From Gammaproteobacteria bacterium (lineage in GTDB: Bacteria; Pseudomonadota; Gammaproteobacteria; GCA-2400775): a DNA stretch of 64,000 nucleotides. Below, piece after piece: positions 1-64,000 of the stretch. The translations under genes were made by a program, and so were the position numbers. Each line of letters begins with the position of its first letter. Position 1 is the first letter of the stretch. The notes under the pieces were generated by a model that made no database searches, was not told the origin of the DNA, and saw only the letters and a program-made list of their open reading frames with translations. Where the stretch lies: assembly GCA_015492075.1 (NCBI GenBank), contig WGFU01000019.1, positions 1 through 64,000 of the forward strand. The letters are read 5' to 3'.

Positions 1-1
1 A

Positions 2-1135
2 AATGGCGTGGTCGCATCTTTGACTAAGCCTAGTTTTATTGATCATGTGCTAGATTGGTTGCTGCCGACTGCGGCTGCCGATTTAACTGGGATTGCGCCC
101 GTGCCTGGCGGCACAGTAATCGAGTTGGTAAGACTCAACGCGACGGGGAGTTCAGCTTCAGTATTGGCCACCACTGCAACCAATAGCAATGGTCGCTACA
201 GCTTTAATTTGACGAATCTTGGTGTATCGCCGGGGGTTACCCTTGCTGTGCAAATACCGGCTGGTGTCAGCGTACCGTTGAGATCGATCGTCACGAGTAC
301 TGATATTGATATTACACCTGAATCAGAGGTCATTTTTCAGGCAATTGTTGCCGAAGTCTTGGCGGGTGCATTACTAACAGATTTTACTTTGGGAGAGATC
401 ACAACGCTTGTTGCTGGATTGCGGCGCGTCAGCACGGTGAGCGGCGGCATGGCGGGTATAGATATCAGTACGACCCTGGCATCTCTTAATACCGTGCTAG
501 CGGGAAACAGTGATCTCACCAGTTTTATCAGTGCTGCTTCCGCAGCAGGGCAAACGGCGCAAGGGCCAGGCAATAACAATTATGTACCGACAAACTCTGG
601 CGCTGTTTACATCTATGATGGTAGCGTGAGTATCAATGGCGGCGCAACGTCAACTTATTCGAATACGACTACTATCAGTGGTTCGCAAACAATTCAAGGA
701 GTCACCGCTACACGTTTTACATCGACCAATTTTTTCAGTTTAGGTGCTTTTGAGACATTTGTCGCGCCGACTTTGACAGGATTTTTTGATTATACCGATG
801 TGCAAAGTGGCTCAAGCAGTGAGCCAACAGCAATATTATTATTGCCATACATTCAGAACGAAATGACAGTGCTTGATAATAATCTTAGCATTGACGGTGA
901 GTCTTTCAGTGTGACCTACCGAAGTTTTCCTTTGCAGACGCTGACAGTATCCGCCGGGACTTTTAACAATGTTGTTCATACCAAATTATCGGCGATAAGC
1001 AATAGCACTACCAATGAAATCACTGTTGATCGCTATTTTGCGCCAAATATGGGCTTGATTCGCCAGGATATATTTACCAGAGCGAATGGCAATACCTTGT
1101 CAGCCTCCGAGCAAGCATCCAGTATAGTGCTGTAA
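2..1135 (+). CDS. Exported β-sandwich protein, 5' end outside the window
   Basis: The function is not recognised. The frame is open to the first base (codons at 2-4 and 5-7 are sense), so the gene probably begins upstream and the GTG at 8 is only the first possible start inside the window. Residues about 28-80 (GTVIEL, then NSNGRYSFNL) have the look of a carboxypeptidase-regulatory-like or bacterial-Ig β-sandwich. The rest is rich in Ser, Thr, Asn and Gly and poor in Lys and Cys, which is typical of secreted or surface proteins. The C-terminal strands (TVDRYFAPNMGLIRQD) resemble the end of a β-rich periplasmic domain such as DUF3108, but this is weak. The gene stands alone, followed by about 250 bp without a gene. 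Export is inferred from composition only, because the signal peptide would lie outside the window. Confidence 0.6.
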   Translation, partial: NGVVASLTKPSFIDHVLDWLLPTAAADLTGIAPVPGGTVIELVRLNATGSSASVLATTATNSNGRYSFNLTNLGVSPGVTLAVQIPAGVSVPLRSIVTSTDIDITPESEVIFQAIVAEVLAGALLTDFTLGEITTLVAGLRRVSTVSGGMAGIDISTTLASLNTVLAGNSDLTSFISAASAAGQTAQGPGNNNYVPTNSGAVYIYDGSVSINGGATSTYSNTTTISGSQTIQGVTATRFTSTNFFSLGAFETFVAPTLTGFFDYTDVQSGSSSEPTAILLLPYIQNEMTVLDNNLSIDGESFSVTYRSFPLQTLTVSAGTFNNVVHTKLSAISNSTTNEITVDRYFAPNMGLIRQDIFTRANGNTLSASEQASSIVL

Positions 1136-1384
1136 GTCGATAATGCCGTGGGGCAAGTAATATTGACCCGCGGCATTGCCATTGGCGTAGATACTGCGAA
1201 TGTTTCAACGACTAAATGCTTGGCCAGTTGTGAAATTGGTGTGCCAATTACCTGGCCGTAGCCGCCGCAGCGCTACTCTCATAGTAGAATATGGCCGTGT
1301 TAGCTTATCGCAATTGATCTGACTAACAGCCCACGGCTTATTTGCCGCGATAATTGCGCATGTCGAACCCCGTATACTGAGTCT

Positions 1385-2257
1385 GTGTCAAAGATAACGG
1401 TTCTATTATTGGCTGCGCTCGCATTGATCACCTTTGCAGCGAATTCGGTGTTCTGCCGTTTGGCCTTAGATACCTACGCTACAGGCCCAGCCAGTTTTTC
1501 TTTACTGCGTTTAGCATCGGGCGCGGGCGCTTTATTGTTTATCATCTCTTGCTTAAATCATTCTAGAAAATCAGTGCTGCGTGCCAGTGAATGGCGTGCA
1601 TCGATTTTTCTTGCGGTTTATGTGCTCGGTTTTTCTTTTGCGTACATCACGCTTGATGCAGGAGTCGGCGCCTTGATCCTGTTTTCCTCTGTGCAGTTAA
1701 CACTGGTGGCTGTTGCGCTTTACGAGGGCGATTGGCCACATATTATCGAGTGGCTGGGGTGGTTGCTAGCGATAGCTGGCATTGTTGTGTTGAGCTTGCC
1801 GGGCGCTTCGCCACCCTCTGCGTTGGGTGCTTTATTGATGGTGGTTGCAGGTATCGCCTGGGCGGGATATACGCTGCGTGGCCGCGGTGCAACTCGGCCA
1901 CTGCTTGCTACGACTGGAAATTTTGTGTTGGCGACAGGCATTGCTTTGCCGCCGTGCCTACTGTTGCTCAACTTGGAACATCTACCTTGGCAGGGTGTAG
2001 TGTTAGCGCTTTTATCGGGTACGATGGCTTCGGCCGGTGGTTATGCCATTTGGTACGCTGTGCTGCCGCATCTCAGCACAGTGCGTGCAGCGCTATTGCA
2101 GTTGGCTGTGCCGGTATTGGCGGCGGCAGGAGGCGTATTCTTTATTAGTGAGCCAATTACCATACGTTTTGCTATGGCGAGCGCTTTGGTACTATGCGGG
2201 ATCGCCTTGTCGCTTGGATATAAAGAAATACCAAAAAGCTTGAAAAATAAACTATAA
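1385..2257 (+). CDS. EamA/DMT-family transporter
   Basis: A 290-residue inner-membrane protein with about ten hydrophobic helices in two halves (roughly residues 5-135 and 145-280), the two-EamA-repeat layout of drug/metabolite transporters. The second repeat contains GYAIWYAVLPHLSTVRAALLQL, the segment before the last helices in this family, whose length is usually 280-310. The start is GTG at 1385 (VSKITVLLL when read as valine). No better ATG precedes the first helix, and the ribosome binding site is not striking. It is a single gene between an exported protein and purU. Substrate cannot be read from the sequence; exporters of amino acids or other metabolites are common in this family. Confidence 0.85.
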   Translation: MSKITVLLLAALALITFAANSVFCRLALDTYATGPASFSLLRLASGAGALLFIISCLNHSRKSVLRASEWRASIFLAVYVLGFSFAYITLDAGVGALILFSSVQLTLVAVALYEGDWPHIIEWLGWLLAIAGIVVLSLPGASPPSALGALLMVVAGIAWAGYTLRGRGATRPLLATTGNFVLATGIALPPCLLLLNLEHLPWQGVVLALLSGTMASAGGYAIWYAVLPHLSTVRAALLQLAVPVLAAAGGVFFISEPITIRFAMASALVLCGIALSLGYKEIPKSLKNKL

Positions 2258-2508
2258 GTTATTAATTTTTTTAATAAAAATAAATTACTGTGGTGTCAGT
2301 GACGAAGTGGTGGGGCGCTGTTATACACGATATGACAGTGATTAGTGGCAGCGGAAAAGCAGGCTTGATCATTCAAGCTTGAAACAAGCATGGATGATGG
2401 GATGATGGGTAGTTTGAAGGTGGCAATTATGGGTGACGTAATTTTGAATGTGCAATGGCTGAATTGGTACTGCGTGCAACGATGGCTAAGAACAGGCAGT
2501 GTGTCTCA

Positions 2509-3357
2509 ATGCGGCTGATCTTGCTTCTTTCCTGTATAGATAAGCCAGGGCTGGTTTCCCGACTATCCAGCTTTATTTATGAGCATGGCGGCAATATCCA
2601 TAGTCTGGATGAATATGTAGACATTGCTGACGATCGTTTTTTTATTCGTGTGGAATGGGGCGTTGAAGCCGAGCGGGTTTCCCTTTCAGACTTGTCAAAG
2701 AAGTTCGCACCGCTCGCTAGGGAAATTAATGCTGAATGGGTGTTGCGAGACAAAGGCAAGAAATTACGGGCGGCAATTTTCGTTTCCAGATACGACCATT
2801 GTCTGCGTGAAATATTATGGCGTTATGAAGCGGGAGAACTAGCAATTGAAATACCGTTGATCATTTCTAATCATAATGATTTATCTTATATCGCTGATCA
2901 GCACTCGATACCGTTTCACGTTTTTGCCATGACTCACGAGACGAAACCGAAGCAAGAGAAAAAAGAACTTGAGTTACTCTCCAGCCATAATATCGACGTG
3001 ATTATTCTGGCCAGGTATATGCAGGTGCTTTCCGCAGAATTCGTTGGCCATTATTGTCGGCAGATCATCAATATTCACCACTCATTTTTGCCTGCGTTTA
3101 TTGGTGGTAACCCCTATAAACAGGCCCACGAACGTGGTGTGAAAATCATTGGCGCGACTAGTCATTATGTAACGACAGATCTGGATGAGGGACCCATTAT
3201 CGAACAGGATATCGCCCGAATCAGTCACCGGGAAACACGACAAGACTTGATCAGAAAAGGCCGTTATGTAGAACGTCTGGTATTGGCGCGAGCAATTGAG
3301 GCGCATTGTAACCACCGTGTTTTGGTCAGTGGCAGCAAGACCATAGTGTTCAATTAA
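2509..3357 (+). CDS. purU: Formyltetrahydrofolate deformylase
   Basis: Hydrolyses 10-formyl-tetrahydrofolate to formate and tetrahydrofolate in the cytoplasm, balancing one-carbon units and supplying formate to purine synthesis. Residues 1-80 form an ACT domain (CIDKPGLVSRLSSFIYEHGG). The catalytic formyltransferase domain follows, with SNHND, the INIHHSFLPAF strand and loop containing the active-site His, and TSHYVTTDLDEGPII with the catalytic Asp. I place the start at ATG 2509 (MRLILLLSC), giving 282 residues, the usual length. An ATG at 2455 is in frame but would add 18 residues ahead of the first ACT strand. The gene stands alone. About 200 bp upstream are empty, and no purine regulatory element was recognised there. 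Confidence 0.9.
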   Translation: MRLILLLSCIDKPGLVSRLSSFIYEHGGNIHSLDEYVDIADDRFFIRVEWGVEAERVSLSDLSKKFAPLAREINAEWVLRDKGKKLRAAIFVSRYDHCLREILWRYEAGELAIEIPLIISNHNDLSYIADQHSIPFHVFAMTHETKPKQEKKELELLSSHNIDVIILARYMQVLSAEFVGHYCRQIINIHHSFLPAFIGGNPYKQAHERGVKIIGATSHYVTTDLDEGPIIEQDIARISHRETRQDLIRKGRYVERLVLARAIEAHCNHRVLVSGSKTIVFN

Positions 3358-3569
3358 AGGCCCTTTGAATAAATTATGACTCGTTATCTTGGCGCATAAA
3401 ATGATTCATTTCTGTACCGCTTAAAGTGATTATTGTTAGTGACGCAGACAATTTTCTATCTCAATCTGCTTTACCCCGGCCTGTTTGGAGGCTCCTTCGC
3501 TATTGAATTAGCGGAGGCCATGATATTGAAGACAGTTGTTTGACATGTCAACATTTGTGGAGGCGAGCC
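3358..3569. other. Intergenic region upstream of the carS-like locus
   Basis: No gene is supported here. The only notable feature is the strong ribosome binding site GGAGG at its 3' end (about 3558-3563), which serves the 33-codon reading frame that follows. Confidence 0.4.
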
Positions 3570-3671
3570 ATGTTGGCTGTGCAGCTTATCAATTATATCG
3601 GCTATAAAAAGGGCTTTTTATTTGTGCTGACTAGCTGGCTGTATCTGGTGTCGCCTAATGTTAGGTTTTGA
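3570..3671 (+). CDS. Possible 33-residue leader ORF overlapping the carS-like gene
   Basis: ATG at 3570 is preceded by TGGAGGCGAGCC, a strong ribosome binding site at good spacing. The frame codes for 33 residues (MLAVQLINYIGYKKGFLFVL...) and stops at 3671, 14 bases inside the carS-like gene, which starts at 3658 in another frame and has no clear ribosome binding site of its own. This layout suggests translational coupling. The peptide is hydrophobic in its middle. It could instead be a chance ORF, or part of an older N-terminus of the downstream gene lost by a frameshift. Confidence 0.35.
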   Translation: MLAVQLINYIGYKKGFLFVLTSWLYLVSPNVRF

Positions 3672-4170
3672 GTCTATATTGGATCGCTTTAGCGAACTAT
3701 TATTGTTGCTTATTTTGCTGATAGTGGCTAACGGCGCCCCCATTATTGCACGCAAGCTATTACTCGATGTGGCGGCATGTCCGCTTGATTGTGGTCGCAA
3801 CTTTCTTGACGGAAAGCCTTTGTTTGGCATTTCTAAAACAGTGCGCGGGCTTATTTCATCGTTGCTGTGTACTGCGCTGGCGGCGCCGTTACTCGGCTTG
3901 TCCGTATCTATCGGTTTAACTATTGCGGTTGGCGCCATGTTGGGCGATTTATTGTCCAGCTTTATCAAACGCCGCCTGTCCATTGCACCAAGCAGAATGG
4001 CATTGGGTTTGGACCAAATACCGGAATCGTTGATTCCGTTATTGCTTGTTCAGTCACAACTAAATTTGTGTGCCGAAATGATTGTTTTAATCGTTGTTCT
4101 CTTTTTGATTCTCGAGCTTATCCTGTCACGGATACTCTTTTATATGGGTATTCGAGACAAGCCTTATTAG
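3658..4170 (+). CDS. CDP-archaeol synthase (CarS/DUF46)-like membrane protein
   Basis: A 170-residue integral membrane protein with about four to five hydrophobic helices. It carries the two hallmarks of the CarS/DUF46 family: DGKPLFGISKTVRG near residues 52-65, and GDLLSSFIKRRL near residues 99-110. It also has NGAPIIARKLL near the N-terminus and GLDQIPESL after the second motif. In archaea, CarS makes CDP-archaeol from CTP and unsaturated archaetidic acid. Bacterial homologues are related to CdsA cytidylyltransferases and their substrate is mostly unknown, so a CDP-lipid-type activity is inference. The start at 3658 lacks a good ribosome binding site, and a 33-codon ORF with a strong one overlaps it. 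There are no lipid-synthesis neighbours, and a gene-free stretch follows. Confidence 0.75.
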   Translation: MLGFESILDRFSELLLLLILLIVANGAPIIARKLLLDVAACPLDCGRNFLDGKPLFGISKTVRGLISSLLCTALAAPLLGLSVSIGLTIAVGAMLGDLLSSFIKRRLSIAPSRMALGLDQIPESLIPLLLVQSQLNLCAEMIVLIVVLFLILELILSRILFYMGIRDKPY

Positions 4171-4803
4171 CAAACCGCAAGGCCAGTTATTGTTGCCGGC
4201 TTTGCGAGATTATAGCACTGAAGAGTGCCGAATTCGCTATGAAAAGGCAAGCAGGGGTAGCATTGTAATGTGGCTTATATCTAGAGAGGTGACGACAGGA
4301 CAAGGCGATGGTACTTATTTTGATGACGTTAACAGCAGCAGTTAAGTGTCCGCGAAGACGCGTCAATTGACCCTGATGTTGGTGCCACTTGGTAAGTACA
4401 TGCAGCGCTTAACGTACAGCTTTGCCTTTACCCTGATTAGGTGATGAGGTTAAGAACAAGAGGCGCATTCTGTTAAACTACGTCTTGTAATGTGGGTCCA
4501 GAATATCTGGGTATCATTTTGTAATAGTCCTTGTGCCGATGGGTGTATTGTTTATGCTACCGATGGCGGTGGTGTCTTTCGTCTGCGCTTTACGTGAGTC
4601 GCGGTGCTAGGGTGGTTTTCAGTTGGGCTAGATGGGCTTGCTGGGTGTTTAGGTGGCCTCGAAGAGAGGCTCGAGTTTAACTTGCTTGGCCTCAATTTGT
4701 ACCTTGAACTTTTTGATCTCGCTACAGAATTGCCAGGCATTAGTCAAACTGGCTCGCCGGTGCTTGAACACGACGGTATCTTGTATACTAATAATAGTTA
4801 GGA
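4171..4803. other. Gene-free stretch of about 630 bp, possibly decayed sequence
   Basis: No convincing gene on either strand. Short open frames exist, the longest being 65 codons at 4604-4801, but they have no recognisable motif and no ribosome binding site. Codon-like stretches near 4300-4450 in alternating frames give the impression of a decayed gene, but I could not name it. The last 30 bases before hpt contain TATACT, a possible -10 element, and AGTTAGGA near the start codon. Confidence 0.4.
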
Positions 4804-5361
4804 ATGATTGCGATAGCTGATATGGAAGAAATTAATAATATTATGAAGCAAGCGGATTTAATCCATTCTTTTGCTGCAATTGATCAAGCAATGACACGCA
4901 TGGCAGGTGAGATTTGTAATAATCTTGCCGACAGTAACCCTGTGGTGATTTCATTACTTAAAGGGGGACTTGTATTGTCAGGGCAATTGTTACCGCGCTT
5001 CGATTTTCCCTTACAGCTGGATTATGTTCATGCGACACGTTACCGTGATCAAACCGAAGGCGGTTCCTTGCACTGGATAGCGCGCCCATCTATGCCTATT
5101 AAAAATAGAACAGTTTTGTTGCTGGATGATATCTTCGATGAAGGCCATACCTTGGCGGCTATCTATGATTACTGTTTGGCAACGGGCGCAAAGGAAGTGC
5201 AGACAGCGGTTCTGCTTGAAAAGCGGCATGATCGCAAAGCCAGATTGATGGTGGATTATGTCGGTTTAACCGTACCGGATCGTTATGTGTTTGGCTTTGG
5301 CATGGACTATAAAGGTTATTTGCGTAATGCTAACGGTATTTATGCAGTAAAGGGACAGTGA
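4804..5361 (+). CDS. hpt: Hypoxanthine-guanine phosphoribosyltransferase
   Basis: Converts hypoxanthine or guanine plus PRPP to IMP or GMP in the cytoplasm. The 185-residue product has the type I phosphoribosyltransferase fold: SLLKGGLVLSG (the flexible-loop base, about residues 49-59), the PRPP-binding loop VLLLDDIFDEGHTL (about residues 103-116), and a C-terminal base-recognition region with VPDRYVFGFGMDYKGYLRN, where Lys and Asp of this kind contact the purine in the family. The start may be 4804 or ATG 4825. The AGGA element lies very close to 4804, so the choice is not secure. It is 7 bp upstream of the nucleoside phosphorylase gene. The pair suggests hypoxanthine released by the phosphorylase is salvaged to IMP at once. 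Confidence 0.9.
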   Translation: MIAIADMEEINNIMKQADLIHSFAAIDQAMTRMAGEICNNLADSNPVVISLLKGGLVLSGQLLPRFDFPLQLDYVHATRYRDQTEGGSLHWIARPSMPIKNRTVLLLDDIFDEGHTLAAIYDYCLATGAKEVQTAVLLEKRHDRKARLMVDYVGLTVPDRYVFGFGMDYKGYLRNANGIYAVKGQ

Positions 5362-5368
5362 GGTAATA

Positions 5369-6109
5369 ATGAGTCGTCTAGGAATTATCGGTGGCAGCGG
5401 GCTGGCCAAGCTGGACAATCTTGAGATTACAAAACGAGAAATGGTGCAAACGCCATTTGGTGAGCCGTCAGGTCCTTTAATCACCGGCATGCTTTCAGGT
5501 CACGAAGTGATTTTTTTGGCTCGCCATGGTTATGGTCATACCATCCCACCACATAAAATTAATTATCGTGCAAATATTTGGGCATTTCAGGAGTTAGGCG
5601 TCAAAAAAATCATTGCAGCGGCTGCCGTCGGCGGCATTAGCAACAACATGGCGCCTGGTCGACTGGCGGTGCCGGAGCAGTTGATTGACTATACCTATCG
5701 GCGTGAAGGCAGTTATTTTGAAGGAGGAGAGAGTGGTATAGAGCATATCGATTTTACTTTCCCTTATTCGCAAAGCCTACGCGAAGTACTGATTCTCGCC
5801 GGAGAAAAGGCCAATATAGATATTGCTCAGGGCGGTATATATGGTGTGACAGAGGGGCCACGCCTGGAAACGGCAGCGGAAGTGAATAAGCTGGCGCGCG
5901 ATGGTTGCACTATCGTCGGTATGACTGCCATGCCAGAAGCCGCACTGGCGCGAGAGCTGAATCTGGATTACGTCACCTGCGCTTTTGTCGTTAACTGGGC
6001 AGCGGGACGCGGCGACAGCATCATCGATATGAAAGACATTGAAAAGTATATGCAGGTGGGGACACAGCAATTGCGCCAGCTATTGGCGGCGGTGCCAGCG
6101 CTATTGTAG
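5369..6109 (+). CDS. S-methyl-5'-thioinosine phosphorylase (MTAP/PNP family)
   Basis: Phosphorolysis of 5'-methylthioinosine to hypoxanthine and 5-methylthioribose 1-phosphate, part of methylthioadenosine recycling. The 246-residue product has GIIGGSGL (phosphate-binding loop, residues 4-11), ARHGYGHTIPPHKINYRAN, GGIYGVTEGPRLET, and MTAMPEAALARELNLDY. After the last motif comes VVNWAAGRG. An Asn here is typical of enzymes for 6-oxopurines, whereas true MTA phosphorylases usually have an Asp-containing segment, so the methylthioinosine type is preferred. In Pseudomonas the same gene lies beside csiV and mfd, as here. It ends convergently with csiV, overlapping by 9 bp. Substrate choice is inferred, not proved. 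Confidence 0.85.
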   Translation: MSRLGIIGGSGLAKLDNLEITKREMVQTPFGEPSGPLITGMLSGHEVIFLARHGYGHTIPPHKINYRANIWAFQELGVKKIIAAAAVGGISNNMAPGRLAVPEQLIDYTYRREGSYFEGGESGIEHIDFTFPYSQSLREVLILAGEKANIDIAQGGIYGVTEGPRLETAAEVNKLARDGCTIVGMTAMPEAALARELNLDYVTCAFVVNWAAGRGDSIIDMKDIEKYMQVGTQQLRQLLAAVPALL

Positions 6110-6913
6110 CGGTAGCGTTGTTGGCGGATTGTTATCGTTTGCTGGTAGTGTTTCAATTTTTAGTTGTTTGTCCTGCTCTATGACATTGGCAGTGGCAGTA
6201 CTTTCTACTGGCGTGATCAAGGCAATAACACCAAATGCCGGATGATCAAAATAATGCGCCTGCTTGCTGCGCATGCGTCGTGATTCGCTCATTTTGAAAC
6301 TGATAATGTCACTATCCAAAGATTGATAGATGGCACGTACCTGATCGTTATCCTTGCTGTTTAATGGACGGTTAAAATCCAAATTAAGCTCCAGATGCAG
6401 ATAGCGTTTTAGCGTTACCGCTGCGCTTCCACTGAGTTCGAATAGGGGTCCGTTTGCTGTGGTTTCGGTGTCGTCACTGCTAAAACTACCGCCAAACTTT
6501 TTATTGAAGCGATTAGCAGATCTTAAGAAGGGGTCAGCCTCTTTGACAATAACCTGATTGTCAAAATAAACAGGGGTAGCGATCTCATCACGTACCAGTC
6601 GCTGACGCCAAGCAAGGTAAAGTAAGGGTCGATATTGCCAGTGTTTAGCCATTTTTGCGACACTGCCGAGTAGTTGCTTGTCTGATTCAGCGACCGCTTC
6701 AAATGGATAAAGGCTGTCAGCGATGGCTTCCTCCAAGGTTAGCGGGCTGATTGTAGAGGTTTGTTGCGAACCAGGCGTGCGCCAACGTTCGCCAGTTAAT
6801 GCGTAGGCGCTATTATTAGCAAAAATAAGCAACTCTATTTGATACCAGCGCTCATTGGCGTGTAACGGTGTACTGAGTAACGCGATGGATAACAGTGTGA
6901 AAATGATCTTCAT
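6101..6913 (-). CDS. CsiV-family exported protein
   Basis: A 270-residue protein with a cleavable signal peptide (MKIIFTLLSIALLSTPLHA, cut before NERWYQ). RWYQIELLIFAN is the characteristic beginning of the mature CsiV-family protein, and DDQVRAIYQSLDSDIISFKMSESRRMRSKQAHYFDHPAFGVIALITPV-like text near the C-terminus is the best conserved block (given here only by its key parts, residues about 190-235). In Vibrio, CsiV binds peptidoglycan and helps MurA-independent growth control by chitin-responsive or D-amino-acid signals; in most species its role is unknown. It acts in the periplasm. Conserved position between the methylthioinosine phosphorylase gene and mfd supports the family call. No operon partner is evident on the same strand. 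Confidence 0.7.
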   Translation of the reverse strand: MKIIFTLLSIALLSTPLHANERWYQIELLIFANNSAYALTGERWRTPGSQQTSTISPLTLEEAIADSLYPFEAVAESDKQLLGSVAKMAKHWQYRPLLYLAWRQRLVRDEIATPVYFDNQVIVKEADPFLRSANRFNKKFGGSFSSDDTETTANGPLFELSGSAAVTLKRYLHLELNLDFNRPLNSKDNDQVRAIYQSLDSDIISFKMSESRRMRSKQAHYFDHPAFGVIALITPVESTATANVIEQDKQLKIETLPANDNNPPTTLPLQ

Positions 6914-6996
6914 TTAATACAACAACATTAGGACAAAAGCCCGGTAAATGACATATTATTATAGTTGAGGTTTCTATTCGAGGAGTTTTAACAATC

Positions 6997-7533
6997 ATGT
7001 CGGTACGACAGGTGTTACGCATGGGGGCACCGGGCTTGCTCGAGGTGTCTTCTTCTGTTACAGAGTTTGATAGTGATGCCTTGCACCAGCTGGTTGCTGA
7101 TATGTTTGACACTATGGCGTCTTATAGTGGCGCCGGGCTTGCCGCGCCGCAGATTGGTGTAAACCAGCGTGTGGTCATATTCGGTGTTGAAAAGAACCCG
7201 CGTTATCCTGATATTGAAGAAGTGCCGACAACGGTACTCATTAATCCCGAGATCGAGTTTCTCAGTGACGAGACTGAGCTAGGCTGGGAAGGCTGCTTGA
7301 GCGTGCCCGGAATGCGTGGCGCTGTCGAGCGTTGCACGCATATTCGCTATCGTGGCTACGATGAATACGGTCGCGAGATAGATCGTCAAGTCAAAGGCTT
7401 TCATGCCCGTGTTGTACAACATGAGGTCGATCACCTTGACGGCATTTTATATCCCATGCGCATCGATGATATGAGCTTATTCGGTTTTGAAAAGGAACTC
7501 TTCGCTGAAAGCGAGCAAGATCAGGAGTCGTAG
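6997..7533 (+). CDS. def: Peptide deformylase
   Basis: Removes the N-formyl group from nascent proteins; a cytoplasmic metalloenzyme (Fe2+ in vivo). All three motifs are intact: GAGLAAPQIG (about residues 46-55), WEGCLSVPG (about residues 97-105, Cys metal ligand), and QHEVDHLDG (about residues 139-147, two His ligands and the catalytic Glu). Length of 178 residues is normal. It is preceded by GAGGAGTT-type sequence (CGAGGAG) as ribosome binding site. It is not next to fmt, so this is likely a second deformylase gene of the genome, which I infer from position alone. Its 3' end overlaps the convergent hydrolase gene by 13 bp. Confidence 0.93.
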   Translation: MSVRQVLRMGAPGLLEVSSSVTEFDSDALHQLVADMFDTMASYSGAGLAAPQIGVNQRVVIFGVEKNPRYPDIEEVPTTVLINPEIEFLSDETELGWEGCLSVPGMRGAVERCTHIRYRGYDEYGREIDRQVKGFHARVVQHEVDHLDGILYPMRIDDMSLFGFEKELFAESEQDQES

Positions 7534-8324
7534 AAATCCTTGATCAGTGACCAAAAATCAATCTCTTTACTGTTGCTGATATCATTATGACCACTGTCAC
7601 CGGCAATAATAAATTCTTTGTTTTTATGGGCAATCGCATCAAAAAGCAATTGCCCTTGCGCTAGCGGCACCACCTGATCGTATTGACCATGTAAGATTAA
7701 AACGGGTGATTCAATATCCTTTGCTTTGGCAAGATTATCGAAGACATCTTTTGCCAGCCAGTCAAACCAGCCGAAACCCATTTGTTTCGCCATATCACGA
7801 CCTGATGACAGCGGTGCTATCAAGACGACTCCAGCGACTTTGTTACGGCTAGCCAATTCAACGGCAGCTGTCGATCCGATCGAGCGTCCATAGAGGTAGA
7901 TGTTGCTTTGTTCGAAGCCTTTGTTATGCATGAAGAGGTAAGCAGCGTGGGCGTCCAGATAAAGTCCTTGCTCACTAGGTGAGCCTTCGCTTTTTCCATA
8001 ACCGCGGTAATCAATCAGTAAAACATTAAACCCCATGTTACGCAGAAGCAGTGCGTTAGGCAGACGGCTATAGGCATTTCCCGCGTTACCATGAAAAAAT
8101 AATAACACCCGATCACTGTGGTTATTTCTCAGGTAAAATCCATGAATATTGATGTCATCCTGGGTGGTGATCCAGATTTCCTCGATATCGGTAGCAGCAA
8201 TGGTGGGGTAGCTGTCCACCTTTTCCGGCAGAAAAGCAAGTTTCTCCACCAGATAATCCCTACAGCCTCCCATTAACAATAAAGGCAGCCCCAGAAGAAT
8301 CGTTTTATAGACAGTTAATCGCAC
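7521..8324 (-). CDS. Alpha/beta hydrolase, probable lipoprotein (BEM46/ABHD13-like)
   Basis: 267 residues. The N-terminus (MRLTVYKTILLGLPLLLMGGC) looks like a lipoprotein signal with Cys21, although Met at -3 is unusual, so a membrane anchor is possible instead. The hydrolase core has FFHGNAGN (oxyanion loop), LIDYRGYGKSEG, the nucleophile elbow GRSIGS near residue 145, and LILHGQYDQVVP and SGHND carrying the candidate Asp and His. This motif set is that of the BEM46/ABHD13 group of serine hydrolases, whose bacterial substrates are unknown. It overlaps def by 13 bp in convergent orientation, and about 180 bp separate its start from other genes. Confidence 0.8.
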   Translation of the reverse strand: MRLTVYKTILLGLPLLLMGGCRDYLVEKLAFLPEKVDSYPTIAATDIEEIWITTQDDINIHGFYLRNNHSDRVLLFFHGNAGNAYSRLPNALLLRNMGFNVLLIDYRGYGKSEGSPSEQGLYLDAHAAYLFMHNKGFEQSNIYLYGRSIGSTAAVELASRNKVAGVVLIAPLSSGRDMAKQMGFGWFDWLAKDVFDNLAKAKDIESPVLILHGQYDQVVPLAQGQLLFDAIAHKNKEFIIAGDSGHNDISNSKEIDFWSLIKDFYDS

Positions 8325-8551
8325 GCTACTCGTTCGTTCACAGTTCCCGCATCACCCATGCCAGCTAATGTCGGCTGATTCTCTCTAAAAGTGTGATGTG
8401 GTTCACGTTTTATCAATATCGGTTTGTCTGATAAATTGCGGGGCATCATCCCAGCTGGAACCACGTTGCTAACATTATAAACTATGCCAGCGAGGGTCAA
8501 AATTATACTCTGGTTGTTCGCAGGGATGGTAAGCCAATGTAAGAGGCAGAA

Positions 8552-11500
8552 TTATTTTTCAGACAAGCACTCAATTAATTGCGTAACACAGCTGAAACGC
8601 GCCTCTTCGTCTTCCATATTGTCTTTGAAGCGCAATGTCCCGGGACCATCCATTCGATAATTTCCGTTAGAGGACTGCATTAACTTGATAATCGCCATTG
8701 GGTCAATATCAGGTTCAGGGTTGAACAAAACGCGTCCGCTGCTGGCACCTGCTTCTATCTTACGAATGCCCAACAATTCAGCCTTGATTTTGATCTCACT
8801 AATACGAAATAGCGTTTTTGCGCTATGCGGCAGCAAGCCAAAACGATCAATCATTTCGACCTGTAGCTCATAAAGAGCCTCGGCGCTATTGGCATTGGCT
8901 ATTCGTTTATACATGACCAAACGGGTGTGAACATCTGGCAAATAATCTTCTGGTATCAAGGCAGGAAGGCGTAAGTCAATTTCACTGCCGTGCTTCAGTG
9001 GCTTGTCGAAGTCTGGCGTTTTACCCGATTTAAGGTCATTCACCGCACGTTCGAGCAGCTGTGAGTACATCGAGAAGCCGATTTCCTGGATTTGTCCACT
9101 TTGTTCGCTGCCGAGCAATTCCCCGGCGCCACGAATTTCAAGATCATGGGTCGCCAGGGTAAACCCAGCGCCAAGCTCTTCCAGCGATTCAATCGCCTCC
9201 AGTCGTTTTTGTGCGTCTGGCGTAAGGGCTGATTTCGATGGTACTAAAAGGTAGGCATAGGCGCGATGATGTGAGCGACCGACGCGACCACGTAATTGGT
9301 ATAACTGAGCCAGGCCAAAGCGATCTGCGCGATGGATGATAATGGTATTGGCACTGGGAACGTCAATACCCGTTTCGATAATGGTGGTGCAAACCAGCAC
9401 ATGAAAACGCTGGTGGTAAAAATCGAGCATGACTTTTTCTAATTCGCGCTCGCGCATTTGTCCGTGTGCTACTTCAACTTCTGCTTCAGGTAGCAGCGCT
9501 CTAACCTGGTGTGCCACGCGCTCAATGTCTTCTACTTTATTGTGGACGAAATAGATTTGGCCGCCGCGTTTTATTTCGCGCCACATGGCCTCGCGCAAAA
9601 GCTGACTATTCCATTCACTGACAAAGGTTTTTATGGCTACACGTTGTTTCGGCGGTGTGGCGATAATCGATAGATCGCGCATACCAGCCAAAGACATATT
9701 GAGCGTGCGTGGGATCGGTGTTGCGGTTAGCGTGAGAACATCGACCTCGGATCGCAATGCCTTGAAGCGTTCTTTCTGACGCACACCAAAGCGATGTTCC
9801 TCATCGATAATCACTAAACCAAGCTGCTTGAACTTGATCGATTCCTGTAACAGTTTATGGGTACCAATAACAATATCGACAGTGCCGTTGGCAAGGCCCT
9901 CAATAATTGAGGCATGGTGTTTGGTGCCAAAGCGTGACAGTACCTCAATGCGTAACGGTGTGTCAGCAAAGCGATCACAGAAATTTTGATAATGCTGTTG
10001 TGCCAGTAAGGTTGTTGGCACCAGTACCGCTACTTGATGATGGCCATGGGTTGCCATAAATGCTGCACGCATGGCCACTTCGGTTTTACCAAAGCCAACA
10101 TCACCACAGACCAAGCGGTCCATAGGCTGCGAAGAGACCATATCATTAATCACAGCATCAATAGCACTGGCCTGGTCAGGTGTTTCCTCAAATGGGAAAG
10201 CACTGGAAAAAGCCGCATAAGCATCATCTGGTGCGGGAAAGGCATGGCCTATGCGCGCCGCACGTCGTGCATAGACGTCGAGCAGCTCGGCCGCAACATC
10301 ACAGGCACGTTGCGCTGCTTTTTTCTTTGCTTTTTGCCATTGTTCGGTGCCAAGCTTATGTAGCGGGGCATTTTCAGCTGAGGTGCCACTGTAGCGACTG
10401 ACCAAGTTTAATGCCGATACGGGGACATAAAGTTTATCTGCATCAGCGTACTCAAGGAGTAAAAACTCCGTCGTTACTCCGCCGATGGTTAGCGTTTGTA
10501 GCCCGCGATAGCGACCGACACCATGATCTTCATGGACCACAGGTGTGCCGATCTGAAGCTCGGACAGGCTCTTGATGACGGCGTCGCTATCACGTGATCG
10601 TTCCTTGCGACGACGCTTTTGCAGCACCTGTTCACCAAAAAGCTGTGGCTCGGTGATGACGGCTAACGCAGGGTTGCGTAACATCGCCCCGTGTTCCAGT
10701 GGCGCAACGGTAATACTTACGCGGCTATCGCTTTGACAGAATTGCGCCCAGTTTTCCACTGCAGAAGGAAAAATATCATGGCGATGCAGCAGTTCCAGCA
10801 TGGCCTCACGTCGACCGGCACTTTCCGCGACGAAAAGAATGCGGCCGTTAAAACCATGTATAAAGGTTTTCAGGGCGCGTTCGGGCTGCTCGTCACGGTG
10901 ATTGAAATAAAGCTTCGGCGGTGACTGCGTCAGATAGTTCAGCGCATTGTCAGCAGTTTGCTTGACAGCTTTTAGGTTCAGGCGGGCCAGACTGCGACAT
11001 TGTTGCTGCAAACTGTCTGGAGGCAAAAACAATTTTTCAGGTGATAACACGGGCCGTTGAATATCGTGGCACACTTGTTGGTAGCGTTCGTTTACCTCCT
11101 GCCAGAATTCCATCGCTGCCGCTTCACAGCCATCGAGCTCTATATACAGACTGTTAGCGGGCAAATAGTTAAACAGCGTGGCGGTTTCTTCAAAGAACAA
11201 GGGCAGGTAATATTCGATACCGGATGGCGCGTTACCCTGGCTGACCTCGCGATATATAACGGTTTCACTGGCATTGCCTTCGAATTCGTTACGGTAGCGC
11301 TGACGAAAACGCGTGATGCCATTCTCATCGAGCGGAAATTCGCGAGCAGGTAGCAAACGTAGTTGCTCGAAAGTTTGATCGGAGCGTTGGTCTTCAGGAC
11401 TAAAACTGCGAATGCTTTCTATTTCATCGTCAAATAAATCGATACGGTAGGGCTGGTTGCTGCCCATGGGAAACAAATCAACGAGACTGCCGCGCACAGC

Positions 11501-12022
11501 GAATTCACCATGTTCCATCACCTGTGATACACAGCGATAGCCGGATTTTTCAAAACGCATACGCATTTTTTCGATATCGAATTGTTGGCCAACATTGAGA
11601 ATAAGGCTGTTGGCATTAAGATAGCTGCGTGGGGGCAGTCGCTGTAACAAGGTGGAGATAGGTACGATAACGATGTTTTGTTTGGCTTGAGGAAGCTGGC
11701 AGAGTGTAGTTAGTCGTTCAGAGACAATATCCTGATGAGGAGAAAAGGCATCGTAAGGCAGTGTCTCCCAGTCTGCAAATAGATGGCTTGGAATTGTTCT
11801 ATTGTAAAAACGTACTTCATCCAACAAACGGTAAGCACTGCGCGCATCGGGGGTGACGACGATAACAGCGGATGAATGTTGTTGCGCAATGGTGCTGATC
11901 AGTAGGCCTGTGGCACTGCCGTAAAGTTGTCCACACTGTAATTCTGTTCCGGCATCCGCAATGGTGGGAAGCAAAATATTAGGTTCGGGATTGTTTTCCC
12001 GGGAAATTAATGCAGAGGCCAT
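8552..12022 (-). CDS. mfd: Transcription-repair coupling factor
   Basis: ATP-dependent DNA translocase that removes RNA polymerase stalled at lesions and recruits UvrA. 1156 residues from ATG at 12022 (MASALISRENN). A longer frame to 12073 would run into the smr gene and add a non-family leader. Seen in order: an N-terminal UvrB-like module, the RNA-polymerase-interaction domain at GTPVVHEDHGVGRYRGLQTL, Walker A GDVGFGKTEVA, Walker B IIDEEHRFG, the motif TATPIPRTLNMS, the translocation motif with FGLAQLYQLRGRVGRS, and a C-terminal UvrA-contact domain. Length matches E. coli Mfd (1148). It begins 4 bp after the smr stop, so the two probably share a transcript. Along with csiV this order is known in Pseudomonas. 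Confidence 0.96.
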   Translation of the reverse strand: MASALISRENNPEPNILLPTIADAGTELQCGQLYGSATGLLISTIAQQHSSAVIVVTPDARSAYRLLDEVRFYNRTIPSHLFADWETLPYDAFSPHQDIVSERLTTLCQLPQAKQNIVIVPISTLLQRLPPRSYLNANSLILNVGQQFDIEKMRMRFEKSGYRCVSQVMEHGEFAVRGSLVDLFPMGSNQPYRIDLFDDEIESIRSFSPEDQRSDQTFEQLRLLPAREFPLDENGITRFRQRYRNEFEGNASETVIYREVSQGNAPSGIEYYLPLFFEETATLFNYLPANSLYIELDGCEAAAMEFWQEVNERYQQVCHDIQRPVLSPEKLFLPPDSLQQQCRSLARLNLKAVKQTADNALNYLTQSPPKLYFNHRDEQPERALKTFIHGFNGRILFVAESAGRREAMLELLHRHDIFPSAVENWAQFCQSDSRVSITVAPLEHGAMLRNPALAVITEPQLFGEQVLQKRRRKERSRDSDAVIKSLSELQIGTPVVHEDHGVGRYRGLQTLTIGGVTTEFLLLEYADADKLYVPVSALNLVSRYSGTSAENAPLHKLGTEQWQKAKKKAAQRACDVAAELLDVYARRAARIGHAFPAPDDAYAAFSSAFPFEETPDQASAIDAVINDMVSSQPMDRLVCGDVGFGKTEVAMRAAFMATHGHHQVAVLVPTTLLAQQHYQNFCDRFADTPLRIEVLSRFGTKHHASIIEGLANGTVDIVIGTHKLLQESIKFKQLGLVIIDEEHRFGVRQKERFKALRSEVDVLTLTATPIPRTLNMSLAGMRDLSIIATPPKQRVAIKTFVSEWNSQLLREAMWREIKRGGQIYFVHNKVEDIERVAHQVRALLPEAEVEVAHGQMRERELEKVMLDFYHQRFHVLVCTTIIETGIDVPSANTIIIHRADRFGLAQLYQLRGRVGRSHHRAYAYLLVPSKSALTPDAQKRLEAIESLEELGAGFTLATHDLEIRGAGELLGSEQSGQIQEIGFSMYSQLLERAVNDLKSGKTPDFDKPLKHGSEIDLRLPALIPEDYLPDVHTRLVMYKRIANANSAEALYELQVEMIDRFGLLPHSAKTLFRISEIKIKAELLGIRKIEAGASSGRVLFNPEPDIDPMAIIKLMQSSNGNYRMDGPGTLRFKDNMEDEEARFSCVTQLIECLSEK

Positions 12023-12026
12023 AGTG

Positions 12027-12569
12027 TCAGCGTTTTTGCTTGAGCAAGACGTAAACAGCGCCAGTGCCACCATCGATTTGTCGTGCTGAGTTAAAGGCCA
12101 CTACCGCATCGGAGCGGCGTAGCCAGTGATTGATTCGTGTTTTCAGTACTGGTTGTTGGTTACGTGAACGATAGCCTTTACCATGAATGATCTTGACACA
12201 GCGTTTACTACTAACTTGGGCCTGATAAAGAAATTTGGCCAATACCGGCTTCGCTATGGCGACAGTCATACCATGCATGTCAAGTTCGGCTTCAATTGCA
12301 TATTGGCCACGCCGCAGTTTGCGCATAATACTCTGTTGCACACCAGTGCGCGCATAAGATAATGCCTCTTCAGTATCGGCTTCTATGTGTTCTGGATCAA
12401 AATCAGCAGAAAACATGTCTTCAAGGACTTGCTGCTCGTCTTGCCAGCGTTGCTTCGGTAGTGGCCTCGGTTTCGCGACCGGATGAATAATACGATTGGT
12501 CTTAATGCGTTTTACAGGACCGATAGCATTGCGAAATAATGAGGTGTCGGGGTCGTCGGAAGAGGTCAT
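12027..12569 (-). CDS. Smr-domain protein (SmrA-like)
   Basis: 180 residues. The C-terminal half is an Smr (small MutS-related) domain: LDMHGMTV (about residues 96-103), KIIHGKGYRS (about residues 125-134), and GGTGAVYVLLK at the end, all signature segments of Smr nucleases. The N-terminal half is charged, with Arg/Pro-rich sequence (KPRPLPKQRW) and a region rich in acidic residues, as in the proteobacterial SmrA/YdaL group. Smr proteins nick or cleave nucleic acid, but the cellular role of this subgroup is not established. The stop lies 4 bp before the mfd start, so the two are probably co-transcribed. Confidence 0.88.
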   Translation of the reverse strand: MTSSDDPDTSLFRNAIGPVKRIKTNRIIHPVAKPRPLPKQRWQDEQQVLEDMFSADFDPEHIEADTEEALSYARTGVQQSIMRKLRRGQYAIEAELDMHGMTVAIAKPVLAKFLYQAQVSSKRCVKIIHGKGYRSRNQQPVLKTRINHWLRRSDAVVAFNSARQIDGGTGAVYVLLKQKR

Positions 12570-12732
12570 GGGTTTAGAGTATCTGCTTTGTTAATTCGCG
12601 CACGCTATTCTATGCGTATCGCAAATAATTATCACTTGAAATCACTGTCATTTATATAGCCATATAGAAATTAAGTTAATTTGGAGAGTGCCGATAGTAC
12701 AATTATCGAAAATAACACGGGAGAGTGAAAAA

Positions 12733-13152
12733 GTGGAATTTCAAGAGATTAGAACAAGCATGGGTCGAGCGATTACTCATGGCGATGTATTCGGTCGTTT
12801 TTACGATATTTTTCTCGACAGCAACCCAAGGATTCGTCCCATGTTCAGCGATGTAGATATGGAAAAACAAAAAGCCTTACTACGGCAGGGGGTCAATTTG
12901 GCTCTTATGTTTGCTGAAGGGCGCGCTATAGGTCGATCGGCGATGGATCGCTTACGCAATAGTCACAGCAAGTCGAATATTGGTATAGAACCATCGATGT
13001 ACCGTTATTGGCTGGATAGTTTCATGAAAGCATTGTCCGAGCTGGATCCGGATTTTGATGCCAATCTGGAAAAACAATGGCGCGCAGCGCTGGGCAAGGC
13101 GATAAATCACATTGCGGGCGGTTACGATGAGGCAAGCACCAAGTCAGCCTAA
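12733..13152 (+). CDS. Single-domain bacterial globin
   Basis: About 139 residues from GTG 12733, chosen because GGGAGAG lies 7 bases upstream; a GTG at 12688 would add 15 residues. The sequence fits the globin fold: FYDIFLDSNPRIRPMF (B-C-D region), DMEKQKALLRQGVNLALMFA (E helix), LRNSHSKSNIGIEPSMYRYW, where the His is the expected proximal (F8) haem ligand, and an H-helix region (FDANLEKQWRAALGKAI). It probably binds haem and O2 or NO in the cytoplasm; whether it is a sensor, store or NO dioxygenase partner cannot be told. No reductase gene is adjacent. tRNA-Asn follows on the other strand. Confidence 0.8.
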   Translation: MEFQEIRTSMGRAITHGDVFGRFYDIFLDSNPRIRPMFSDVDMEKQKALLRQGVNLALMFAEGRAIGRSAMDRLRNSHSKSNIGIEPSMYRYWLDSFMKALSELDPDFDANLEKQWRAALGKAINHIAGGYDEASTKSA

Positions 13153-13203
13153 TGTGTTTGATTGGGTAGTAGCAAACGGGTCGATATTTACTGCTTTCTT
13201 AAT

Positions 13204-13279
13204 TGGCTCCCCGGGACGGACTCGAACCGCCGACAAAGTGATTAACAGTCACCTACTCTACCAACTGAGTTACCGGGGA
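13204..13279 (-). tRNA. tRNA-Asn (GTT)
   Basis: On the minus strand the sequence folds as a complete cloverleaf: acceptor TCCCCGG with CCGGGGA, D-arm with AGTTGGTAGAG, anticodon loop CTGTTAA (anticodon GTT), T-arm GGTTCGAGTCC, and encoded CCA. Confidence 0.95.
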
Positions 13280-13365
13280 ATTACGCTGGAAAGCGCGATA
13301 GTTTAGCGATGCGCTCTATAGCGGTCAATAGCCTTGGGGGGGAATTAGTCTTGATATAGGCTAAA

Positions 13366-13911
13366 TTAGCCTAGACAGTTTATTTCTCGACCGTTGGCTT
13401 GACGTGATGCGGTACGCAGGCGGCCTGTGTTAGACAGAATGAGCGCGCGTTTATAATTGCCGTGAGTTTTGTGACAGAAACTGAAGGTGCCGTTGTATTG
13501 CGTTGAGCCAGTGGCCTGGAAGCGGATGTAGTTGTCGACGGGGCGGCCGTTATAGCGAATAAGGGTTTGCTCAGCGAATGCATTTTTACGACGTATTATC
13601 GATTCTCCATGGTCGCGGCGGCGGTTGCCGTCACGATCATGGTAAATCATCCACCCCTGTTGCCAGCGGTCGCCCTTGTTGCAATTTACACCATCGTTAG
13701 TGATGCAAATGACGATTTCTGTGCCGCTTTTTATTGCCTCGCTACGCGCAAAATTCATGTCATTAACCAGCGTATTGATGGCTGTTATCAATTGATTGCG
13801 CTGGATCAGGCTGCCAAAGCCAATACTGAGGGTAACAAGAACGGCGGCAATAGCCAATGTAGCCATCAGCTCGATTAGGGTAAACCCTCGGGCACGTTGA
13901 AGGATATCCAT
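13366..13911 (-). CDS. GspH/FimT-family pseudopilin
   Basis: 181 residues beginning MDILQRARGFTLIELMATL, a class III (type IV prepilin) signal: cleavage after Gly9 before Phe, with Glu at +5 and a following hydrophobic helix. Residues about 40-170 match the GspH/FimT domain, with a four-Cys pattern (ICITNDGVNC, SFCHKT, INCLG) suggesting disulfides. FimT proteins are minor pilins; some bind DNA during natural transformation. No other pilus gene is adjacent, so it is an orphan gene of the kind often found in gammaproteobacteria. A function in pilus assembly or DNA uptake is inference. Confidence 0.85.
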   Translation of the reverse strand: MDILQRARGFTLIELMATLAIAAVLVTLSIGFGSLIQRNQLITAINTLVNDMNFARSEAIKSGTEIVICITNDGVNCNKGDRWQQGWMIYHDRDGNRRRDHGESIIRRKNAFAEQTLIRYNGRPVDNYIRFQATGSTQYNGTFSFCHKTHGNYKRALILSNTGRLRTASRQANGREINCLG

Positions 13912-14051
13912 ATCACTTCCCGGTTTGGATTGTCGGTCTTGATTTGGCAGCCATCCTGGCCGCCCAGTTCATTATTACAGGTTTAGCCGGCTAACAAAGC
14001 CGGTAGAGTGTGATAGATGATGTAGGTTTTTGCCTATTTATCAGCGGCTCC

Positions 14052-15236
14052 TTAGTTAAAGCGTTTGGCGATGCGCGCTAAGGCGTCTTTTAAGGTCGAC
14101 AGGTCGGTGGCAAAGGATAAGCGCATATAACCGGGTGCACCAAAGACACTACCCGGTACCAAGGCGACGCCCAGCTCACTGATCAGATAATCAGCCAGCG
14201 CCACATCATCATTGACGCCATCTACCGCATCAATCAGTCCCTGCACACTGGGAAAGGCATAGAAAGAGCCTGTGGACTGAATGCAGTGTATGCCGCGAAT
14301 GGAATTAAGCATGGCAACGACATAGTCGTGCCGTTCCTTAAATGCCTTAACCATTATGCCCAGCTCACCGCTGGAGCAGTTGAGCGCGGCAGTAGCAGCG
14401 GCCTGAGAGATCGAGCTTGGGTTGGAAGTGCTTTGTGACTGGATCGTTTTCATTGCGTCAATGAGTTCTTTTGGCCCAGCGGCATAGCCAATGCGCCAAC
14501 CGGTCATGGCATAGGCCTTGGACACACCGTTGATGACGACCGAGCGATCGATCAGTTCAGAGCAAACGTTGACGATATTACAAAATGGCTGGTCTGCCCA
14601 AAAGATATGTTCGTAGATATCGTCGCTGAGAATAACGACTTTTGGATAGTCGAGTAAAACCTCTGCCAATGCGCGTAACTCGGATCGACTGTAGACCGAC
14701 CCGGTGGGATTGCTGGGGCTGTTAAGTATGAGCAAGCGTGTGGCATTAGTCAGCGCGCCCTTTAACTCTTTTGGCGTGATTTTGAATTGTTGCTCAATCT
14801 CGGTGTGGATAATAACGGGTGTGCCATCGGCCAGTTGCACCATATCAGGATACGAGACCCAGTAAGGGGCTGGAATAATGACTTCATCACCGCAGTCCAG
14901 TAGTGCTTGGCATACATTATAGATGCTGTGTTTAGCGCCCACCGAGACGAGAATTTGATCTGGCTTATACGATAGTTGGTTTTCACGTTGAAACTTATCA
15001 CAAATAGCCTGGCGTAGCTCGATCGTGCCAGCGACGGCTGTGTACTTCGTCATCCCCGCATTGATTGCGTCAATAGCGGCCTGCTTGGCAATCTGCGGGG
15101 TGTCGAAATCAGGTTCGCCGGCGCCAAGGCCAATCACATCCTCGCCTGCGGCTTTAAGGGCATTGGCTTTGGCAGTAATAGCGAGGGTTGGTGAGGGTTT
15201 GATCTTCTGCGTGCGGTGCGCGAGCTTGATGGTCAT
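14052..15236 (-). CDS. aspC: Aspartate aminotransferase, class I (Iγ-type)
   Basis: Pyridoxal-phosphate enzyme interconverting aspartate and 2-oxoglutarate with oxaloacetate and glutamate. 394 residues. Family marks: GLGAGEPDFDTP near the N-terminus, NSPSNPTG (about residues 171-178, containing the conserved Asn), SDDIYEHIF, and VSKAYAMTGWRIGY with the PLP-binding Lys near residue 239. Near the C-terminus LVPGSVFGAPGYMRLSFA carries the substrate-carboxylate Arg. Sequence resembles the Thermus/Rhizobium class (AspC/AspB, also called AatA) rather than E. coli AspC. A prephenate transaminase side activity is possible in this class. Divergent from uvrB with about 100 bp between the starts. Confidence 0.9.
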   Translation of the reverse strand: MTIKLAHRTQKIKPSPTLAITAKANALKAAGEDVIGLGAGEPDFDTPQIAKQAAIDAINAGMTKYTAVAGTIELRQAICDKFQRENQLSYKPDQILVSVGAKHSIYNVCQALLDCGDEVIIPAPYWVSYPDMVQLADGTPVIIHTEIEQQFKITPKELKGALTNATRLLILNSPSNPTGSVYSRSELRALAEVLLDYPKVVILSDDIYEHIFWADQPFCNIVNVCSELIDRSVVINGVSKAYAMTGWRIGYAAGPKELIDAMKTIQSQSTSNPSSISQAAATAALNCSSGELGIMVKAFKERHDYVVAMLNSIRGIHCIQSTGSFYAFPSVQGLIDAVDGVNDDVALADYLISELGVALVPGSVFGAPGYMRLSFATDLSTLKDALARIAKRFN

Positions 15237-15339
15237 CTGAGTGGGCTACAAGGCTGGGTTTCGTTATGAATTTATCGGAAACGGTTGTTGTCAATAATAG
15301 CTTACATAATAATGCATGAATTGAAATGCGCAACAGTAG

Positions 15340-17409
15340 TTGATGATGGTAGTACAGAGTAAAACAAAACCGCGGCACAGCAAACGCTTTGAACTGGTCT
15401 CAAAATTCTCGCCCGCGGGCGATCAACCAGCGGCGATAAAACAGCTTGCAGAGGGCTTGAACGATGGTTTGGCCAGGCAAACCTTATTGGGTGTTACCGG
15501 ATCAGGTAAGACGTTTAGCATTGCCAAAGTGATCGAAACGGTGCAACGGCCAACCATGATACTGGCGCCAAACAAAACCTTGGCAGCTCAGCTTTACGGC
15601 GAAATGCGTGAGTTTTTCCCCAACAATTCGGTTGAATACTTCGTTTCTTACTACGATTATTACCAGCCCGAGGCCTATGTGCCAGCCTCTGACACCTTTA
15701 TTGAAAAAGATGCCTCGATTAATGAACACATCGAGCAAATGCGTTTATCTGCCACCAAGGCCATTATGGAACGCCAAGACACCATTATCGTGGCGTCGGT
15801 ATCGTCGATATATGGTCTGGGTGACCCCAAAGCCTATTTGAGTATGGTGTTACACCTTGTCCGTGGTGACATGATTGAACGGAGCACCATTTTGCGCCGC
15901 CTGGCGGAGTTGCAATATAAACGCAACGATACCGACCTCTATCGCGCCACTTATCGCGCACGTGGCGATGTCATCGATATTTTTCCAGCAGAGTCTGATA
16001 GTGAAGCCATACGTATCAGTATGTTCGATGATGAGATCGAGTCATTAGCATGGTTTGATCCACTGACGGGTGAGATCTTGCGTAAAGTACCTCGCCTGAC
16101 GATTTATCCCAAGTCGCATTACGTCACGCCACGCGAACGCCTGCTTGAAGCCATCGAGCACATTAAAGACGAGTTGCTCGAACGGCTGGGGCAATTGCGC
16201 GACAATAATAAGTTGGTTGAAGCCCAGCGGCTGGAGCAACGCACGATCTTTGATATCGAGATGATACGAGAGCTGGGCTATTGCTCTGGTATCGAGAACT
16301 ATTCACGTTATTTGTCTGGCCGCAACCCCGGTGAACCGCCGCCAACCTTGTTTGATTATCTACCGGGTGATGCCTTGTTAGTCATCGACGAAAGTCACGT
16401 GACGGTGCCGCAATTGGGCGCCATGTACAAAGGCGATCGAGCACGTAAAGAAAACCTGGTTGAGTATGGTTTTCGTTTGCCATCGGCCTTGGATAATCGC
16501 CCCATGATGTTCGAAGAGTTCGAGAAGCTGTCGCCGCAAACCATTTATGTTTCAGCCACCCCTGGGCCTTATGAGCAAGAGCATGCTGAGGATGTTGCTG
16601 AGCAGCTGGTGCGTCCAACCGGCCTGGTCGACCCTGAAATCGAGATCAGGTCCGTCGCGACGCAGGTGGATGATGTCATGTCTGAAGCCAATAAACGTGC
16701 AGCGATAGGCGAGCGTGTGCTAATCACGACGCTGACCAAGCGCATGTCGGAAGACCTGACGGAATACCTGAGCGAACACGGCGTGCGCGTACGTTATTTG
16801 CATTCCGATATCGACACGGTTGAACGTGTCGAAATCATTCGTGATCTGCGCCTGGGTAAATTCGATGTGTTAATTGGCATTAACTTGCTGCGGGAAGGTT
16901 TGGATATCCCGGAAGTGTCACTGGTAGCTATTCTTGACGCTGACAAAGAAGGTTTTCTTCGCTCAGAGCGATCATTGATTCAGACCATTGGTCGTGCTGC
17001 GCGCAACCTCAATGGCCGCGCCATACTCTATGCCGACCGTATCACCGGCTCCATGAAACGCGCGATAGATGAAACCGAGCGCCGCCGCAATAAACAGATT
17101 CAGTTTAATATTGACCATGGTATTACTGCCAAAGGGATTGAGAAATCAATCACCGATATTATGGAGGCGGCTTATCCCGGTGCACCTTTATCGCCTAAAA
17201 ACTATGCCAAGGTGGCAGAAGATATGCTCGAATACGGCGATTTGGGCAGTGATAAGCTCAACCATAAAATCAAAGAGCTCGAGAAGAAAATGTTCAAACA
17301 CGCACAAGAGCTTGAGTTTGAGCAGGCCGCCAAGATACGTGATCAAATTCGCAAGATCGAAGAACGTGCTATGGGCATGCCGGAATTGCAGATTATTAAT
17401 CGTAAATAG
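15340..17409 (+). CDS. uvrB: Excinuclease ABC subunit B
   Basis: DNA-damage verification helicase of nucleotide excision repair. 689 residues. Walker [10 protein letters not shown] (about residues 50-58), the β-hairpin region [12 protein letters not shown], Walker [43 protein letters not shown], and a C-terminal UVR motif ([20 protein letters not shown]) that contacts UvrC. The frame has TTG at 15340 followed by ATG at 15343 and 15346, so the true start is probably one of the ATGs. uvrC (28.7 kb) and mfd (8.5 kb) are in the same window but not in one operon. No clear SOS box was seen in the 100-bp divergent region. Confidence 0.97.
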
Positions 17410-17472
17410 CGCCGTTTATTCGCCCGAGTGGTTCGAAACTCCTGATTTTGTTGGAGAAAACCGCGATTGCGC

Positions 17473-17502
17473 TTGTAAGAGAGGGCGCTATTCCTGTATT
17501 CT
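17473..17502 (+). promoter_or_regulatory. Candidate promoter for tRNA-Val
   Basis: TTGTAA at 17473-17478 and TATTCT at 17497-17502 are separated by 18 bp, about 30 bp ahead of the tRNA gene. The following bases are C-rich, as in stringently controlled stable-RNA promoters. The call rests on motif match and position only. Confidence 0.45.
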
Positions 17503-17532
17503 TGCCCCCGGTTAGTCTGTCAGAGATTTTGC

Positions 17533-17610
17533 AGGCGCGTAGCTCAGCTTGGTTAGAGCACCACCTTGACATGGTGGGGGTCGTTGGTTCGAGTCCAATC
17601 GCGCCTACCA
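17533..17610 (+). tRNA. tRNA-Val (GAC)
   Basis: Complete cloverleaf: acceptor AGGCGCG pairing with CGCGCCT, D-arm GCTCAGCTTGGTTAGAGC, anticodon stem CCACC/GGTGG with anticodon GAC, T-arm GTTGGTTCGAGTCCAAT, discriminator A and encoded CCA. Lies 65 bp before thrS, the Pseudomonas order. Confidence 0.95.
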
Positions 17611-17675
17611 ACACCTATAACGGATTTCTTAAATAACATCACGTGGCCTCTCGTAAGGGTCACCACTGAGAGAGC

Positions 17676-19598
17676 ATGCCAGAAATTACACTCCCGGACG
17701 GTAGTAAGCGTCAATTTGATCATCCCGTAACAATTATGCAAGTGGCCGAGGATATAGGTCCCGGTTTAGCCAAGGCGACCATTGCCGGTCGCATTAACGG
17801 TGAGCTTGCTGATGCTTGCGTTACTATTGAAAATGACGCCACACTTGAAATCATTACCTCGAAGAGTGAAGAAGGTGTTGAGATTATTCGTCACTCCTTT
17901 GCCCATTTGATGGGACATGCGGTCAAGCAGTTGTATCCCACTGCCAAAATGGCGATAGGTCCGGTCATTGAAAATGGCTTCTATTACGATATTGATTATG
18001 AGCGCACGTTTACGCCGGAAGATATCGACGCCATCGAAAAGCGTATGAACGAGCTGATTAAAAAAGACTACGACGTTATCCGTAAAGTGGTGACGCGTGA
18101 TGAAGCGTATGAAGCTTTTAAGTCACGTGATGAAGAGTACAAAATGGAACTGGTCGAGAATATTCCTGACGGCGAGACCATAGCGCTCTATCATCACGAA
18201 GAATATACCGACATGTGTCGTGGCCCACATGTACCGAATACGCGTCATCTGCGCGCATTTAAACTTACTAAACTAGCAGGCGCGTACTGGCGTGGCGACT
18301 CAAATAATAAAATGCTGCAGCGTATTTACGGTACGGCATGGGCGGATAAAAAAGCGTTAAACGCCTATTTGCGGCAGTTAGAAGAAGCAGAAAAGCGTGA
18401 TCACCGCAAGCTCGGTAAGCAGCATGATCTGTTTCATTTGCAGGAAGAAGCGCCTGGGATGGTATTTTGGCATCCTAAAGGCTGGACGATTTACACCACT
18501 ATCCAAGAATACATGCGTAAGATTCAGCGTGATAATGGTTATCAGGAAATCAATACGCCATTGCTGGTTGATCGCACCCTATGGGAAAAGTCGGGGCACT
18601 GGGATAAATTTCGTGACGGGATGTTTACGGTTGAGTCTGAGCACCGTGACTATGCGGTCAAGCCCATGAACTGTCCTTGCCATGTCCAGGTATTTAATCA
18701 AGGCTTGCGCAGCTATCGTGATTTGCCTTTGCGACTGGCCGAGTTTGGTAGTTGCCACCGCAACGAGGTCTCTGGCACGCTGCAAGGTATTATGCGCGTA
18801 CGCGGCTTCACCCAGGATGATGCGCATATCTTTTGTACCGAGGCGCAAATTCAGGACGAGGTAGCGACCTTTATTGATCTGCTTTATTCCGTCTATGCCG
18901 ATTTTGGCTTTAATGACGTGCTCATCAAGCTTTCGACAAGGCCGGAGCAGCGCGTAGGCTCGGATGAGAACTGGGATAAGGCCGAGCAAGCCTTAACCGA
19001 TGCGCTGAATGCAAAAGAGATTGCGTTCGATATATTGCCGGGCGAAGGGGCCTTTTATGGTCCGAAGATCGAGTTCTCGTTGAAAGATTGCATTGGCCGC
19101 GTTTGGCAGTGTGGCACGATTCAAGTGGATTTTTCGATGCCTGGGCGCCTCGATGCACAGTATGTTGCCGAAGATGGTTCGAGACAAACACCGGTCATGA
19201 TTCATCGCGCCATTTTGGGTTCATTAGAGCGCTTTATCGGGATTTTGATAGAGCAGTATGCGGGAATATTTCCACTCTGGTTGGCGCCCATTCAGGCCGT
19301 TGTCATGAACATTTCGGTCAATCAGGGCGAATATGTGCGAAAAGTTGAAAAAACGCTTAAAAAACATGGGTTCAGAGTCGATTCGGACTTGAGAAATGAG
19401 AAGATCAGCTTTAAAATCCGCGAGCACACCTTGCAGCGTGTTCCATATATGCTGGTCGCAGGCGACCGCGAGATGGAAAACGATACCATCGCGGTACGAG
19501 CGCTTGACGGCAAAGACCTAGGGTCAATGCCGTTAGAGGCGTTTGTTGCAAAGATGAAAAGTGAAATTATGGCGCTTGGCCGTAATACGGAGGATTAG
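17676..19598 (+). CDS. thrS: Threonine--tRNA ligase
   Basis: Class II aminoacyl-tRNA synthetase, 640 residues. TGS domain (residues 1-61), editing domain with [14 protein letters not shown] and the distal CRGPHV motif, catalytic core with [10 protein letters not shown] (Cys zinc ligand near residue 334), [21 protein letters not shown], and the motif-3 region [16 protein letters not shown], then a C-terminal anticodon-binding domain. It heads the thrS-infC-rpmI-rplT unit. The 5' region is short; CTCTC at 17648-17652 could pair with GAGAGAG at 17668-17674 in the ribosome binding site, so feedback control at translation, as known for E. coli thrS, is possible but unproved. infC begins just after the stop. 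Confidence 0.97.
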
Positions 19599-19601
19599 AG
19601 T

Positions 19602-20117
19602 ATCGCTGCTGATAAAAGAACTCGTCTAAACGAGGCGATCACATCGCCCAAAGTACGTTTGATTGGGGTTGATGGGGAGCAAGTTGGGGTTTTAGCTATC
19701 GCTGATGCATTGAGCTATGCTGTAGAACACAGCATGGATCTGGTTGAGATCGTACCGAATAGCGATCCACCTGTTTGTCGAGCGATGGATTACGGTAAGT
19801 TTATATTCGAGGCCAATAAAAAACGTCAAGCGGCCAAGAAGAAACAAAAGCAGACCCAGGTTAAAGAAATCAAGTTTCGTCCTGGTACTGATATTGGGGA
19901 TTACAATATTAAGTTGCGTAATCTCAAGCGCTTCTTGGATGATGGTGACAAAACCAAGGTGACCTTACGTTTTCGTGGTCGTGAAATGGCCCATCAAGAA
20001 CTGGGTCTACAATTACTGCAACGCGTAGCAAAAGATCTGGAAGAGCATGGCGTGGTCGAGCAGCATCCTAAACGCGAAGGTCGTGTTATGACCATGGTGA
20101 TCGGGCCGAAAAAGTAG
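19602..20117 (+). CDS. infC: Translation initiation factor IF-3, AUC start codon
   Basis: Binds the 30S subunit, keeps subunits apart and checks start-codon choice. The usual start codons would give a protein lacking its first 20 or so residues (TTG at 19659). Reading back in frame, the family N-terminus continues ([20 protein letters not shown]) to ATC at 19602, with GGAGG at 19589-19593, 8 bases upstream. IF-3 genes in enterobacteria start at AUU, which lets IF-3 repress its own translation; AUC is the same class of discriminated codon. The resulting 171 residues include the linker [20 protein letters not shown]. Ribosome binding site and start lie in the last bases of thrS and just after it, so the genes are coupled. 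Confidence 0.92.
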
Positions 20118-20169
20118 TTTTTTGTTTTATATTTTATCTATATTAATAGTGTTTATCGAGGAGTAATCG

Positions 20170-20367
20170 ATGCCAAAAATGAAGTCAAACAGCGGTGCCG
20201 CCAAACGCTTTAAGCGTAACGGCAGCGGCAACTTCAAACGTGGGCAGTCATTTCGTCGTCATATCCTGACCAAAAAGAGTGCCAAACGTAAGCGTCATCT
20301 CGGTGACCCTGCTCAAGTTCACGCATCCGATACAGCGGCGGTTTCCCGCATGCTCCCGTATGCCTAA
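20170..20367 (+). CDS. rpmI: 50S ribosomal protein L35
   Basis: 65-residue, very basic protein ([20 protein letters not shown] at the N-terminus) with the family ending [15 protein letters not shown]-like text (here [15 protein letters not shown]). Preceded by CGAGGAG. Follows infC by about 50 bp and precedes rplT by 18 bp. In E. coli L20 represses translation of rpmI through the infC-rpmI region; whether that pseudoknot exists here was not modelled. Confidence 0.97.
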
Positions 20368-20385
20368 ATATTTAGGAATCCAATC

Positions 20386-20751
20386 ATGCCTAGAGTAAAA
20401 CGCGGCGTTGTTGCACACGCCAGACATAAAAAAATCCTTGAGCAAGCCAAGGGTTACCGGGGTCGTCGTAAGAACGTCTTTCGTGTTGCCAAGCAGGCAG
20501 TAACAAAAGCTGGCCAGTATGCTTACCGTGATCGTCGTCAGCGTAAGCGTCAGTTCCGCGCGCTATGGATTGTTCGTATTAATGCTGCTGCACGTGAATT
20601 CGGTTTAAGCTATAGCCGTATGATCGATGGTTTGAATAAGGCTGAGGTCGAAGTTGATCGTAAAATTTTGGCTGACCTGGCTGTGCATGATAAGGCCAGC
20701 TTTGGTGTCTTGGCAGAAAAAGCCAAAAGCACACTAGCCGCCGCAGCATAA
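20386..20751 (+). CDS. rplT: 50S ribosomal protein L20
   Basis: 121 residues; binds 23S rRNA directly and is needed early in large-subunit assembly. The N-terminus [20 protein letters not shown] and the segment [17 protein letters not shown] are family signatures, as is [21 protein letters not shown]. Last gene of the thrS-infC-rpmI-rplT block before a strong hairpin. In enterobacteria L20 also acts as the autogenous repressor of this operon. Confidence 0.97.
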
Positions 20752-20787
20752 ACGACAACGGTTTACCGTTGCTTTGCTATGCTGACA

Positions 20788-21876
<1,089 letters not shown>

Positions 21877-21905
21877 TAGAAGTTTGTCTGGCAGAGAGAT
21901 GACTT

Positions 21906-24272
21906 ATGCTAGTCAGTGAAAACTGGTTAAGAGAATTGATTGTAGCCGATATTGATACGGAAGACTTGGCGCATCAAATCACCATGGCCGGGCTTGAAGT
22001 TGAAGCTATAGAAGAGCTGAAGCCTGAGTTTAGTAAGGTGGTGATAGGCCTGGTTGAAAGCACCGATACTCATCCCAATGCCGATAAGCTCAAATTGACC
22101 AAAGTCAATATTGGTGACCAAGTATTGGACATTGTTTGTGGTGCAAGCAATGTTGCAGCGGGCATTAAGGTACCTGTTGCACTGGTGGGCGCCAAGTTAG
22201 CCAATGGTATGAAGATTAAAAAGGCCAAGGTGAGAGGTGAAGTTTCTTTTGGCATGTTGTGTGCTGAAGCGGAACTGGGTTTGGCCGTGGAGTCTGACGG
22301 GCTAATGTTGTTGCCTGCAGAGGCTCAAATAGGGCAGGGGCTCGCCGACTATCTGCAATTAAACGATCATATTATTGAAGTGTCACTGACTCCAAACCGT
22401 GGCGATTGCCTAAGCGTTTTGGGTGTAGCGAGAGATATCGCAGTGCTTAACAAGGTCGACTTGACACCACCGCCGTCTAAGGCGGTGTACGCCACTATAG
22501 AAGATCAGATTGACGTGCAACTTAATGCCGGTGATGCTTGTTCGCGTTATTGTGGCCGCATCGTGCGCGATGTTGATCTGTCCAAGCCGACTCCCATTTG
22601 GATGTCGGAGCGCTTGCGCCGTGCTGGTGTACGTAGCCTTAACCTGGTTGTCGATATCACTAACTATGTCATGTTAGAGCTTGGCCAGCCGATGCATGCT
22701 TTTGATTTAGATAAGCTCGATAATGGCATACAAGTACGCTTTGCTCGGCAAGGCGAGAAGATCACCTTACTTAATGATGAAGAAGTTGAGCTTTCGATAG
22801 ACACAATGGTGATCGCTGATAAGGCCAAACCTCTAGCTATTGCCGGGGTTATGGGTGGCCTTGACAGCTCGGTGCAAGCAGGCACCCATCATATCTTTTT
22901 TGAAAGCGCATTTTTTCATCCTGATGCGATTGCGGGCCGAGCGCGCCAGTATGCCCTGCATACCGATTCATCGCATCGCTTTGAGCGTGGTGTTGATTTT
23001 GAGTTGGCGCGACAAGCGATTGAACGCGCAACCAGTTTATTGCTGGATATTACTGAGGGTAAGCCGGGCCCCATCACTGAGGTGGTGAATGAGCACGATT
23101 TACCTCAGCGCAAGCCGATATCATTGCGGCTTAGGCAAATCGAACGTTTACTTGGTCTTAATCTAGCTCCCGATGAAATCGTTAACATTCTTTGTCGGCT
23201 TGGTATGGACGTCGCGGTTGAACAGGATGGCGAATGGAGTGTAACGCCTCCCAGTTATCGTTTTGATATCGAAATAGAAGCCGATCTTATTGAAGAGATT
23301 GCGCGTATTCATGGTTACCATCACATTGCTCCGGTAGTGATGAAAGGCGCTCTTGAAATTAAGCCTCAAACAGAGACCAAAATCAGTAAACGACAGATGA
23401 GTCAGTTGTTAGCGGATCGTGGTTATCAGGAAGCCATTACCTACAGTTTTATTGCGCCGAATATTCAAGCGCTTATTAACCCAGAACTCTCCCCTGTTGA
23501 ACTAGTGAACCCTATCTCTGCTGATATGGCAGTGATGCGTACGAGCCTTTGGCCAGGGCTGATACAAGCGGCTTCACGCAACCTCGCGCGTCAGCAGGAG
23601 CGTGTGCGTTTGTTTGAAAGCGGTGCCTGCTACTTCAAGGAGGGTGCATATCGGCGCGAACAAAAGCGGGTAGCCGGGATTGTGTCGGGCAGTACCTTGC
23701 CGGAGCAGTGGGGCACTAAAACCACTTTGCACGACTTTTATGACGTGAAATCAGACCTGGAAGCCCTATTATCGGGATCTAAGGCACGCTTTGTAGCAGA
23801 TGGCCATCCGGCTTTGCACCCTGGCCAAAGTGCCAGGGTCGTTGCTATAAGTGGCGAAACTATCGGTTGGCTCGGTAGCCTGCACCCTCAGTTACTGCAG
23901 CAACTTGATATCAAGGCGGCGACTGTTTTCGAGCTTAAGCTTGATGCTGTTCTCGCGCATGACATAGCGAGTTTTGAGCCTTTATCGCGTTTTCCCGCTA
24001 ATCGTCGTGATATTGCGGTTATCGTTGATCAAGATATCAGTGCCGACGCTTTGCTTGATTGTGCCAGGAATGCGGCTGGAGAGCTCCTTAAGCAGGTCGA
24101 TATCTTCGATGTATACCAGGGCGAAGCCATTGATTTAGGACGAAAAAGCGTTGCTATGGGCTTGACCTTACAGGATTTTTCCCGCACTCTTACCGACGCA
24201 GATATCGAGAGAGTGGTAGCGGATGTGGTATCTGCATTAACCAATCAATTCAGTGCAAGCTTGAGAGATTAG
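21906..24272 (+). CDS. pheT: Phenylalanine--tRNA ligase beta subunit
   Basis: 788 residues, usual length. Domain order seen: N-terminal EMAP-type tRNA-binding domain (about residues 40-150, with THPNADKLKLTKVNIG), B3/B4 editing domain with NRGDCLSVLGVARDIA and YVMLELGQPMHAFDLDKLD, B5 domain, catalytic-like domain with FERGVDFEL and the RYRFDIEIEADLIEEIARI-type helix, and a C-terminal anticodon-binding fold with SRFPANRRDIAVIVD. It makes tRNA-Phe charging possible with PheS. Co-transcribed with pheS and, downstream, ihfA (3 bp away). Confidence 0.97.
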   Translation: MLVSENWLRELIVADIDTEDLAHQITMAGLEVEAIEELKPEFSKVVIGLVESTDTHPNADKLKLTKVNIGDQVLDIVCGASNVAAGIKVPVALVGAKLANGMKIKKAKVRGEVSFGMLCAEAELGLAVESDGLMLLPAEAQIGQGLADYLQLNDHIIEVSLTPNRGDCLSVLGVARDIAVLNKVDLTPPPSKAVYATIEDQIDVQLNAGDACSRYCGRIVRDVDLSKPTPIWMSERLRRAGVRSLNLVVDITNYVMLELGQPMHAFDLDKLDNGIQVRFARQGEKITLLNDEEVELSIDTMVIADKAKPLAIAGVMGGLDSSVQAGTHHIFFESAFFHPDAIAGRARQYALHTDSSHRFERGVDFELARQAIERATSLLLDITEGKPGPITEVVNEHDLPQRKPISLRLRQIERLLGLNLAPDEIVNILCRLGMDVAVEQDGEWSVTPPSYRFDIEIEADLIEEIARIHGYHHIAPVVMKGALEIKPQTETKISKRQMSQLLADRGYQEAITYSFIAPNIQALINPELSPVELVNPISADMAVMRTSLWPGLIQAASRNLARQQERVRLFESGACYFKEGAYRREQKRVAGIVSGSTLPEQWGTKTTLHDFYDVKSDLEALLSGSKARFVADGHPALHPGQSARVVAISGETIGWLGSLHPQLLQQLDIKAATVFELKLDAVLAHDIASFEPLSRFPANRRDIAVIVDQDISADALLDCARNAAGELLKQVDIFDVYQGEAIDLGRKSVAMGLTLQDFSRTLTDADIERVVADVVSALTNQFSASLRD

Positions 24273-24275
24273 TGA

Positions 24276-24587
24276 ATGGGGACAACACTGACCAAGGCTG
24301 ATTTAGCCGAAAAGTTGTTTGATGAGCTCGGTCTCAATAAAAGAGAGGCCAAGGAGTTTGTCGAAATCTTCTTTGAAGAAATACGGCAAATGCTAGAAGG
24401 TGACCAACAAGTGAAATTGTCTGGTTTTGGTAACTTTAATCTTCGCATCAAGAATGAAAGGCCCGGTCGCAATCCGAAAACTGGTGAAGAGATTCCAATC
24501 TGCGCACGTCGTGTCGTCACCTTTCACCCGGGCCAGAAACTAAAGGCAAGGGTTGAGGCCTACCATGGTCCAGACGACTCCAAGTAA
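24276..24587 (+). CDS. ihfA: Integration host factor alpha subunit
   Basis: 103-residue DNA-bending protein of the HU/IHF family, half of the IhfA/IhfB heterodimer used in recombination, replication and transcription. Seen: [20 protein letters not shown] start, [10 protein letters not shown], and the β-arm [14 protein letters not shown] with the intercalating Pro. The N-terminus and length fit IhfA rather than IhfB. Starts 3 bp after pheT. The last 35 bases overlap the merR-type gene, so these genes form one operon, as known for pheST-ihfA in Pseudomonas. Confidence 0.96.
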
Positions 24588-24930
24588 AGAGCAAGCAGCA
24601 GTTCCGAATAAACGTTACTTTAGTATTGGAGAAGTTGGTCAGCTTTGTGAATTAAAACCCCATGTGTTGCGTTATTGGGAGCAAGAGTTTCCGCAATTGA
24701 GCCCCGTCAAACGACGCGGTAACCGGCGTTATTATCAACGTGAAGATATTCTACTGATACGCCGCATACGCACCATGCTCTATGACGAAGGGTTTACCAT
24801 CAGCGGCGCCAAGCAACAATTGAAGGGCAGTCATGCCAAAGAAGTAAAGCAAGAGATATCTGAATCGAAGCAAACGATTCGCGAAATCAGAAAAGAGTTG
24901 GAAAATATCCTTTCAGAATTAAAGGATTAA
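24565..24930 (+). CDS. MerR-family transcriptional regulator
   Basis: About 121 residues from ATG 24565, a TTG at 24553 being the longest possible start; both overlap the 3' end of ihfA. The helix-turn-helix is [20 protein letters not shown] (about residues 17-36), followed by [20 protein letters not shown] and a C-terminal coiled coil ([20 protein letters not shown] onward). No Cys cluster for metal sensing is present, unlike CueR or ZntR. The conserved neighbour of ihfA in Pseudomonas; its target genes are not known. tRNA-Pro follows. Confidence 0.92.
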
Positions 24931-24934
24931 TCAT

Positions 24935-25012
<78 letters not shown>

Positions 25013-25217
25013 TAACTGTAAAAAACCTTAAAAATAAGGACTCGGGATTGCCAGCCCGCAAGCATAGCTTACGGGCGTTCGACTCGCACGAAGTAACACC
25101 TCGCATGCGGCACAGATCTGGCACTCTGGCCGCCGATCAAAAAAACTTTACGCCGCAATCGGTTTTTATCGTGTTTGGGAGCTCGTTAGCCTTGTCCATA
25201 TTAGTTGCTTTGGCGAC

Positions 25218-25682
25218 ATGTTTTTTATGCTTGATGGTAAACACATTATTGATAAGCAGGTTAATCCATCTTTGATTAGGCAGGCATTACGTTTTTGGTT
25301 GATCGGCTTGGCCGGGTTCTTGGTCGATGCTGGCATTCTGTATTTATATAGAACTGTTTTTGATGTCGACTTATTTTTAGCTAGAGGGTGTTCACTTTCT
25401 ATTGCCATGACGGTTAGTTGGTATTTGAACAGAAAATGGACTTTTCCCAGCCAAAATAACCGTCATGCGATCAATGAATGGCTTTGCTATTTGGCAGTGA
25501 ATAGCGCTGGTGCTGTTGTGAATTATTCATTATTTATATGGCTGGTGATGAGCAATAACAACTTCTCCAAGCATCTGCTCATTCCTTTGGCCATCTCATC
25601 TGGCCTTGCTGCAGTTGTTAGTTTTGTACTGTCCAAATACCTGGTATTTCGTAACGCCAGCCTCGTCGCCGCCAAAGACTAA
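25218..25682 (+). CDS. GtrA-family membrane protein
   Basis: 154 residues with four hydrophobic helices, the GtrA layout. Family marks are FWLIGLAGFLVDAGILYL in helix 1, SIAMTVSWYLNRKWTF after helix 2, and SFVLSKYLVFRN at the end. GtrA proteins help move undecaprenyl-linked sugars or related lipid-linked intermediates across the inner membrane; the substrate here is unknown. Start ATG 25218 or ATG 25227; neither has a strong ribosome binding site. The 206 bp after tRNA-Pro contain a small hairpin (stem 25054-25063 with 25067-25076) but no gene. No glycosyltransferase is adjacent. Confidence 0.85.
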   Translation: MFFMLDGKHIIDKQVNPSLIRQALRFWLIGLAGFLVDAGILYLYRTVFDVDLFLARGCSLSIAMTVSWYLNRKWTFPSQNNRHAINEWLCYLAVNSAGAVVNYSLFIWLVMSNNNFSKHLLIPLAISSGLAAVVSFVLSKYLVFRNASLVAAKD

Positions 25683-25830
25683 GATAAGGCTGTGATCAGC
25701 GTTTGCCTGGGCTATGTACGGCTCTTGTCACGTTACTTGTGTGGTGCCCGCTGTTTTGACGAAGTATGCATTCTTTCGCTTGCTTGTCGCTGTTATTATT
25801 CGTGTATTGATATTATCAATGGAGCCGCGT

Positions 25831-26703
25831 ATGCGTTGGATAGTCGCCGCTTGGATTGCCTTGACGTTGTCAGCGTGTTCTGGCGCCATCGCTTTTAAAG
25901 AACACAAAGACTTTGTTCAAGAAGATGTACTGAATAATCCCAACATGACGACCTACTATATCGAGACAAGAGGGTTTCAGCTTCATGTAAAAGAAATCGG
26001 TGCCGCCAAGAAAGCAATAGTGGTTTGGATTCATGGTACACCTGGGGATTGGACTAACGGTTCCTATTTACTTCGTGACGAGAGTTTCATATCTCAGGTG
26101 AAACTGGTGATGCTGGACAGACCGGGATGGGGCCAGTCGCAGTATCGAACTGACCCGCGTGCAGTCACTTCTTTTAGCGAAATTAGCCGTTTGATTGCGC
26201 CACTTTTGCGCCAACTCAAGGAATCCCATCCAAAGCTGCCATTGCTCTTGGTCGGGTTTTCCTGGGGCGGGTCGGTAGTGCCCTCTATAGCGATAGATTA
26301 TCCTGAATGGGTCGATGGCGTATTGGTTCTGGCTGGCGGGCTGGATCCCGAATTGACCAAGCCGCGTTGGTACCACAAATTAGCTGATACTACTTTGGGT
26401 CGGGCAGTGATAGGCGCAAACATGCGCAAGGCCAATACCGAGATGCTTGCCTTGAGTCCGCAATTGTCGATACTGGCTTCCCGTTGGCCTCAATTGTCAC
26501 AACCAGCCATCGTTGTCCAAGGCACAGGCGACAGCTTGGTTGACCCGAGAAACGCCGATTTTGCAGCAGCAGTGTTGGCAAAAAAACAGTCTCGTGTATT
26601 GAGATTGGACGGCCAAGGTCATTTGCTACAGCTCGAACGGATGGGACTTATAGCGCGCTGTATTATAGCCTTGGTAGAGGGTGAGTTGAACCAATGTGCC
26701 TAA
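25831..26703 (+). CDS. Alpha/beta hydrolase lipoprotein
   Basis: About 290 residues from ATG 25831 (MRWIVAAWIALTLSAC), which gives a lipoprotein signal with lipobox LSAC; a longer frame to 25714 does not look like family sequence. The hydrolase core shows WIHGTPGDW (oxyanion loop), LDRPGWGQS, GFSWGGS (nucleophile elbow), VQGTGDSLVDP (acid), and GQGHLLQLER (His). Predicted attached to the membrane facing the periplasm. Esterase or lipase-like activity is inferred from the fold; the substrate is unknown. It does not share motifs beyond the fold with the other lipoprotein hydrolase at 7.5 kb. Confidence 0.8.
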   Translation: MRWIVAAWIALTLSACSGAIAFKEHKDFVQEDVLNNPNMTTYYIETRGFQLHVKEIGAAKKAIVVWIHGTPGDWTNGSYLLRDESFISQVKLVMLDRPGWGQSQYRTDPRAVTSFSEISRLIAPLLRQLKESHPKLPLLLVGFSWGGSVVPSIAIDYPEWVDGVLVLAGGLDPELTKPRWYHKLADTTLGRAVIGANMRKANTEMLALSPQLSILASRWPQLSQPAIVVQGTGDSLVDPRNADFAAAVLAKKQSRVLRLDGQGHLLQLERMGLIARCIIALVEGELNQCA

Positions 26704-26835
26704 AGACATCTTGCGGCATGGTGGCACTGTTTTGTTTGCCATAAAGCCTGTTGATCAGCAAGAGATGACTGGAGGACAATAATCGGCGGCACTATGTTTT
26801 GACAGTGTGTTCGGGGCCACCGCTTGTTAAGTTTT

Positions 26836-27276
26836 CTATTGCACCGTAATCGTAATTTTTTCAGACACGATTGGCTCGGCATGTTGCATGTGCGAATGAT
26901 CACCGATTAATAGCTGCAGAGTGTGTTCACCAGGAAGCAGTTCGATCACTGCTTCTGTTTGTCCTTTGCCGAAATGGTGGTGGTGTGCATCCGATGGAAT
27001 CGCCTGCGCAGCAGGAGGTATGTCAGTATCAATAAGTAAATGATGATGGCCGGTATGTTCTTTATCGACGCCTGCCGGCGCAATACCCATACCTTTTAGT
27101 CCAAATATTACAGTAACCGGGCTGGTTACTGTCTCACCATTTTTAGGTGAGATAATATAGACCTCAGCATTGTTTTTCATTGTGGCGGTGGCATGTGCTT
27201 GTTCATGGTCGCTGGCGAAGACGGCGTGGCCGTTAACGAATATAAATAGTGCTAGTATTGCCATGACTTTATTCAT
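26836..27276 (-). CDS. DUF4399 exported protein
   Basis: 146 residues with a cleavable signal (MNKVMAILALFIFVNGHAVFA). The mature part is the DUF4399 domain, seen in FGLKGMGIAPAGVDKEHTG, HHHLLIDTDIPP, DAHHHHFGKGQTEA and LLPGEHTLQLLIGDHSHMQH. The many conserved His residues suggest metal binding, which is an inference; the function of the family is not established. The gene lies 38 bp downstream of the msrA lipoprotein gene on the same strand, which suggests a shared transcript and a role in periplasmic stress. Confidence 0.85.
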   Translation of the reverse strand: MNKVMAILALFIFVNGHAVFASDHEQAHATATMKNNAEVYIISPKNGETVTSPVTVIFGLKGMGIAPAGVDKEHTGHHHLLIDTDIPPAAQAIPSDAHHHHFGKGQTEAVIELLPGEHTLQLLIGDHSHMQHAEPIVSEKITITVQ

Positions 27277-27314
27277 TTATATATCCTCGATATGTTAGGC
27301 AATTGTAACCATAA

Positions 27315-27950
27315 TTAGCTTTGTTCCTTGCCCCATAGTTGTTTGAGACGTTCATCTCGACCACAGCTCCAGCGATAGAACTTGTAGCGCGTGCTGTTAC
27401 GCTTGTAATAATCTTGGTGGTATTCCTCTGCAGGATAAAAGGTCGATGCCTTTGTTATTTCAGTTACAATCTCTGCCTTAAAAGGTTTGATTTGGTTTAA
27501 TCTGGCCAAGGATTCTTCAGCCATCTGTCGCTGCGTGTTATTGAGGTAGAAAATCCCAGTCCGATATTGTTTGCCTTTATCACAAAATTGACCGTCGACC
27601 TGAGTAGGATCGATGGTGCGCCAAAAATATTCAAGCAAGTCACTATAGCTGATTTTACTTGGATCGTAACGCACTTCAACCGCTTCGGCATGGCTGGTGC
27701 GATGAGCGGATACCTGGGCATAGGTGGGGTTTTTTTCTGTGCCGCCGGTGTAGCCGGAAATAACGTCAACGACACCATCTAGTTTTTCGAAATCTGCTTC
27801 GCTGCACCAGAAGCAACCACCAGCAAATATAGCAGTCTCAAGGCCAGTGGAATCGTTGAGTTCGGCGTCTGATGCACAAGCAGAGAAAATAAAGAAAATG
27901 CTGGCCAGGCTGATTAGTCCAGCGGCGATGGATAAGGTGAGGGTTCTCAT
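27315..27950 (-). CDS. msrA: Peptide methionine-S-sulfoxide reductase, lipoprotein
   Basis: Reduces (S)-methionine sulfoxide in proteins. 211 residues from ATG 27950 (MRTLTLSIAAGLISLASI). A longer frame to 28001 exists, but this start gives a lipoprotein signal ending FSAC, so the enzyme is probably anchored in the periplasm rather than cytoplasmic. Active-site motif GCFWCSEADFEKLDGV begins near residue 45; also GYTGGTEKNPTYAQV, FCDKGKQYRTGIF and the Asp/Glu segment EEYHQDYY. The C-terminal Cys (WSCGRDERLKQLWG) may be the resolving one. Periplasmic MsrA needs an outside electron source not seen here. DUF4399 follows on the same strand. Confidence 0.93.
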   Translation of the reverse strand: MRTLTLSIAAGLISLASIFFIFSACASDAELNDSTGLETAIFAGGCFWCSEADFEKLDGVVDVISGYTGGTEKNPTYAQVSAHRTSHAEAVEVRYDPSKISYSDLLEYFWRTIDPTQVDGQFCDKGKQYRTGIFYLNNTQRQMAEESLARLNQIKPFKAEIVTEITKASTFYPAEEYHQDYYKRNSTRYKFYRWSCGRDERLKQLWGKEQS

Positions 27951-28094
27951 TGTCGTACCTGTGGTGATTAAGCTGGCTATAGTGAAGCATATCATCTTCA
28001 CTATTCTATGAAGCTAATCTGCCATTTTAGTGTAATAAAATAAAAAAGGCGTAAAAATCAAACAAATCTGCTCAAGCCTGGATAAAATAGCGAG

Positions 28095-28727
28095 ATGAAT
28101 GATTTCGATCTGAATTGCCGTGATTGTCCACGGTTGGCTACTTTTCTTGATGATGTCAAAGACCAATACCCCGATTATCATGCGCGCCCGGTCGCCCCGT
28201 TTGGCGTGGCCAGACCGAGGGTGTTGATTGTTGGGCTTGCGCCGGGGATGCACGGTGCCAATGCTACAGGTCGCCCGTTTACCGGCGATTATGCGGGAAT
28301 CTTGCTCTACAAGGCCTTACATCAATATGGCTTTGCCAGCGCACAGGAATCACTTTCGCAAGACGATGGTTTGAAATTGATTCAGTGTAAAATTACTAAT
28401 GCAGTCAAGTGCTTACCGCCTGAAAATAAGCCAATTACTGATGAGATAAAGCAGTGTAACCGCTTTCTCAAGGCCGAACTGGAGGACTTAAAAAAAGGCT
28501 CTGTCGTATTCACATTAGGCGGGATTGCACATAATGCAGTGCTGCGTGCTTTGCAGTTGAAGCTTAAAGAGTATCCTTTTGGTCATGCCGTTGAATATGA
28601 TCTGCCGACGGGACATCGCTTGGTGACGTCCTATCATTGTAGCCGTTATAACACCCAAACACGGCGCCTTACCGAAGACATGTTTATGCAAGTGATGGCA
28701 CGCATTAGGGCCTACATCGATACGTGA
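28095..28727 (+). CDS. Uracil-DNA glycosylase, family 5 (UdgB-like)
   Basis: 210 residues. Motif A is GLAPGMHGANATGRPFTGD (about residues 48-66), which fits the family 5 (UDGb) form rather than family 4 (GEAPG); motif B SYHCSRYN (about residues 178-185) is the family 5 type as well. Family 5 lacks the Asn/Asp general base of other uracil glycosylases and removes uracil, hypoxanthine or other deaminated bases. Cys8 and Cys11 (NCRDC), plus CKITNAVKC around residue 98, are good Fe-S ligands. Neighbour of uvrC, 13 bp downstream of its stop. In Pseudomonas, gacA is at this position instead. Confidence 0.88.
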   Translation: MNDFDLNCRDCPRLATFLDDVKDQYPDYHARPVAPFGVARPRVLIVGLAPGMHGANATGRPFTGDYAGILLYKALHQYGFASAQESLSQDDGLKLIQCKITNAVKCLPPENKPITDEIKQCNRFLKAELEDLKKGSVVFTLGGIAHNAVLRALQLKLKEYPFGHAVEYDLPTGHRLVTSYHCSRYNTQTRRLTEDMFMQVMARIRAYIDT

Positions 28728-28740
28728 TACGGATTTTGAA

Positions 28741-30636
28741 ATGCATCCGAAAGTAAAAAAACGGGCTGTTATCAGTGAGCCAGCAGGGTTCACTGATGAA
28801 TCATCGACAGTGGCCAAACAAGCCTTTGACGGCAAGGCCTTTGTCAAGCGCTTGGCTAATGCTCCAGGTGTTTACCGTATGCTGGATGCAGCTGGCAAGG
28901 TGCTTTATGTGGGTAAGGCACGTGATTTAAAAAAACGGGTTGGCAGTTACTTTAATCGTTCGGGGCTGGCGCCCAAGACACGCGTTCTGATTGCGCATAC
29001 TCGCAATATGGAAGTGACGGTCACGCATACTGAGAACGAGGCACTGATTCTTGAGAACAACCTGATTAAGGAATTACGGCCGCGTTACAACGTTCTTTTT
29101 CGTGATGACAAGAGTTACCCATATATTTTTGTTTCTTCAAAGCATAGCTATCCACGTCTATCCTTTCATCGTGGTGGGCGTAACAAAGACGGTCGTTATT
29201 TTGGGCCGTATCCCGGCGCAGGAGCGGTAAGAGAGACGCTAAATCTATTGCAAAAGGTTTTTCAGGTGCGTCAGTGTGAAGACAGCTTTTTCAGCGCTCG
29301 CTCACGCCCCTGTTTGCAATACCAAATCAAGCGCTGCACGGCACCATGTGTCGGCCATATTTCGCAAAGTGATTACGCGCAAAGCGTTAAACACACCATG
29401 ATGTTTCTGGATGGCAAGAGCCAGCAGGTGACCGAACAATTGGCGATGCGTATGGAACAGGCTTCGCATCGCCTGGATTTTGAGAATGCTGCACGCTATC
29501 GTGACCAAATTGCTAGCCTACGTCACATACAAGAACGTCAATATGTCGATATCGATCAACGCGATGTCGATGTGGTCACCAGCGCGATAAAAAATGGCGT
29601 CGCCTGTGTCCAGCTTATTTTCTTTCGTGATGGCCGCCATTTAGGCGATAAGACATTCTTTACCAAAGTACCTAGCGATGCCAATGTAGCTGACGTGTTG
29701 AGCGCGTTTTTACCACAATATTATTTGGGGCGTGCTATTCCAACTGAACTGATACTGGGCCACGAAATATCTGATAAAGAATTGCTGAGTAACGCCTTCG
29801 CCGACCATGCGGGACATAAAGTGCATCTGGCGACTAATGTGCGCGGCGAGCGTCGACGCTTGCTTGATATGGCTAACGTCAATATTGAGCAAGCATTAAA
29901 CCGTCGCTTAAATAGCGGTGGTGAAATGCGTCAGCGTTTAGAGGCGCTAAAAGAAGCCTTTAATCTCGATGAGCTACCGCAGCGCATAGAGTGTTTCGAT
30001 ATCAGCCATACTATGGGCGAGGCTACCGTTGCCTCCTGTGTTGTGTTTGATCGAGAAGGGCCGCGTAAATCCGACTATCGACGTTTTAATATCGAAGGCA
30101 TCACTGGTGGCGATGATTATGCGGCCATGAATCAGGCCATACAGCGACGCTACAAAAAACTAAGACAGGGTGATGGCAAAATTCCTGATATCCTCTTTAT
30201 CGATGGCGGTAAAGGCCAGTTGCATGAGGCGCAAAAAGTGCTGGAAGAATTACAAGTCAGCGATGTCATATTAATTGGCATCGCCAAAGGGCCCCAGCGC
30301 AAAGCCGGGGCGGAGACGATGTTTGTCGCCGGTGATGAAACACCGATTGAGCTCGCACCGGATTCATCCGCCTCGCATTTGATCCAGCAAATTCGCGATG
30401 AGGCCCACCGTTTCGCCATAACAGCTCATCGCGCTCGACGCGCTAAGGCGCGCACCAGCTCGCCATTGGAAGGTGTAGAGGGAATCGGCCCAAAACGTCG
30501 CCGCGCGTTACTACAACACTTTGGTGGCATTCAGGGTATTGAAAGGGCGGGTGTGGAAGACTTAAGCTCTGTGCCGGGAATAAGTCGAGATCTGGCACAA
30601 CGGGTTTACGGTTTGTTTCATCAGGATACCTATTAA
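28741..30636 (+). CDS. uvrC: Excinuclease ABC subunit C
   Basis: Makes both incisions in nucleotide excision repair. 631 residues, about 20 longer than E. coli UvrC owing to an N-terminal extension (MHPKVKKRAVISEPAG) before the GIY-YIG domain (APGVYRMLDA, VLYVGKARDLKKRV). Next come a Cys-rich part (RQCEDSFFSARSRPCLQYQI, KRCTAPC), the UVR motif (RMEQASHRLDFENAARYRDQ), the RNase H-like nuclease (ECFDISHTMGEATVASCVVF with the catalytic Asp, and IDGGKGQL), and C-terminal helix-hairpin-helix (EGIGPKRRRALLQHFGGI). Starts 13 bp after the glycosylase, so likely co-transcribed; pgsA follows in 4 bp. Confidence 0.96.
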   Translation: MHPKVKKRAVISEPAGFTDESSTVAKQAFDGKAFVKRLANAPGVYRMLDAAGKVLYVGKARDLKKRVGSYFNRSGLAPKTRVLIAHTRNMEVTVTHTENEALILENNLIKELRPRYNVLFRDDKSYPYIFVSSKHSYPRLSFHRGGRNKDGRYFGPYPGAGAVRETLNLLQKVFQVRQCEDSFFSARSRPCLQYQIKRCTAPCVGHISQSDYAQSVKHTMMFLDGKSQQVTEQLAMRMEQASHRLDFENAARYRDQIASLRHIQERQYVDIDQRDVDVVTSAIKNGVACVQLIFFRDGRHLGDKTFFTKVPSDANVADVLSAFLPQYYLGRAIPTELILGHEISDKELLSNAFADHAGHKVHLATNVRGERRRLLDMANVNIEQALNRRLNSGGEMRQRLEALKEAFNLDELPQRIECFDISHTMGEATVASCVVFDREGPRKSDYRRFNIEGITGGDDYAAMNQAIQRRYKKLRQGDGKIPDILFIDGGKGQLHEAQKVLEELQVSDVILIGIAKGPQRKAGAETMFVAGDETPIELAPDSSASHLIQQIRDEAHRFAITAHRARRAKARTSSPLEGVEGIGPKRRRALLQHFGGIQGIERAGVEDLSSVPGISRDLAQRVYGLFHQDTY

Positions 30637-30640
30637 ATAT

Positions 30641-31234
30641 ATGACACTGCCAACACGACTGACATTGCTACGCATTTTTTTGATACCCATTTTTATTGTG
30701 GTATTTTATTTACCCTATGAATGGAGCCCGGTCATCAGTGCGGCAATATTTGGTCTGGCAGCGATTACCGACTGGCTCGATGGTTTTCTCGCACGCAAGC
30801 TTAATCAAGCTTCAGCGCTGGGGGCATTTCTTGACCCAGTTGCGGACAAGTTGATGGTCGCAGTTGCATTGGTGTTGCTGACACAAAAACACCCGACACT
30901 CTATTTTGCTATTCCTTCTGCGGTCATTATTTGTCGCGAAATCGCGGTGTCAGCATTGCGTGAGTGGATGGCAGAGTTGGGTGAGAGTGCCTCGGTGGCA
31001 GTATCTATGATGGGTAAAGTGAAAACCACCGCGCAGATGATCGCTATTCTGCTGCTTTTATATGCGCAACCTATTGCGGGTATCGACAGTTTTTATGTTG
31101 GCTATGTCTTGTTTTACGTGGCTGCCGTGCTCACCTTGTGGTCAATGGTGCTCTATATTAACGCCGCCTGGCCCATGCTTATGCGCCATAAAGGGGTTAC
31201 GTTGGATAACGATGTTAATCGCAATAATCAGTGA
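30641..31234 (+). CDS. pgsA: CDP-diacylglycerol--glycerol-3-phosphate 3-phosphatidyltransferase
   Basis: Makes phosphatidylglycerophosphate, the first committed step to phosphatidylglycerol and cardiolipin, in the inner membrane. 197 residues with several hydrophobic helices. The CDP-alcohol phosphatidyltransferase signature is intact: DWLDGFLAR, then GAFLDPVADK, with the four Asp residues that bind the metals (about residues 43-75). Starts 4 bp after uvrC. The uvrC-pgsA-tRNA-Gly order is common in gammaproteobacteria. Confidence 0.95.
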   Translation: MTLPTRLTLLRIFLIPIFIVVFYLPYEWSPVISAAIFGLAAITDWLDGFLARKLNQASALGAFLDPVADKLMVAVALVLLTQKHPTLYFAIPSAVIICREIAVSALREWMAELGESASVAVSMMGKVKTTAQMIAILLLLYAQPIAGIDSFYVGYVLFYVAAVLTLWSMVLYINAAWPMLMRHKGVTLDNDVNRNNQ

Positions 31235-31254
31235 TTGATAAGTTAATGATCAGC

Positions 31255-31282
31255 TTGACAAAATCTCGCTGCGCTCTACAAT
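31255..31282 (+). promoter_or_regulatory. Promoter of the tRNA-Gly/tRNA-Cys genes
   Basis: TTGACA at 31255-31260 and TACAAT at 31277-31282, spacer 16 bp, followed by a GC-rich discriminator (GGGCGCCC), as in stringently regulated stable-RNA promoters. The tRNA-Gly gene begins 25 bp downstream. Confidence 0.75.
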
Positions 31283-31306
31283 GGGCGCCCTCACCAAATA
31301 AGATTT

Positions 31307-31382
<76 letters not shown>

Positions 31383-31442
31383 AAATTGCGGTTTTTTTGG
31401 CGCTAAAAAATCGCTTAGATCTCTCTTCAAGCGACCACGTAT

Positions 31443-31516
31443 GGCTGGGTGGCAGAGTGGCTATGCAGCGGCCTGCAAAGCCGTGTACGCCGGTTCGATT
31501 CCGGCCTCAGCCTCCA
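31443..31516 (+). tRNA. tRNA-Cys (GCA)
   Basis: Acceptor GGCTGGG pairs with CTCAGCC (one G-U). D-arm GGCAGAGTGGCTATGCAG, anticodon stem CGGCC-type around loop TGCAAA (GCA), T-arm CGCCGGTTCGATTCCGGC, discriminator T, encoded CCA. Confidence 0.94.
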
Positions 31517-31672
31517 AGTAAATCCTGATTTATATGATCCGTACCGTAGCCCGATTTTGTTCGCTTTGATGCAATGGATTCATGTAGAATGTCACGGCTC
31601 AACCTGTGCGTACGCATGGGGAGTGTTAAGAAGTTCATGAGGTCAACAGCCTGCCTCGGCTTCATAGCCTAC

Positions 31673-31759
31673 GCCCGGGTGGCGAAATTGGTAGACGCAA
31701 GGGACTTAAAATCCCTCGGTGGAAACACCGTGCCGGTTCGATTCCGGCCCCGGGCACCA
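31673..31759 (+). tRNA. tRNA-Leu (TAA)
   Basis: Class II tRNA of 87 bases. Acceptor GCCCGGG pairs with CCCGGGC; anticodon stem AGGGA/TCCCT with loop CTTAAAA (TAA); long variable arm TCGGTGGAAACACCGTG; T-arm GCCGGTTCGATTCCGGC; discriminator A and encoded CCA. Its 3' end is the integration site of the element downstream: a copy of the last bases recurs at 36375-36401. Confidence 0.96.
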
Positions 31760-31762
31760 TTA
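31736..31762 (+). repeat. attL: tRNA-Leu 3' end
   Basis: GTTCGATTCCGGCCC, then CGGGCACCATTA. It overlaps the T-arm, acceptor stem and CCA of tRNA-Leu and continues 3 bases past the gene. The partner copy is at 36375-36401. Confidence 0.85.
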
Positions 31763-31892
31763 TCAAAAATCAATGATTTGCGCTTCTTGCCGCTTTTTGA
31801 CACTTCTTACAGTAAAACAGTTACTTAACATGTAATCCCTCTTTTTCTTCCCGCGCGTTACCCCTCTTTTCACCGCTTGATGTATGATTTCC

Positions 31893-31920
31893 TTACGCCA
31901 TATTTACGCCATTGGCGTAA
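31893..31920. repeat. Arm-type site candidate, left end of the element
   Basis: TTACGCCATATTTACGCC, followed by ATTGGCGTAA, so the second TTACGCC is also half of an inverted repeat with GGCGTAA. It lies between attL and the integrase start codon. A matching motif (16 of 18 bases) is at 36320-36337 beside attR. Repeats of this kind at both ends are what integrase N-terminal domains bind. Confidence 0.55.
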
Positions 31921-31937
31921 ATCAAAGGGGGGCATAC

Positions 31938-32042
31938 ATGGCCACATTCAGAAAACGAAACGGCGGCTGGCGCGCCGAGGTGTGTATCAAGGGCACGCGC
32001 ACATCGGCGACCTTCACCACCAAGCGGAAAGCCCAGGCCTAG
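31938..32042 (+). pseudogene. 5' remnant of a tyrosine-recombinase (phage-type) integrase gene
   Basis: ATG at 31938 with AAGGGGGG upstream as ribosome binding site. The 34 codons read MATFRKRNGGWRAEVCIKGT, then RTSATFTTKRKAQA, and stop at TAG 32040. This is the arm-DNA-binding N-terminus of phage-type integrases, where the next residue is normally Trp (TGG). The remaining 300 or so codons, including the Arg-His-Arg-Tyr active site, are absent; the sequence passes into a fragment of an abiEi gene. The protein cannot be a working integrase. Confidence 0.8.
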
Positions 32043-32122
32043 GCGGCGGGCCGGGGCAAACTGAAAAAGCTGGCGCGGGGGGTGCTATGCCTCGGTACCG
32101 CCCGGGGTGGATGCTGCGAAAT
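32043..32122 (+). pseudogene. Fragment of an abiEi gene fused to the integrase remnant
   Basis: About 80 bases match 34528-34606 inside the intact abiEi, with four substitutions and one inserted base (GGTGCTATG against GGTCTATG). The matching part codes for AAGRGKLKKLARG of the N-terminal winged-helix region. It is in the integrase reading frame at the junction, then shifts out of frame at the inserted base. Flanks on both sides differ from the intact copy, so this is a small duplicated or recombined piece. Confidence 0.85.
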
Positions 32123-32304
32123 TATATTACTGTCAGTCAAGTTTTTTATTCAATGGCGCAAATGATTAAAGATTGGTTGTGAAATAATATTTATAAAACA
32201 ATGACTTGTTTGTTTAAGTCTTTAACTGGGCAGGCTTTTCAACACGTCCGCTAACAAGTAATAGTAGCAATAGGTTGAAATAATCCTATAATAGCCGATA
32301 ATTA

Positions 32305-32335
32305 ACAATATATTGTCAATTTGCGCTTATAAAGC
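32305..32335. promoter_or_regulatory. Palindromes just upstream of the AAA-ATPase gene
   Basis: ACAATATATTGT (32305-32316) is a perfect 12-bp palindrome, extended to TT-N-ACAATATATTGT-N-AA by flanking bases. CGCTTATAAAGCG (32323-32335) is a second inverted repeat. TATAAT at 32287-32292 could be a -10 element. The location, 18-48 bp before the start codon, suits an operator. No -35 element at good spacing was seen. Confidence 0.4.
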
Positions 32336-32352
32336 GTTATTTGGGTGCTGTC

Positions 32353-33549
32353 ATGCTTCATAAATACCGATTCAAGAACTTTTTCTCGTTTGCTGGCGAG
32401 ACGGAGGTTTCCTTTTTGCTGAACCGCCAGACTCCAGTAACGGACCTGATCTTCGAGAGTCCAGGTGGCGCCCGCCTATCGAAGGTGCTGGCCGCTATCG
32501 GTCCTAATGCCTCCGGTAAAACCAATGTGTTAAAGCCGCTGGCTTTCCTGAGTTGGTTTGTTGCCCATTCGTTTACTGCCAGCAAACCGGAAGAGGATAT
32601 TCCGGTGCAGGCTCATTTTTTCTCAGACAAGGCGGACTGCGAGTTTGAAATTGAGTTCGAGAACGAGGGTCAGCATTACCGTTATTCGCTTATTGTAAAT
32701 CCAGAACGGGTCGTGCACGAATCCTTGCATCTCAAGACCAGCAAGTTTTTCAGCTTTATTTTCCGGCGTGACTGGTCGGAGCAAGACTCGGGCTACGACA
32801 TACGCCAGCAAAAATTTGGTTTTGCCACTAGAGAAGCAGAAAAAGTACGTCCAAATGCCTCCCTGATTGCGACGGCCGCCCAGTACAATGTGCCATGCGC
32901 TCGTGCACTGGTCAGCTACTTTTCCCGGTTTTATACCAATGTGAACTACGGTGGCAGGGATCACTTCAAGACCAGCGATGTGTTTGACGCTACAGAATTC
33001 TTTCATGGTCGACCGGCTTTGCGTGCGCAGATGTCTGTGCTCTTGAGTCGACTGGATCTCGGTCTCTCAGAGGTTATCATTGAATCCCGCAAGGTTGTGG
33101 AAAAGGAATCAGGCAAGAGCGAAGAGGCCAATATCCCCGTTGGTGTGCACAGAATGAGTGAGCAGGTACAAAAGTTGCCATTCTGGTATGAATCCAGCGG
33201 CACTCAGGCGGCATTTGTGTTGCTTGAGAAGATTCTGCCGGCATTGGAACACGGTGGTATTGTTATCATTGATGAAATGGAGGCAGATCTGCATCCAGAG
33301 ATGATTACCGCGATGCTTGATCTGTTTATTGATCGCGAACGCAACCCACATAATGCGCAAATTATCTTCACCTGCCATGCGCATGAAGTGTTGAACGACT
33401 TGCAGAAAGATCAGGTATTGCTCATAGAGAAGGATACGAATGGATTCAGCGAGGCATGGAGATTGGGCGATATGAAAGGTATCCGGCGGGATGACAACCT
33501 GTACGCTAAGTATCGTGCGGGCGCATATGGCGCCGTACCAAATCTTTGA
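32353..33549 (+). CDS. AAA-family ATPase of a two-gene defence module (RloA/AbiLi-like)
   Basis: About 398 residues from ATG 32353 (MLHKYRFKNFFSFAGETEVS); TTG 32341 is an alternative. It belongs to the AAA_15/AAA_21 SMC-like ATPases of the OLD/RloA type. N-terminal strand with FKNFFSF, Walker A GPNASGKTN (about residues 49-57), a central insertion with two basic helical parts, signature-like YESSGTQAAFVLLEKIL, Walker B GGIVIIDEMEADLHPEM, and IIFTCHAHEVLND at the end. Followed 11 bp later by the RloB gene. Such ATPase/TOPRIM pairs sense phage proteins or DNA and release a toxic nuclease (PARIS, AbiL, Rlo). Which family this one belongs to needs profile search. Confidence 0.85.
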   Translation: MLHKYRFKNFFSFAGETEVSFLLNRQTPVTDLIFESPGGARLSKVLAAIGPNASGKTNVLKPLAFLSWFVAHSFTASKPEEDIPVQAHFFSDKADCEFEIEFENEGQHYRYSLIVNPERVVHESLHLKTSKFFSFIFRRDWSEQDSGYDIRQQKFGFATREAEKVRPNASLIATAAQYNVPCARALVSYFSRFYTNVNYGGRDHFKTSDVFDATEFFHGRPALRAQMSVLLSRLDLGLSEVIIESRKVVEKESGKSEEANIPVGVHRMSEQVQKLPFWYESSGTQAAFVLLEKILPALEHGGIVIIDEMEADLHPEMITAMLDLFIDRERNPHNAQIIFTCHAHEVLNDLQKDQVLLIEKDTNGFSEAWRLGDMKGIRRDDNLYAKYRAGAYGAVPNL

Positions 33550-33560
33550 TGGCATAACAA

Positions 33561-34076
33561 ATGCCAACTCGCAAACGCCGTTCCGTTTCTCATACCGTAC
33601 TATTGGTTGGTGAGGGCGCAACCGAGCAGGCCTTTCTGAAACACATAAAGTCCCTGTACATAAGTCGGGGTTGTGGTGTGGGTGTCACTATCCGCAATGC
33701 TCACGGTAAAGGTCCTGATCATGTGGTGGATTATGCCATTGGGCAGTGCCGCAATGCAGCTTACGATCGAGTTGCGGTGCTTTTGGATACCGACCTGGAA
33801 ATGTCAGCGGCGGCGCGCAGGCGGGCAGGAGCAAACAAACTCCAGATCATCGGAACATCGCCCTGTATTGAAGGCCTGTTGCTCGCAATTCTTGGAGAGC
33901 ATGTGCCGGGAAGCAGTGCAGAATGTAAGGCGCGGTGTGGTGGGATACTTCCCGCTCGGCTGACGTTACCGGAGGACTATCGATCGTATTTTCCAAGAGA
34001 TTTGCTGGATGAGCGGCGGGATGAGGTACCTGAGCTCGGGGAATTGCTGAATAGTCTGACATTTGATGATCGTTAA
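33561..34076 (+). CDS. RloB-like TOPRIM protein, partner of the ATPase
   Basis: 171 residues, start ATG 33561. LLVGEGATEQAFLKHI (about residues 14-29) carries the TOPRIM-type Glu, AVLLDTDLEM (about residues 72-81) the Asp-x-Asp motif, and GTSPCIEGLLLAIL (about residues 97-110) corresponds to the SNPCFE-xx-LLL block of RloB proteins. The rest of the C-terminus is basic and acidic with no clear fold. RloB is usually about 200 residues, so this one is slightly short. It is taken as the effector nuclease (or RNase) of the pair. It lies 11 bp after the ATPase, so the genes are co-transcribed. Confidence 0.8.
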   Translation: MPTRKRRSVSHTVLLVGEGATEQAFLKHIKSLYISRGCGVGVTIRNAHGKGPDHVVDYAIGQCRNAAYDRVAVLLDTDLEMSAAARRRAGANKLQIIGTSPCIEGLLLAILGEHVPGSSAECKARCGGILPARLTLPEDYRSYFPRDLLDERRDEVPELGELLNSLTFDDR

Positions 34077-34416
34077 CCCCAAATTCTTCGCTACAAACTG
34101 TCAGCATGGTCATTCATAGTATGAAGGGTGAGTTGGGTCGGACCTATCTAACTCGCTGAAAAAATGGCAAATCATTGAAAATTGTCCATAAATCCGTGCT
34201 TAAATGACGCATTTCATGGGCGAAATATATGCTTTAAGTCAGGTTACGCAGGATTCCTTTATCACGCTCTGCTCCCGGTAGACCCTCACGCAGATCGCGC
34301 TGAACACGTATACGAAGGGGAGATGGGTGGTTTTCGGATAACACTTGATATTAATGTTGGATATAGGGGAATATAACCCCTATATCCGCAAATAATGACA
34401 AGTTATTGGCTAACCC
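34077..34416. other. Intergenic region between the two defence modules
   Basis: No gene is supported on either strand. The last 60 bases hold the inverted repeat proposed as the abiE operator, TTGATA at 34345-34350 as a weak -35-like element, and TATAAC within the loop of the repeat (34372-34377). Confidence 0.6.
34359..34387. promoter_or_regulatory. Perfect 11-bp inverted repeat upstream of abiEi
   Basis: GGATATAGGGG (34359-34369), spacer AATATAA, CCCCTATATCC (34377-34387). It ends 29 bp before the abiEi start codon. In streptococcal AbiE, AbiEi binds inverted repeats in its own promoter and represses it. The position here is the same, so this is the best operator candidate in the element. 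Confidence 0.7.
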
Positions 34417-35220
34417 ATGGACACCAGCACATTTCTGCAAACACATCGGGTTTTCAACCTTGATGAAGCCGTACAGGCCCTGGCCCCGTCCGGGGGGCGC
34501 AAGGCGACGCTGGAGCGCCTGAACTATGCGGCGGGCAGGGGCAAACTGAAAAAGCTGGCGCGGGGGGTCTATGCTTCGGTTCCACCCGGGGTGGATGCTG
34601 CGAAATTTCAGCCGGATCGCTTTCTTGTGGCGGCGGCGCTGCGGCCGGATGCGGTCTTTTCCCATCACTCGGCGCTTGAACTGCTGGGTGCGGCGCATTC
34701 CGAATGGCGGTTATGCACCGCCTACAGCGCTCGGCGATCGCAGCCGTTCGATGTGGATGGTCTTGAACTGCGCTTTTTGTCCTACCCGCAATCGCTGGTG
34801 CGTCATCAGGCGGTTGACTTAGGTCTACGCGCCGTCCACCGGCTTGATCGTGAACTGCATGTGACCGGACCTGAACGTACCTTGATCGACGGTTTCCGCC
34901 GGCCGGATCGGGTGGGTGGGCTTGCGGAGTTTGTCGAGTCGGCGGCGGGATTCTCTGTGCTGGAGCTGCCATTGTTGTTTGAGCTTCTGGACGTGTTTGG
35001 GCAGAAAGGCTTGTGGGCCGCGGTTGGCTGGTTTCTCGAAACCTACCGTGCCACCTTTTATGTCAGTGATGATGACTTCACAGTCATCGACAAACAGGTT
35101 CCAAAGGCACCGCTTTATCTTGCCAGGGATCAGCGTGGTGGTGTGCTGGTACGGCGTTGGAACCTGATCGTCCCTGATGAACTTGTAACGGGCAAGGAGC
35201 CGGATGAACCTCAGCGCTGA
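34417..35220 (+). CDS. AbiEi antitoxin, type IV toxin-antitoxin system
   Basis: 267 residues. The N-terminus is a winged-helix (VFNLDEAVQALAPSGGRKAT, then RLNYAAGRGKLKKLARGVY, about residues 12-50) that binds DNA. The middle resembles the AbiEi domain: FLVAAALRPDAVFSHHSALE and TGPERTLIDGF (about residues 68-160), and the C-terminal part needed to neutralise the toxin (FYVSDDDFTVIDKQ) is present. It is complete. The gene is preceded by the inverted repeat and followed by abiEii, which overlaps its last 17 bases. A second, broken copy of its start is found at 32043-32122. Confidence 0.85.
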   Translation: MDTSTFLQTHRVFNLDEAVQALAPSGGRKATLERLNYAAGRGKLKKLARGVYASVPPGVDAAKFQPDRFLVAAALRPDAVFSHHSALELLGAAHSEWRLCTAYSARRSQPFDVDGLELRFLSYPQSLVRHQAVDLGLRAVHRLDRELHVTGPERTLIDGFRRPDRVGGLAEFVESAAGFSVLELPLLFELLDVFGQKGLWAAVGWFLETYRATFYVSDDDFTVIDKQVPKAPLYLARDQRGGVLVRRWNLIVPDELVTGKEPDEPQR

Positions 35221-36161
35221 ACACATTGAAAGACTGGTGACAGAGACCGGCTTCCGTCCGGAGACGCTGGAGAAGCTAATCCGCCTGGGCGAATTTGCGG
35301 CAGACGCCGGGCGTCATCCGCTGCTGTCGCGTGTGCTGGCCCTGAAGGGTGGTACAGCGTTGAACCTGATGTTTGGTTCTCCGGCCCGGTTATCGGTTGA
35401 TCTCGATTTCAATTACATCGGGCAGGCCGACCGGGTGGGTATGCAGGCCGAGCGCCCGGAGGTGGAACGGGCCATTGCGATCATCGGAGAATGGCAGGGA
35501 TACCGTGTGCAGCAGTCACGCGACGCCCATGCCGGCCGGAAGATCTATCTTTCCTACACCAGCTCGGCCGGTACGCCTGACCGTATCGAGGTTGATCTGA
35601 ATTTTCTGTTTCGCATACCGCTCGGGGAAATCATAACCCGGCCACTCTGGCAACCACCGGGAATCGCGCGCCCGGAGATTCGGGTCGTGCCGCTGGAAGA
35701 GTTGTTTACCGGAAAACTGCGTGCCACCCTGGGTCGGGCGATGCCCCGCGATTTGTTCGATACCATTCGTTTGCCCGAATACGGGGCGGGTATCTGGGGA
35801 AGTCGGCGATTGCGCCGGATTCACGTGACGCTGGGTGTTGCACTGGTTCTACCAATACGGACGAGATCGCTTTGAGCGTGTGACCAACAGAAGTATCGAG
35901 GAGCAGCTCTTGCCCATGCTTCAGGCTAACGAGCAGCCAGTGGCAAGCGAGTTAAAGGAACAGGCGTGGGCCGTGATGGAACCGCTGGTTATGCTTGATG
36001 AGGCCGAGCGGGAATATGTGGATCGAGTACATGCCGGTGAACTGTCGCCGGAATTGCTGTTTCCCGATGACGAGGCACTGGCTGATCGGCTGGTACGGCA
36101 TCCGGTATTGCTGTGGAAGATCGAAAACGTGAGACGGCATCTTTCCAGATCACGCCGGTAA
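35204..36161 (+). pseudogene. AbiEii toxin gene, frameshifted
   Basis: Nucleotidyltransferase of the DUF1814/AbiEii family. The first frame (35204-35875, 223 residues) has the core LKGGTALNLMFGS and SVDLDFNYI (GG...DxD, about residues 47-70), DRIEVDLNFLFR and LEELFTGKLRATLGRAMPRDLFD. It runs out of family sequence near codon 210 (RIHVTLGV). Family sequence resumes in another frame from about 35838 (LHWFYQYGRDRFERVTNRSI, then EEQLLPMLQAN) to 36161. Switch must lie between 35829 and 35872; one base is gained or two lost. Either the toxin is inactivated, or the assembly has an error here. Overlaps abiEi by 17 bp. Confidence 0.75.
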
Positions 36162-36319
36162 GATGCGCGGTTTTTTCGTGTAGGACTTATACAGGATTGA
36201 GTTCTGTATCGTCCTGCGTTGCCAGGTAAAAAAAGCGCGTGATCTAGTGAGGCGAAGTTAAGGATTGTATACTCAGGTTGCATGAGCCGGCCGGTGGCGG
36301 AACTCAAATTGCTGAGCAA

Positions 36320-36348
36320 TTACGCCAGTTTTACGCCTACGCCACGCA
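36320..36348. repeat. Arm-type site candidate, right end of the element
   Basis: TTACGCCAGTTTTACGCC, followed by TACGCC. 16 of the first 18 bases match the motif at 31893-31910. It lies 27 bases inside attR. Confidence 0.55.
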
Positions 36349-36374
36349 AAGGTAACTATTTGTTTATAAATGGC

Positions 36375-36401
36375 GTTCGATTCCGGCCCTAGGCACCATT
36401 A
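36375..36401 (+). repeat. attR: copy of the tRNA-Leu 3' end
   Basis: GTTCGATTCCGGCCC, then TAGGCACCATTA. Differs from attL only at CCCTAGG against CCCCGGG. No other part of a tRNA gene is present here, so it is a remnant made by integration. Confidence 0.85.
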
Positions 36402-36845
36402 ATTTCAATGGGTTGTGCATTGTTTCTAGAAATATTCTAGTCTTGTTTGCCGACTTTCCTTGCCGCAGCATAATAGTGTCGATGTCTCATCTTATGGCCG
36501 CCGCGCCTAGATTTAACGCGAGCACGTCTACATTTTTCTGGCGCGCTGCCTTGGGTAGGCGGTCCGACATGGCTGTCGATCCAATCAATTGGGTGGATAG
36601 TTTCAGTACGCTATGTCGTGCTCATGCTATTTGGCCCGGCAGGCGAAAAATGCCAGCTTGCGTTGTCATTGTGGCAGAGGCCACTTTATCTGCACGCTAC
36701 TAAAAGCAGACACCAGCTTCACAGTAAAATGACAGTTTGGCGATCAGTTTTTAACATTTTAGAGCCTATACTGTGTGTTAGCGCCATTTAACGCATATTT
36801 ACAGCCGGGTTGATGGCGGTTTTTTATACTACCGCTGGAGATTGA
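36402..36845. other. Intergenic region after attR
   Basis: No gene is supported. A 96-codon frame (36413-36703) has no recognisable motif and no ribosome binding site. The final part before the next gene includes TTTTTTATACTACC (near 36820), with TATACT as a possible -10 element, and CTGGAG (near 36835) before the GTG/ATG codons of the ATP-grasp gene. Confidence 0.4.
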
Positions 36846-38084
36846 TTGTGTCAGCGCATTTTTTATCAAAAATATGACGACATGCTCATGAACCGTAGCG
36901 GTATAGCTGCTAAAATCTCGCCATCTTTCTCCAATCTATGTAATTCGGATGCTTCCCACACAATGAGTCGAGCTGTAATGCCTGATCGCAGTTACGTAAC
37001 ACCTGGCATGCCTCCCCTTGATAGCTCTGCTCAAGCGGTTTCTTTTTTTGAGTTTTGGCCCGCCTGGCTAATGTATGGTCCCGTTGTATTGCAGTGGCTG
37101 GCGCTGTCGCTCTATTACCGATCATTGTCGCTGCCCTTGATTGCAAATCCTAATATGCCTAGTGCTGGCATGGTGGGTTTTTCGAAAAGTGATTTTTTGG
37201 CGCAAGCACAGGCAAATAGCCAGTCCTGGATATTGCCATGGGTGCGCCATACCATGAGCCAGGAGTCGGTGGTCTCTCAGGGCGATCAGCTCGCGTCCAA
37301 AATGATCGATGCTGGCTTGTCATTTCCCATTGTCGGCAAGCCGGATATGGGTTGCCGTGGTGTTGGGGTCAGGCTCATCGGGACGCAAGCCGAGTTGTAT
37401 GATTACCTATCGCATTACCTAGTGGGCAGTACCTTAATGTTACAGCAGTTGGCAGACTGGGAGCCAGAAGCGGGCGTGTTTTATGTTCGTCACCCTGACG
37501 AAGAGAAGGGGCGTATTGTCTCGATGGCATTAAAATATTCGCCTTATGTGGTTGGCGATGGGGTCAGTACGCTACGCCAGTTGTTGCTAGCCGATAGCCG
37601 TGCGCGTCAGATCATGCACTTGTATGCGGCACGTCATCAGGATAGGTTCGAACAGGTGATTGCCGAAGATGAACCGTTTCGACTGGTGTTCGCAGCCAGT
37701 CATAGCTGTGGCGCGGTGTTTCGCGACGGTCGGCAGTATATTACGGACGCATTAACCGACCGTATTAACGAGATTATGTCGGGCTTTCCCGAGTTTTATT
37801 ATGGGCGGCTAGACATTAAATTCAAGACGCTTGAGCAGATGATGAGGGGCGATGAGTTGGCCATTATCGAGGTCAATGGCGCCAGCTCTGAATCGTTGCA
37901 TATCTGGGATAATCAGGCGCGGTTGCGAGAAGCATGGTCAGTATTGTTTAGTCAATATAACACTTTGTTTAAAATTGGCGCGATGAACAAAAAACGTGGT
38001 TATCGGCCACCAGGATTGATGAGCTTGTGGAAAGCTTGGCGCACAGAACAGGCCTTATCAAGTCATTATCCGGCGACAGATTGA
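36846..38084 (+). CDS. ATP-grasp ligase of an OlsF-linked operon
   Basis: 412 residues from the longest frame; the true start may be one of several in-frame ATG codons up to about residue 54, since family sequence begins near FFEFWPAWLMY (residue about 68). Then come NPNMPSAGMVGFSKSDFL, the ATP-grasp A-loop (FPIVGKPDMGCRGVGVRLI, with the ATP-binding Lys), LMLQQLADWEPEAGVFYVRH, and a metal-binding end with YGRLDIKFKTLEQM and IIEVNGASSESLHIWD (Glu and Asn). This is the fold of D-Ala-D-Ala-like carboxylate-amine ligases. The substrate is unknown. One base separates its stop from the acyltransferase start. Confidence 0.75.
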   Translation: MCQRIFYQKYDDMLMNRSGIAAKISPSFSNLCNSDASHTMSRAVMPDRSYVTPGMPPLDSSAQAVSFFEFWPAWLMYGPVVLQWLALSLYYRSLSLPLIANPNMPSAGMVGFSKSDFLAQAQANSQSWILPWVRHTMSQESVVSQGDQLASKMIDAGLSFPIVGKPDMGCRGVGVRLIGTQAELYDYLSHYLVGSTLMLQQLADWEPEAGVFYVRHPDEEKGRIVSMALKYSPYVVGDGVSTLRQLLLADSRARQIMHLYAARHQDRFEQVIAEDEPFRLVFAASHSCGAVFRDGRQYITDALTDRINEIMSGFPEFYYGRLDIKFKTLEQMMRGDELAIIEVNGASSESLHIWDNQARLREAWSVLFSQYNTLFKIGAMNKKRGYRPPGLMSLWKAWRTEQALSSHYPATD

Positions 38085-38085
38085 T

Positions 38086-39843
38086 ATGAGTTACGAAAGT
38101 TTGGTTAATCCATTTCAGCTGCCCATCAAAAACCGGATTCTTGCTGCAATGCTTGAATCGGTGCTAGGTTTGAAGCCGCTGGCAGAGCATTATGCCCATC
38201 GTCCGCGTGATATCGCTGCGGATTCCTTTCTTGATTACACCTTGCAGTCTTTGGGTGTCGACGTCCGGGTGGAGCCAAATAACATGCTTGGGGAGACACC
38301 GCGCACCGGCCCAGTGTTGGTGGTGGCCAATCATCCTTTGGGTGGACTAGAAGGTGTCGCTATCGCGCAAATATTGTTGAAAGTGCGCCCCGACCTGAAA
38401 GTTATGACCAACCAAATACTGACTCGTATTCCCGAGTTGCGCGATATTTTTATCGGTGTTGACGTGCTGTCGGAAAATGCAGTGAAACAAAACTTGCGTG
38501 GCGTGCGAGAGGCGATGAAGCATTTGCGTGATGATGGCATGTTGCTGGTGTTTCCGGCAGGCCAGGTTTCTGCTATCAATGTTAGATCCAAGCGGATCGA
38601 AGACCGGCCGTGGGATCGTCTGGTCGGTCAGTTAGTCAAACGCAGCAAGGCGGTTTGTGTACCGATCTATGTTAAGGGAAAGAACAGTAGCTTGTTTTAT
38701 ATCTTGGGCTTGATTCACCCGCGTTTACGTACTCTGATGCTGGCACGTGAATTTGCCAATAAACGGGGCTGGAGGCTTGATTTAAAAATCGGTAATCCCA
38801 TCACCCCGAGTGAGATTCGGCAACTGGATGATGAAGAGTCCATTACCCATTACCTGCGCATGAGTACCGACTTGCTCGGTCTCGAGTCAATAGTAATCAA
38901 TCAGTCTGATCGCAGCCAAACACAAGAAATAAAACGCCCCAGCGCTGAGCTATTTCATGATATTCAGCAGCTCAGTGAATTTAAAATCAATGAGTCAGGA
39001 TCATTCGACGTCTATATCGCCCCCTATGATCGCCTTGGAAGTATGATGGAGCGCATAGGCATCGCGCGCGAAATCACATTTCGCGCGGCCGGAGAAGGCA
39101 CCGGCAACAGCGTTGATATCGACCGTTTTGATCCGCATTACCTGCACCTGTTTTTATGGGATAGGGAAAGACAGATGGTTGCTGGTGGCTATCGTATTGG
39201 ACGGGTGGATGAGATTGTAAAAAATCACGGCATCGACGCCTTGTACGGACGCACACTTTATCGCTTTGATGAAGCCTATCTGGCGCGCATTGGCAAAGCG
39301 CTGGAAATCGGTCGGTCGTTTGTTCATCCGGATTACCAGCGGCACCCCGCCGCACTGGATTTACTGCTACGCGGTATTGGTGCATACGTTGCTCAATATC
39401 CTGAATATCCGACCTTGTTTGGTGCAGTGAGTATTTCACGTGATCATTCTGATATGGCACGTGCACTGATAGCTGAAAGTATGCTGGAATCATTTCGGGC
39501 TGAGCAACGATATATTGAAAATGTGAGACCGGTGACACCGTTTCGAGTCGCAGGCAAGACCTGGACCGACGAAATGCTGGCTTCTTTGAATAAAGTGTCA
39601 GTACTTAACAAGCTGGTAGGCCGTTGTGACCCGGGCAAGACCTTGCCAACACTATTGCGCCACTATTTGGCTTTAAATGGAAGGTTTGTCTGCTTTTCGG
39701 TGAACACGGTATTTAATGATTCTTTGGATGGCTTGATATTGGTTGATTTTCGTAAAATGCCACGCCGTTATGCCACCCGCTATCTCGGAAAAGAAGGCGT
39801 TGAGCGCCTTAAAACAATGTGGAAAGATAAATGCAAGCATTAA
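38086..39843 (+). CDS. Bifunctional acyltransferase, OlsF-like
   Basis: 585 residues with two parts. N-terminal (about residues 60-260) is a PlsC/OlsA-type O-acyltransferase: VVANHPLGGLEG (the His-Pro variant of the NHxxxxD motif, near residue 84), and LLVFPAGQVSA. C-terminal (about residues 285-500) is an OlsB-type N-acyltransferase of the GNAT/hemolysin group: MVAGGYRIGR, ALYGRTLYRFD, IGRSFVHPDYQRHPAALDLL, and LFGAVSISRDHS. The same arrangement is described for OlsF, which makes ornithine lipids in some gammaproteobacteria and Bacteroidetes. The acyl acceptor here is not known. Its end overlaps the DinB-like gene by 13 bp. Confidence 0.78.
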   Translation: MSYESLVNPFQLPIKNRILAAMLESVLGLKPLAEHYAHRPRDIAADSFLDYTLQSLGVDVRVEPNNMLGETPRTGPVLVVANHPLGGLEGVAIAQILLKVRPDLKVMTNQILTRIPELRDIFIGVDVLSENAVKQNLRGVREAMKHLRDDGMLLVFPAGQVSAINVRSKRIEDRPWDRLVGQLVKRSKAVCVPIYVKGKNSSLFYILGLIHPRLRTLMLAREFANKRGWRLDLKIGNPITPSEIRQLDDEESITHYLRMSTDLLGLESIVINQSDRSQTQEIKRPSAELFHDIQQLSEFKINESGSFDVYIAPYDRLGSMMERIGIAREITFRAAGEGTGNSVDIDRFDPHYLHLFLWDRERQMVAGGYRIGRVDEIVKNHGIDALYGRTLYRFDEAYLARIGKALEIGRSFVHPDYQRHPAALDLLLRGIGAYVAQYPEYPTLFGAVSISRDHSDMARALIAESMLESFRAEQRYIENVRPVTPFRVAGKTWTDEMLASLNKVSVLNKLVGRCDPGKTLPTLLRHYLALNGRFVCFSVNTVFNDSLDGLILVDFRKMPRRYATRYLGKEGVERLKTMWKDKCKH

Positions 39844-40337
39844 TCAGCGCCAATATCGATGCCTTAGAACAATTACTGGCTCTCATTGAAATAGCACCGG
39901 ACAAGTGGTATAAAAATGTTCCCGAAGGCATGACATCAGCTGTTGGTCGTCATGTACGCCATGTATTGGATCACTACACTGCCTTGCAGTCAGGTATGGC
40001 AGATGGCGAGATCGATTACGACCAACGTAATCGGGACAGTGTCATTGAAGCAGACCCAGTGCTAGCACTGGAGCAGATCAAAGGTTTGATTGCATGGTTG
40101 CGCATCAGTATTCGTCTGGACGCACCCATAAAAATGAAAACCGAGATATCTATGAGTTGCCAAGAGTCGCGAATAGTGGATAGCACACTGCAGCGCGAAT
40201 TGATCTATTTACTCAACCACACTGTGCATCATGTGGCATACATTACCTTGGTGCTGCGAACTTTGGGTATTAATATCGCCTCCTATATTGGCGTAGCACC
40301 TGCGACCCAAAGTTATTTACGATCTAGTGCGGGTTAA
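39831..40337 (+). CDS. DinB-superfamily protein
   Basis: 168 residues, four-helix bundle of the DinB/YfiT type. The metal-binding His triad is visible: GRHVRHVLDHY (about residues 40-50) and LNHTVHHVAY (about residues 128-137). Enzymes with this fold are often thiol-S-transferases or hydrolases that use bacillithiol, glutathione or other small molecules; the substrate cannot be predicted. It starts inside the end of the acyltransferase and is followed by NRDE after 2 bp, so it belongs to the same operon. Confidence 0.75.
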   Translation: MQALISANIDALEQLLALIEIAPDKWYKNVPEGMTSAVGRHVRHVLDHYTALQSGMADGEIDYDQRNRDSVIEADPVLALEQIKGLIAWLRISIRLDAPIKMKTEISMSCQESRIVDSTLQRELIYLLNHTVHHVAYITLVLRTLGINIASYIGVAPATQSYLRSSAG

Positions 40338-40339
40338 GT

Positions 40340-41116
40340 ATGTGTACCATAAGTATATTACGTGATAATAATGGCTTGACCGTGACATCAAACCGCGATG
40401 AAGTGCGTACTCGTAATGAAGCAGGTATGCGGCAGGAGTTAGCAGAGGCAACACTGCGGATTTACCCGCTTGACGCACAAGCCAAAGGCACATGGGTGGG
40501 GACAAATAATTACGGCATCGTTGCCAGCTTGCTCAATATGTATGAAGTCGATTATCAAGGCAGTTTGAGCCGCGGCCTGATCATCCCGCGTTTACTTGAA
40601 TTTCGTTGTCTTGCTGATGTTAGAAAATGGTTGACTCAAGCGTTCGAACCGATTTTGTACAGTGCGTTTGTGTTATTGGTTATGAACAAAGACGAGCTTT
40701 ATCGTTATCGCTGGGATGGCTTAAATTTTAATGAAGAGTTAATCGAGTTTTCGCGCTTCTTTCTTGAATCTTCCTCTTCAGTAGATTTAGCAACAACCGT
40801 AGAGTATCGGCAGCGACTGTTTAAAGACTGGCAAAAAAACGGTCATGCTGAAGAAGACATTTTAGCCTTTCATTGCCAACGTGATGAGGCCAATGCGAGC
40901 CAGGCAGTGTGTATGGCACGTGAACATTCTCATACCAAGAGCGTCAGTCAAATCAGAGTTGGCACCAGCCATGTCGAATTCCACTATCTTTCACCTGAGC
41001 GCCTCGAGCCTCTGGTCAATACGGATATCGAACTCAATCAATTGGCAAGCGTTCGATGCCAATTATTAACGCATACACGGCCGGATGAGGTCTCAGCCGA
41101 GATTGATACTGGTTGA
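40340..41116 (+). CDS. NRDE/TANGO2-family protein
   Basis: 258 residues starting MCTISILRDNNGLTVTSNRD. The TSNRDE motif and WVGTNNYGIVASLLNMY are the hallmarks of NRDE proteins. The N-terminal Cys2 is where an N-terminal-nucleophile hydrolase would carry its nucleophile, but activity has not been shown for the family. Human TANGO2 is linked to haem, acyl-CoA and lipid metabolism. Last gene of the coupled set with the DinB, acyltransferase and ATP-grasp genes, 2 bp after the DinB-like gene. Confidence 0.8.
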   Translation: MCTISILRDNNGLTVTSNRDEVRTRNEAGMRQELAEATLRIYPLDAQAKGTWVGTNNYGIVASLLNMYEVDYQGSLSRGLIIPRLLEFRCLADVRKWLTQAFEPILYSAFVLLVMNKDELYRYRWDGLNFNEELIEFSRFFLESSSSVDLATTVEYRQRLFKDWQKNGHAEEDILAFHCQRDEANASQAVCMAREHSHTKSVSQIRVGTSHVEFHYLSPERLEPLVNTDIELNQLASVRCQLLTHTRPDEVSAEIDTG

Positions 41117-41127
41117 TTGTTAAGAAA

Positions 41128-41292
41128 GTGATTGTTGATTTTTGCATTATACTGCTGGGCTTTAGTGCCTCGGTCGGCGCCTATATTGCCAGATACCAAC
41201 AAGTGCTTGAGTTGGCCAGTCTCGAGCAATCTGTGCAAGATAAAATCGCTAGTGTTTTTACCCGCCTGAAAAAACAAAACATAAGCTCATGA
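41128..41292 (+). CDS. Small membrane protein coupled to a HAD phosphatase
   Basis: GTG at 41128 with AAGAAAG just upstream opens a 54-residue frame: a hydrophobic helix (FCIILLGFSASVGAYIARYQ, residues about 5-24) followed by a polar tail with a short amphipathic coil. Its TGA (41290-41292) overlaps the ATG (41289) of the phosphatase in an ATGA arrangement, as in translationally coupled genes. Too short for firm evidence from sequence alone. Confidence 0.5.
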   Translation: MIVDFCIILLGFSASVGAYIARYQQVLELASLEQSVQDKIASVFTRLKKQNISS

Positions 41293-41891
41293 TCAAGGCA
41301 CTGGTCTTTGATCTCGGCGGTGTGTTGGTAGAGCTGGCGCCAGTACAGACAGTATTTTCTCACTCTGCCCATGAAGATGAAGCGGAGTTTTGGCGATGCT
41401 GGTTACATTCGGACACTGTTCGCCGTTTCGAGACAGGTCAATCGTCTCTATTTGACTTTATTTCAGACATTAAAGCCGAACTCAAACTGGAATTGAGTTA
41501 CGAGGAGTTGGTTCAGCGCCACCGTAGTTTTGTTCAAGGCGTCTATCCGGGTGTCTTTAAATTGCTCGAACGATTACGCAGTCGCTACACTTTGGTGAGT
41601 CTGAGTAATAATAACCCCGTGCACTGGCCGATCATGATGTCCGATTATGGTTTCGAACCGTATTTTGATTACCACTTTCCGTCGCATATTACTGGTTTTA
41701 TCAAGCCCGATGGCGATGCCTTCGAGAATGTAATCAGCCAACTGGAACTGGCACCGGAGCAGATCATTTTTCTGGACGATAATATTATTAATGTTGACGC
41801 CGCTCGACAAGCTGGGATGCAAGCGTTCGAGGTGAAAGGTTTTGCTGCGGCTCAAGCCTTGCTTAAGGAACGACTTCAATTCATTGCATAA
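41289..41891 (+). CDS. HAD-superfamily phosphatase, YihX-like
   Basis: 200 residues, HAD subfamily IA. FDLGGVLVEL holds the nucleophile Asp (D8). The second acid of the classic DxD is Gly here, as in some members of the YihX group, so general-acid catalysis may differ. LSNNNPVHW (Thr/Ser motif II), GFIKPDGDAFE (Lys motif III), and FLDDNIINVDAARQAGMQAF (motif IV) follow. Likely dephosphorylates a small metabolite such as a sugar phosphate. Its ATG overlaps the stop of a 54-residue ORF. Confidence 0.82.
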   Translation: MIKALVFDLGGVLVELAPVQTVFSHSAHEDEAEFWRCWLHSDTVRRFETGQSSLFDFISDIKAELKLELSYEELVQRHRSFVQGVYPGVFKLLERLRSRYTLVSLSNNNPVHWPIMMSDYGFEPYFDYHFPSHITGFIKPDGDAFENVISQLELAPEQIIFLDDNIINVDAARQAGMQAFEVKGFAAAQALLKERLQFIA

Positions 41892-41948
41892 ATCTGTCTG
41901 CCATTGTTATGCTGTGCTTGGCGCTATAAAAAGATCAACGGAGTCACA

Positions 41949-42485
41949 ATGAACAAACTGCTAGGTATGTTTTTATTGCTGATGGTCGCATCGTTACTGG
42001 CCATTGCCGATGACGAAGTGCCTGATACATCGTCTGTGATGAGCAATGACAGACTGGCCACATTGGTTCATCGGCTTGACGAGGAAGCGCAAGGCCGGCC
42101 GGGTTTTTGGCTGATGCAGATCGATGAATATGAGGTTTACGTGGCCACCGATGAGCGTGCAGGGCGTATGCGCGCCATGGTGCCAATATTGCCGTCGGCA
42201 GAGGTTGAGCCAAACGTCTTAGAACGACTGATGCAAGCGAATTTTGATTCAGCCCTGGATGCGCGTTACTCCTTTGCCAAGGATACTTTATGGGCGGTTT
42301 TTATCCATCCCCTACGCGACTTGTCAGATGAATTGTTTTTTTCCGGTGTCGCACAAACCGTCAACCTGGCAGCGACCTATGGTACTACCTACAGTTCCGG
42401 TGCCTTGGTGTTTAACGGTGGCGATAGCGCTGAGCAACAGCGCAGCTATTACCAGGATATTGTCGACCGTGCGAATGCCATCTAG
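41949..42485 (+). CDS. Exported protein of unknown function
   Basis: About 178 residues from ATG 41949 (MNKLLGMFLLLMVASLLAIA), which gives a signal peptide cleaved near Ala-Asp; a longer frame to 41904 lacks one. The mature part has a region like the one-domain chaperone fold of YbjN or type III chaperones (LERLMQANFDSALDARYSFA, then LWAVFIHPLRDLSDELFFSG). That is a hint and not a call. No lipobox was seen. It lies 58 bp after the HAD gene and may share its transcript. Confidence 0.55.
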   Translation: MNKLLGMFLLLMVASLLAIADDEVPDTSSVMSNDRLATLVHRLDEEAQGRPGFWLMQIDEYEVYVATDERAGRMRAMVPILPSAEVEPNVLERLMQANFDSALDARYSFAKDTLWAVFIHPLRDLSDELFFSGVAQTVNLAATYGTTYSSGALVFNGGDSAEQQRSYYQDIVDRANAI

Positions 42486-42504
42486 CCAATATTAGCGATA
42501 GTGG

Positions 42505-43776
42505 ATGCGATATCGCATGGCCCGCCCAAGCATACTGGCTACCGAATTTCGTTCATGGCTGGCCGTAGCGCTATGGATAATCATTTTACTGCTAACGATC
42601 CCGTTTGCACGCACATTTCAAGCCATTGTCCGTAATACCCTGGGCGATAATTCGTTTGGCTATTTTGTCGTCGCTGTTGTTGTTATATCCGTACTGTATC
42701 TGATCCTCAAACTGCGCTCAGCGGCGATGGCATTACCGGCGGTGAACATTGGATGGTTGCTGCTTTGTGCCGCCTTTATTATTGCCTATACGTTTCGGCT
42801 TTGGGGGAACCCGGTTGAGGCCGTCCATTTCGTTCAATACGGATTGTTAGCGGCACTGCTGTTTAACGCATTTTTATGGCGCCATAAGAACTATTTAGTT
42901 TATGTTGCGGTGGTGTTAGCGGCTGCCGCAGTGGGAGTTATTGACGAATTCCTGCAATGGCTGACGCCTGGCCGCGTTTGGGGCCTGAGTGATATTACGA
43001 TCAACAGCCTGGCCGCTTTGGTCGTATGCGTGGCGATAGCAAAAGGTATCCGGCCGCAATCTATCAATCAGATTCCTAACAGGGCAAGCAAACGACTAGT
43101 GGTACGTCTGGCGCTAACGTGTCTGCTTTTATTGCTTATCAGTTTTGCCAATACGCCCGATGTAATAAAAGCATATAGCGCTAAAATTGCGCCGCTGACC
43201 TTTCTTGCTGAAAATGGGCATCTTATGTCCGAATATGGTTATCGTTATGAAGATAAGGAAATCGGTGTATTTCGTTCCCGTTTCAGTTCGGATAGTTTGC
43301 AGCTGCAAGACAAAGAGCGTGCATTCGATGCAGCGCAAAAACTAGATGCGGCACCATCACTGAGTGACTACGGGGAGTTTATTCGGCGTTACTCACCCAT
43401 GACCGATCCTTTTTTACATGAGTTACGTGTACATTTGAATCGCCGCGATTACTATCTTAAAACTGGTTTGCAAGCAGCACGTTATGCCCATGCTGAGCGG
43501 CAGCGACGTCTACAAATTGCTTTTTTTGAAAACCGTATCGTAGAAAAGTATTTTTCCAACACATTGGCGCAGTCATCTTTTGGCCTGGAGCATGATATGC
43601 AAGTTTTATTAGAGGCAAGTGTTGATAAGGGGCAGCGCTATGAGAGTCCGGTCAGTGAAAACCTGATTACCTTCCTAAGCAAGCCCCAGCTGTTGCTACT
43701 ATTGCTAGGCGCGATAGCGGTTTTATTGTTATTCAGCTGGCGATTGCGCACCAGGGCTGACAATGCCCTTGTTTAA
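42505..43776 (+). CDS. VanZ-domain membrane protein with a C-terminal extension
   Basis: 423 residues. The N-terminal half has about five hydrophobic helices including the VanZ-like segment AVHFVQYGLLAALLF, and GVIDEFLQWLTPGRVWGLSD with the conserved Glu/Gln pair. After residue about 190 comes a soluble region of roughly 200 residues with no recognised domain, then a final membrane helix (LLLLLLGAIAVLLLF). This layout puts the soluble part between two membrane segments, likely outside the cytoplasm. Its 3' end overlaps the metallophosphoesterase gene by 14 bp, so the two are probably translated together. Confidence 0.7.
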   Translation: MRYRMARPSILATEFRSWLAVALWIIILLLTIPFARTFQAIVRNTLGDNSFGYFVVAVVVISVLYLILKLRSAAMALPAVNIGWLLLCAAFIIAYTFRLWGNPVEAVHFVQYGLLAALLFNAFLWRHKNYLVYVAVVLAAAAVGVIDEFLQWLTPGRVWGLSDITINSLAALVVCVAIAKGIRPQSINQIPNRASKRLVVRLALTCLLLLLISFANTPDVIKAYSAKIAPLTFLAENGHLMSEYGYRYEDKEIGVFRSRFSSDSLQLQDKERAFDAAQKLDAAPSLSDYGEFIRRYSPMTDPFLHELRVHLNRRDYYLKTGLQAARYAHAERQRRLQIAFFENRIVEKYFSNTLAQSSFGLEHDMQVLLEASVDKGQRYESPVSENLITFLSKPQLLLLLLGAIAVLLLFSWRLRTRADNALV

Positions 43777-44683
43777 CCGGCGTCGCTGGTTGCTTAGCAG
43801 TGGCGCACTGGTTGCGGCCAGTTATATAGGTGGCTGTGCAGACCTTACTGTACGACGGAAACGATCCAGCCTGCGCTTGGTATTTTATACCGATGTGCAT
43901 GCGATGCCGGCGCGCGGTGCGGCAGACGCCGTGTTGATCGCGGCGGAAGCCATTAATCAGTCGCGGCCTGACCTGATTATCGGTGGAGGAGATTATATTG
44001 ACGGTGGTTTCAATGCTGGTAGCGTGTCCATGACACGACACTGGAATATCTATATGCGCATGCATCGTGCAATGCATGCCGATATATATCCTGCCATCGG
44101 TAATCATGACCTGGTCGGCGTGCAACCGAAAGATGGCAGCCCGCCAAATATCGAACCACGCTCTGATTATCTTCAACGTATGGGCTTATCCCGCACTTGG
44201 TATTCGTTTGATGAGGCGGGTTACCATTTTATTATGCTTGACAGTATGAGTATTGTCGGCGGCGATGTTGGCTACGAAGGTCATTTGAATACAGAGCAAA
44301 TGGCATGGTTGAAAGAAGACTTATCTGGTATCGGCTTTGATACTCCAATAGTCGTTACTCTGCATATGCCATTGCTGACAAATGTGTATTCTGCGACCAA
44401 GGGCAACATGGAAGGGGTGCCTGTTAATCGTGCCATGATAGATAACGTTGAAATACTCGAACTGTTTAATCAGCATAATTTGATATTGGTATTGCAGGGT
44501 CATTTACATGTCGCCGAAGTGATACGTTGGCGCAATACGACGTTTATCACCGGTGGGGCGATCTGTGGCAGTTGGTGGCGAGGGCCACGCTTTGGTACAG
44601 AAGAGGGCTATTATGTGATTGAGCTCGATGGCGATAAGGTGAATTGGCAATATGTCGATTATGGTTGGAACGCAATTGTTTAG
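43763..44683 (+). CDS. Calcineurin-like metallophosphoesterase, Tat-exported lipoprotein
   Basis: 306 residues. RRRWLLSSGALVAASYIGGC combines a twin-arginine motif with a lipobox (IGGC), so it is probably exported folded and anchored. Metal-binding motifs are intact: DVHA (in place of DxH), GGGDYIDGG, GNHD, LHMP and GHLH. Such enzymes hydrolyse phosphodiesters or phosphomonoesters, but no substrate is suggested. It overlaps the VanZ-type gene by 14 bp and is followed 13 bp later by the GumN-like gene. The group may work at the envelope. Confidence 0.83.
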   Translation: MPLFNRRRWLLSSGALVAASYIGGCADLTVRRKRSSLRLVFYTDVHAMPARGAADAVLIAAEAINQSRPDLIIGGGDYIDGGFNAGSVSMTRHWNIYMRMHRAMHADIYPAIGNHDLVGVQPKDGSPPNIEPRSDYLQRMGLSRTWYSFDEAGYHFIMLDSMSIVGGDVGYEGHLNTEQMAWLKEDLSGIGFDTPIVVTLHMPLLTNVYSATKGNMEGVPVNRAMIDNVEILELFNQHNLILVLQGHLHVAEVIRWRNTTFITGGAICGSWWRGPRFGTEEGYYVIELDGDKVNWQYVDYGWNAIV

Positions 44684-44696
44684 AGGGGCTTGTTTA

Positions 44697-45614
44697 ATGA
44701 AGAAGTTTTTTTGCCATGGTTTCGCTGTTTTGTTCTCATTGTTGCTGTCAGTTACTTCTGTGCTGGCAGCCAGTTCAGATAAGCCTTTCCTTTGGCGAGT
44801 TAGCTCTGATACGGCGACGGTCTATTTGCTCGGTTCCTTGCATGCAGCAACCATTGATATGTATCCACTGCCAGCGCCTCTCTATAAGGCCTTTGACAGT
44901 TCCAGTTACCTGGTAGTGGAGATTGACAACCGGCGTACCAGCCCGCAGCAACAGCTGGCAATGACACAGAGATACGGTATCTATCACGATGGCACGACTA
45001 TAGATCAGCATATAGCAAAAAAATCATGGAAAAAATTGCAAGCCTATCTGCAACAGCGCCATATGCCGGAGGCGCTTATCAAAACCATGAAACCGTGGTT
45101 GATCAACCTGACTATCACTATTAACGAATTTACACGGCTTGGCTATGACACAGCCTTGGGTATCGACCAGCATTTTTTGAACAAGGCCGCTGGCAAACCC
45201 GTGCTTGAGCTTGAAACTTTGGAACAGCAACTGAAGATATTAAGCGCTGCCAGTGATAAACAGCAAGAGATCGACTTGCTCGCCACCCTGGATAATCTTG
45301 AGGATTTTGCTGATGTCATGACGACGATGCGCACACTTTGGCAACAAGGTGATGCAGAGCAACTCTATGATGCCATGCAATTGGAGGCAGAAAAATACCC
45401 GAACTATAAAAAGCAATGGAAAGCCTTGCTGGATGAACGCAACACCAATATGGCCAGGAAAATAACAAGTTATCTAAAAGGCAATGCCACTTATTTTGTG
45501 ATTGTTGGAGCCCTGCATGTCGGCGGTCAAAATGGCCTGCTCGATTTATTGGGCAAGAAACATTATAAAATCGAACAGGTGCTTAACCAGGAAGCCGCTG
45601 AATCAGTTCATTAA
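44697..45614 (+). CDS. TraB/GumN-family exported protein
   Basis: 305 residues from ATG 44697 (MKKFFCHGFAVLFSLLLSVT), which gives a signal peptide ending near VLAASS; a frame extending to 44652 would lack a signal. KPFLWRVSSDTATVYLLGSL and HAATIDMYPLP begin the TraB/GumN domain, and FVIVGALHVGGQNGLLDLLG ends it; the conserved GxLH and a distal His-containing GALH motif are both present. The family includes metalloproteases (TIKI) and xanthan-cluster GumN of unknown function. Periplasmic location is inferred. Confidence 0.85.
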   Translation: MKKFFCHGFAVLFSLLLSVTSVLAASSDKPFLWRVSSDTATVYLLGSLHAATIDMYPLPAPLYKAFDSSSYLVVEIDNRRTSPQQQLAMTQRYGIYHDGTTIDQHIAKKSWKKLQAYLQQRHMPEALIKTMKPWLINLTITINEFTRLGYDTALGIDQHFLNKAAGKPVLELETLEQQLKILSAASDKQQEIDLLATLDNLEDFADVMTTMRTLWQQGDAEQLYDAMQLEAEKYPNYKKQWKALLDERNTNMARKITSYLKGNATYFVIVGALHVGGQNGLLDLLGKKHYKIEQVLNQEAAESVH

Positions 45615-45749
45615 ATGGATAATGGCGAGGCAAAAGGAAGCGGTTTACATCGGGTCAATGGCCTTTAAGCTTCATTGCTTGGGCACGCCCTTGAAGGGTG
45701 CACGTGGACAGCGCTGCTTCAGAGGCTTGCTCAGAGCCTGCCCCTAGAG

Positions 45750-47156
45750 TTACGCGTTTTTACTAAAGTAATCTCGCGTAATTTTTAATACAATAGGGCT
45801 GAGCATAGCGAGCGCAATGAGATTAGGCAATGCCATCAAGCCATTCATCACATCGGAAAATACCCAGACTATTTTCAAGCTGCCAATTGCCCCCAGCGGT
45901 ATGGCAATAACCCAAAGTAATCGATAGGGCAGAATTGCTTGACTGCCGAACAGATATTCCGCACAGCGTTCACCGTAGTAGCTCCAGCCGAGTAAAGTGG
46001 TAAAGGCAAATATAACGAGGCCGACAGCAATGATGTCGCTGCCGGTGTCACCCAGAACACTGTTAAAGGCAAGATTGGATAAGGCATGGCCATTCTCGCC
46101 ACTGGTCCAGGCACCGGTCAGTAGAATTACAAATGCCGTCATCGTACAAATAAGCAGTGTATCGATAAAGGTTCCTAATATACCGATAAAGCCTTGTTTG
46201 ACTGGATGATTGGTTTTGGCGGCGGCATGCGCGATAGAACCACTGCCCAGTCCCGCTTCGTTAGAAAATACCCCACGGGCAACGCCGAATCGAATTGCCG
46301 CCCACACAGCCGCACCCGCAAAGCCGCCTGTTGCTGCGGTGCCGGTAAAGGCCGACTCGATAATCAGCATAAATACTGCGGGAATATCTTGTAAATGGGT
46401 GCCAATAACGATTGATGCGCAGGCAATATAGCCGACCGCCATGAAAGGAACCAATTTGGCGGCGACGGCCGCGATACGTCGTATACCGCCGATAATGACG
46501 AAGCCAACGAGTGCGGCAAGAATAATACCACTGAACCAGGCAGGCATATTGAAAGACGATTCCATGGCGTCGGCAACGGAGTTGGCTTGTACCATATTAC
46601 CGATGCCCAAACCGGCGATGGCACCGAACAGGGCGTAAGCAGCTGCCAACCAGTGCCAGCGTTTATGCAAACCGTTTTTAATATAATACATCGGGCCGCC
46701 AACATGTTTACCATTTGCACCAAGCTCGCGAAAACGTACCGCAAGCAAGACTTCAGAATATTTGGTGGCCATGCCAAACAATGCGGTCACCCACATCCAG
46801 AAAATCGCACCCGGTCCGCCCAGCGCTATGGCGGTGGCAACGCCGACAATATTGCCTGTGCCCACTGTGGCGGAAAGGGTGGTCATCAGCGCCTGAAACG
46901 GGGTGACATCACCGGGTGCAGTAGATTGCGCACCGCGGATTAATAGGCCTACTCCATAAGGAAGCCGGCGCCAGGGTAAAAAGCGCAAGCTCAAAGTGAG
47001 ATATATGCCAACACCAAGTAATAAGGTGAGCAATACGGGAATCACGATGCCACTGTCACCCCAAGGTATCCCTGCCCAAATATAGCCGCTTAAGGTGCCA
47101 AGAAAGCTTTCCAGCTCAGTGAGTAGTGCGTCGACGGTGTCCATGAGAGAAGGCAT
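45750..47156 (-). CDS. Alanine/glycine:sodium symporter (AGCS family)
   Basis: 468 residues with about eleven hydrophobic helices. The AGCS family marks are TTLSATVGTGNIVGVATAIA, GGPGAIFWMWVTALFGMATK, and VFSNEAGLGSGSIAHAAAKT. It takes up alanine or glycine with Na+ (or H+) across the inner membrane; its exact substrate is not certain. Single gene, convergent with the GumN-type gene (about 135 bp between their ends) and divergent from the Nudix gene. Confidence 0.9.
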   Translation of the reverse strand: MPSLMDTVDALLTELESFLGTLSGYIWAGIPWGDSGIVIPVLLTLLLGVGIYLTLSLRFLPWRRLPYGVGLLIRGAQSTAPGDVTPFQALMTTLSATVGTGNIVGVATAIALGGPGAIFWMWVTALFGMATKYSEVLLAVRFRELGANGKHVGGPMYYIKNGLHKRWHWLAAAYALFGAIAGLGIGNMVQANSVADAMESSFNMPAWFSGIILAALVGFVIIGGIRRIAAVAAKLVPFMAVGYIACASIVIGTHLQDIPAVFMLIIESAFTGTAATGGFAGAAVWAAIRFGVARGVFSNEAGLGSGSIAHAAAKTNHPVKQGFIGILGTFIDTLLICTMTAFVILLTGAWTSGENGHALSNLAFNSVLGDTGSDIIAVGLVIFAFTTLLGWSYYGERCAEYLFGSQAILPYRLLWVIAIPLGAIGSLKIVWVFSDVMNGLMALPNLIALAMLSPIVLKITRDYFSKNA

Positions 47157-47337
47157 TCATTGTTTTTATTTTCTGCACCCTAGCATAATTGCTGGCTTTG
47201 TTGTGAAGTCGGTTTGTCACAATAAAGAAAATGCGCAAATAAAACCAAGGTGCGCCTGTTTATATGACAGTGCTTTTCCTGTAATTTCTATTATTTCAGA
47301 AACAATCATTTTGTTTGTTCGAGAACAAAGGGACATT

Positions 47338-47784
47338 ATGCTTAGCGCTACAGGTTTCGCCCGGGTTGTACGCGACACACCGTTGGTATCGATTGATCTG
47401 GTTGTCTTACACAATAGTAAGGCATTATTGGGTAAACGCTGTAATGAACCAGCCAAAGGATATTGGTTTGTACCCGGCGGTCGTATCCGTAAAAACGAAT
47501 CTATTAATAAAGCATTCTATCGTCTCACCGGCAACGAATTGGACATGCAAATACCTGTTTCCGACGCGGAATTTTTGGGTGTTTATGAGCATTTCTACGC
47601 CACCAATTTTTCTGAAAGCGGAGACTTTGGTACACACTACGTAGTGTTGGCCTATACCATTCGCTTGGCCAGCCCGCTGACTGAGCTGCCGACACAGCAG
47701 CACAGTGATTACCGTTGGTTTGAGATAGACAAGATCAAAGAAGAGGTGCGTATACATCAACACACCAAGGCCTATTTTCGTTAA
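47338..47784 (+). CDS. GDP-mannose mannosyl hydrolase-type Nudix hydrolase
   Basis: 148 residues from ATG 47338, preceded by AAAGGGA; longer frames to 47095 are not family sequence. PLVSIDLVVLHNSKALLGKR and GYWFVPGGRIRKNES belong to the WcaH/Gmm family, whose Nudix box is degenerate (no REUXEE; here KAFYRLTGNEL). Family members split GDP-mannose or GDP-glucose to GDP and the sugar. No capsule or colanic acid genes are nearby, so the substrate remains open. Confidence 0.82.
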   Translation: MLSATGFARVVRDTPLVSIDLVVLHNSKALLGKRCNEPAKGYWFVPGGRIRKNESINKAFYRLTGNELDMQIPVSDAEFLGVYEHFYATNFSESGDFGTHYVVLAYTIRLASPLTELPTQQHSDYRWFEIDKIKEEVRIHQHTKAYFR

Positions 47785-48028
47785 TACGTAAAAGCTAAGT
47801 GTTGGAAAAATGGTCGCTGTTGAGCCTGGTTATTATCCAGGTGGATAATCGCGCTTAAAAAGCAGTGTTTGGTACTGTATTGGAGACTCTGCCGGAATGC
47901 AGGGCAGACATATGTGAAGACCACTTGCATCTATATCGAGTATGGAAGTCGCTTACTCAGCCGCAGCTAAAATCGCAAGCAAAAATTTCAGGTAAAAACC
48001 TGGCCGATATCAGAGCGAGAGCAGCGGT
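47785..48028. other. Intergenic region with an inverted repeat
   Basis: No gene supported. ATTATCC (47832-47838), AGGT, GGATAAT (47843-47849) form a perfect 7-bp inverted repeat without a T-tract, about 50 bp after the Nudix gene. Its role is unknown. Confidence 0.35.
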
Positions 48029-48643
48029 TTATCGATTATCCGGGTGCCATTGGCAATCGATAGTATGGTCTACAATGAGGCCGGCGGCCTGCAGGTAGGC
48101 ATAGATGATTGTGCTGCCGGTAAATTTAAAGCCGCGCTTTTTCAGCTGTTTTGACAGTCTGTCGCTCAGCTCGGTACTGGCCGGGACGTCGGACATCTTG
48201 CGCCAGCGATTGATAATCGGCTTATGCTCGACATGGGCCCAGATATAGTCATTGAACGAGCCGAACTCAGCTTGTACTGCCAAAAAGGCCATCGCGTTGC
48301 TTCGTACCGAGTAGACCTTTAAGCGGTTGCGAATAATCCCCGGGTCTGTAAGCAGTTTTTCAAGGTAGGCATCGCTAATATTGGCGCAGCGCTCAATGTC
48401 GAAGTGATGGAACACCTGGCGATAACGCGCGCGTTTTTGCAGCACGGTATTCCAGCTTAAGCCGGCCTGAGCACCCTCAAGGCAAATTAACTCGAAGTGG
48501 TCCACATCATTGGTAACGGCTTGCCCCCATTCGTGGTCATGATAGTCAACATAGTAGGCTGGCATATTCTCGACCCAGGCACAGCGTTTTTTAGCGGATT
48601 TTGCCGGAATGACGTCGTGATCCATACTGTTTGTCCTGTTCAA
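48029..48643 (-). CDS. tag: DNA-3-methyladenine glycosylase I
   Basis: Removes 3-methyladenine from alkylated DNA. 204 residues. RCAWV near residue 20 and YHDHEWGQAV give the Cys and His of the Zn site; FELICLEGAQAGLSWNTVLQ and the helix-hairpin-helix part (FEGSF-type: AQAGLSWNT, DPGIIRNRLKV) match the family. GFKFTGSTIIYAYLQAAGLI and DHTIDCQWH are the C-terminal family motifs with the last His and Cys ligands. Start 48643 or ATG 48625. No Ada-type regulatory gene is next to it. Confidence 0.93.
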   Translation of the reverse strand: MNRTNSMDHDVIPAKSAKKRCAWVENMPAYYVDYHDHEWGQAVTNDVDHFELICLEGAQAGLSWNTVLQKRARYRQVFHHFDIERCANISDAYLEKLLTDPGIIRNRLKVYSVRSNAMAFLAVQAEFGSFNDYIWAHVEHKPIINRWRKMSDVPASTELSDRLSKQLKKRGFKFTGSTIIYAYLQAAGLIVDHTIDCQWHPDNR

Positions 48644-48683
48644 GTCATTTATAATAGCGCTTTAACCATTATTTTGAACGATT

Positions 48684-49619
48684 ATGAATATTGTTATCGC
48701 CGCCCTTTATCATTTTACCGCGCTCGATGATTATCGCGCGCTTAAATCACCTTTGCTGCAACTGTGTGAGTCGCAAGGCATTAAGGGCAGCCTTTTGCTC
48801 GCCGCCGAGGGTATCAACGGTACTGTCTCTGGCAATCGAAATGGCATTGACGCACTGATCGAATGGTTTGCCCGCGATGCTCGGTTCGACGGCATCAGCC
48901 TTAAAGAGGCTTATGCTGACGAACAACCTTTTTATCGGATGAAGGTCAAGCTGAAAAAAGAGATTGTCACGATGGGGGTGCCTGGAGTGTCACCGGTCAG
49001 GCAGGTAGGCACCTATGTCAGCCCTGAAAAATGGAACGATATCATCAGTGATCCGGAAGTTTTACTGATCGATACGCGTAATGAATATGAAGTTGCAGTA
49101 GGCAAGTTTGCCAACGCTGTCGATCCCCACACAGAGACCTTTCGTGAGTTTCCGGATTACGTTAAGCAAAATATCGATTCAAAAAAAATCAAAAAAGTTG
49201 CTATGTACTGTACAGGTGGCATACGTTGCGAAAAGGCCAGCTCCTATATGCTGAGCGAAGGCTTCGATGAGGTATACCACTTGCAAGGCGGCATACTTAA
49301 ATATCTCGAGACAGTGCCTCAGGAACAAAGCCTATGGCAGGGAGAGTGTTTTGTTTTTGACAACCGCGTGACGGTTAACCATGCGCTGGAGCCGGGTTCC
49401 TATAGTCAATGTTATGGCTGTCGCCGCCCCATTTCAGAACAAGAGATGCAGTCCCCTTATTATGTAAAAGGCGTTTCCTGTCCGCATTGTTATCGGCAGC
49501 TTAGCGAGGAACAAAAAGCACGCTTTCACGAGCGCCAGCGCCAAATAGAGTTGGCCAGGGCACGAGGCGAGACCCATATTGGTGATAAGGCCACCGCCAG
49601 TGCAATAAAGGTGCAATAA
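48684..49619 (+). CDS. trhO: tRNA uridine(34) hydroxylase TrhO (rhodanese-like)
   Basis: 311 residues, formerly UPF0176/YceA. Uses O2 to hydroxylate U34 of certain tRNAs, a step toward 5-carboxymethoxyuridine or 5-methoxyuridine. The N-terminal domain ([29 protein letters not shown]) precedes a rhodanese domain ([16 protein letters not shown]) with the active-site loop [14 protein letters not shown] containing Cys near residue 178. A C-terminal Cys-rich end ([21 protein letters not shown]) has four Cys suited to Zn. Length is normal. Single gene, divergent from tag by about 40 bp. Confidence 0.93.
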
Positions 49620-49714
49620 AAGACTGACTATTGCCATTAACCCGCTTTTTGTTTTCTTGTTTACGCTAACGGCGTCTTGTTTCTTATTCTTCTCTACCAC
49701 TAATTCGGCGCGTT
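49620..49714. other. Spacer between trhO and the yjgR-like remnant
   Basis: No feature recognised. Some T-rich runs follow the trhO stop, but a stem was not seen. Confidence 0.3.
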
Positions 49715-50060
49715 TTTTAAATCTCGTAGGCTGACTCCCGATCGACAGTCTTGTCGTATTTGCGAGGATAGGAGTGTTCTTGATAACTTTTTTGTTCGGT
49801 GTCTCTGGCCAGACCGAGTCGTGACGATGGCGCTCGTATCAAGCAAGGTAGGTTCGCCGGACACTGGGTATGCCTTTTTTGCAAGGTTGACACCAGAGCT
49901 TCGCCGACCCCAAGCTCGGTAATCACATCGTGTCGAGAATTTGACAGAAAAAATGAAAGCAGTTAATGCCGAGAAAAAACTGGTTCGCGCTCTACCTAGT
50001 AGTAAGCTGGTCAATGATTGGGTCAGCCAGGCCAAGTCAATGGTAGCGGTGATCATTTAT
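49715..50060 (-). pseudogene. Decayed 3' fragment of a HerA-like helicase gene (YjgR/DUF853)
   Basis: On the minus strand the sequence ITELGVGEALVSTLQ, APSSRLGLA and KYDKTVDRESAYEI corresponds to the C-terminus of YjgR/DUF853 proteins, where ITELGVGEALVS, PPRSRLGP and KYE-type VDRESAYE motifs stand in the same order. The frame is closed by a stop right after. Upstream (50060 down to 49927) frameshifts and stops separate other bits that look like LTQSLTSLL and FSALTAF. Only about 110 residues are left of about 500. No intact yjgR is in this window. Confidence 0.65.
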
Positions 50061-50147
50061 TAGTTCAAGTCTTTAATCAGGCTATTTATTTGGTATGCAG
50101 AATAGACCGGTCTGCATTGATAGAGAGTGTTGTTTTATATTCTGGCT

Positions 50148-53084
50148 TCAAATAATCAACCTGTTTGGTGATCGAAATAGTTGTGTCAGTTCATCGGCTG
50201 GCACGGGAGGGCTGTATAGATAGCCCTGGATGACATCGCAGTTATGTTTGCGCAAGAAATCCAATTGTGCTGGGGTTTCTACACCTTCTGCAATCACTTC
50301 AATATTGAGACTGTTAGCCATGGTAATCATGGCCTTGACCAGCGAACGAGCATCATCATCCTTATCGAGGTCGCAAATAAAAGAGCGATCAATTTTCAGG
50401 ACATCAACCGGGAAGCTTTTGAGATAGCTCAGAGACGAGTAGCCGGTTCCGAAGTCATCAAGCGAGATCTTCAACCCCATTTCATGCAGCTTGTTGAGAT
50501 TATCCATCGAAACCTGATTATTTTGCATAAAAACGCTCTCGGTTATTTCTATCTCAATCATATCGGGTCTGAGCTTGTAGTTTCTTAAGGTGGTACTAAC
50601 ATGATCAATTAAATCAAGGTCATGGAACTGGCGACTGGAGAAGTTTACTGCCACTCGAAGTTTATCGATGCCACCTGCCTTCCATTTGGCTACCTGTTTA
50701 CATGCAGCATCGAATACCCATTTCCCGGTTGGTACAATGAGTCCTGTTTCTTCCAGCATAGGAATAAACCGGGCTGGGTTCATGAAACCAAACTCGGGAT
50801 GTTGCCAGCGAATAAGGGCTTCTGCACCAATAATTTCGCCATCGCTAAGACTGACCTGGGGTTGGTAGTATAAAAAGAACTCGTTATTGAGTATTGCTCG
50901 ATGCAAGTTGCTTTCAAGAGTGAGTCGCTCATACGCTTGCTCGCCCATTTCAGCGGAATAATATTCGTAGCTATTACGTCCCTTTTCCTTGGCACGATAC
51001 ATTGCAGTATCGGCATGTTTGATCAGTGTGCTGGCATCTGGAGAATGATCCGGGACATGATCTGGGATATGAGTGATGCCAATACTGATCGTCATGAACA
51101 GCTCGTGTCCGTTAATAATAAAAGGCCGCGCTGTCGCGCTGAATATTTTCTTTACAATGATCAATAAAGTACTCTTTACGTTTATATTCTCTATCAGTAC
51201 AGCAAACTCATCACCACCAAAACGAGAAAGAGTATCTTCGGAGCGCAAGCAGTCTTTGACACGGCCTGCGAGCTGTTTTAAGAGCTCGTCACCATGGTCG
51301 TGGCCAAGTGTGTCGTTCACCGCTTTAAATTGGTCTACGTCAAAAAACAACAAGGCGGCTTCGTTGTGCTTATCTCGCCGACGTAGTAATGCCTGTGAAA
51401 GACGATCCATGAACAATGCCCTGTTAGGCAGTTCGGTAAGAATGTCATGATAGGCAAGATAATGTAGCCGCTCCTGATCCTGCATACGCTCTGTGATATC
51501 TTTTCCGGTAGAGATAAAGTGGGTAACTTCACCATGGCGATTCTTTAATGGCGTAATGGTTTTCTCTTCATAATAGAGTTCACCATTCTTTTTCCGGTTT
51601 ATCAGCACATCACTATAGGCGTCGCCATTGAGAATGCTTTGCCACAAGTTTTTATAGAAATCATTGTCATGGCTTTCTGACTTCATGATATTTGGGGTTT
51701 TACCTACTGCTTCCAATGAAGAGAAGCCCGTAACCTTAGTAAAGGCCTTATTGACATATTCAATAATTCCGTTGCGGTCAGTGATGAAAACGGAATCTGC
51801 GCTTGACTCTACTGCGCCTGAAAGCTTGCGCATCTTTGCTTCAGTTCGGTAGCGTTCTCCTCGTTCCATTACCAAGGCGATAATATCGCTCATTGATCCG
51901 GCGAACGCCTCTTCATCTGCCGCCCATTGTCTGGCTGAGCCAATGTGTTCATGACATAAGACACCAATTAGTTGACCTGACAAACGCAATGGTGTATCCA
52001 GCATTGATATAATACCGAGAGGTTTCAAATAGCTTTCTGTAAATTCGCTGGTACGGATATCACTCTGTGCGTCATGGGCTGCAATTACCCTCCCTTCGCT
52101 AATGGCGCTAATGTAATGAGGGAAGTCTTTGAGAGTAAGGGTATGTCCGCTGGAATGACTATCTACCCCTGATTCATAAAGATCCAGACAAACCAGCTCG
52201 GTATTTTCCTTATTGAATATCCAGATGCTGGCACGATCCACCCGTAATGCGCGAGAAGATATTTCTGTGATACGTCGCAGGGCGGGAGAAATATCTTCAT
52301 CGACATCCCATTTTTGGGTGGTAAGTTCTAATAAATTGGATTGCTGGATTTTTAACCGTTCGGCTACATTTTCTCGCTGTTTAACCTCAAGTCTGAGCGA
52401 ATTTCTTTCGTCTTCAAGTTCTAGAGTGCGCGATTCGATTTGATCTGCCATACGATCAAAGGCCATGCCCACGGTTGCAATCTCATCGCGTCCTGTAAAA
52501 TGTGTCCGCACCTTGAAATTGCCGTCACTCATCTCGCGTGCTGCCGAGGCAAGCTTGTCGAGGCGGCGGGTTAGAAAAACCCCTGTTAACAAGCCTGCTG
52601 TGGCGACAACAGCCATGCCGATTATCGCGATTGTAATACCAAGATTTCTTATTTTGTTGTAATCGGATATAAATTTAGCGTTAGAGAATTTTATTGCAAG
52701 AACCCCGAGTATTTCAGCAGTGTTGGAGATTGTTTGCGTGCGCCATGTGTGGCTATCACTTTGTCTTAGACCGGGTAGGGCCTGGCCAATTCTATTACGG
52801 TCAGAACTAACGACAATATGACCACTATAATCAGTTAATATTATTTCTTCTATGTCGGGGTCTGACGTAATTTCGTCAAAATGGTGCTGCAACTGTGGGT
52901 ATTCCTCAGTAATCAAAGAGTTATAGCTGAGATTTGAGAGTAATTCGAGCGTGACATGTTCCTTTTGCGTGATGTTTTCACGGCTGATTTCTATCGATGA
53001 CGAGAGTGTGAACCAAAGTACTGTTGCCATCATGGCAAGTTCAAGAATCAGAACCATCAGTACGATGCGGTATTTGAGAGACAT
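50148..53084 (-). CDS. Membrane sensor with HAMP, GAF, PAS, GGDEF and EAL domains
   Basis: 978 residues. Membrane helix 1 (about 7-29), periplasmic sensor of about 115 residues (DIEEIILTDYSGHIVVSSD looks like a small Cache-type domain), helix 2 (about 147-170), HAMP (about 170-222), GAF (about 265-400), PAS (about 412-535), GGDEF (about 545-705; SRFGGDEFAV intact, with RSED as I-site RxxD), EAL (about 722-970; GAEALIRW, NFSSRQF, EITES, DDFGTGYSSLSYL, KIDRSF, EGVE and QGYLYSPP). Both cyclase and phosphodiesterase sites look intact, so it could make or break c-di-GMP. Divergent from two PhnD-like binding proteins. Confidence 0.92.
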   Translation of the reverse strand: MSLKYRIVLMVLILELAMMATVLWFTLSSSIEISRENITQKEHVTLELLSNLSYNSLITEEYPQLQHHFDEITSDPDIEEIILTDYSGHIVVSSDRNRIGQALPGLRQSDSHTWRTQTISNTAEILGVLAIKFSNAKFISDYNKIRNLGITIAIIGMAVVATAGLLTGVFLTRRLDKLASAAREMSDGNFKVRTHFTGRDEIATVGMAFDRMADQIESRTLELEDERNSLRLEVKQRENVAERLKIQQSNLLELTTQKWDVDEDISPALRRITEISSRALRVDRASIWIFNKENTELVCLDLYESGVDSHSSGHTLTLKDFPHYISAISEGRVIAAHDAQSDIRTSEFTESYLKPLGIISMLDTPLRLSGQLIGVLCHEHIGSARQWAADEEAFAGSMSDIIALVMERGERYRTEAKMRKLSGAVESSADSVFITDRNGIIEYVNKAFTKVTGFSSLEAVGKTPNIMKSESHDNDFYKNLWQSILNGDAYSDVLINRKKNGELYYEEKTITPLKNRHGEVTHFISTGKDITERMQDQERLHYLAYHDILTELPNRALFMDRLSQALLRRRDKHNEAALLFFDVDQFKAVNDTLGHDHGDELLKQLAGRVKDCLRSEDTLSRFGGDEFAVLIENINVKSTLLIIVKKIFSATARPFIINGHELFMTISIGITHIPDHVPDHSPDASTLIKHADTAMYRAKEKGRNSYEYYSAEMGEQAYERLTLESNLHRAILNNEFFLYYQPQVSLSDGEIIGAEALIRWQHPEFGFMNPARFIPMLEETGLIVPTGKWVFDAACKQVAKWKAGGIDKLRVAVNFSSRQFHDLDLIDHVSTTLRNYKLRPDMIEIEITESVFMQNNQVSMDNLNKLHEMGLKISLDDFGTGYSSLSYLKSFPVDVLKIDRSFICDLDKDDDARSLVKAMITMANSLNIEVIAEGVETPAQLDFLRKHNCDVIQGYLYSPPVPADELTQLFRSPNRLII

Positions 53085-53248
53085 GATTATGTTCTATGTT
53101 TTACGAGCATCTGGCGAAGACAACACATTGCATTACCCTGACACCTTTATCGGCTTGCTTGTTGGGATATGAGAATTGGGAGAAACTGATCATTCCTGCA
53201 ATGTATATACGGTTGATAATGTGTCAAAGTTGACATAGTCTGTCAACT

Positions 53249-54151
53249 ATGATTAGTAATGTGCGAACCATAGGCGCTAGCCTTACCTCTGTGACGAGGC
53301 TGATAGCTATTTTCAGTTTGGGCATTGTTGTTCTCTTTTTGTGTCTACGAACAGTGAGCGCGGCACATCCTGGTCATGGCGACCAAAGTTTTAGGTATAC
53401 GCTGGGCATCTTTCCTTTCGTGTCATTACCCCATGTCGAGGAACTGTTTATTCCTGTTGTTCTGCGGATGCGCCAATCGCTAGGCAAGGGGGTATCTCTT
53501 CGTACTAGCTCTAGTTTCGAAAAATTTATGCAAAATCTTACTGATGCAGAATATGACATAGCCTTTATTCAGCCATTTGACTTTGTACGCATCGCCACCA
53601 AGGCGGGTTATCTGCCTCTGGTTGCACTGGAAAGGCCCCCTTCAGCAAATATAGTTGTTAAGGCAAATAGCGAAATCAAAGATCTAACAGGATTGAGAGG
53701 GAAAGTGCTTGGTATGCCACCCGCCGTTGCAGCGGTCAGTTACCTAACCAAAGTGGCATTAATGAACTCGGGTATTGACCTTGATAAGGATATAGAGTTG
53801 CACTATCTAAGAACCCATGACGACTGTATAGAAGAACTGGCGGCGGGGCGGGTGGACGCATGCGCTATGGCCTTATTGCCACTGAGACTAGCTCAGTCCA
53901 GAATCAGTATTAGCTTGCGTCTTATCAAACAAACTTCATCCATTAGTTCGCCCTTGTTTGTTGCGCATATGAGAGTGCCAAAGCATGATCGAGATATAAT
54001 CAAGCGCGCGTTACTTAATTTTGACCAAACACGGGCGGGGCGCGAAACCTTGCATTTTAAGCCGGTAAATGAATCTGATTACGCAGACGTCAGAGAATAT
54101 TTGAGGCAACTTAGAGAGCTGGAAGATGATGATATGCTGAAGGTGCCTTAG
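53249..54151 (+). CDS. PhnD-like periplasmic binding protein 1
   Basis: 300 residues with a signal or anchor (about residues 15-38, IAIFSLGIVVLFLCLRTVSA). PhnD/SsuA-type substrate-binding fold: RYTLGIFPFVSLPHVEELF, MQNLTDAEYDIAFIQPFDFV, LTGLRGKVLGMPPAVAAVSY, and EELAAGRVDACAMALLPL (equivalent to the GxVDAxA hinge). No permease or ATPase of a phosphonate transporter is near, so it is more likely a sensor partner or an orphan than a transporter part. Together with the next gene it faces a GGDEF/EAL protein, 164 bp away from its start. Confidence 0.8.
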   Translation: MISNVRTIGASLTSVTRLIAIFSLGIVVLFLCLRTVSAAHPGHGDQSFRYTLGIFPFVSLPHVEELFIPVVLRMRQSLGKGVSLRTSSSFEKFMQNLTDAEYDIAFIQPFDFVRIATKAGYLPLVALERPPSANIVVKANSEIKDLTGLRGKVLGMPPAVAAVSYLTKVALMNSGIDLDKDIELHYLRTHDDCIEELAAGRVDACAMALLPLRLAQSRISISLRLIKQTSSISSPLFVAHMRVPKHDRDIIKRALLNFDQTRAGRETLHFKPVNESDYADVREYLRQLRELEDDDMLKVP

Positions 54152-54291
54152 CGATGTATGGATATCAGGCTATAGATGTAATGGTAGAGTCAGAAGATGA
54201 TTGGGGTGATAAGTTAGTGCTTTGATCAATCATAGGCGGTTAGAAGGACCGATCGTTGGTGAGCAGAAAGTAGAGTAGGAGTAATTCTCTG

Positions 54292-55206
54292 ATGAAAATG
54301 CTTGATAAGGCTTATATTCATCTAGTTAAAAAGCATACCTCTGTTATTCGATTGATAATGGCCGCGGTATTCGTTCTCGGTTTTTTTGGCGTAGGCGCGC
54401 AAGCAGCAGACGCTCAAAGTAATTTTGATCAAGAAGGTCACTACACTTTGGGTGTGGTACCGTTTGTTTCTCTCAGCCATCTTGCGGATAGTTTCGCGCC
54501 GGTTATTATTAATATGCGGCAAACATTGGGGAAACCAATATTACTTCGAAGCAGTTCTAGTTTTGGCACGTTTATGGAAAATCTGAAAAATGAGAGGTAC
54601 GACATTGCCTATATGCAGTCCTTGGACTTTGTTCGGTTGGCACATAATGCCGGTTATGTACCGATAACAACCTCAGATGCAGGGGTATTCGTTGTTCTCG
54701 TGGTAGCTTCGGCAAGCGCATTTTCCCGACTCGATGATTTAAAAGGAAAAACGGTAGGCTTAGCGTCTGAAGTTTCTGCGCTGAGCTATATGACGAAGTT
54801 TACAATGAAGAGTCGTGGTATAGATCTCGATAACGAGATCGAGTTTGTTTATTTGAGTAATAACGGCGCATGCCTTTTTGAATTATTTGTTGGTGGTGTA
54901 GATGCATGCGCAATGTCAGTAACTGCATTGAATTCTTTTCAGAAAAAACCAGGACATGAAATTAAGGTGCTTGCGCATATGCACCCAGTCACACCTCCGT
55001 TGCTGGTTGTTCATTCTCGCATGAGTGAATTTGAAGGTGAACGCCTTTATAAAGGGCTCCTTAGAATGTCGATTAACAATCTGTACGACAACAGCACTAC
55101 GCAAGGGTCTGATTTCAAACTGTTCAGCCCGTTAGACGGTCACGACGATGATGACCTTAAGGCGTATTGGGAACAGATTGATAGCCAAGTCCTTGATTTG
55201 CTGTGA
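54292..55206 (+). CDS. PhnD-like periplasmic binding protein 2
   Basis: 304 residues, clear paralogue of the preceding protein. It has a signal peptide (LIMAAVFVLGFFGVGAQAAD), then HYTLGVVPFVSLSHLADSFA, FMENLKNERYDIAYMQSLDF, LDDLKGKTVGLASEVSALSY, and LFVGGVDACAMSVTALNSFQ. The paralogues keep the same PFVSL and VDACAM landmarks but differ at the likely ligand pocket, so they may bind different ligands. RBS AGGAG upstream of ATG 54292. Lies 140 bp after its paralogue. Confidence 0.8.
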   Translation: MKMLDKAYIHLVKKHTSVIRLIMAAVFVLGFFGVGAQAADAQSNFDQEGHYTLGVVPFVSLSHLADSFAPVIINMRQTLGKPILLRSSSSFGTFMENLKNERYDIAYMQSLDFVRLAHNAGYVPITTSDAGVFVVLVVASASAFSRLDDLKGKTVGLASEVSALSYMTKFTMKSRGIDLDNEIEFVYLSNNGACLFELFVGGVDACAMSVTALNSFQKKPGHEIKVLAHMHPVTPPLLVVHSRMSEFEGERLYKGLLRMSINNLYDNSTTQGSDFKLFSPLDGHDDDDLKAYWEQIDSQVLDLL

Positions 55207-55510
55207 TCAGCAAGAGTGTAGGCACATATCAGTGACAGTGGTTTGTTTGGACAGGAAAATAAGTGGCTATTAAATGAGGTCTTGTACTTGATCGATACGA
55301 AGCCGGTGCCGATACACAATAAATGTTTTAAAGGGCTTATGGCAGCGAGAAGTCCTACAGGGCAGATGTGAGAGAAGGTGGGCAACCACTGGTGTCACGG
55401 TTTGCGCCGTCAAAGTTTGATCAGAAGATAACGGCCTGGCCAAGGAGGCTAATTTAATAATAAAATGTTATGATATAACTTAACATGCAGGCGATGTGCC
55501 ACTTTTGACC
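55207..55510. other. Intergenic region upstream of the znu operon
   Basis: No gene seen other than the two tiny frames that follow. The Zur box lies at 55463-55483. AAGGAGG at 55442-55448 is followed by no fitting start codon. Confidence 0.5.
55463..55483. promoter_or_regulatory. Zur box upstream of znuCBA
   Basis: AAATGTTATGATATAACTTAA region: the core GTTATGATATAAC (55467-55479) differs by one base from the palindromic Zur consensus GTTATAATATAAC. Zur with bound Zn would block transcription of the downstream zinc-uptake genes. Confidence 0.85.
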
Positions 55511-55588
55511 ATGGAGCCTGAGCAAAAGCATAAGCGTCACCTAATCCACAGGCGACTTAGATATTTTACTGATCCTGAAATGGGCTAA
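55511..55588 (+). CDS. Tiny ORF 1 before znuC
   Basis: ATG at 55511 opens a 25-residue frame, MEPEQKHKRHLIHRRLRYFT, then DPEMG. It is rich in Lys, Arg and His. No good ribosome binding site is seen. It lies between the Zur box and znuC, and stops 4 bases before the next small frame. Could be a leader peptide or a chance ORF. Confidence 0.3.
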   Translation: MEPEQKHKRHLIHRRLRYFTDPEMG

Positions 55589-55592
55589 CACA

Positions 55593-55703
55593 ATGTGTTT
55601 TAAAGAGTCTTCCGCACTGCTTTCAAGCCTGTTTACGCGCTTTTTACAGGCCATGCTGGTGTTGGCCATTTTATGGCTGAGCGTGTTCTGGGCCTTGCAC
55701 TAA
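55593..55703 (+). CDS. Tiny membrane ORF 2 before znuC
   Basis: 36 residues from ATG 55593: a polar start, then one hydrophobic helix (FLQAMLVLAILWLSVFWALH at the end). It lies 9 bp before znuC on the same strand and so within the Zur-controlled unit. Such a small membrane protein could help the transporter, but this is inference. Confidence 0.4.
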   Translation: MCFKESSALLSSLFTRFLQAMLVLAILWLSVFWALH

Positions 55704-55712
55704 GGAACTATT

Positions 55713-56477
55713 GTGACAAAAACATTACTGCATTTTAACAATATTACGCTGGGCTATGATCGCCATCCAGCGGTACACCATCTGGATATTGAGATTGGTC
55801 GTGGCGAGCTGTTGGCTATTGTCGGCCCGAATGGGGGCGGCAAGTCCACCTTGCTAAAAGGCATCGCGGGGACTATTGCGCCACTGGAGGGGGAAATCAG
55901 TCTCGCTGTGGCCCGATCACATATCGCTTATCTGCCTCAGCAAGCAGATATCGATCGCAGTTTCCCGATTAGTGTCACCGATATGGTAGCCATGGGACTG
56001 TGGCACCGTCATGGCGCCTACGGTGGGTTTAGTCATAGCTGTCATAGGGAAATAGAGCGGGCATTGGCTCGTGTCGGGCTGCAAGGGTTTGAAAAAAGGC
56101 CCATAGGTACTTTGTCTGGGGGCCAATTACAGCGTGCCTTGTTTGCGCGCTTGATTTTGCAAAATGCCGAATTAATGCTGCTCGACGAACCCTTTTCTGC
56201 CATTGATGGCCGGACAGCTAATGACTTGATTAATCTCATTATTGAGTGGAACAAAAGTGGCAAGACAATTCTTGCCGTGACACATGATATGCATCAGGTG
56301 CGTAAATATTTTCCACAGACATTGCTACTGGCGCGGGAATTAGTGGCGATGGGTGATACAGAGAAGGTATTGTCAGCGCAAAACCTGTTGCGCGCACGTG
56401 CTCTAACAGAGGCATTTGATAATCGGGCTCATGTCTGTGAGCGTGAACATCTGCCTCATCATGGTGAAGCCGCTTGA
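55713..56477 (+). CDS. znuC: Zinc ABC transporter ATP-binding protein
   Basis: 254 residues from GTG 55713. Walker A GPNGGGKSTLL (about residues 37-47), Q-loop YLPQQADIDRS, ABC signature LSGGQLQRALFARL, Walker B LMLLDEPFSAID, and H-loop AVTHDMH. Family of Zn/Mn/Fe-chelate transporters. The last bases, GAACATCTGCCTCATCATGG, code for a His-rich end (HLPHHGEAA). Overlaps the permease gene by 4 bp (TTGA), so the operon is tightly coupled. The Zur box upstream argues for zinc. Confidence 0.94.
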   Translation: MTKTLLHFNNITLGYDRHPAVHHLDIEIGRGELLAIVGPNGGGKSTLLKGIAGTIAPLEGEISLAVARSHIAYLPQQADIDRSFPISVTDMVAMGLWHRHGAYGGFSHSCHREIERALARVGLQGFEKRPIGTLSGGQLQRALFARLILQNAELMLLDEPFSAIDGRTANDLINLIIEWNKSGKTILAVTHDMHQVRKYFPQTLLLARELVAMGDTEKVLSAQNLLRARALTEAFDNRAHVCEREHLPHHGEAA

Positions 56478-57343
56478 TATTCGACCTGCTGATTTCCCCC
56501 TTTATTGAATTCGGTTTTATGCGGCGAGCATTAGTCGGCTGCCTGGCGCTAGCATTAGGGGCAACACCGATAGGGATATTTTTAATGCTGCGGCGTATGA
56601 GCTTGGTGGGGGATGCAATGGCACATGCTATCTTGCCCGGTGCAGCCTTCGGTTATCTTATCTCCGGCCTGTCGGTAGGTGCTATGACCGTAGGGGGTAT
56701 TGCTGCCGGCCTGATTGTGGCATTGCTATCCGGCATTGTTGCGCGTGCAACAGTGTTGCGCGAAGACGCGAGTCTGGCTGCATTTTATTTGATTTCTCTG
56801 GCATTGGGAGTATTGATTGTCTCACTGAGCGGAAACAGCATTGATTTACTGCATGTATTGTTTGGTAGTGTACTCGCGCTGGATAATGCAACGCTCTATC
56901 TCATCGCCTCTATTACAAGCATTACAGTTTTGGCGATGGCGTTGATTTATCGCCTCTTAGTACTGGAGTGTGTCGATGCAGGCTATTTACGCAGTGTCAG
57001 TGGTTTAAGCCCGGTGGCCCATTACGGTTTTCTGATATTGGTCGTTATTAACCTGGTCGGTGGATTTCACGCCTTGGGAACACTGATGGCAGTGGGGGTG
57101 ATGGTGTTACCTGCGGCTGCGGCGCGTTTCTGGGCGAGGAATATCGGCCGCATGCTGTGTATTGCCGTCCTGATGGCATTGTTGGCGGGTTATTTCGGTT
57201 TACTGTTGTCTTATTATGCCGGCGTGCCGTCTGGTCCGGCCATTGTCTTAATGTTGGGCGCTACCTATCTTCTGTCGATATTGTTCGGGTTTGAGGGCGT
57301 TATCACCCGGCGATTGCGCGCAATGCGTCATTTGGAAGCCTGA
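56474..57343 (+). CDS. znuB: Zinc ABC transporter permease
   Basis: 289 residues from TTG 56474, overlapping znuC by 4 bp. About seven to eight hydrophobic helices. The ABC-3 family motifs GDAMAHAILPGAAFGYLISG near the start and HALGTLMAVGVMVLPAAAAR near the end are present. Together with ZnuC it forms the inner-membrane pore that passes zinc from ZnuA. Followed by znuA after 6 bp. Confidence 0.94.
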   Translation: MIFDLLISPFIEFGFMRRALVGCLALALGATPIGIFLMLRRMSLVGDAMAHAILPGAAFGYLISGLSVGAMTVGGIAAGLIVALLSGIVARATVLREDASLAAFYLISLALGVLIVSLSGNSIDLLHVLFGSVLALDNATLYLIASITSITVLAMALIYRLLVLECVDAGYLRSVSGLSPVAHYGFLILVVINLVGGFHALGTLMAVGVMVLPAAAARFWARNIGRMLCIAVLMALLAGYFGLLLSYYAGVPSGPAIVLMLGATYLLSILFGFEGVITRRLRAMRHLEA

Positions 57344-57349
57344 GCTGTT

Positions 57350-58279
57350 ATGTTACATATGTTGCGGTATGGAGTCATTCTCGTTGCTTGTCTGCTAGCT
57401 ATAAGTCCGGTCTTGGCTAAGGCAGCAACACCAGAGCGCAAGCTTCAGGTTGTCACCTCGTTTAGTATTTTGGCCGACATGACCCGCGTTATAGGCGCTG
57501 AGCATGTTGATGTGTATTCACTGGTCGGACCAGAAGAAGATGTTCACGTTTATCAGCCGCGACCGAAAGATGCGCAACGGCTGGCAGAGGCAGATCTGCT
57601 GGTATTAAACGGTCTTGGTTTTGAAGGCTGGATAGAACGTTTGATCGAGGCCTCTGGCTATCAAGGTCCCGTCGTTACGGCCAGCGACAATATCCCCTTG
57701 TTGCTCTCGAGCAATCAAAATCACAATCACGGTTCCGAGGCGGATGGGCATGATGACCCGCATGCCTGGCAAAGCATTGCCAACGCCAAGGTCTATGTGA
57801 ACAATATAGCCCATGGCTTGGCGCGAGCTGATGAGACACACAACCAGTATTATTTTTCCAGGCGAGACAGTTATCAGCGAGAACTCGATACCCTTGATCA
57901 ATACATCACACTGCAGCTGTCAAAAATCCCTGAGAATCGGCGAAAACTGCTTACCTTGCATCGCGCTTATAGTTATTTTGAGTCTGCCTACGACATTGAG
58001 TTTGTGGGCGCTCGGGGAATTAATGCCAGCGCTGGTGTCTCAGCGAGAGACCTTGCCAGCTTGATTAGGCTGATTAAGGCAGAGAATATCGCCGCCGCTT
58101 TTTTTGAACGTAGCAGCAATCCGAGCTTGCTGCGCCAGCTCACCCGTGAGACCGGGAGCCATATTGTTGGTAATCTTTACGCTGATTCGTTATCAAAACC
58201 TGCAGGCCCGGCATCTACTTATATCACGATGATGCGCTATAATGCCAATTCGTTGTTCAAGGCCTTGTCGCAATACTGA
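57350..58279 (+). CDS. znuA: Zinc-binding periplasmic protein
   Basis: 309 residues with a signal peptide (YGVILVACLLAISPVLA). Cluster A-I metal-binding fold: VTSFSILADMTRVIG, the His-containing EEDVHVYQPRPKDA, a His/Asp-rich loop (QNHNHGSEADGHDDPHAW, about residues 125-142), LHRAYSYFE, and the end segment YADSLSKPAGPASTYITMM. The His-rich loop and the Zur box favour zinc over manganese. znuA is last in the operon here (znuC-znuB-znuA), with no terminator seen directly after it. Confidence 0.92.
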   Translation: MLHMLRYGVILVACLLAISPVLAKAATPERKLQVVTSFSILADMTRVIGAEHVDVYSLVGPEEDVHVYQPRPKDAQRLAEADLLVLNGLGFEGWIERLIEASGYQGPVVTASDNIPLLLSSNQNHNHGSEADGHDDPHAWQSIANAKVYVNNIAHGLARADETHNQYYFSRRDSYQRELDTLDQYITLQLSKIPENRRKLLTLHRAYSYFESAYDIEFVGARGINASAGVSARDLASLIRLIKAENIAAAFFERSSNPSLLRQLTRETGSHIVGNLYADSLSKPAGPASTYITMMRYNANSLFKALSQY

Positions 58280-58510
58280 CAATTCACGTCTGCACGGCAA
58301 ATAGTCAGACTATTGACTTGTTTAATAGTTTTTACGATCAATCACTTATGTGAGAAAAGTAAGACTTTACAACCGCAACGTCGAAGTGATTCTCGCGATA
58401 TAGCGCCACAGTAACCGAGTTGGCCCTATGAGCCAGCCTTTAGCACGTTAAAGGATGCCATGGACAGGTCGACAGAGCTTGCAGAGTCGTTACTTATTTG
58501 GATTAAGTCT

Positions 58511-59041
58511 ATGAAAGCTTTTGCACTTGTTCTAATGGCAGTGTTTACCTTGGCGAGTTGTGTCTCCGTGCCGAAACAATCCGCCTGGCCGAACGATATC
58601 CCTGCCTATTCGTTTTACATCGACAAGTATCATAGCGACTTGGATAATCAGCATCAGCAACGCCTGGATGAGTATCTGAAGTGGGTGATCGGCTTTTATT
58701 ACGGCACAGAACTCTATAGTAATGGCTGGCTCCGAGTCACCCAGGAAGCTATCGAAGCTATCGAGGATCCAGCCGAAAGGGCGCTTGCACGAAACAAATT
58801 GGATTGGATTGGGCAACATGTCTCAGCGGAGTGGGCCAAATCAAATGCCTTGCGCGTCATTAATAGCCGCCATGTTTCTATTTGGGCGTTGTCACTTGAT
58901 GAGGCCATTGCACGTGGTGAGGCCTTATCCTATATAGACGAAGTAGTACGCGATATTGATGCCATCCTCGCGGGGCTTATCGAGCCTGATGATATCACCG
59001 ATTATAGATACTTTACAGAAAGCGAAGATTTTTTCTTCTAG
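58511..59041 (+). CDS. Lipoprotein of unknown function
   Basis: About 176 residues from ATG 58511 (MKAFALVLMAVFTLASC, lipobox LASC), the longer frame to 58460 lacking a signal at its start. The mature part is acidic and helical, with IDKYHSDLDNQHQQRLDEYL and WIGQHVSAEWAKSNALRVIN. A function cannot be named. It lies 230 bp after znuA and about 370 bp before cioA, probably its own unit. Confidence 0.65.
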   Translation: MKAFALVLMAVFTLASCVSVPKQSAWPNDIPAYSFYIDKYHSDLDNQHQQRLDEYLKWVIGFYYGTELYSNGWLRVTQEAIEAIEDPAERALARNKLDWIGQHVSAEWAKSNALRVINSRHVSIWALSLDEAIARGEALSYIDEVVRDIDAILAGLIEPDDITDYRYFTESEDFFF

Positions 59042-59418
59042 TGGATTGGCTTGATAATGGTATCCATACCTCCTCCCGCAAACCTCATCGCTCAATCTTT
59101 CTTGCCATTGCGCATCTTCGAGTTTTGCTAATATAGCTACAGCTCCGATAAAACCAGGGAATGTATTCTAGATCGGCGTATTGCATTGGCCAATGATGAC
59201 AAAAGAAGCTCCAAGCCTCTACCACGAATTAGCCATACCACCCAAACTAGCCCTCCTGACAGAGCGAGAACGTGCCCCATTTCTCTACATATTCTCTGAA
59301 TATGGCAATACCTTAAGTTCTCTATTAATGGACCGATAATTGAGTTAACGGTGTTTCCGTTGCAGCAAGATTTTGATGGGATGGACTCCTGGCTTAACGA
59401 CTACCCAAGGTGGTACCG
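59042..59418. other. Intergenic region upstream of cioA
   Basis: No gene and no clear FNR/ANR box (TTGAT-N4-ATCAA) seen. TTGAGTTAAC (near 59339) could be part of a -35 region. The ribosome binding site AAGG lies at 59407-59410. Confidence 0.4.
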
Positions 59419-60834
59419 ATGGATTTGGATGTAACCTTGCTTTCAAGGGTGCAGTTTGCATTTACTGTGTCCTTCCATATTATTTTCCCCACGCTCTCAT
59501 TGGGTCTAGCGCTATTACTCGCCATCATTGAGGGGATATGGCTTAAAACAGGTAAAGAGGTTTTCTACTTTCTTTATCGTTTCTGGGTAAAAATATTCGC
59601 GCTGACCTTTGGCATGGGAGTTGTGTCCGGCATCGTATTGGCATTCCAATTCGGCACCAATTTCAGTCGCTTTGCTGAGTTTGCCGGCCCCGTATTAGGC
59701 CCTTTAATCAGTGTGGAAGTGTTAACGGCATTTTTTCTGGAAGCGGGCTTTCTGGGCGTTATGCTGTTTGGCTGGAGCAAGGTTGGCCCGCGACTGCATT
59801 TTACCGCAACGCTGCTAGTAATGTTAGGTACAATGAACTCCGCATTTTGGATTGTCGCTGCTAATTCGTGGATGCATACCCCGGCCGGTGTGATCGTGGA
59901 AGCAGGCAAAGTAATTGTTGTTAATTGGTGGGATGTGGTATTTAACCCGTCATTTCCTTACCGCTATTTCCATATGTTATTTGCTTCTTATCTAACTTCT
60001 GCGACAGTAATGGCGGGTATCTCAGCATGGTATTTACTAAAGCACCAGCATATCAGTGTGGCAAAAAAAGGGCTTTCTATCGGCTTGTTAGGAATGGCGA
60101 TATTAGCCCCCACACAGGTGCTTGTTGGTGATATGCATGGTTTGCAAGCATTAAGGGACCAGCCTGCAAAGGTCGCTGCTATGGAAGGTATTTGGGAAAC
60201 ACAAAAGGGTGTGCCGATGTTGCTGTTTGCGCTACCTAATCAAGAAGAGGAGCGAAACGATTTTGAAATTGCCATTCCCAAGCTGGCTAGCATTATTCTC
60301 ACCCATGATATGAATGGCGAGATTAAGGGCTTAAAGGAATTTGCGCCGGAAGACCGGCCCTACGTGCCAGTGGTGTTTTGGAGTTTTCGCATGATGGTTG
60401 CCAGTGGCGTGGTGTTGATTGCTATAGCAATGTTTGGCATGTATTGTCGTTATCGCAAAACATTATTCAGCAATCAGTTTTTCCATAAATCTTGTGTCGC
60501 GGCATTACCTCTTGGTTTTATTGCCACACTGGCAGGCTGGTTTACCGCAGAAGTGGGGCGACAGCCTTATACAGTAACAGGGTTATTACGCACCGCCGAC
60601 AGTGTGTCACCGATTGATCCGTATTCGGTTGCTATTTCTTTAACATTATTTGTTGTGATCTATAGCATCTTGTTTGTCGCCTACCTTTATTATCTGACGA
60701 AATTGATTCGTAAAGGCCCCCGGTATGAACCTCCTGTTGCATATGTTGTTGAACATATAGAACCACCAACATTGCGTGATAGGGTCGACGGAGAATTTAT
60801 TGATCGTGAGGAGGGTAAATACAATGGAGCTTGA
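59419..60834 (+). CDS. cioA: Cyanide-insensitive-type cytochrome bd oxidase subunit I
   Basis: 471 residues from ATG 59419 (MDLDVTLLSRVQFAFTVSFH), with AAGG at 59407; a GTG at 59410 is in frame but less likely. Membrane protein that binds haems b558, b595 and d and oxidises ubiquinol. Seen: FHIIFPTLSLGLALLLA with the conserved His, GDMHGLQALRDQPAKVAAME with the quinol-site Lys and Glu, ANSWMHTPAG and WFTAEVGRQPYTVTGLLRTA. The Q-loop is short, typical of the CIO group. The cioB start overlaps its end by 11 bp. Confidence 0.93.
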   Translation: MDLDVTLLSRVQFAFTVSFHIIFPTLSLGLALLLAIIEGIWLKTGKEVFYFLYRFWVKIFALTFGMGVVSGIVLAFQFGTNFSRFAEFAGPVLGPLISVEVLTAFFLEAGFLGVMLFGWSKVGPRLHFTATLLVMLGTMNSAFWIVAANSWMHTPAGVIVEAGKVIVVNWWDVVFNPSFPYRYFHMLFASYLTSATVMAGISAWYLLKHQHISVAKKGLSIGLLGMAILAPTQVLVGDMHGLQALRDQPAKVAAMEGIWETQKGVPMLLFALPNQEEERNDFEIAIPKLASIILTHDMNGEIKGLKEFAPEDRPYVPVVFWSFRMMVASGVVLIAIAMFGMYCRYRKTLFSNQFFHKSCVAALPLGFIATLAGWFTAEVGRQPYTVTGLLRTADSVSPIDPYSVAISLTLFVVIYSILFVAYLYYLTKLIRKGPRYEPPVAYVVEHIEPPTLRDRVDGEFIDREEGKYNGA

Positions 60835-61837
60835 TTTTGCCTTGATTTCCGTTGCCGTGATTGGTTTTGGTCTGATTATGTACGTTATTTTGGATGGTTT
60901 TGACTTGGGAGTCGGAATTTTGTTTCCCTTTGCCAATAATGAGCAGGTACGCGACAGCATGATAAACAGTATCGCTCCGGTGTGGGACGGCAATGAGACC
61001 TGGTTGGTAATGGGAGGCGCCATATTGTTTGCAGCCTTTCCGCAGGCCTATGCCATTATTCTATCCGCCTTGTATGTACCCATTATGCTGATGTTGTTTT
61101 CCTTGATTTTTCGCGGTGTTGCTTTCGAGTTCAGAATGAAAGCCAACGAAAGTAAATTCTTGTGGACTGCGGTATTTTTTGCCGCCTCATTTATGACTGC
61201 TTTTAGTCAGGGTTTATTATTGGCTGGGCTGATTACAGGCATTAACGTCAGAGACGGACAGTTCGCGGGCGGTCCCTTTGACTGGGTGTCACCGTTTGCG
61301 TTGATAGTCGGCTTGGCAATGGTATGTGGTTATGCCTTACTGGGGGCGACCTGGTTAATTAGGAAAACAGAGGGTGATTTACTCAATATGTCGTTCCGCG
61401 GTTCGATGTTTTTTTTGCTGGCAATTATGGTTTTCATGGCCATTGTCAGTGTCTATACCCCACGCTTAGCTCCGGAAATAGAAGTACGCTGGTTTTCCGG
61501 AGAAAATGTATTCTACCTGTTACCGGCACCGATACTTGGTTTGATTTGTGCCTGGCGGCTTTGGCACGATCTGCGAATTCGGCGAGAGGATTCCCCATTT
61601 TTCTGGGCCATTGGTTTATTTCTAACCGGTTACCTCGGTCTTGCTGTTAGTTTCTGGCCCTATATTATTCCATTCGAAGTCACGATTTGGCAGGCTGCAT
61701 CACCCGATTCTTCACAATTATTTTTGTTAATACCTATACTGTTTATCATGCCTATAACACTTGCGTACAGCTGGTATAGTTATCGAGTATTTCGTGGCAA
61801 GGTCACCGATGTTAGTGGCTACTCAGCCCATAAATAA
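60824..61837 (+). CDS. cioB: Cyanide-insensitive-type cytochrome bd oxidase subunit II
   Basis: 337 residues from ATG 60824, with GAGGAGGG as ribosome binding site; a frame to 60776 would be longer but is inside cioA. Motifs: MYVILDGFDLGVGILFPF, the MINSIAPVWDGNETWLVMGG block near residue 45, and eight or nine hydrophobic helices. It is the structural partner of CioA. It overlaps cioA by 11 bp and the small DUF2474 gene by 29 bp. Confidence 0.93.
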   Translation: MELDFALISVAVIGFGLIMYVILDGFDLGVGILFPFANNEQVRDSMINSIAPVWDGNETWLVMGGAILFAAFPQAYAIILSALYVPIMLMLFSLIFRGVAFEFRMKANESKFLWTAVFFAASFMTAFSQGLLLAGLITGINVRDGQFAGGPFDWVSPFALIVGLAMVCGYALLGATWLIRKTEGDLLNMSFRGSMFFLLAIMVFMAIVSVYTPRLAPEIEVRWFSGENVFYLLPAPILGLICAWRLWHDLRIRREDSPFFWAIGLFLTGYLGLAVSFWPYIIPFEVTIWQAASPDSSQLFLLIPILFIMPITLAYSWYSYRVFRGKVTDVSGYSAHK

Positions 61838-61967
61838 TGACGCCGCCAAAAATCACCCAGGGCAACGCCTGGTATGGTTTTTCACACTATGGTTGTGCTC
61901 GGTTATCGCCTTAACCATGTTGGTCTGGCCATTGCGCTGGCTATTTTCCATGCTTTTGAATTATTAG
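61809..61967 (+). CDS. DUF2474 small subunit of the bd oxidase
   Basis: 52 residues from ATG 61809, overlapping cioB by 29 bp. RLVWFFTLWLCSVIALTMLV is a single membrane helix followed by WPLRWLF, as in DUF2474 proteins that accompany CioAB (a counterpart of CydX in other bd oxidases). Its position directly after cioB in overlapping frame is the expected one. The start could be elsewhere, but the helix is intact. Confidence 0.75.
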   Translation: MLVATQPINNDAAKNHPGQRLVWFFTLWLCSVIALTMLVWPLRWLFSMLLNY

Positions 61968-62129
61968 ATCGCAACTTCTACTCTATTTTAGAACGGGTAT
62001 TTCCGCCATCGATAATCGGAGTTAATGGTAGAGGTCAGGCCGCCATATCTAACCAAGTGCTAAGCTAGCACAAACTCCCCCGGAAGGAAGGCCAGTCATA
62101 GGCAGAGAATTTGGCAGTATACTAAAACC
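61968..62129. other. Intergenic region before the IS remnant
   Basis: No gene supported. CAAACTCCCCCGGAAGGAAGGCC (62071 onward, shown in part as CTCCCCCGGAAGG) could be the remains of an IS3-family end, but no partner inverted repeat was found. Confidence 0.3.
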
Positions 62130-62300
62130 ATGAAGAAGTCGAAGTTCAGCGACACGCAGATTGTGTCTTCTTAGAAAGAAGCGGAAGCAGGCATGCGGGG
62201 GAAAGAAGTGGATGCGGAAAGTGTATTTTTGGCTCCAGAATATCCGGCGGGTATTTTCCCGGATGATGGGTCCCATAGCGCAATGGCAGTGATACCATAA
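62130..62300 (+). pseudogene. Remnant of an IS3-family transposase orfA
   Basis: ATG at 62130 reads MKKSKFSDTQIVSS, then a TAG stop, then KEAEAGM, the N-terminal pattern of IS3-family OrfA (MKKSRFTEEQI...LKEAEAGM). After about 30 codons the sequence diverges. No orfB and no second inverted repeat are present. Therefore an old fragment. Confidence 0.7.
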
Positions 62301-62331
62301 AAAATAAGTTTTTCAGGATCGACCATATTAA

Positions 62332-62931
62332 ATGATTGATAATAAGCTGTTTTCTCAAGCATGTGAGAACAATAAGCAGCCCATTGCCGAACTATTGCAG
62401 ACTGTGTTCAGTGAGCCTGGCTTGATTGTAGAGATTGGTAGCGGCAGTGGACAACATGCTGTGTATATGGCGTCTGTACTGCCACATGTCATTTGGCAGC
62501 CGACCGATATGGCTGAAGCCTTGCATAGCGTCGAGGCGTACCGGCGCGAATCCGGTCTGAGCAATATTAAACCCGCATTGGCGATGAATGTGTTAGACGC
62601 GACTTGGCCAATCACCGAGGTGGATGGCGTGTTTTCAGCGAATACCGCACATATAATGTCTTGGCCAGCCGTTGAGGCGATGTTTAGAGGTGTTGCCGGG
62701 CTGTTAGCGCAAGACAAACCATTTTTGCTATATGGGCCGTTTAATTATAGCGGTGAGTTTACATCAGAAGGGAATATTCGGCTGGACGCCTGGGCACGGT
62801 CGGTTTATCCGGGCGCCGGCATTCGTGATTTCGGTGAGGTTTGCGATTTCGCCGAACAATGCGGGTTTACGTTGCTACAAGACCACACGATGCCGGCGAA
62901 CAACCGCTTACTGCAGTTTTCTAAGCAATAG
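62332..62931 (+). CDS. DUF938 SAM-dependent methyltransferase-like protein
   Basis: 199 residues. LFSQACENNKQPIAELL starts the DUF938 family, and EIGSGSGQHAVYMA is motif I for SAM binding (about residues 34-47), with VIWQPTDM and SANTAHIMSW after it. LYGPFNYSGEFTSEGNIRLD and MPANNRLLQF complete the family pattern. Cytoplasmic; the substrate is unknown. Single gene after the IS remnant. Confidence 0.85.
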   Translation: MIDNKLFSQACENNKQPIAELLQTVFSEPGLIVEIGSGSGQHAVYMASVLPHVIWQPTDMAEALHSVEAYRRESGLSNIKPALAMNVLDATWPITEVDGVFSANTAHIMSWPAVEAMFRGVAGLLAQDKPFLLYGPFNYSGEFTSEGNIRLDAWARSVYPGAGIRDFGEVCDFAEQCGFTLLQDHTMPANNRLLQFSKQ

Positions 62932-62980
62932 CTTGAATTATCACAGGGTGAAAAAAGCTGAATACCGCAAGCCGTAGGAT

Positions 62981-63112
62981 CTAGTTTTCTTCAGGCTCAA
63001 ACCATTTGTCTTTGAAATAAACCATGGCGATAAGAACGCACAATAGTATGCTGACGCCGATACTGATCCAAAGTACCATCTGAGTAATGAGATCTTCAGT
63101 TAAAAAGTCCAT
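62981..63112 (-). CDS. Small single-helix membrane protein
   Basis: 43 residues on the minus strand: MDFLTEDLITQMVLWISIGV, then a hydrophobic helix (SILLCVLIAMVYF) and a charged end (KDKWFEPEEN). It resembles DUF3149-type small membrane proteins in length and shape; the match is weak. It is on the same strand as bolA and yciI, about 320 bp downstream of bolA. Confidence 0.5.
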   Translation of the reverse strand: MDFLTEDLITQMVLWISIGVSILLCVLIAMVYFKDKWFEPEEN

Positions 63113-63435
63113 TGCTTAGCCCCTGTTGCTACATAATAAGCGGATTTCAAGAAGCGCATAGTCTACCATCTTGGCATAGAAGCACAATCCCCAGTATATG
63201 ACCGAGATACTTCCCTCATGCTAAATTTATAACATGTTGAAATAAAGAGAAATTGTTGGAATAGTTGTGAGCTGTTCGAGCTGCTGCTTGCGTGCAGGGG
63301 ATAACGCAGCCCGTTACCATCAGGACATAAACTGGCTCCAATAAGAACAGGCAACTCAGCTGATTTGTTACAGCGCCGCCACGCTGATCGCGGTGGATAT
63401 TTTCATGGATATGTGCGACATGGCGGCAATGATGT
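63113..63435. other. Intergenic region between the small membrane protein and bolA
   Basis: No gene supported. Short frames on the minus strand (60-76 codons) have no motif. Nothing else recognised. Confidence 0.4.
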
Positions 63436-63711
63436 CTAGGATTCAAGCTCGGATGGGGTATAGGCCTTAATGCTTAAGGCATGAATCTCGTTTTGCATGG
63501 CATCACCGAGCGCGTTGTAGATCAAGCGATGACGTTGAATGAGTGATTGGTCGGCAAAGGCGGCGGCGACAATATGCACGGTGAAGTGACCGCCGCCATT
63601 GGCCGCGCCCGCGTGGCCAATGTGTTGATGGCTGTCGTCAGTTATGTCTAGCGAGACTGGCGACAAGCTTGTCGTGAGCCGTTCACGAATCATGTCTACA
63701 CGATTTGTCAT
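63436..63711 (-). CDS. BolA-family protein
   Basis: 91 residues. The BolA/IbaG fold shows the [20 protein letters not shown] segment (residues about 17-36) with His residues that may bind Fe-S clusters with Grx4-type glutaredoxins, and [27 protein letters not shown]. No glutaredoxin gene is nearby. It overlaps yciI by 4 bp (ATGA), so both are translated together. Confidence 0.9.
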
Positions 63712-64000
63712 GGTAATACATACTTAAAAGGTTTGACGGTGACATTGGCGTAGACACCTGCGGCACAGTAGGGGTCGCTATCGGCCCAGCTTTTGGCCTC
63801 ATCAAGCGAATTAAACTCGGCAATAATGACACTGCCACTGAAGCCAGCCGGGCCGGGGTCGACATTGTCGATGTTGGGGCAGGGACCGGCGACTAGCAGG
63901 CGGCCGCAGTTTTTCAAGATTTGCAGGCGCTCCAGATGAGCGGGGCGGGAGGCCAGGCGTTGGTCGAGACTGTTCTCGATGTCCTCAGCAACGATCACAT
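63708..64000 (-). CDS. YciI-like protein, N-terminus outside the window
   Basis: Partial: 96 visible residues from GTG 63998, but the family N-terminus (MLYVIxAED) is one or a few codons longer and would start past base 64000. [40 protein letters not shown], and [13 protein letters not shown] match YciI. Dimeric ferredoxin-like fold of unknown enzyme activity. Upstream partner of bolA in one transcript. Confidence 0.85.

What the first reader, a model, noticed from the sequence alone, without database searches (positions are those of the whole stretch)
32353..34076. AAA-ATPase plus RloB/TOPRIM pair: candidate anti-phage module
An SMC-like ATPase (Walker A GPNASGKTN, Walker B IIDEMEADLHPE) is followed after 11 bp by a short TOPRIM-like RloB protein (VGEGATE, LLDTDLE). 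The layout resembles AbiL, Rlo and PARIS systems, in which ATPase sensing releases a nuclease. The RloB partner is slightly shorter than usual. Together with the abiE module in one island, this pair may be a distinct subtype.
Basis: partly seen in the sequence, partly recalled or inferred. Interest (0 to 1): 0.75.

Follow-up and report, generated by a model that had tools for sequence, protein, structure and literature searches.

The report
AbiL-type phage-defence gene pair
This is an intact two-gene bacterial anti-virus module of a known kind (AbiL: an ATPase plus a nuclease-like partner) on a small decayed island at a tRNA gene; the new part is a short palindromic DNA site in front of the genes that travels with them across many unrelated bacteria and probably lets the module switch itself off.

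Summary
The pair is an SMC/Rad50-like ATPase (32353-33549, 398 aa) and, 11 bp on, a 171-aa RloB/TOPRIM protein (33561-34076). PADLOC profiles name them AbiLi (E=9e-75) and AbiLii (E=1e-16). Catalytic motifs are conserved, AlphaFold models are confident, dN/dS is 0.05-0.25. The short RloB is normal: in all 56 loci found with an RloB relative, the gene stands directly behind an AbiLi-type ATPase, and complete copies are about 167-187 aa. So this is a new member of a known kind, not a distinct subtype. The neighbouring abiE is accidental: its toxin gene is frameshifted and relatives lack it. The island (31736-36401) is bounded by a tRNA-Leu 3' end and its 25/27 copy. Close relatives of the pair also sit beside tRNA genes (6 of 8).

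Unexpected: a palindrome, TYRACA-N6-TGTYRA, overlaps the promoter (window 32302-32319). A matrix built from 8 close relatives picks the upstream region as the best window in 28 of 37 other loci. In host genomes the pattern occurs at chance level. Its position relative to the promoter shifts, and it keeps its symmetry through paired changes. The likeliest reading is an autoregulatory operator. Which protein binds it, what the nuclease cuts and what triggers it are untested.

The parts
31673..31759 (+). tRNA-Leu (TAA), the integration site of the island
   Evidence: ARAGORN, Rfam
31736..31762 (+). attL: tRNA-Leu 3' end
   Evidence: Direct repeat D1, 25 of 27 identical to 36375-36401
31938..32042 (+). 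34-codon ORF stub MATFRKRNGGWRAEV...: looks like the start of a phage-type integrase, then a stop
   Evidence: Read by eye; no Pfam match, so only tentative
32039..32123 (+). Relic of a second abiEi, a copy of 34524-34607
   Evidence: Repeats D2 and D3, 89-96% identical
32275..32302 (+). Promoter of the pair: -35 TTGAAA, 16-nt spacer, -10 GATAAT
   Evidence: Consensus scan (alone no better than shuffles), but conserved in close relatives
32302..32319 (.). Palindromic site TTAACAATATATTGTCAA, the probable operator, abutting the -10
   Evidence: Conserved across the clade; one other match in the own genome
32353..33549 (+). AbiLi-type ATPase, 398 aa
   Evidence: PADLOC AbiLi E=9.4e-75, Pfam AAA_21, model pLDDT 91 with a Rad50/SMC/PtuA-type head
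33561..34076 (+). AbiLii-type RloB/TOPRIM protein, 171 aa; E18, D76, D78 and E104 conserved
   Evidence: PADLOC AbiLii E=1e-16, Pfam RloB, model pLDDT 92.7 with OLD TOPRIM domains among the top matches
34285..34311 (-). 27-bp relic of a ribbon-helix-helix antitoxin-like gene also present next to the pair in L009 and L008
   Evidence: BLASTN 96% to L009, reading frames, RHH_9 match of the L009 copy
34417..35220 (+). abiEi, intact ORF; passenger of the island
   Evidence: PADLOC AbiEi E=1.7e-64
35204..36161 (+). abiEii, broken: 35204-35875 covers profile 1-203, 35835-36161 in another frame covers 218-306
36375..36401 (+). attR: copy of the tRNA-Leu 3' end, right border of the island
   Evidence: Direct repeat D1

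Best explanation
The pair is a complete AbiL-type (RloAB-type) abortive-infection module. Inferred mechanism: the SMC/Rad50-like ATPase AbiLi holds the small TOPRIM protein AbiLii inactive in a complex. Under phage infection the ATPase releases or activates AbiLii, a two-metal TOPRIM nuclease, which cuts nucleic acid (RNA or tRNA more likely than DNA, by analogy with AriB) and stops the infected cell. In the uninfected cell the operon is kept low by a dimeric repressor bound to the palindrome that overlaps the promoter. Because this site follows the pair through unrelated hosts and no third gene does, the repressor is most likely the AbiLi/AbiLii complex itself. Shown here: gene pair, fold, conserved motifs, selection, obligate pairing, and a conserved palindrome at the promoter. 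Inferred: inhibition, trigger, substrate, and the identity of the repressor.
For: Profiles: AbiLi E=9.4e-75 and AbiLii E=1e-16; 43/43 and 44/44 relatives match the same models. Obligate pairing: all 56 other loci with an RloB relative have the AbiLi-type ATPase directly upstream, gap mostly -4 to +23 bp. Both trees hold the same seven-member clade. TOPRIM: E18 and D78 invariant, D76 and E104 at 90% or more; model pLDDT 92.7, best matches PH0156 Z 9.7 (rmsd 3.1, 149 aligned), T. scotoductus OLD Z 9.3 (rmsd 3.6, 132 aligned), B. pseudomallei OLD Z 8.9 (rmsd 4.1, 146 aligned); GajA profile matches 36 of 44. ATPase: model pLDDT 91.2, Rad50 Z 20.9 (rmsd 3.2, 273 aligned), PtuA Z 19.1 (rmsd 3.8, 297 aligned). 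Selection: dN/dS 0.05-0.25. Operator: PWM from 8 sites makes the upstream region the best of 105-483 windows in 28 of 37 other loci; loci fetched later also carry it, clearly in L079-L081; own genome has one other match and 12 host genomes have chance-level counts; half-sites change together, ACA..TGT to ACG..CGT, in L023/L026/L036. Literature: Clostridium RloB-type TOPRIM toxin paired with an AAA antitoxin (PMC10440598); Fusobacterium AbiLii toxic in E. coli (PMC3985639); AriB is a TOPRIM tRNase held by AriA (PMC12409363).
Against: In the one direct test of an AbiL pair as toxin-antitoxin, F. nucleatum AbiLi did not neutralise AbiLii, and L. lactis AbiLii was not toxic in E. coli (PMC3985639). 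The TOPRIM call by fold rests on Z 8-10, only a little above unrelated Rossmann folds (lumazine synthase 7.8). Sequence search against the PDB found no credible match for RloB. Neither protein has a recognisable DNA-binding motif that would explain operator binding. The palindrome is not found in L031, L048 or L049 and is poor in several distant loci. Substrate and trigger are unknown.
Confidence: 0.75

Rival explanations
1. Same AbiL pair, but the palindrome is bound by a host repressor rather than by AbiLi/AbiLii.
For: Neither protein shows a classical DNA-binding domain. Host repressors silencing acquired genes are common (general knowledge).
Against: The site is conserved in Gamma- and Betaproteobacteria, Omnitrophota, Lentisphaerota, Chlorobiota and other loci, and exact matches in 13 host genomes are at chance level, so there is no sign of a host regulon with this site. 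No third gene is shared: DNA homology to the closest loci covers only 32270-34060 apart from one 27-bp relic.
Confidence: 0.2
2. A PARIS-like system in the strict sense: the ATPase senses a phage anti-restriction protein and releases a tRNase.
For: Same two-gene ATPase plus TOPRIM architecture. Second-best PADLOC match is AriA (E=6.7e-34). AriB is a TOPRIM tRNase.
Against: The AriA model matched has the length and range of the generic AAA_21 domain. No AriB or DUF4435 match for the second protein at E<=1.
Confidence: 0.12
3. A DNA-targeting OLD/Gabija-like nuclease split in two: the ATPase gates a TOPRIM that nicks phage DNA, perhaps at palindromic sites like the one in its own promoter.
For: OLD TOPRIM domains are among the best fold matches. 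GajA profile matches 36 of 44 RloBs. GajA is reported as a sequence-specific endonuclease (PMC10440598).
Against: Separate genes, no GajB helicase beside it. AriB, the split-gene case studied, cuts tRNA. No test of substrate here.
Confidence: 0.2
4. A decayed island relic without function.
For: Integrase-like stub, broken abiEii and an abiEi fragment in the same island.
Against: Both genes are full length with all motifs, under purifying selection against close relatives, with promoter and operator conserved.
Confidence: 0.05

Closest known systems
AbiL (AbiLi/AbiLii), Lactococcus lactis plasmid abortive infection system; PADLOC AbiL
   Same: Two-gene order, ATPase with SMC-like motifs, small RloB/TOPRIM partner; both proteins hit the AbiL profiles best and so do all relatives scanned
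   Different: Chromosomal tRNA-linked island instead of a lactococcal plasmid (sequence not compared directly with lactococcal AbiL, only with the profiles); conserved palindromic operator, for which no description was found in the papers searched
RloA/RloB (restriction-linked ORFs)
   Same: RloB Pfam family; loci L008 and L009 carry relics read as an RHH antitoxin and HsdR beside the pair, with Pfam support for one copy of each
   Different: No type I R-M genes in the window island; the Pfam match covers only model positions 2-120 of 195
NetFlax AAA D29 : TOPRIM_OLD D44 toxin-antitoxin pair of Clostridium algidicarnis (PMC10440598)
   Same: RloB-type TOPRIM toxin with AAA-ATPase antitoxin
   Different: Neutralisation was tested there, not here; order, operator and phage effect not compared
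PARIS (AriA/AriB)
   Same: Separate ATPase and TOPRIM proteins
   Different: AriB/DUF4435 profile not matched; partner is RloB
Gabija / OLD nucleases
   Same: ABC ATPase plus TOPRIM fold (fold Z 8-9)
   Different: Two proteins instead of one; no GajB helicase

Membership tests
AbiL | AbiLi ATPase matching the AbiLi profile, full length | tested here: met
   PDLC02335 E=9.4e-75, residues 1-398; 43/43 relatives
AbiL | AbiLii partner matching the AbiLii profile, directly downstream | tested here: met
   PDLC02338 E=1e-16, residues 44-165 of 171; 44/44 relatives; gap 11 bp
AbiL | ATPase motifs intact (Walker A, signature, Walker B, His switch) | tested here: met
   G50, N52, G55, K56; S281, G283, T284; D307, E308; H342 invariant in 43
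AbiL | TOPRIM-type active site in AbiLii (Glu, then DxD) | tested here: met
   E18 and D78 invariant, D76 at 90% or more of 44; OLD TOPRIM among best fold matches
AbiL | AbiLii toxic; phage exclusion by the pair | not testable with these tools
   needs expression and plaque assays
PARIS | AriB (DUF4435) TOPRIM partner | tested here: not met
   No AriB or DUF4435 match at E<=1 in PADLOC or Pfam
PARIS | AriA-type ATPase | tested here: inconclusive
   PADLOC AriA E=6.7e-34, far behind AbiLi; the model matched has the length of the generic AAA_21 domain
OLD / Gabija | ATPase and TOPRIM in one chain, GajB helicase for Gabija | tested here: not met
   Two ORFs; the neighbour downstream is abiE, not a helicase
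Septu (PtuA/PtuB) | HNH nuclease partner | tested here: not met
   Partner is RloB; PtuA fold similarity of the ATPase is Z 19.1
RloABC linked to type I R-M | hsd genes adjacent | tested here: not met
   None among the genes of the island identified here; relics only in L008 and L009
Type IV toxin-antitoxin AbiE (neighbour) | Intact AbiEi and AbiEii | tested here: not met
   AbiEii split over two frames

The most novel reading that the evidence does not exclude
AbiL modules are autoregulated: the SMC-like ATPase, its TOPRIM partner or their complex, with no recognisable DNA-binding domain, specifically binds an 18-bp palindrome (TYRACA-N6-TGTYRA) in its own promoter, and phage infection relieves this binding, so that sensing, repression and nuclease control are one event.
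Probability: 0.4. Interest if true: 0.65.

Novelty: new member of a known kind. Interest (0 to 1): 0.42.

Why it matters
How AbiL works has remained open since its description in 1999. A conserved, self-carried operator gives a direct handle: it predicts that the ATPase-nuclease pair binds a defined 18-bp DNA site, which can be tested by gel shift, reporter fusion and structure determination with DNA. It may also help to recognise AbiL operons by a promoter signature. The tRNA-linked mini-islands show how such a 1.8-kb cassette spreads without large mobile elements.

Tried and rejected
Distinct subtype because of short RloB: rejected, complete copies are about the same length throughout the clade. 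Functional coupling with abiE: rejected, not conserved next to the pair, and abiEii is broken. PARIS: rejected as membership; no AriA chain is seen among the 50 rows of the VIA list or the 50 rows of Foldseek, which proves nothing. Retron or ncRNA partner: Rfam finds only tRNAs in 31000-37500. RNA hairpin instead of DNA operator: unlikely, since in the close clade the palindrome starts at the -10, so transcription would start inside it, and in the Omnitrophota clade its left half is the -35 itself. P0002 alone against viral contigs gave no relative; an alignment worked. A sequence profile of RloB against the PDB found nothing credible. The empty tRNA-Leu site was not seen in sibling genomes: one sibling carries another insertion in the same tRNA, another contig ends at tRNA-Cys. 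Pairwise column shuffling of operator half-sites gives only weak covariation within the 31 ACA..TGT sites (best p 0.02); the stronger argument is the coordinated ACG..CGT change in one subclade.

Full report
1. Observation. The quoted motifs are all present. The window lies in contig 19 of an incomplete 1.65-Mb genome. The closest homologous pairs are mostly in gammaproteobacterial assemblies. The four held siblings of the same genus gave no match to the RloB.

2. Identity. Pfam gives AAA_21 (E=3e-27) and RloB (E=1.9e-9, model 2-120 of 195). PADLOC gives AbiLi (E=9.4e-75) and AbiLii (E=1e-16), with AriA, PtuA and HEC-01A far behind for the ATPase, and GajA as the only other match of RloB. NCBIfam has no model above cut-off. 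AbiL is thus the closest named system, and both profile criteria are met.

3. Family. A scan with four RloB sequences brought 36 loci from species genomes and 17 from viral contigs. With three annotated records that makes 56 loci with an RloB relative, some of them near-duplicates. In all of them the gene stands directly behind an AbiLi-type ATPase, the gap mostly between -4 and +23 bp; complete RloBs are about 167-187 aa, a few ORF calls running longer because of upstream starts or frame changes. PADLOC AbiLi and AbiLii match 43/43 and 44/44 members. Trees of both proteins hold the same strongly supported seven-member clade around the window copy. In that clade the ATPase is 74-90% and the RloB 65-77% identical to the window's, with dN/dS 0.05-0.10 and 0.10-0.25. 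The RloB changes faster, most of all in its last 35 residues, but both are under purifying selection.

4. Fold and active site. The RloB model has pLDDT 92.7 and an alternating strand-helix core. Foldseek alone gives no E below 1e-3, but the second aligner ranks PH0156 (Z 9.7), T. scotoductus OLD (9.3) and the B. pseudomallei and X. campestris OLD TOPRIM domains (8.1-8.9) near the top, just above a Rossmann background of 7.8-8.1. With E18 and D78 invariant, D76 and E104 at 90% or more in 44 sequences, and the GajA TOPRIM profile hitting 36 of 44, a TOPRIM nuclease is well supported. The ATPase model (pLDDT 91.2) is a Rad50/SMC/PtuA-type head (Z up to 20.9), with Walker A, signature, Walker B and switch histidine invariant.

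5. Island. A 27-bp copy of the tRNA-Leu 3' end at 36375-36401 (25/27) marks attR. The island is therefore 31736-36401. It holds a 34-codon stub that looks like an integrase start (no Pfam support), a relic of a second abiEi at 32039-32123, the pair, a 27-bp relic of an RHH antitoxin-like gene, abiEi, and abiEii broken over two frames. DNA homology to the closest loci spans 32270-34060, apart from that 27-bp relic, so a 1.8-kb cassette is the conserved unit. Of the eight members of the close clade with enough flank, six have a tRNA gene within 1.6 kb upstream, each time a different one (Leu, Val, Ala, Phe, Asp, SeC); L008 even shows a tRNA-Val 3'-end repeat behind the pair. None of 27 more distant loci with enough flank does (one-sided p=1.7e-5; shared ancestry and short contigs weaken this number). 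The tRNA cluster is a hotspot in the genus: in one sibling the same tRNA-Leu is interrupted in the anticodon loop beside an integrase-like end (weak match), and another has 2.9 kb with a ParE-type toxin and an HTH gene between tRNA-Gly and tRNA-Cys.

6. Operator. Alignment of the eight closest upstream regions shows a -35 (mostly CTTGA), a -10 (GATAAT or TATAAT in most), and directly on it the palindrome TTAACA-N6-TGTTAA; in the window 32302-32319. A weight matrix from only these eight sites was used on 37 other loci: in 28 of them the 150 bp upstream of the ATPase score higher than each of 105-483 other windows of the same locus. Loci fetched later carry it as well: L079-L081 with no control window as good, L092/L093 (one of two without), and L082, L083, L101, L102 with a few control windows as good. 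The position differs by subclade: at the -10 in the close clade, at the -35 in the Omnitrophota group (TTGACA is its left half), and at -30 in part of the prophage group. In L023/L026/L036 both half-sites change together to ACG..CGT, L026 being a perfect 20-bp palindrome; L082 has TCCACA..TGTGGA. The own genome has one other exact match and 12 host genomes have 1-6 each, about as expected by chance; all five matches there with a spacer of only A and T are the sites in front of the pair (positions compared). The site therefore belongs to the pair, not to a host regulon, and as no third gene is shared, autoregulation by AbiLi/AbiLii is the best reading. It is not shown which protein binds.

7. 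Mechanism. From literature: an RloB-type TOPRIM toxin is paired with an AAA antitoxin in C. algidicarnis (PMC10440598); F. nucleatum AbiLii is toxic in E. coli but was not neutralised by AbiLi (PMC3985639); in PARIS the ATPase AriA sequesters AriB, a two-metal TOPRIM tRNase (PMC12409363). My reading: AbiLi holds AbiLii inactive and, with it, represses the promoter; infection switches the ATPase, releasing a nuclease that stops the cell. Substrate and trigger are open.

8. Verdict. The self-carried operator is the part worth following. In the papers searched I found no description of it; subscription journals are not covered.

Noticed in passing
window 35204-36161: abiEii is split by a frameshift (profile 1-203 in one frame, 218-306 in the other), so the AbiE toxin is probably dead or the assembly has an error.
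   Followed up: yes
window 32039-32123: An 85-bp relic of a second abiEi lies between the integrase-like stub and the pair, 89-96% identical in two blocks to 34524-34607.
   Followed up: partly
L069 1-263 (sibling genome G001): The same tRNA-Leu is interrupted in its anticodon loop by a different insertion that ends in an integrase-like C-terminus.
   Followed up: partly
L068 78-3040 (sibling genome G004): About 2.9 kb between tRNA-Gly and tRNA-Cys with a ParE-type toxin, an HTH antitoxin-like gene and weak matches to PADLOC candidate families PDC-S05 and PDC-M14B.
   Followed up: partly
L008 1476-2390 and L009 3683-4240: Relics read as an RHH antitoxin and HsdR N-terminus beside the pair (Pfam: HSDR_N for the L008 copy, RHH_9 for the L009 copy): the islands once carried type I restriction genes.
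   Followed up: partly
L006 (Stenotrophomonas phage BUCT708) 2748-4399: A phage genome carries the same ATPase/RloB pair amid replication genes, and its RloB is nearly identical to copies in several viral contigs (L050-L053).
   Followed up: no
L020, L022 upstream of the ATPase: A second, partial copy of the palindrome half-sites (ending TTGTTGA) lies nearer the start codon, hinting at two operators.
   Followed up: no
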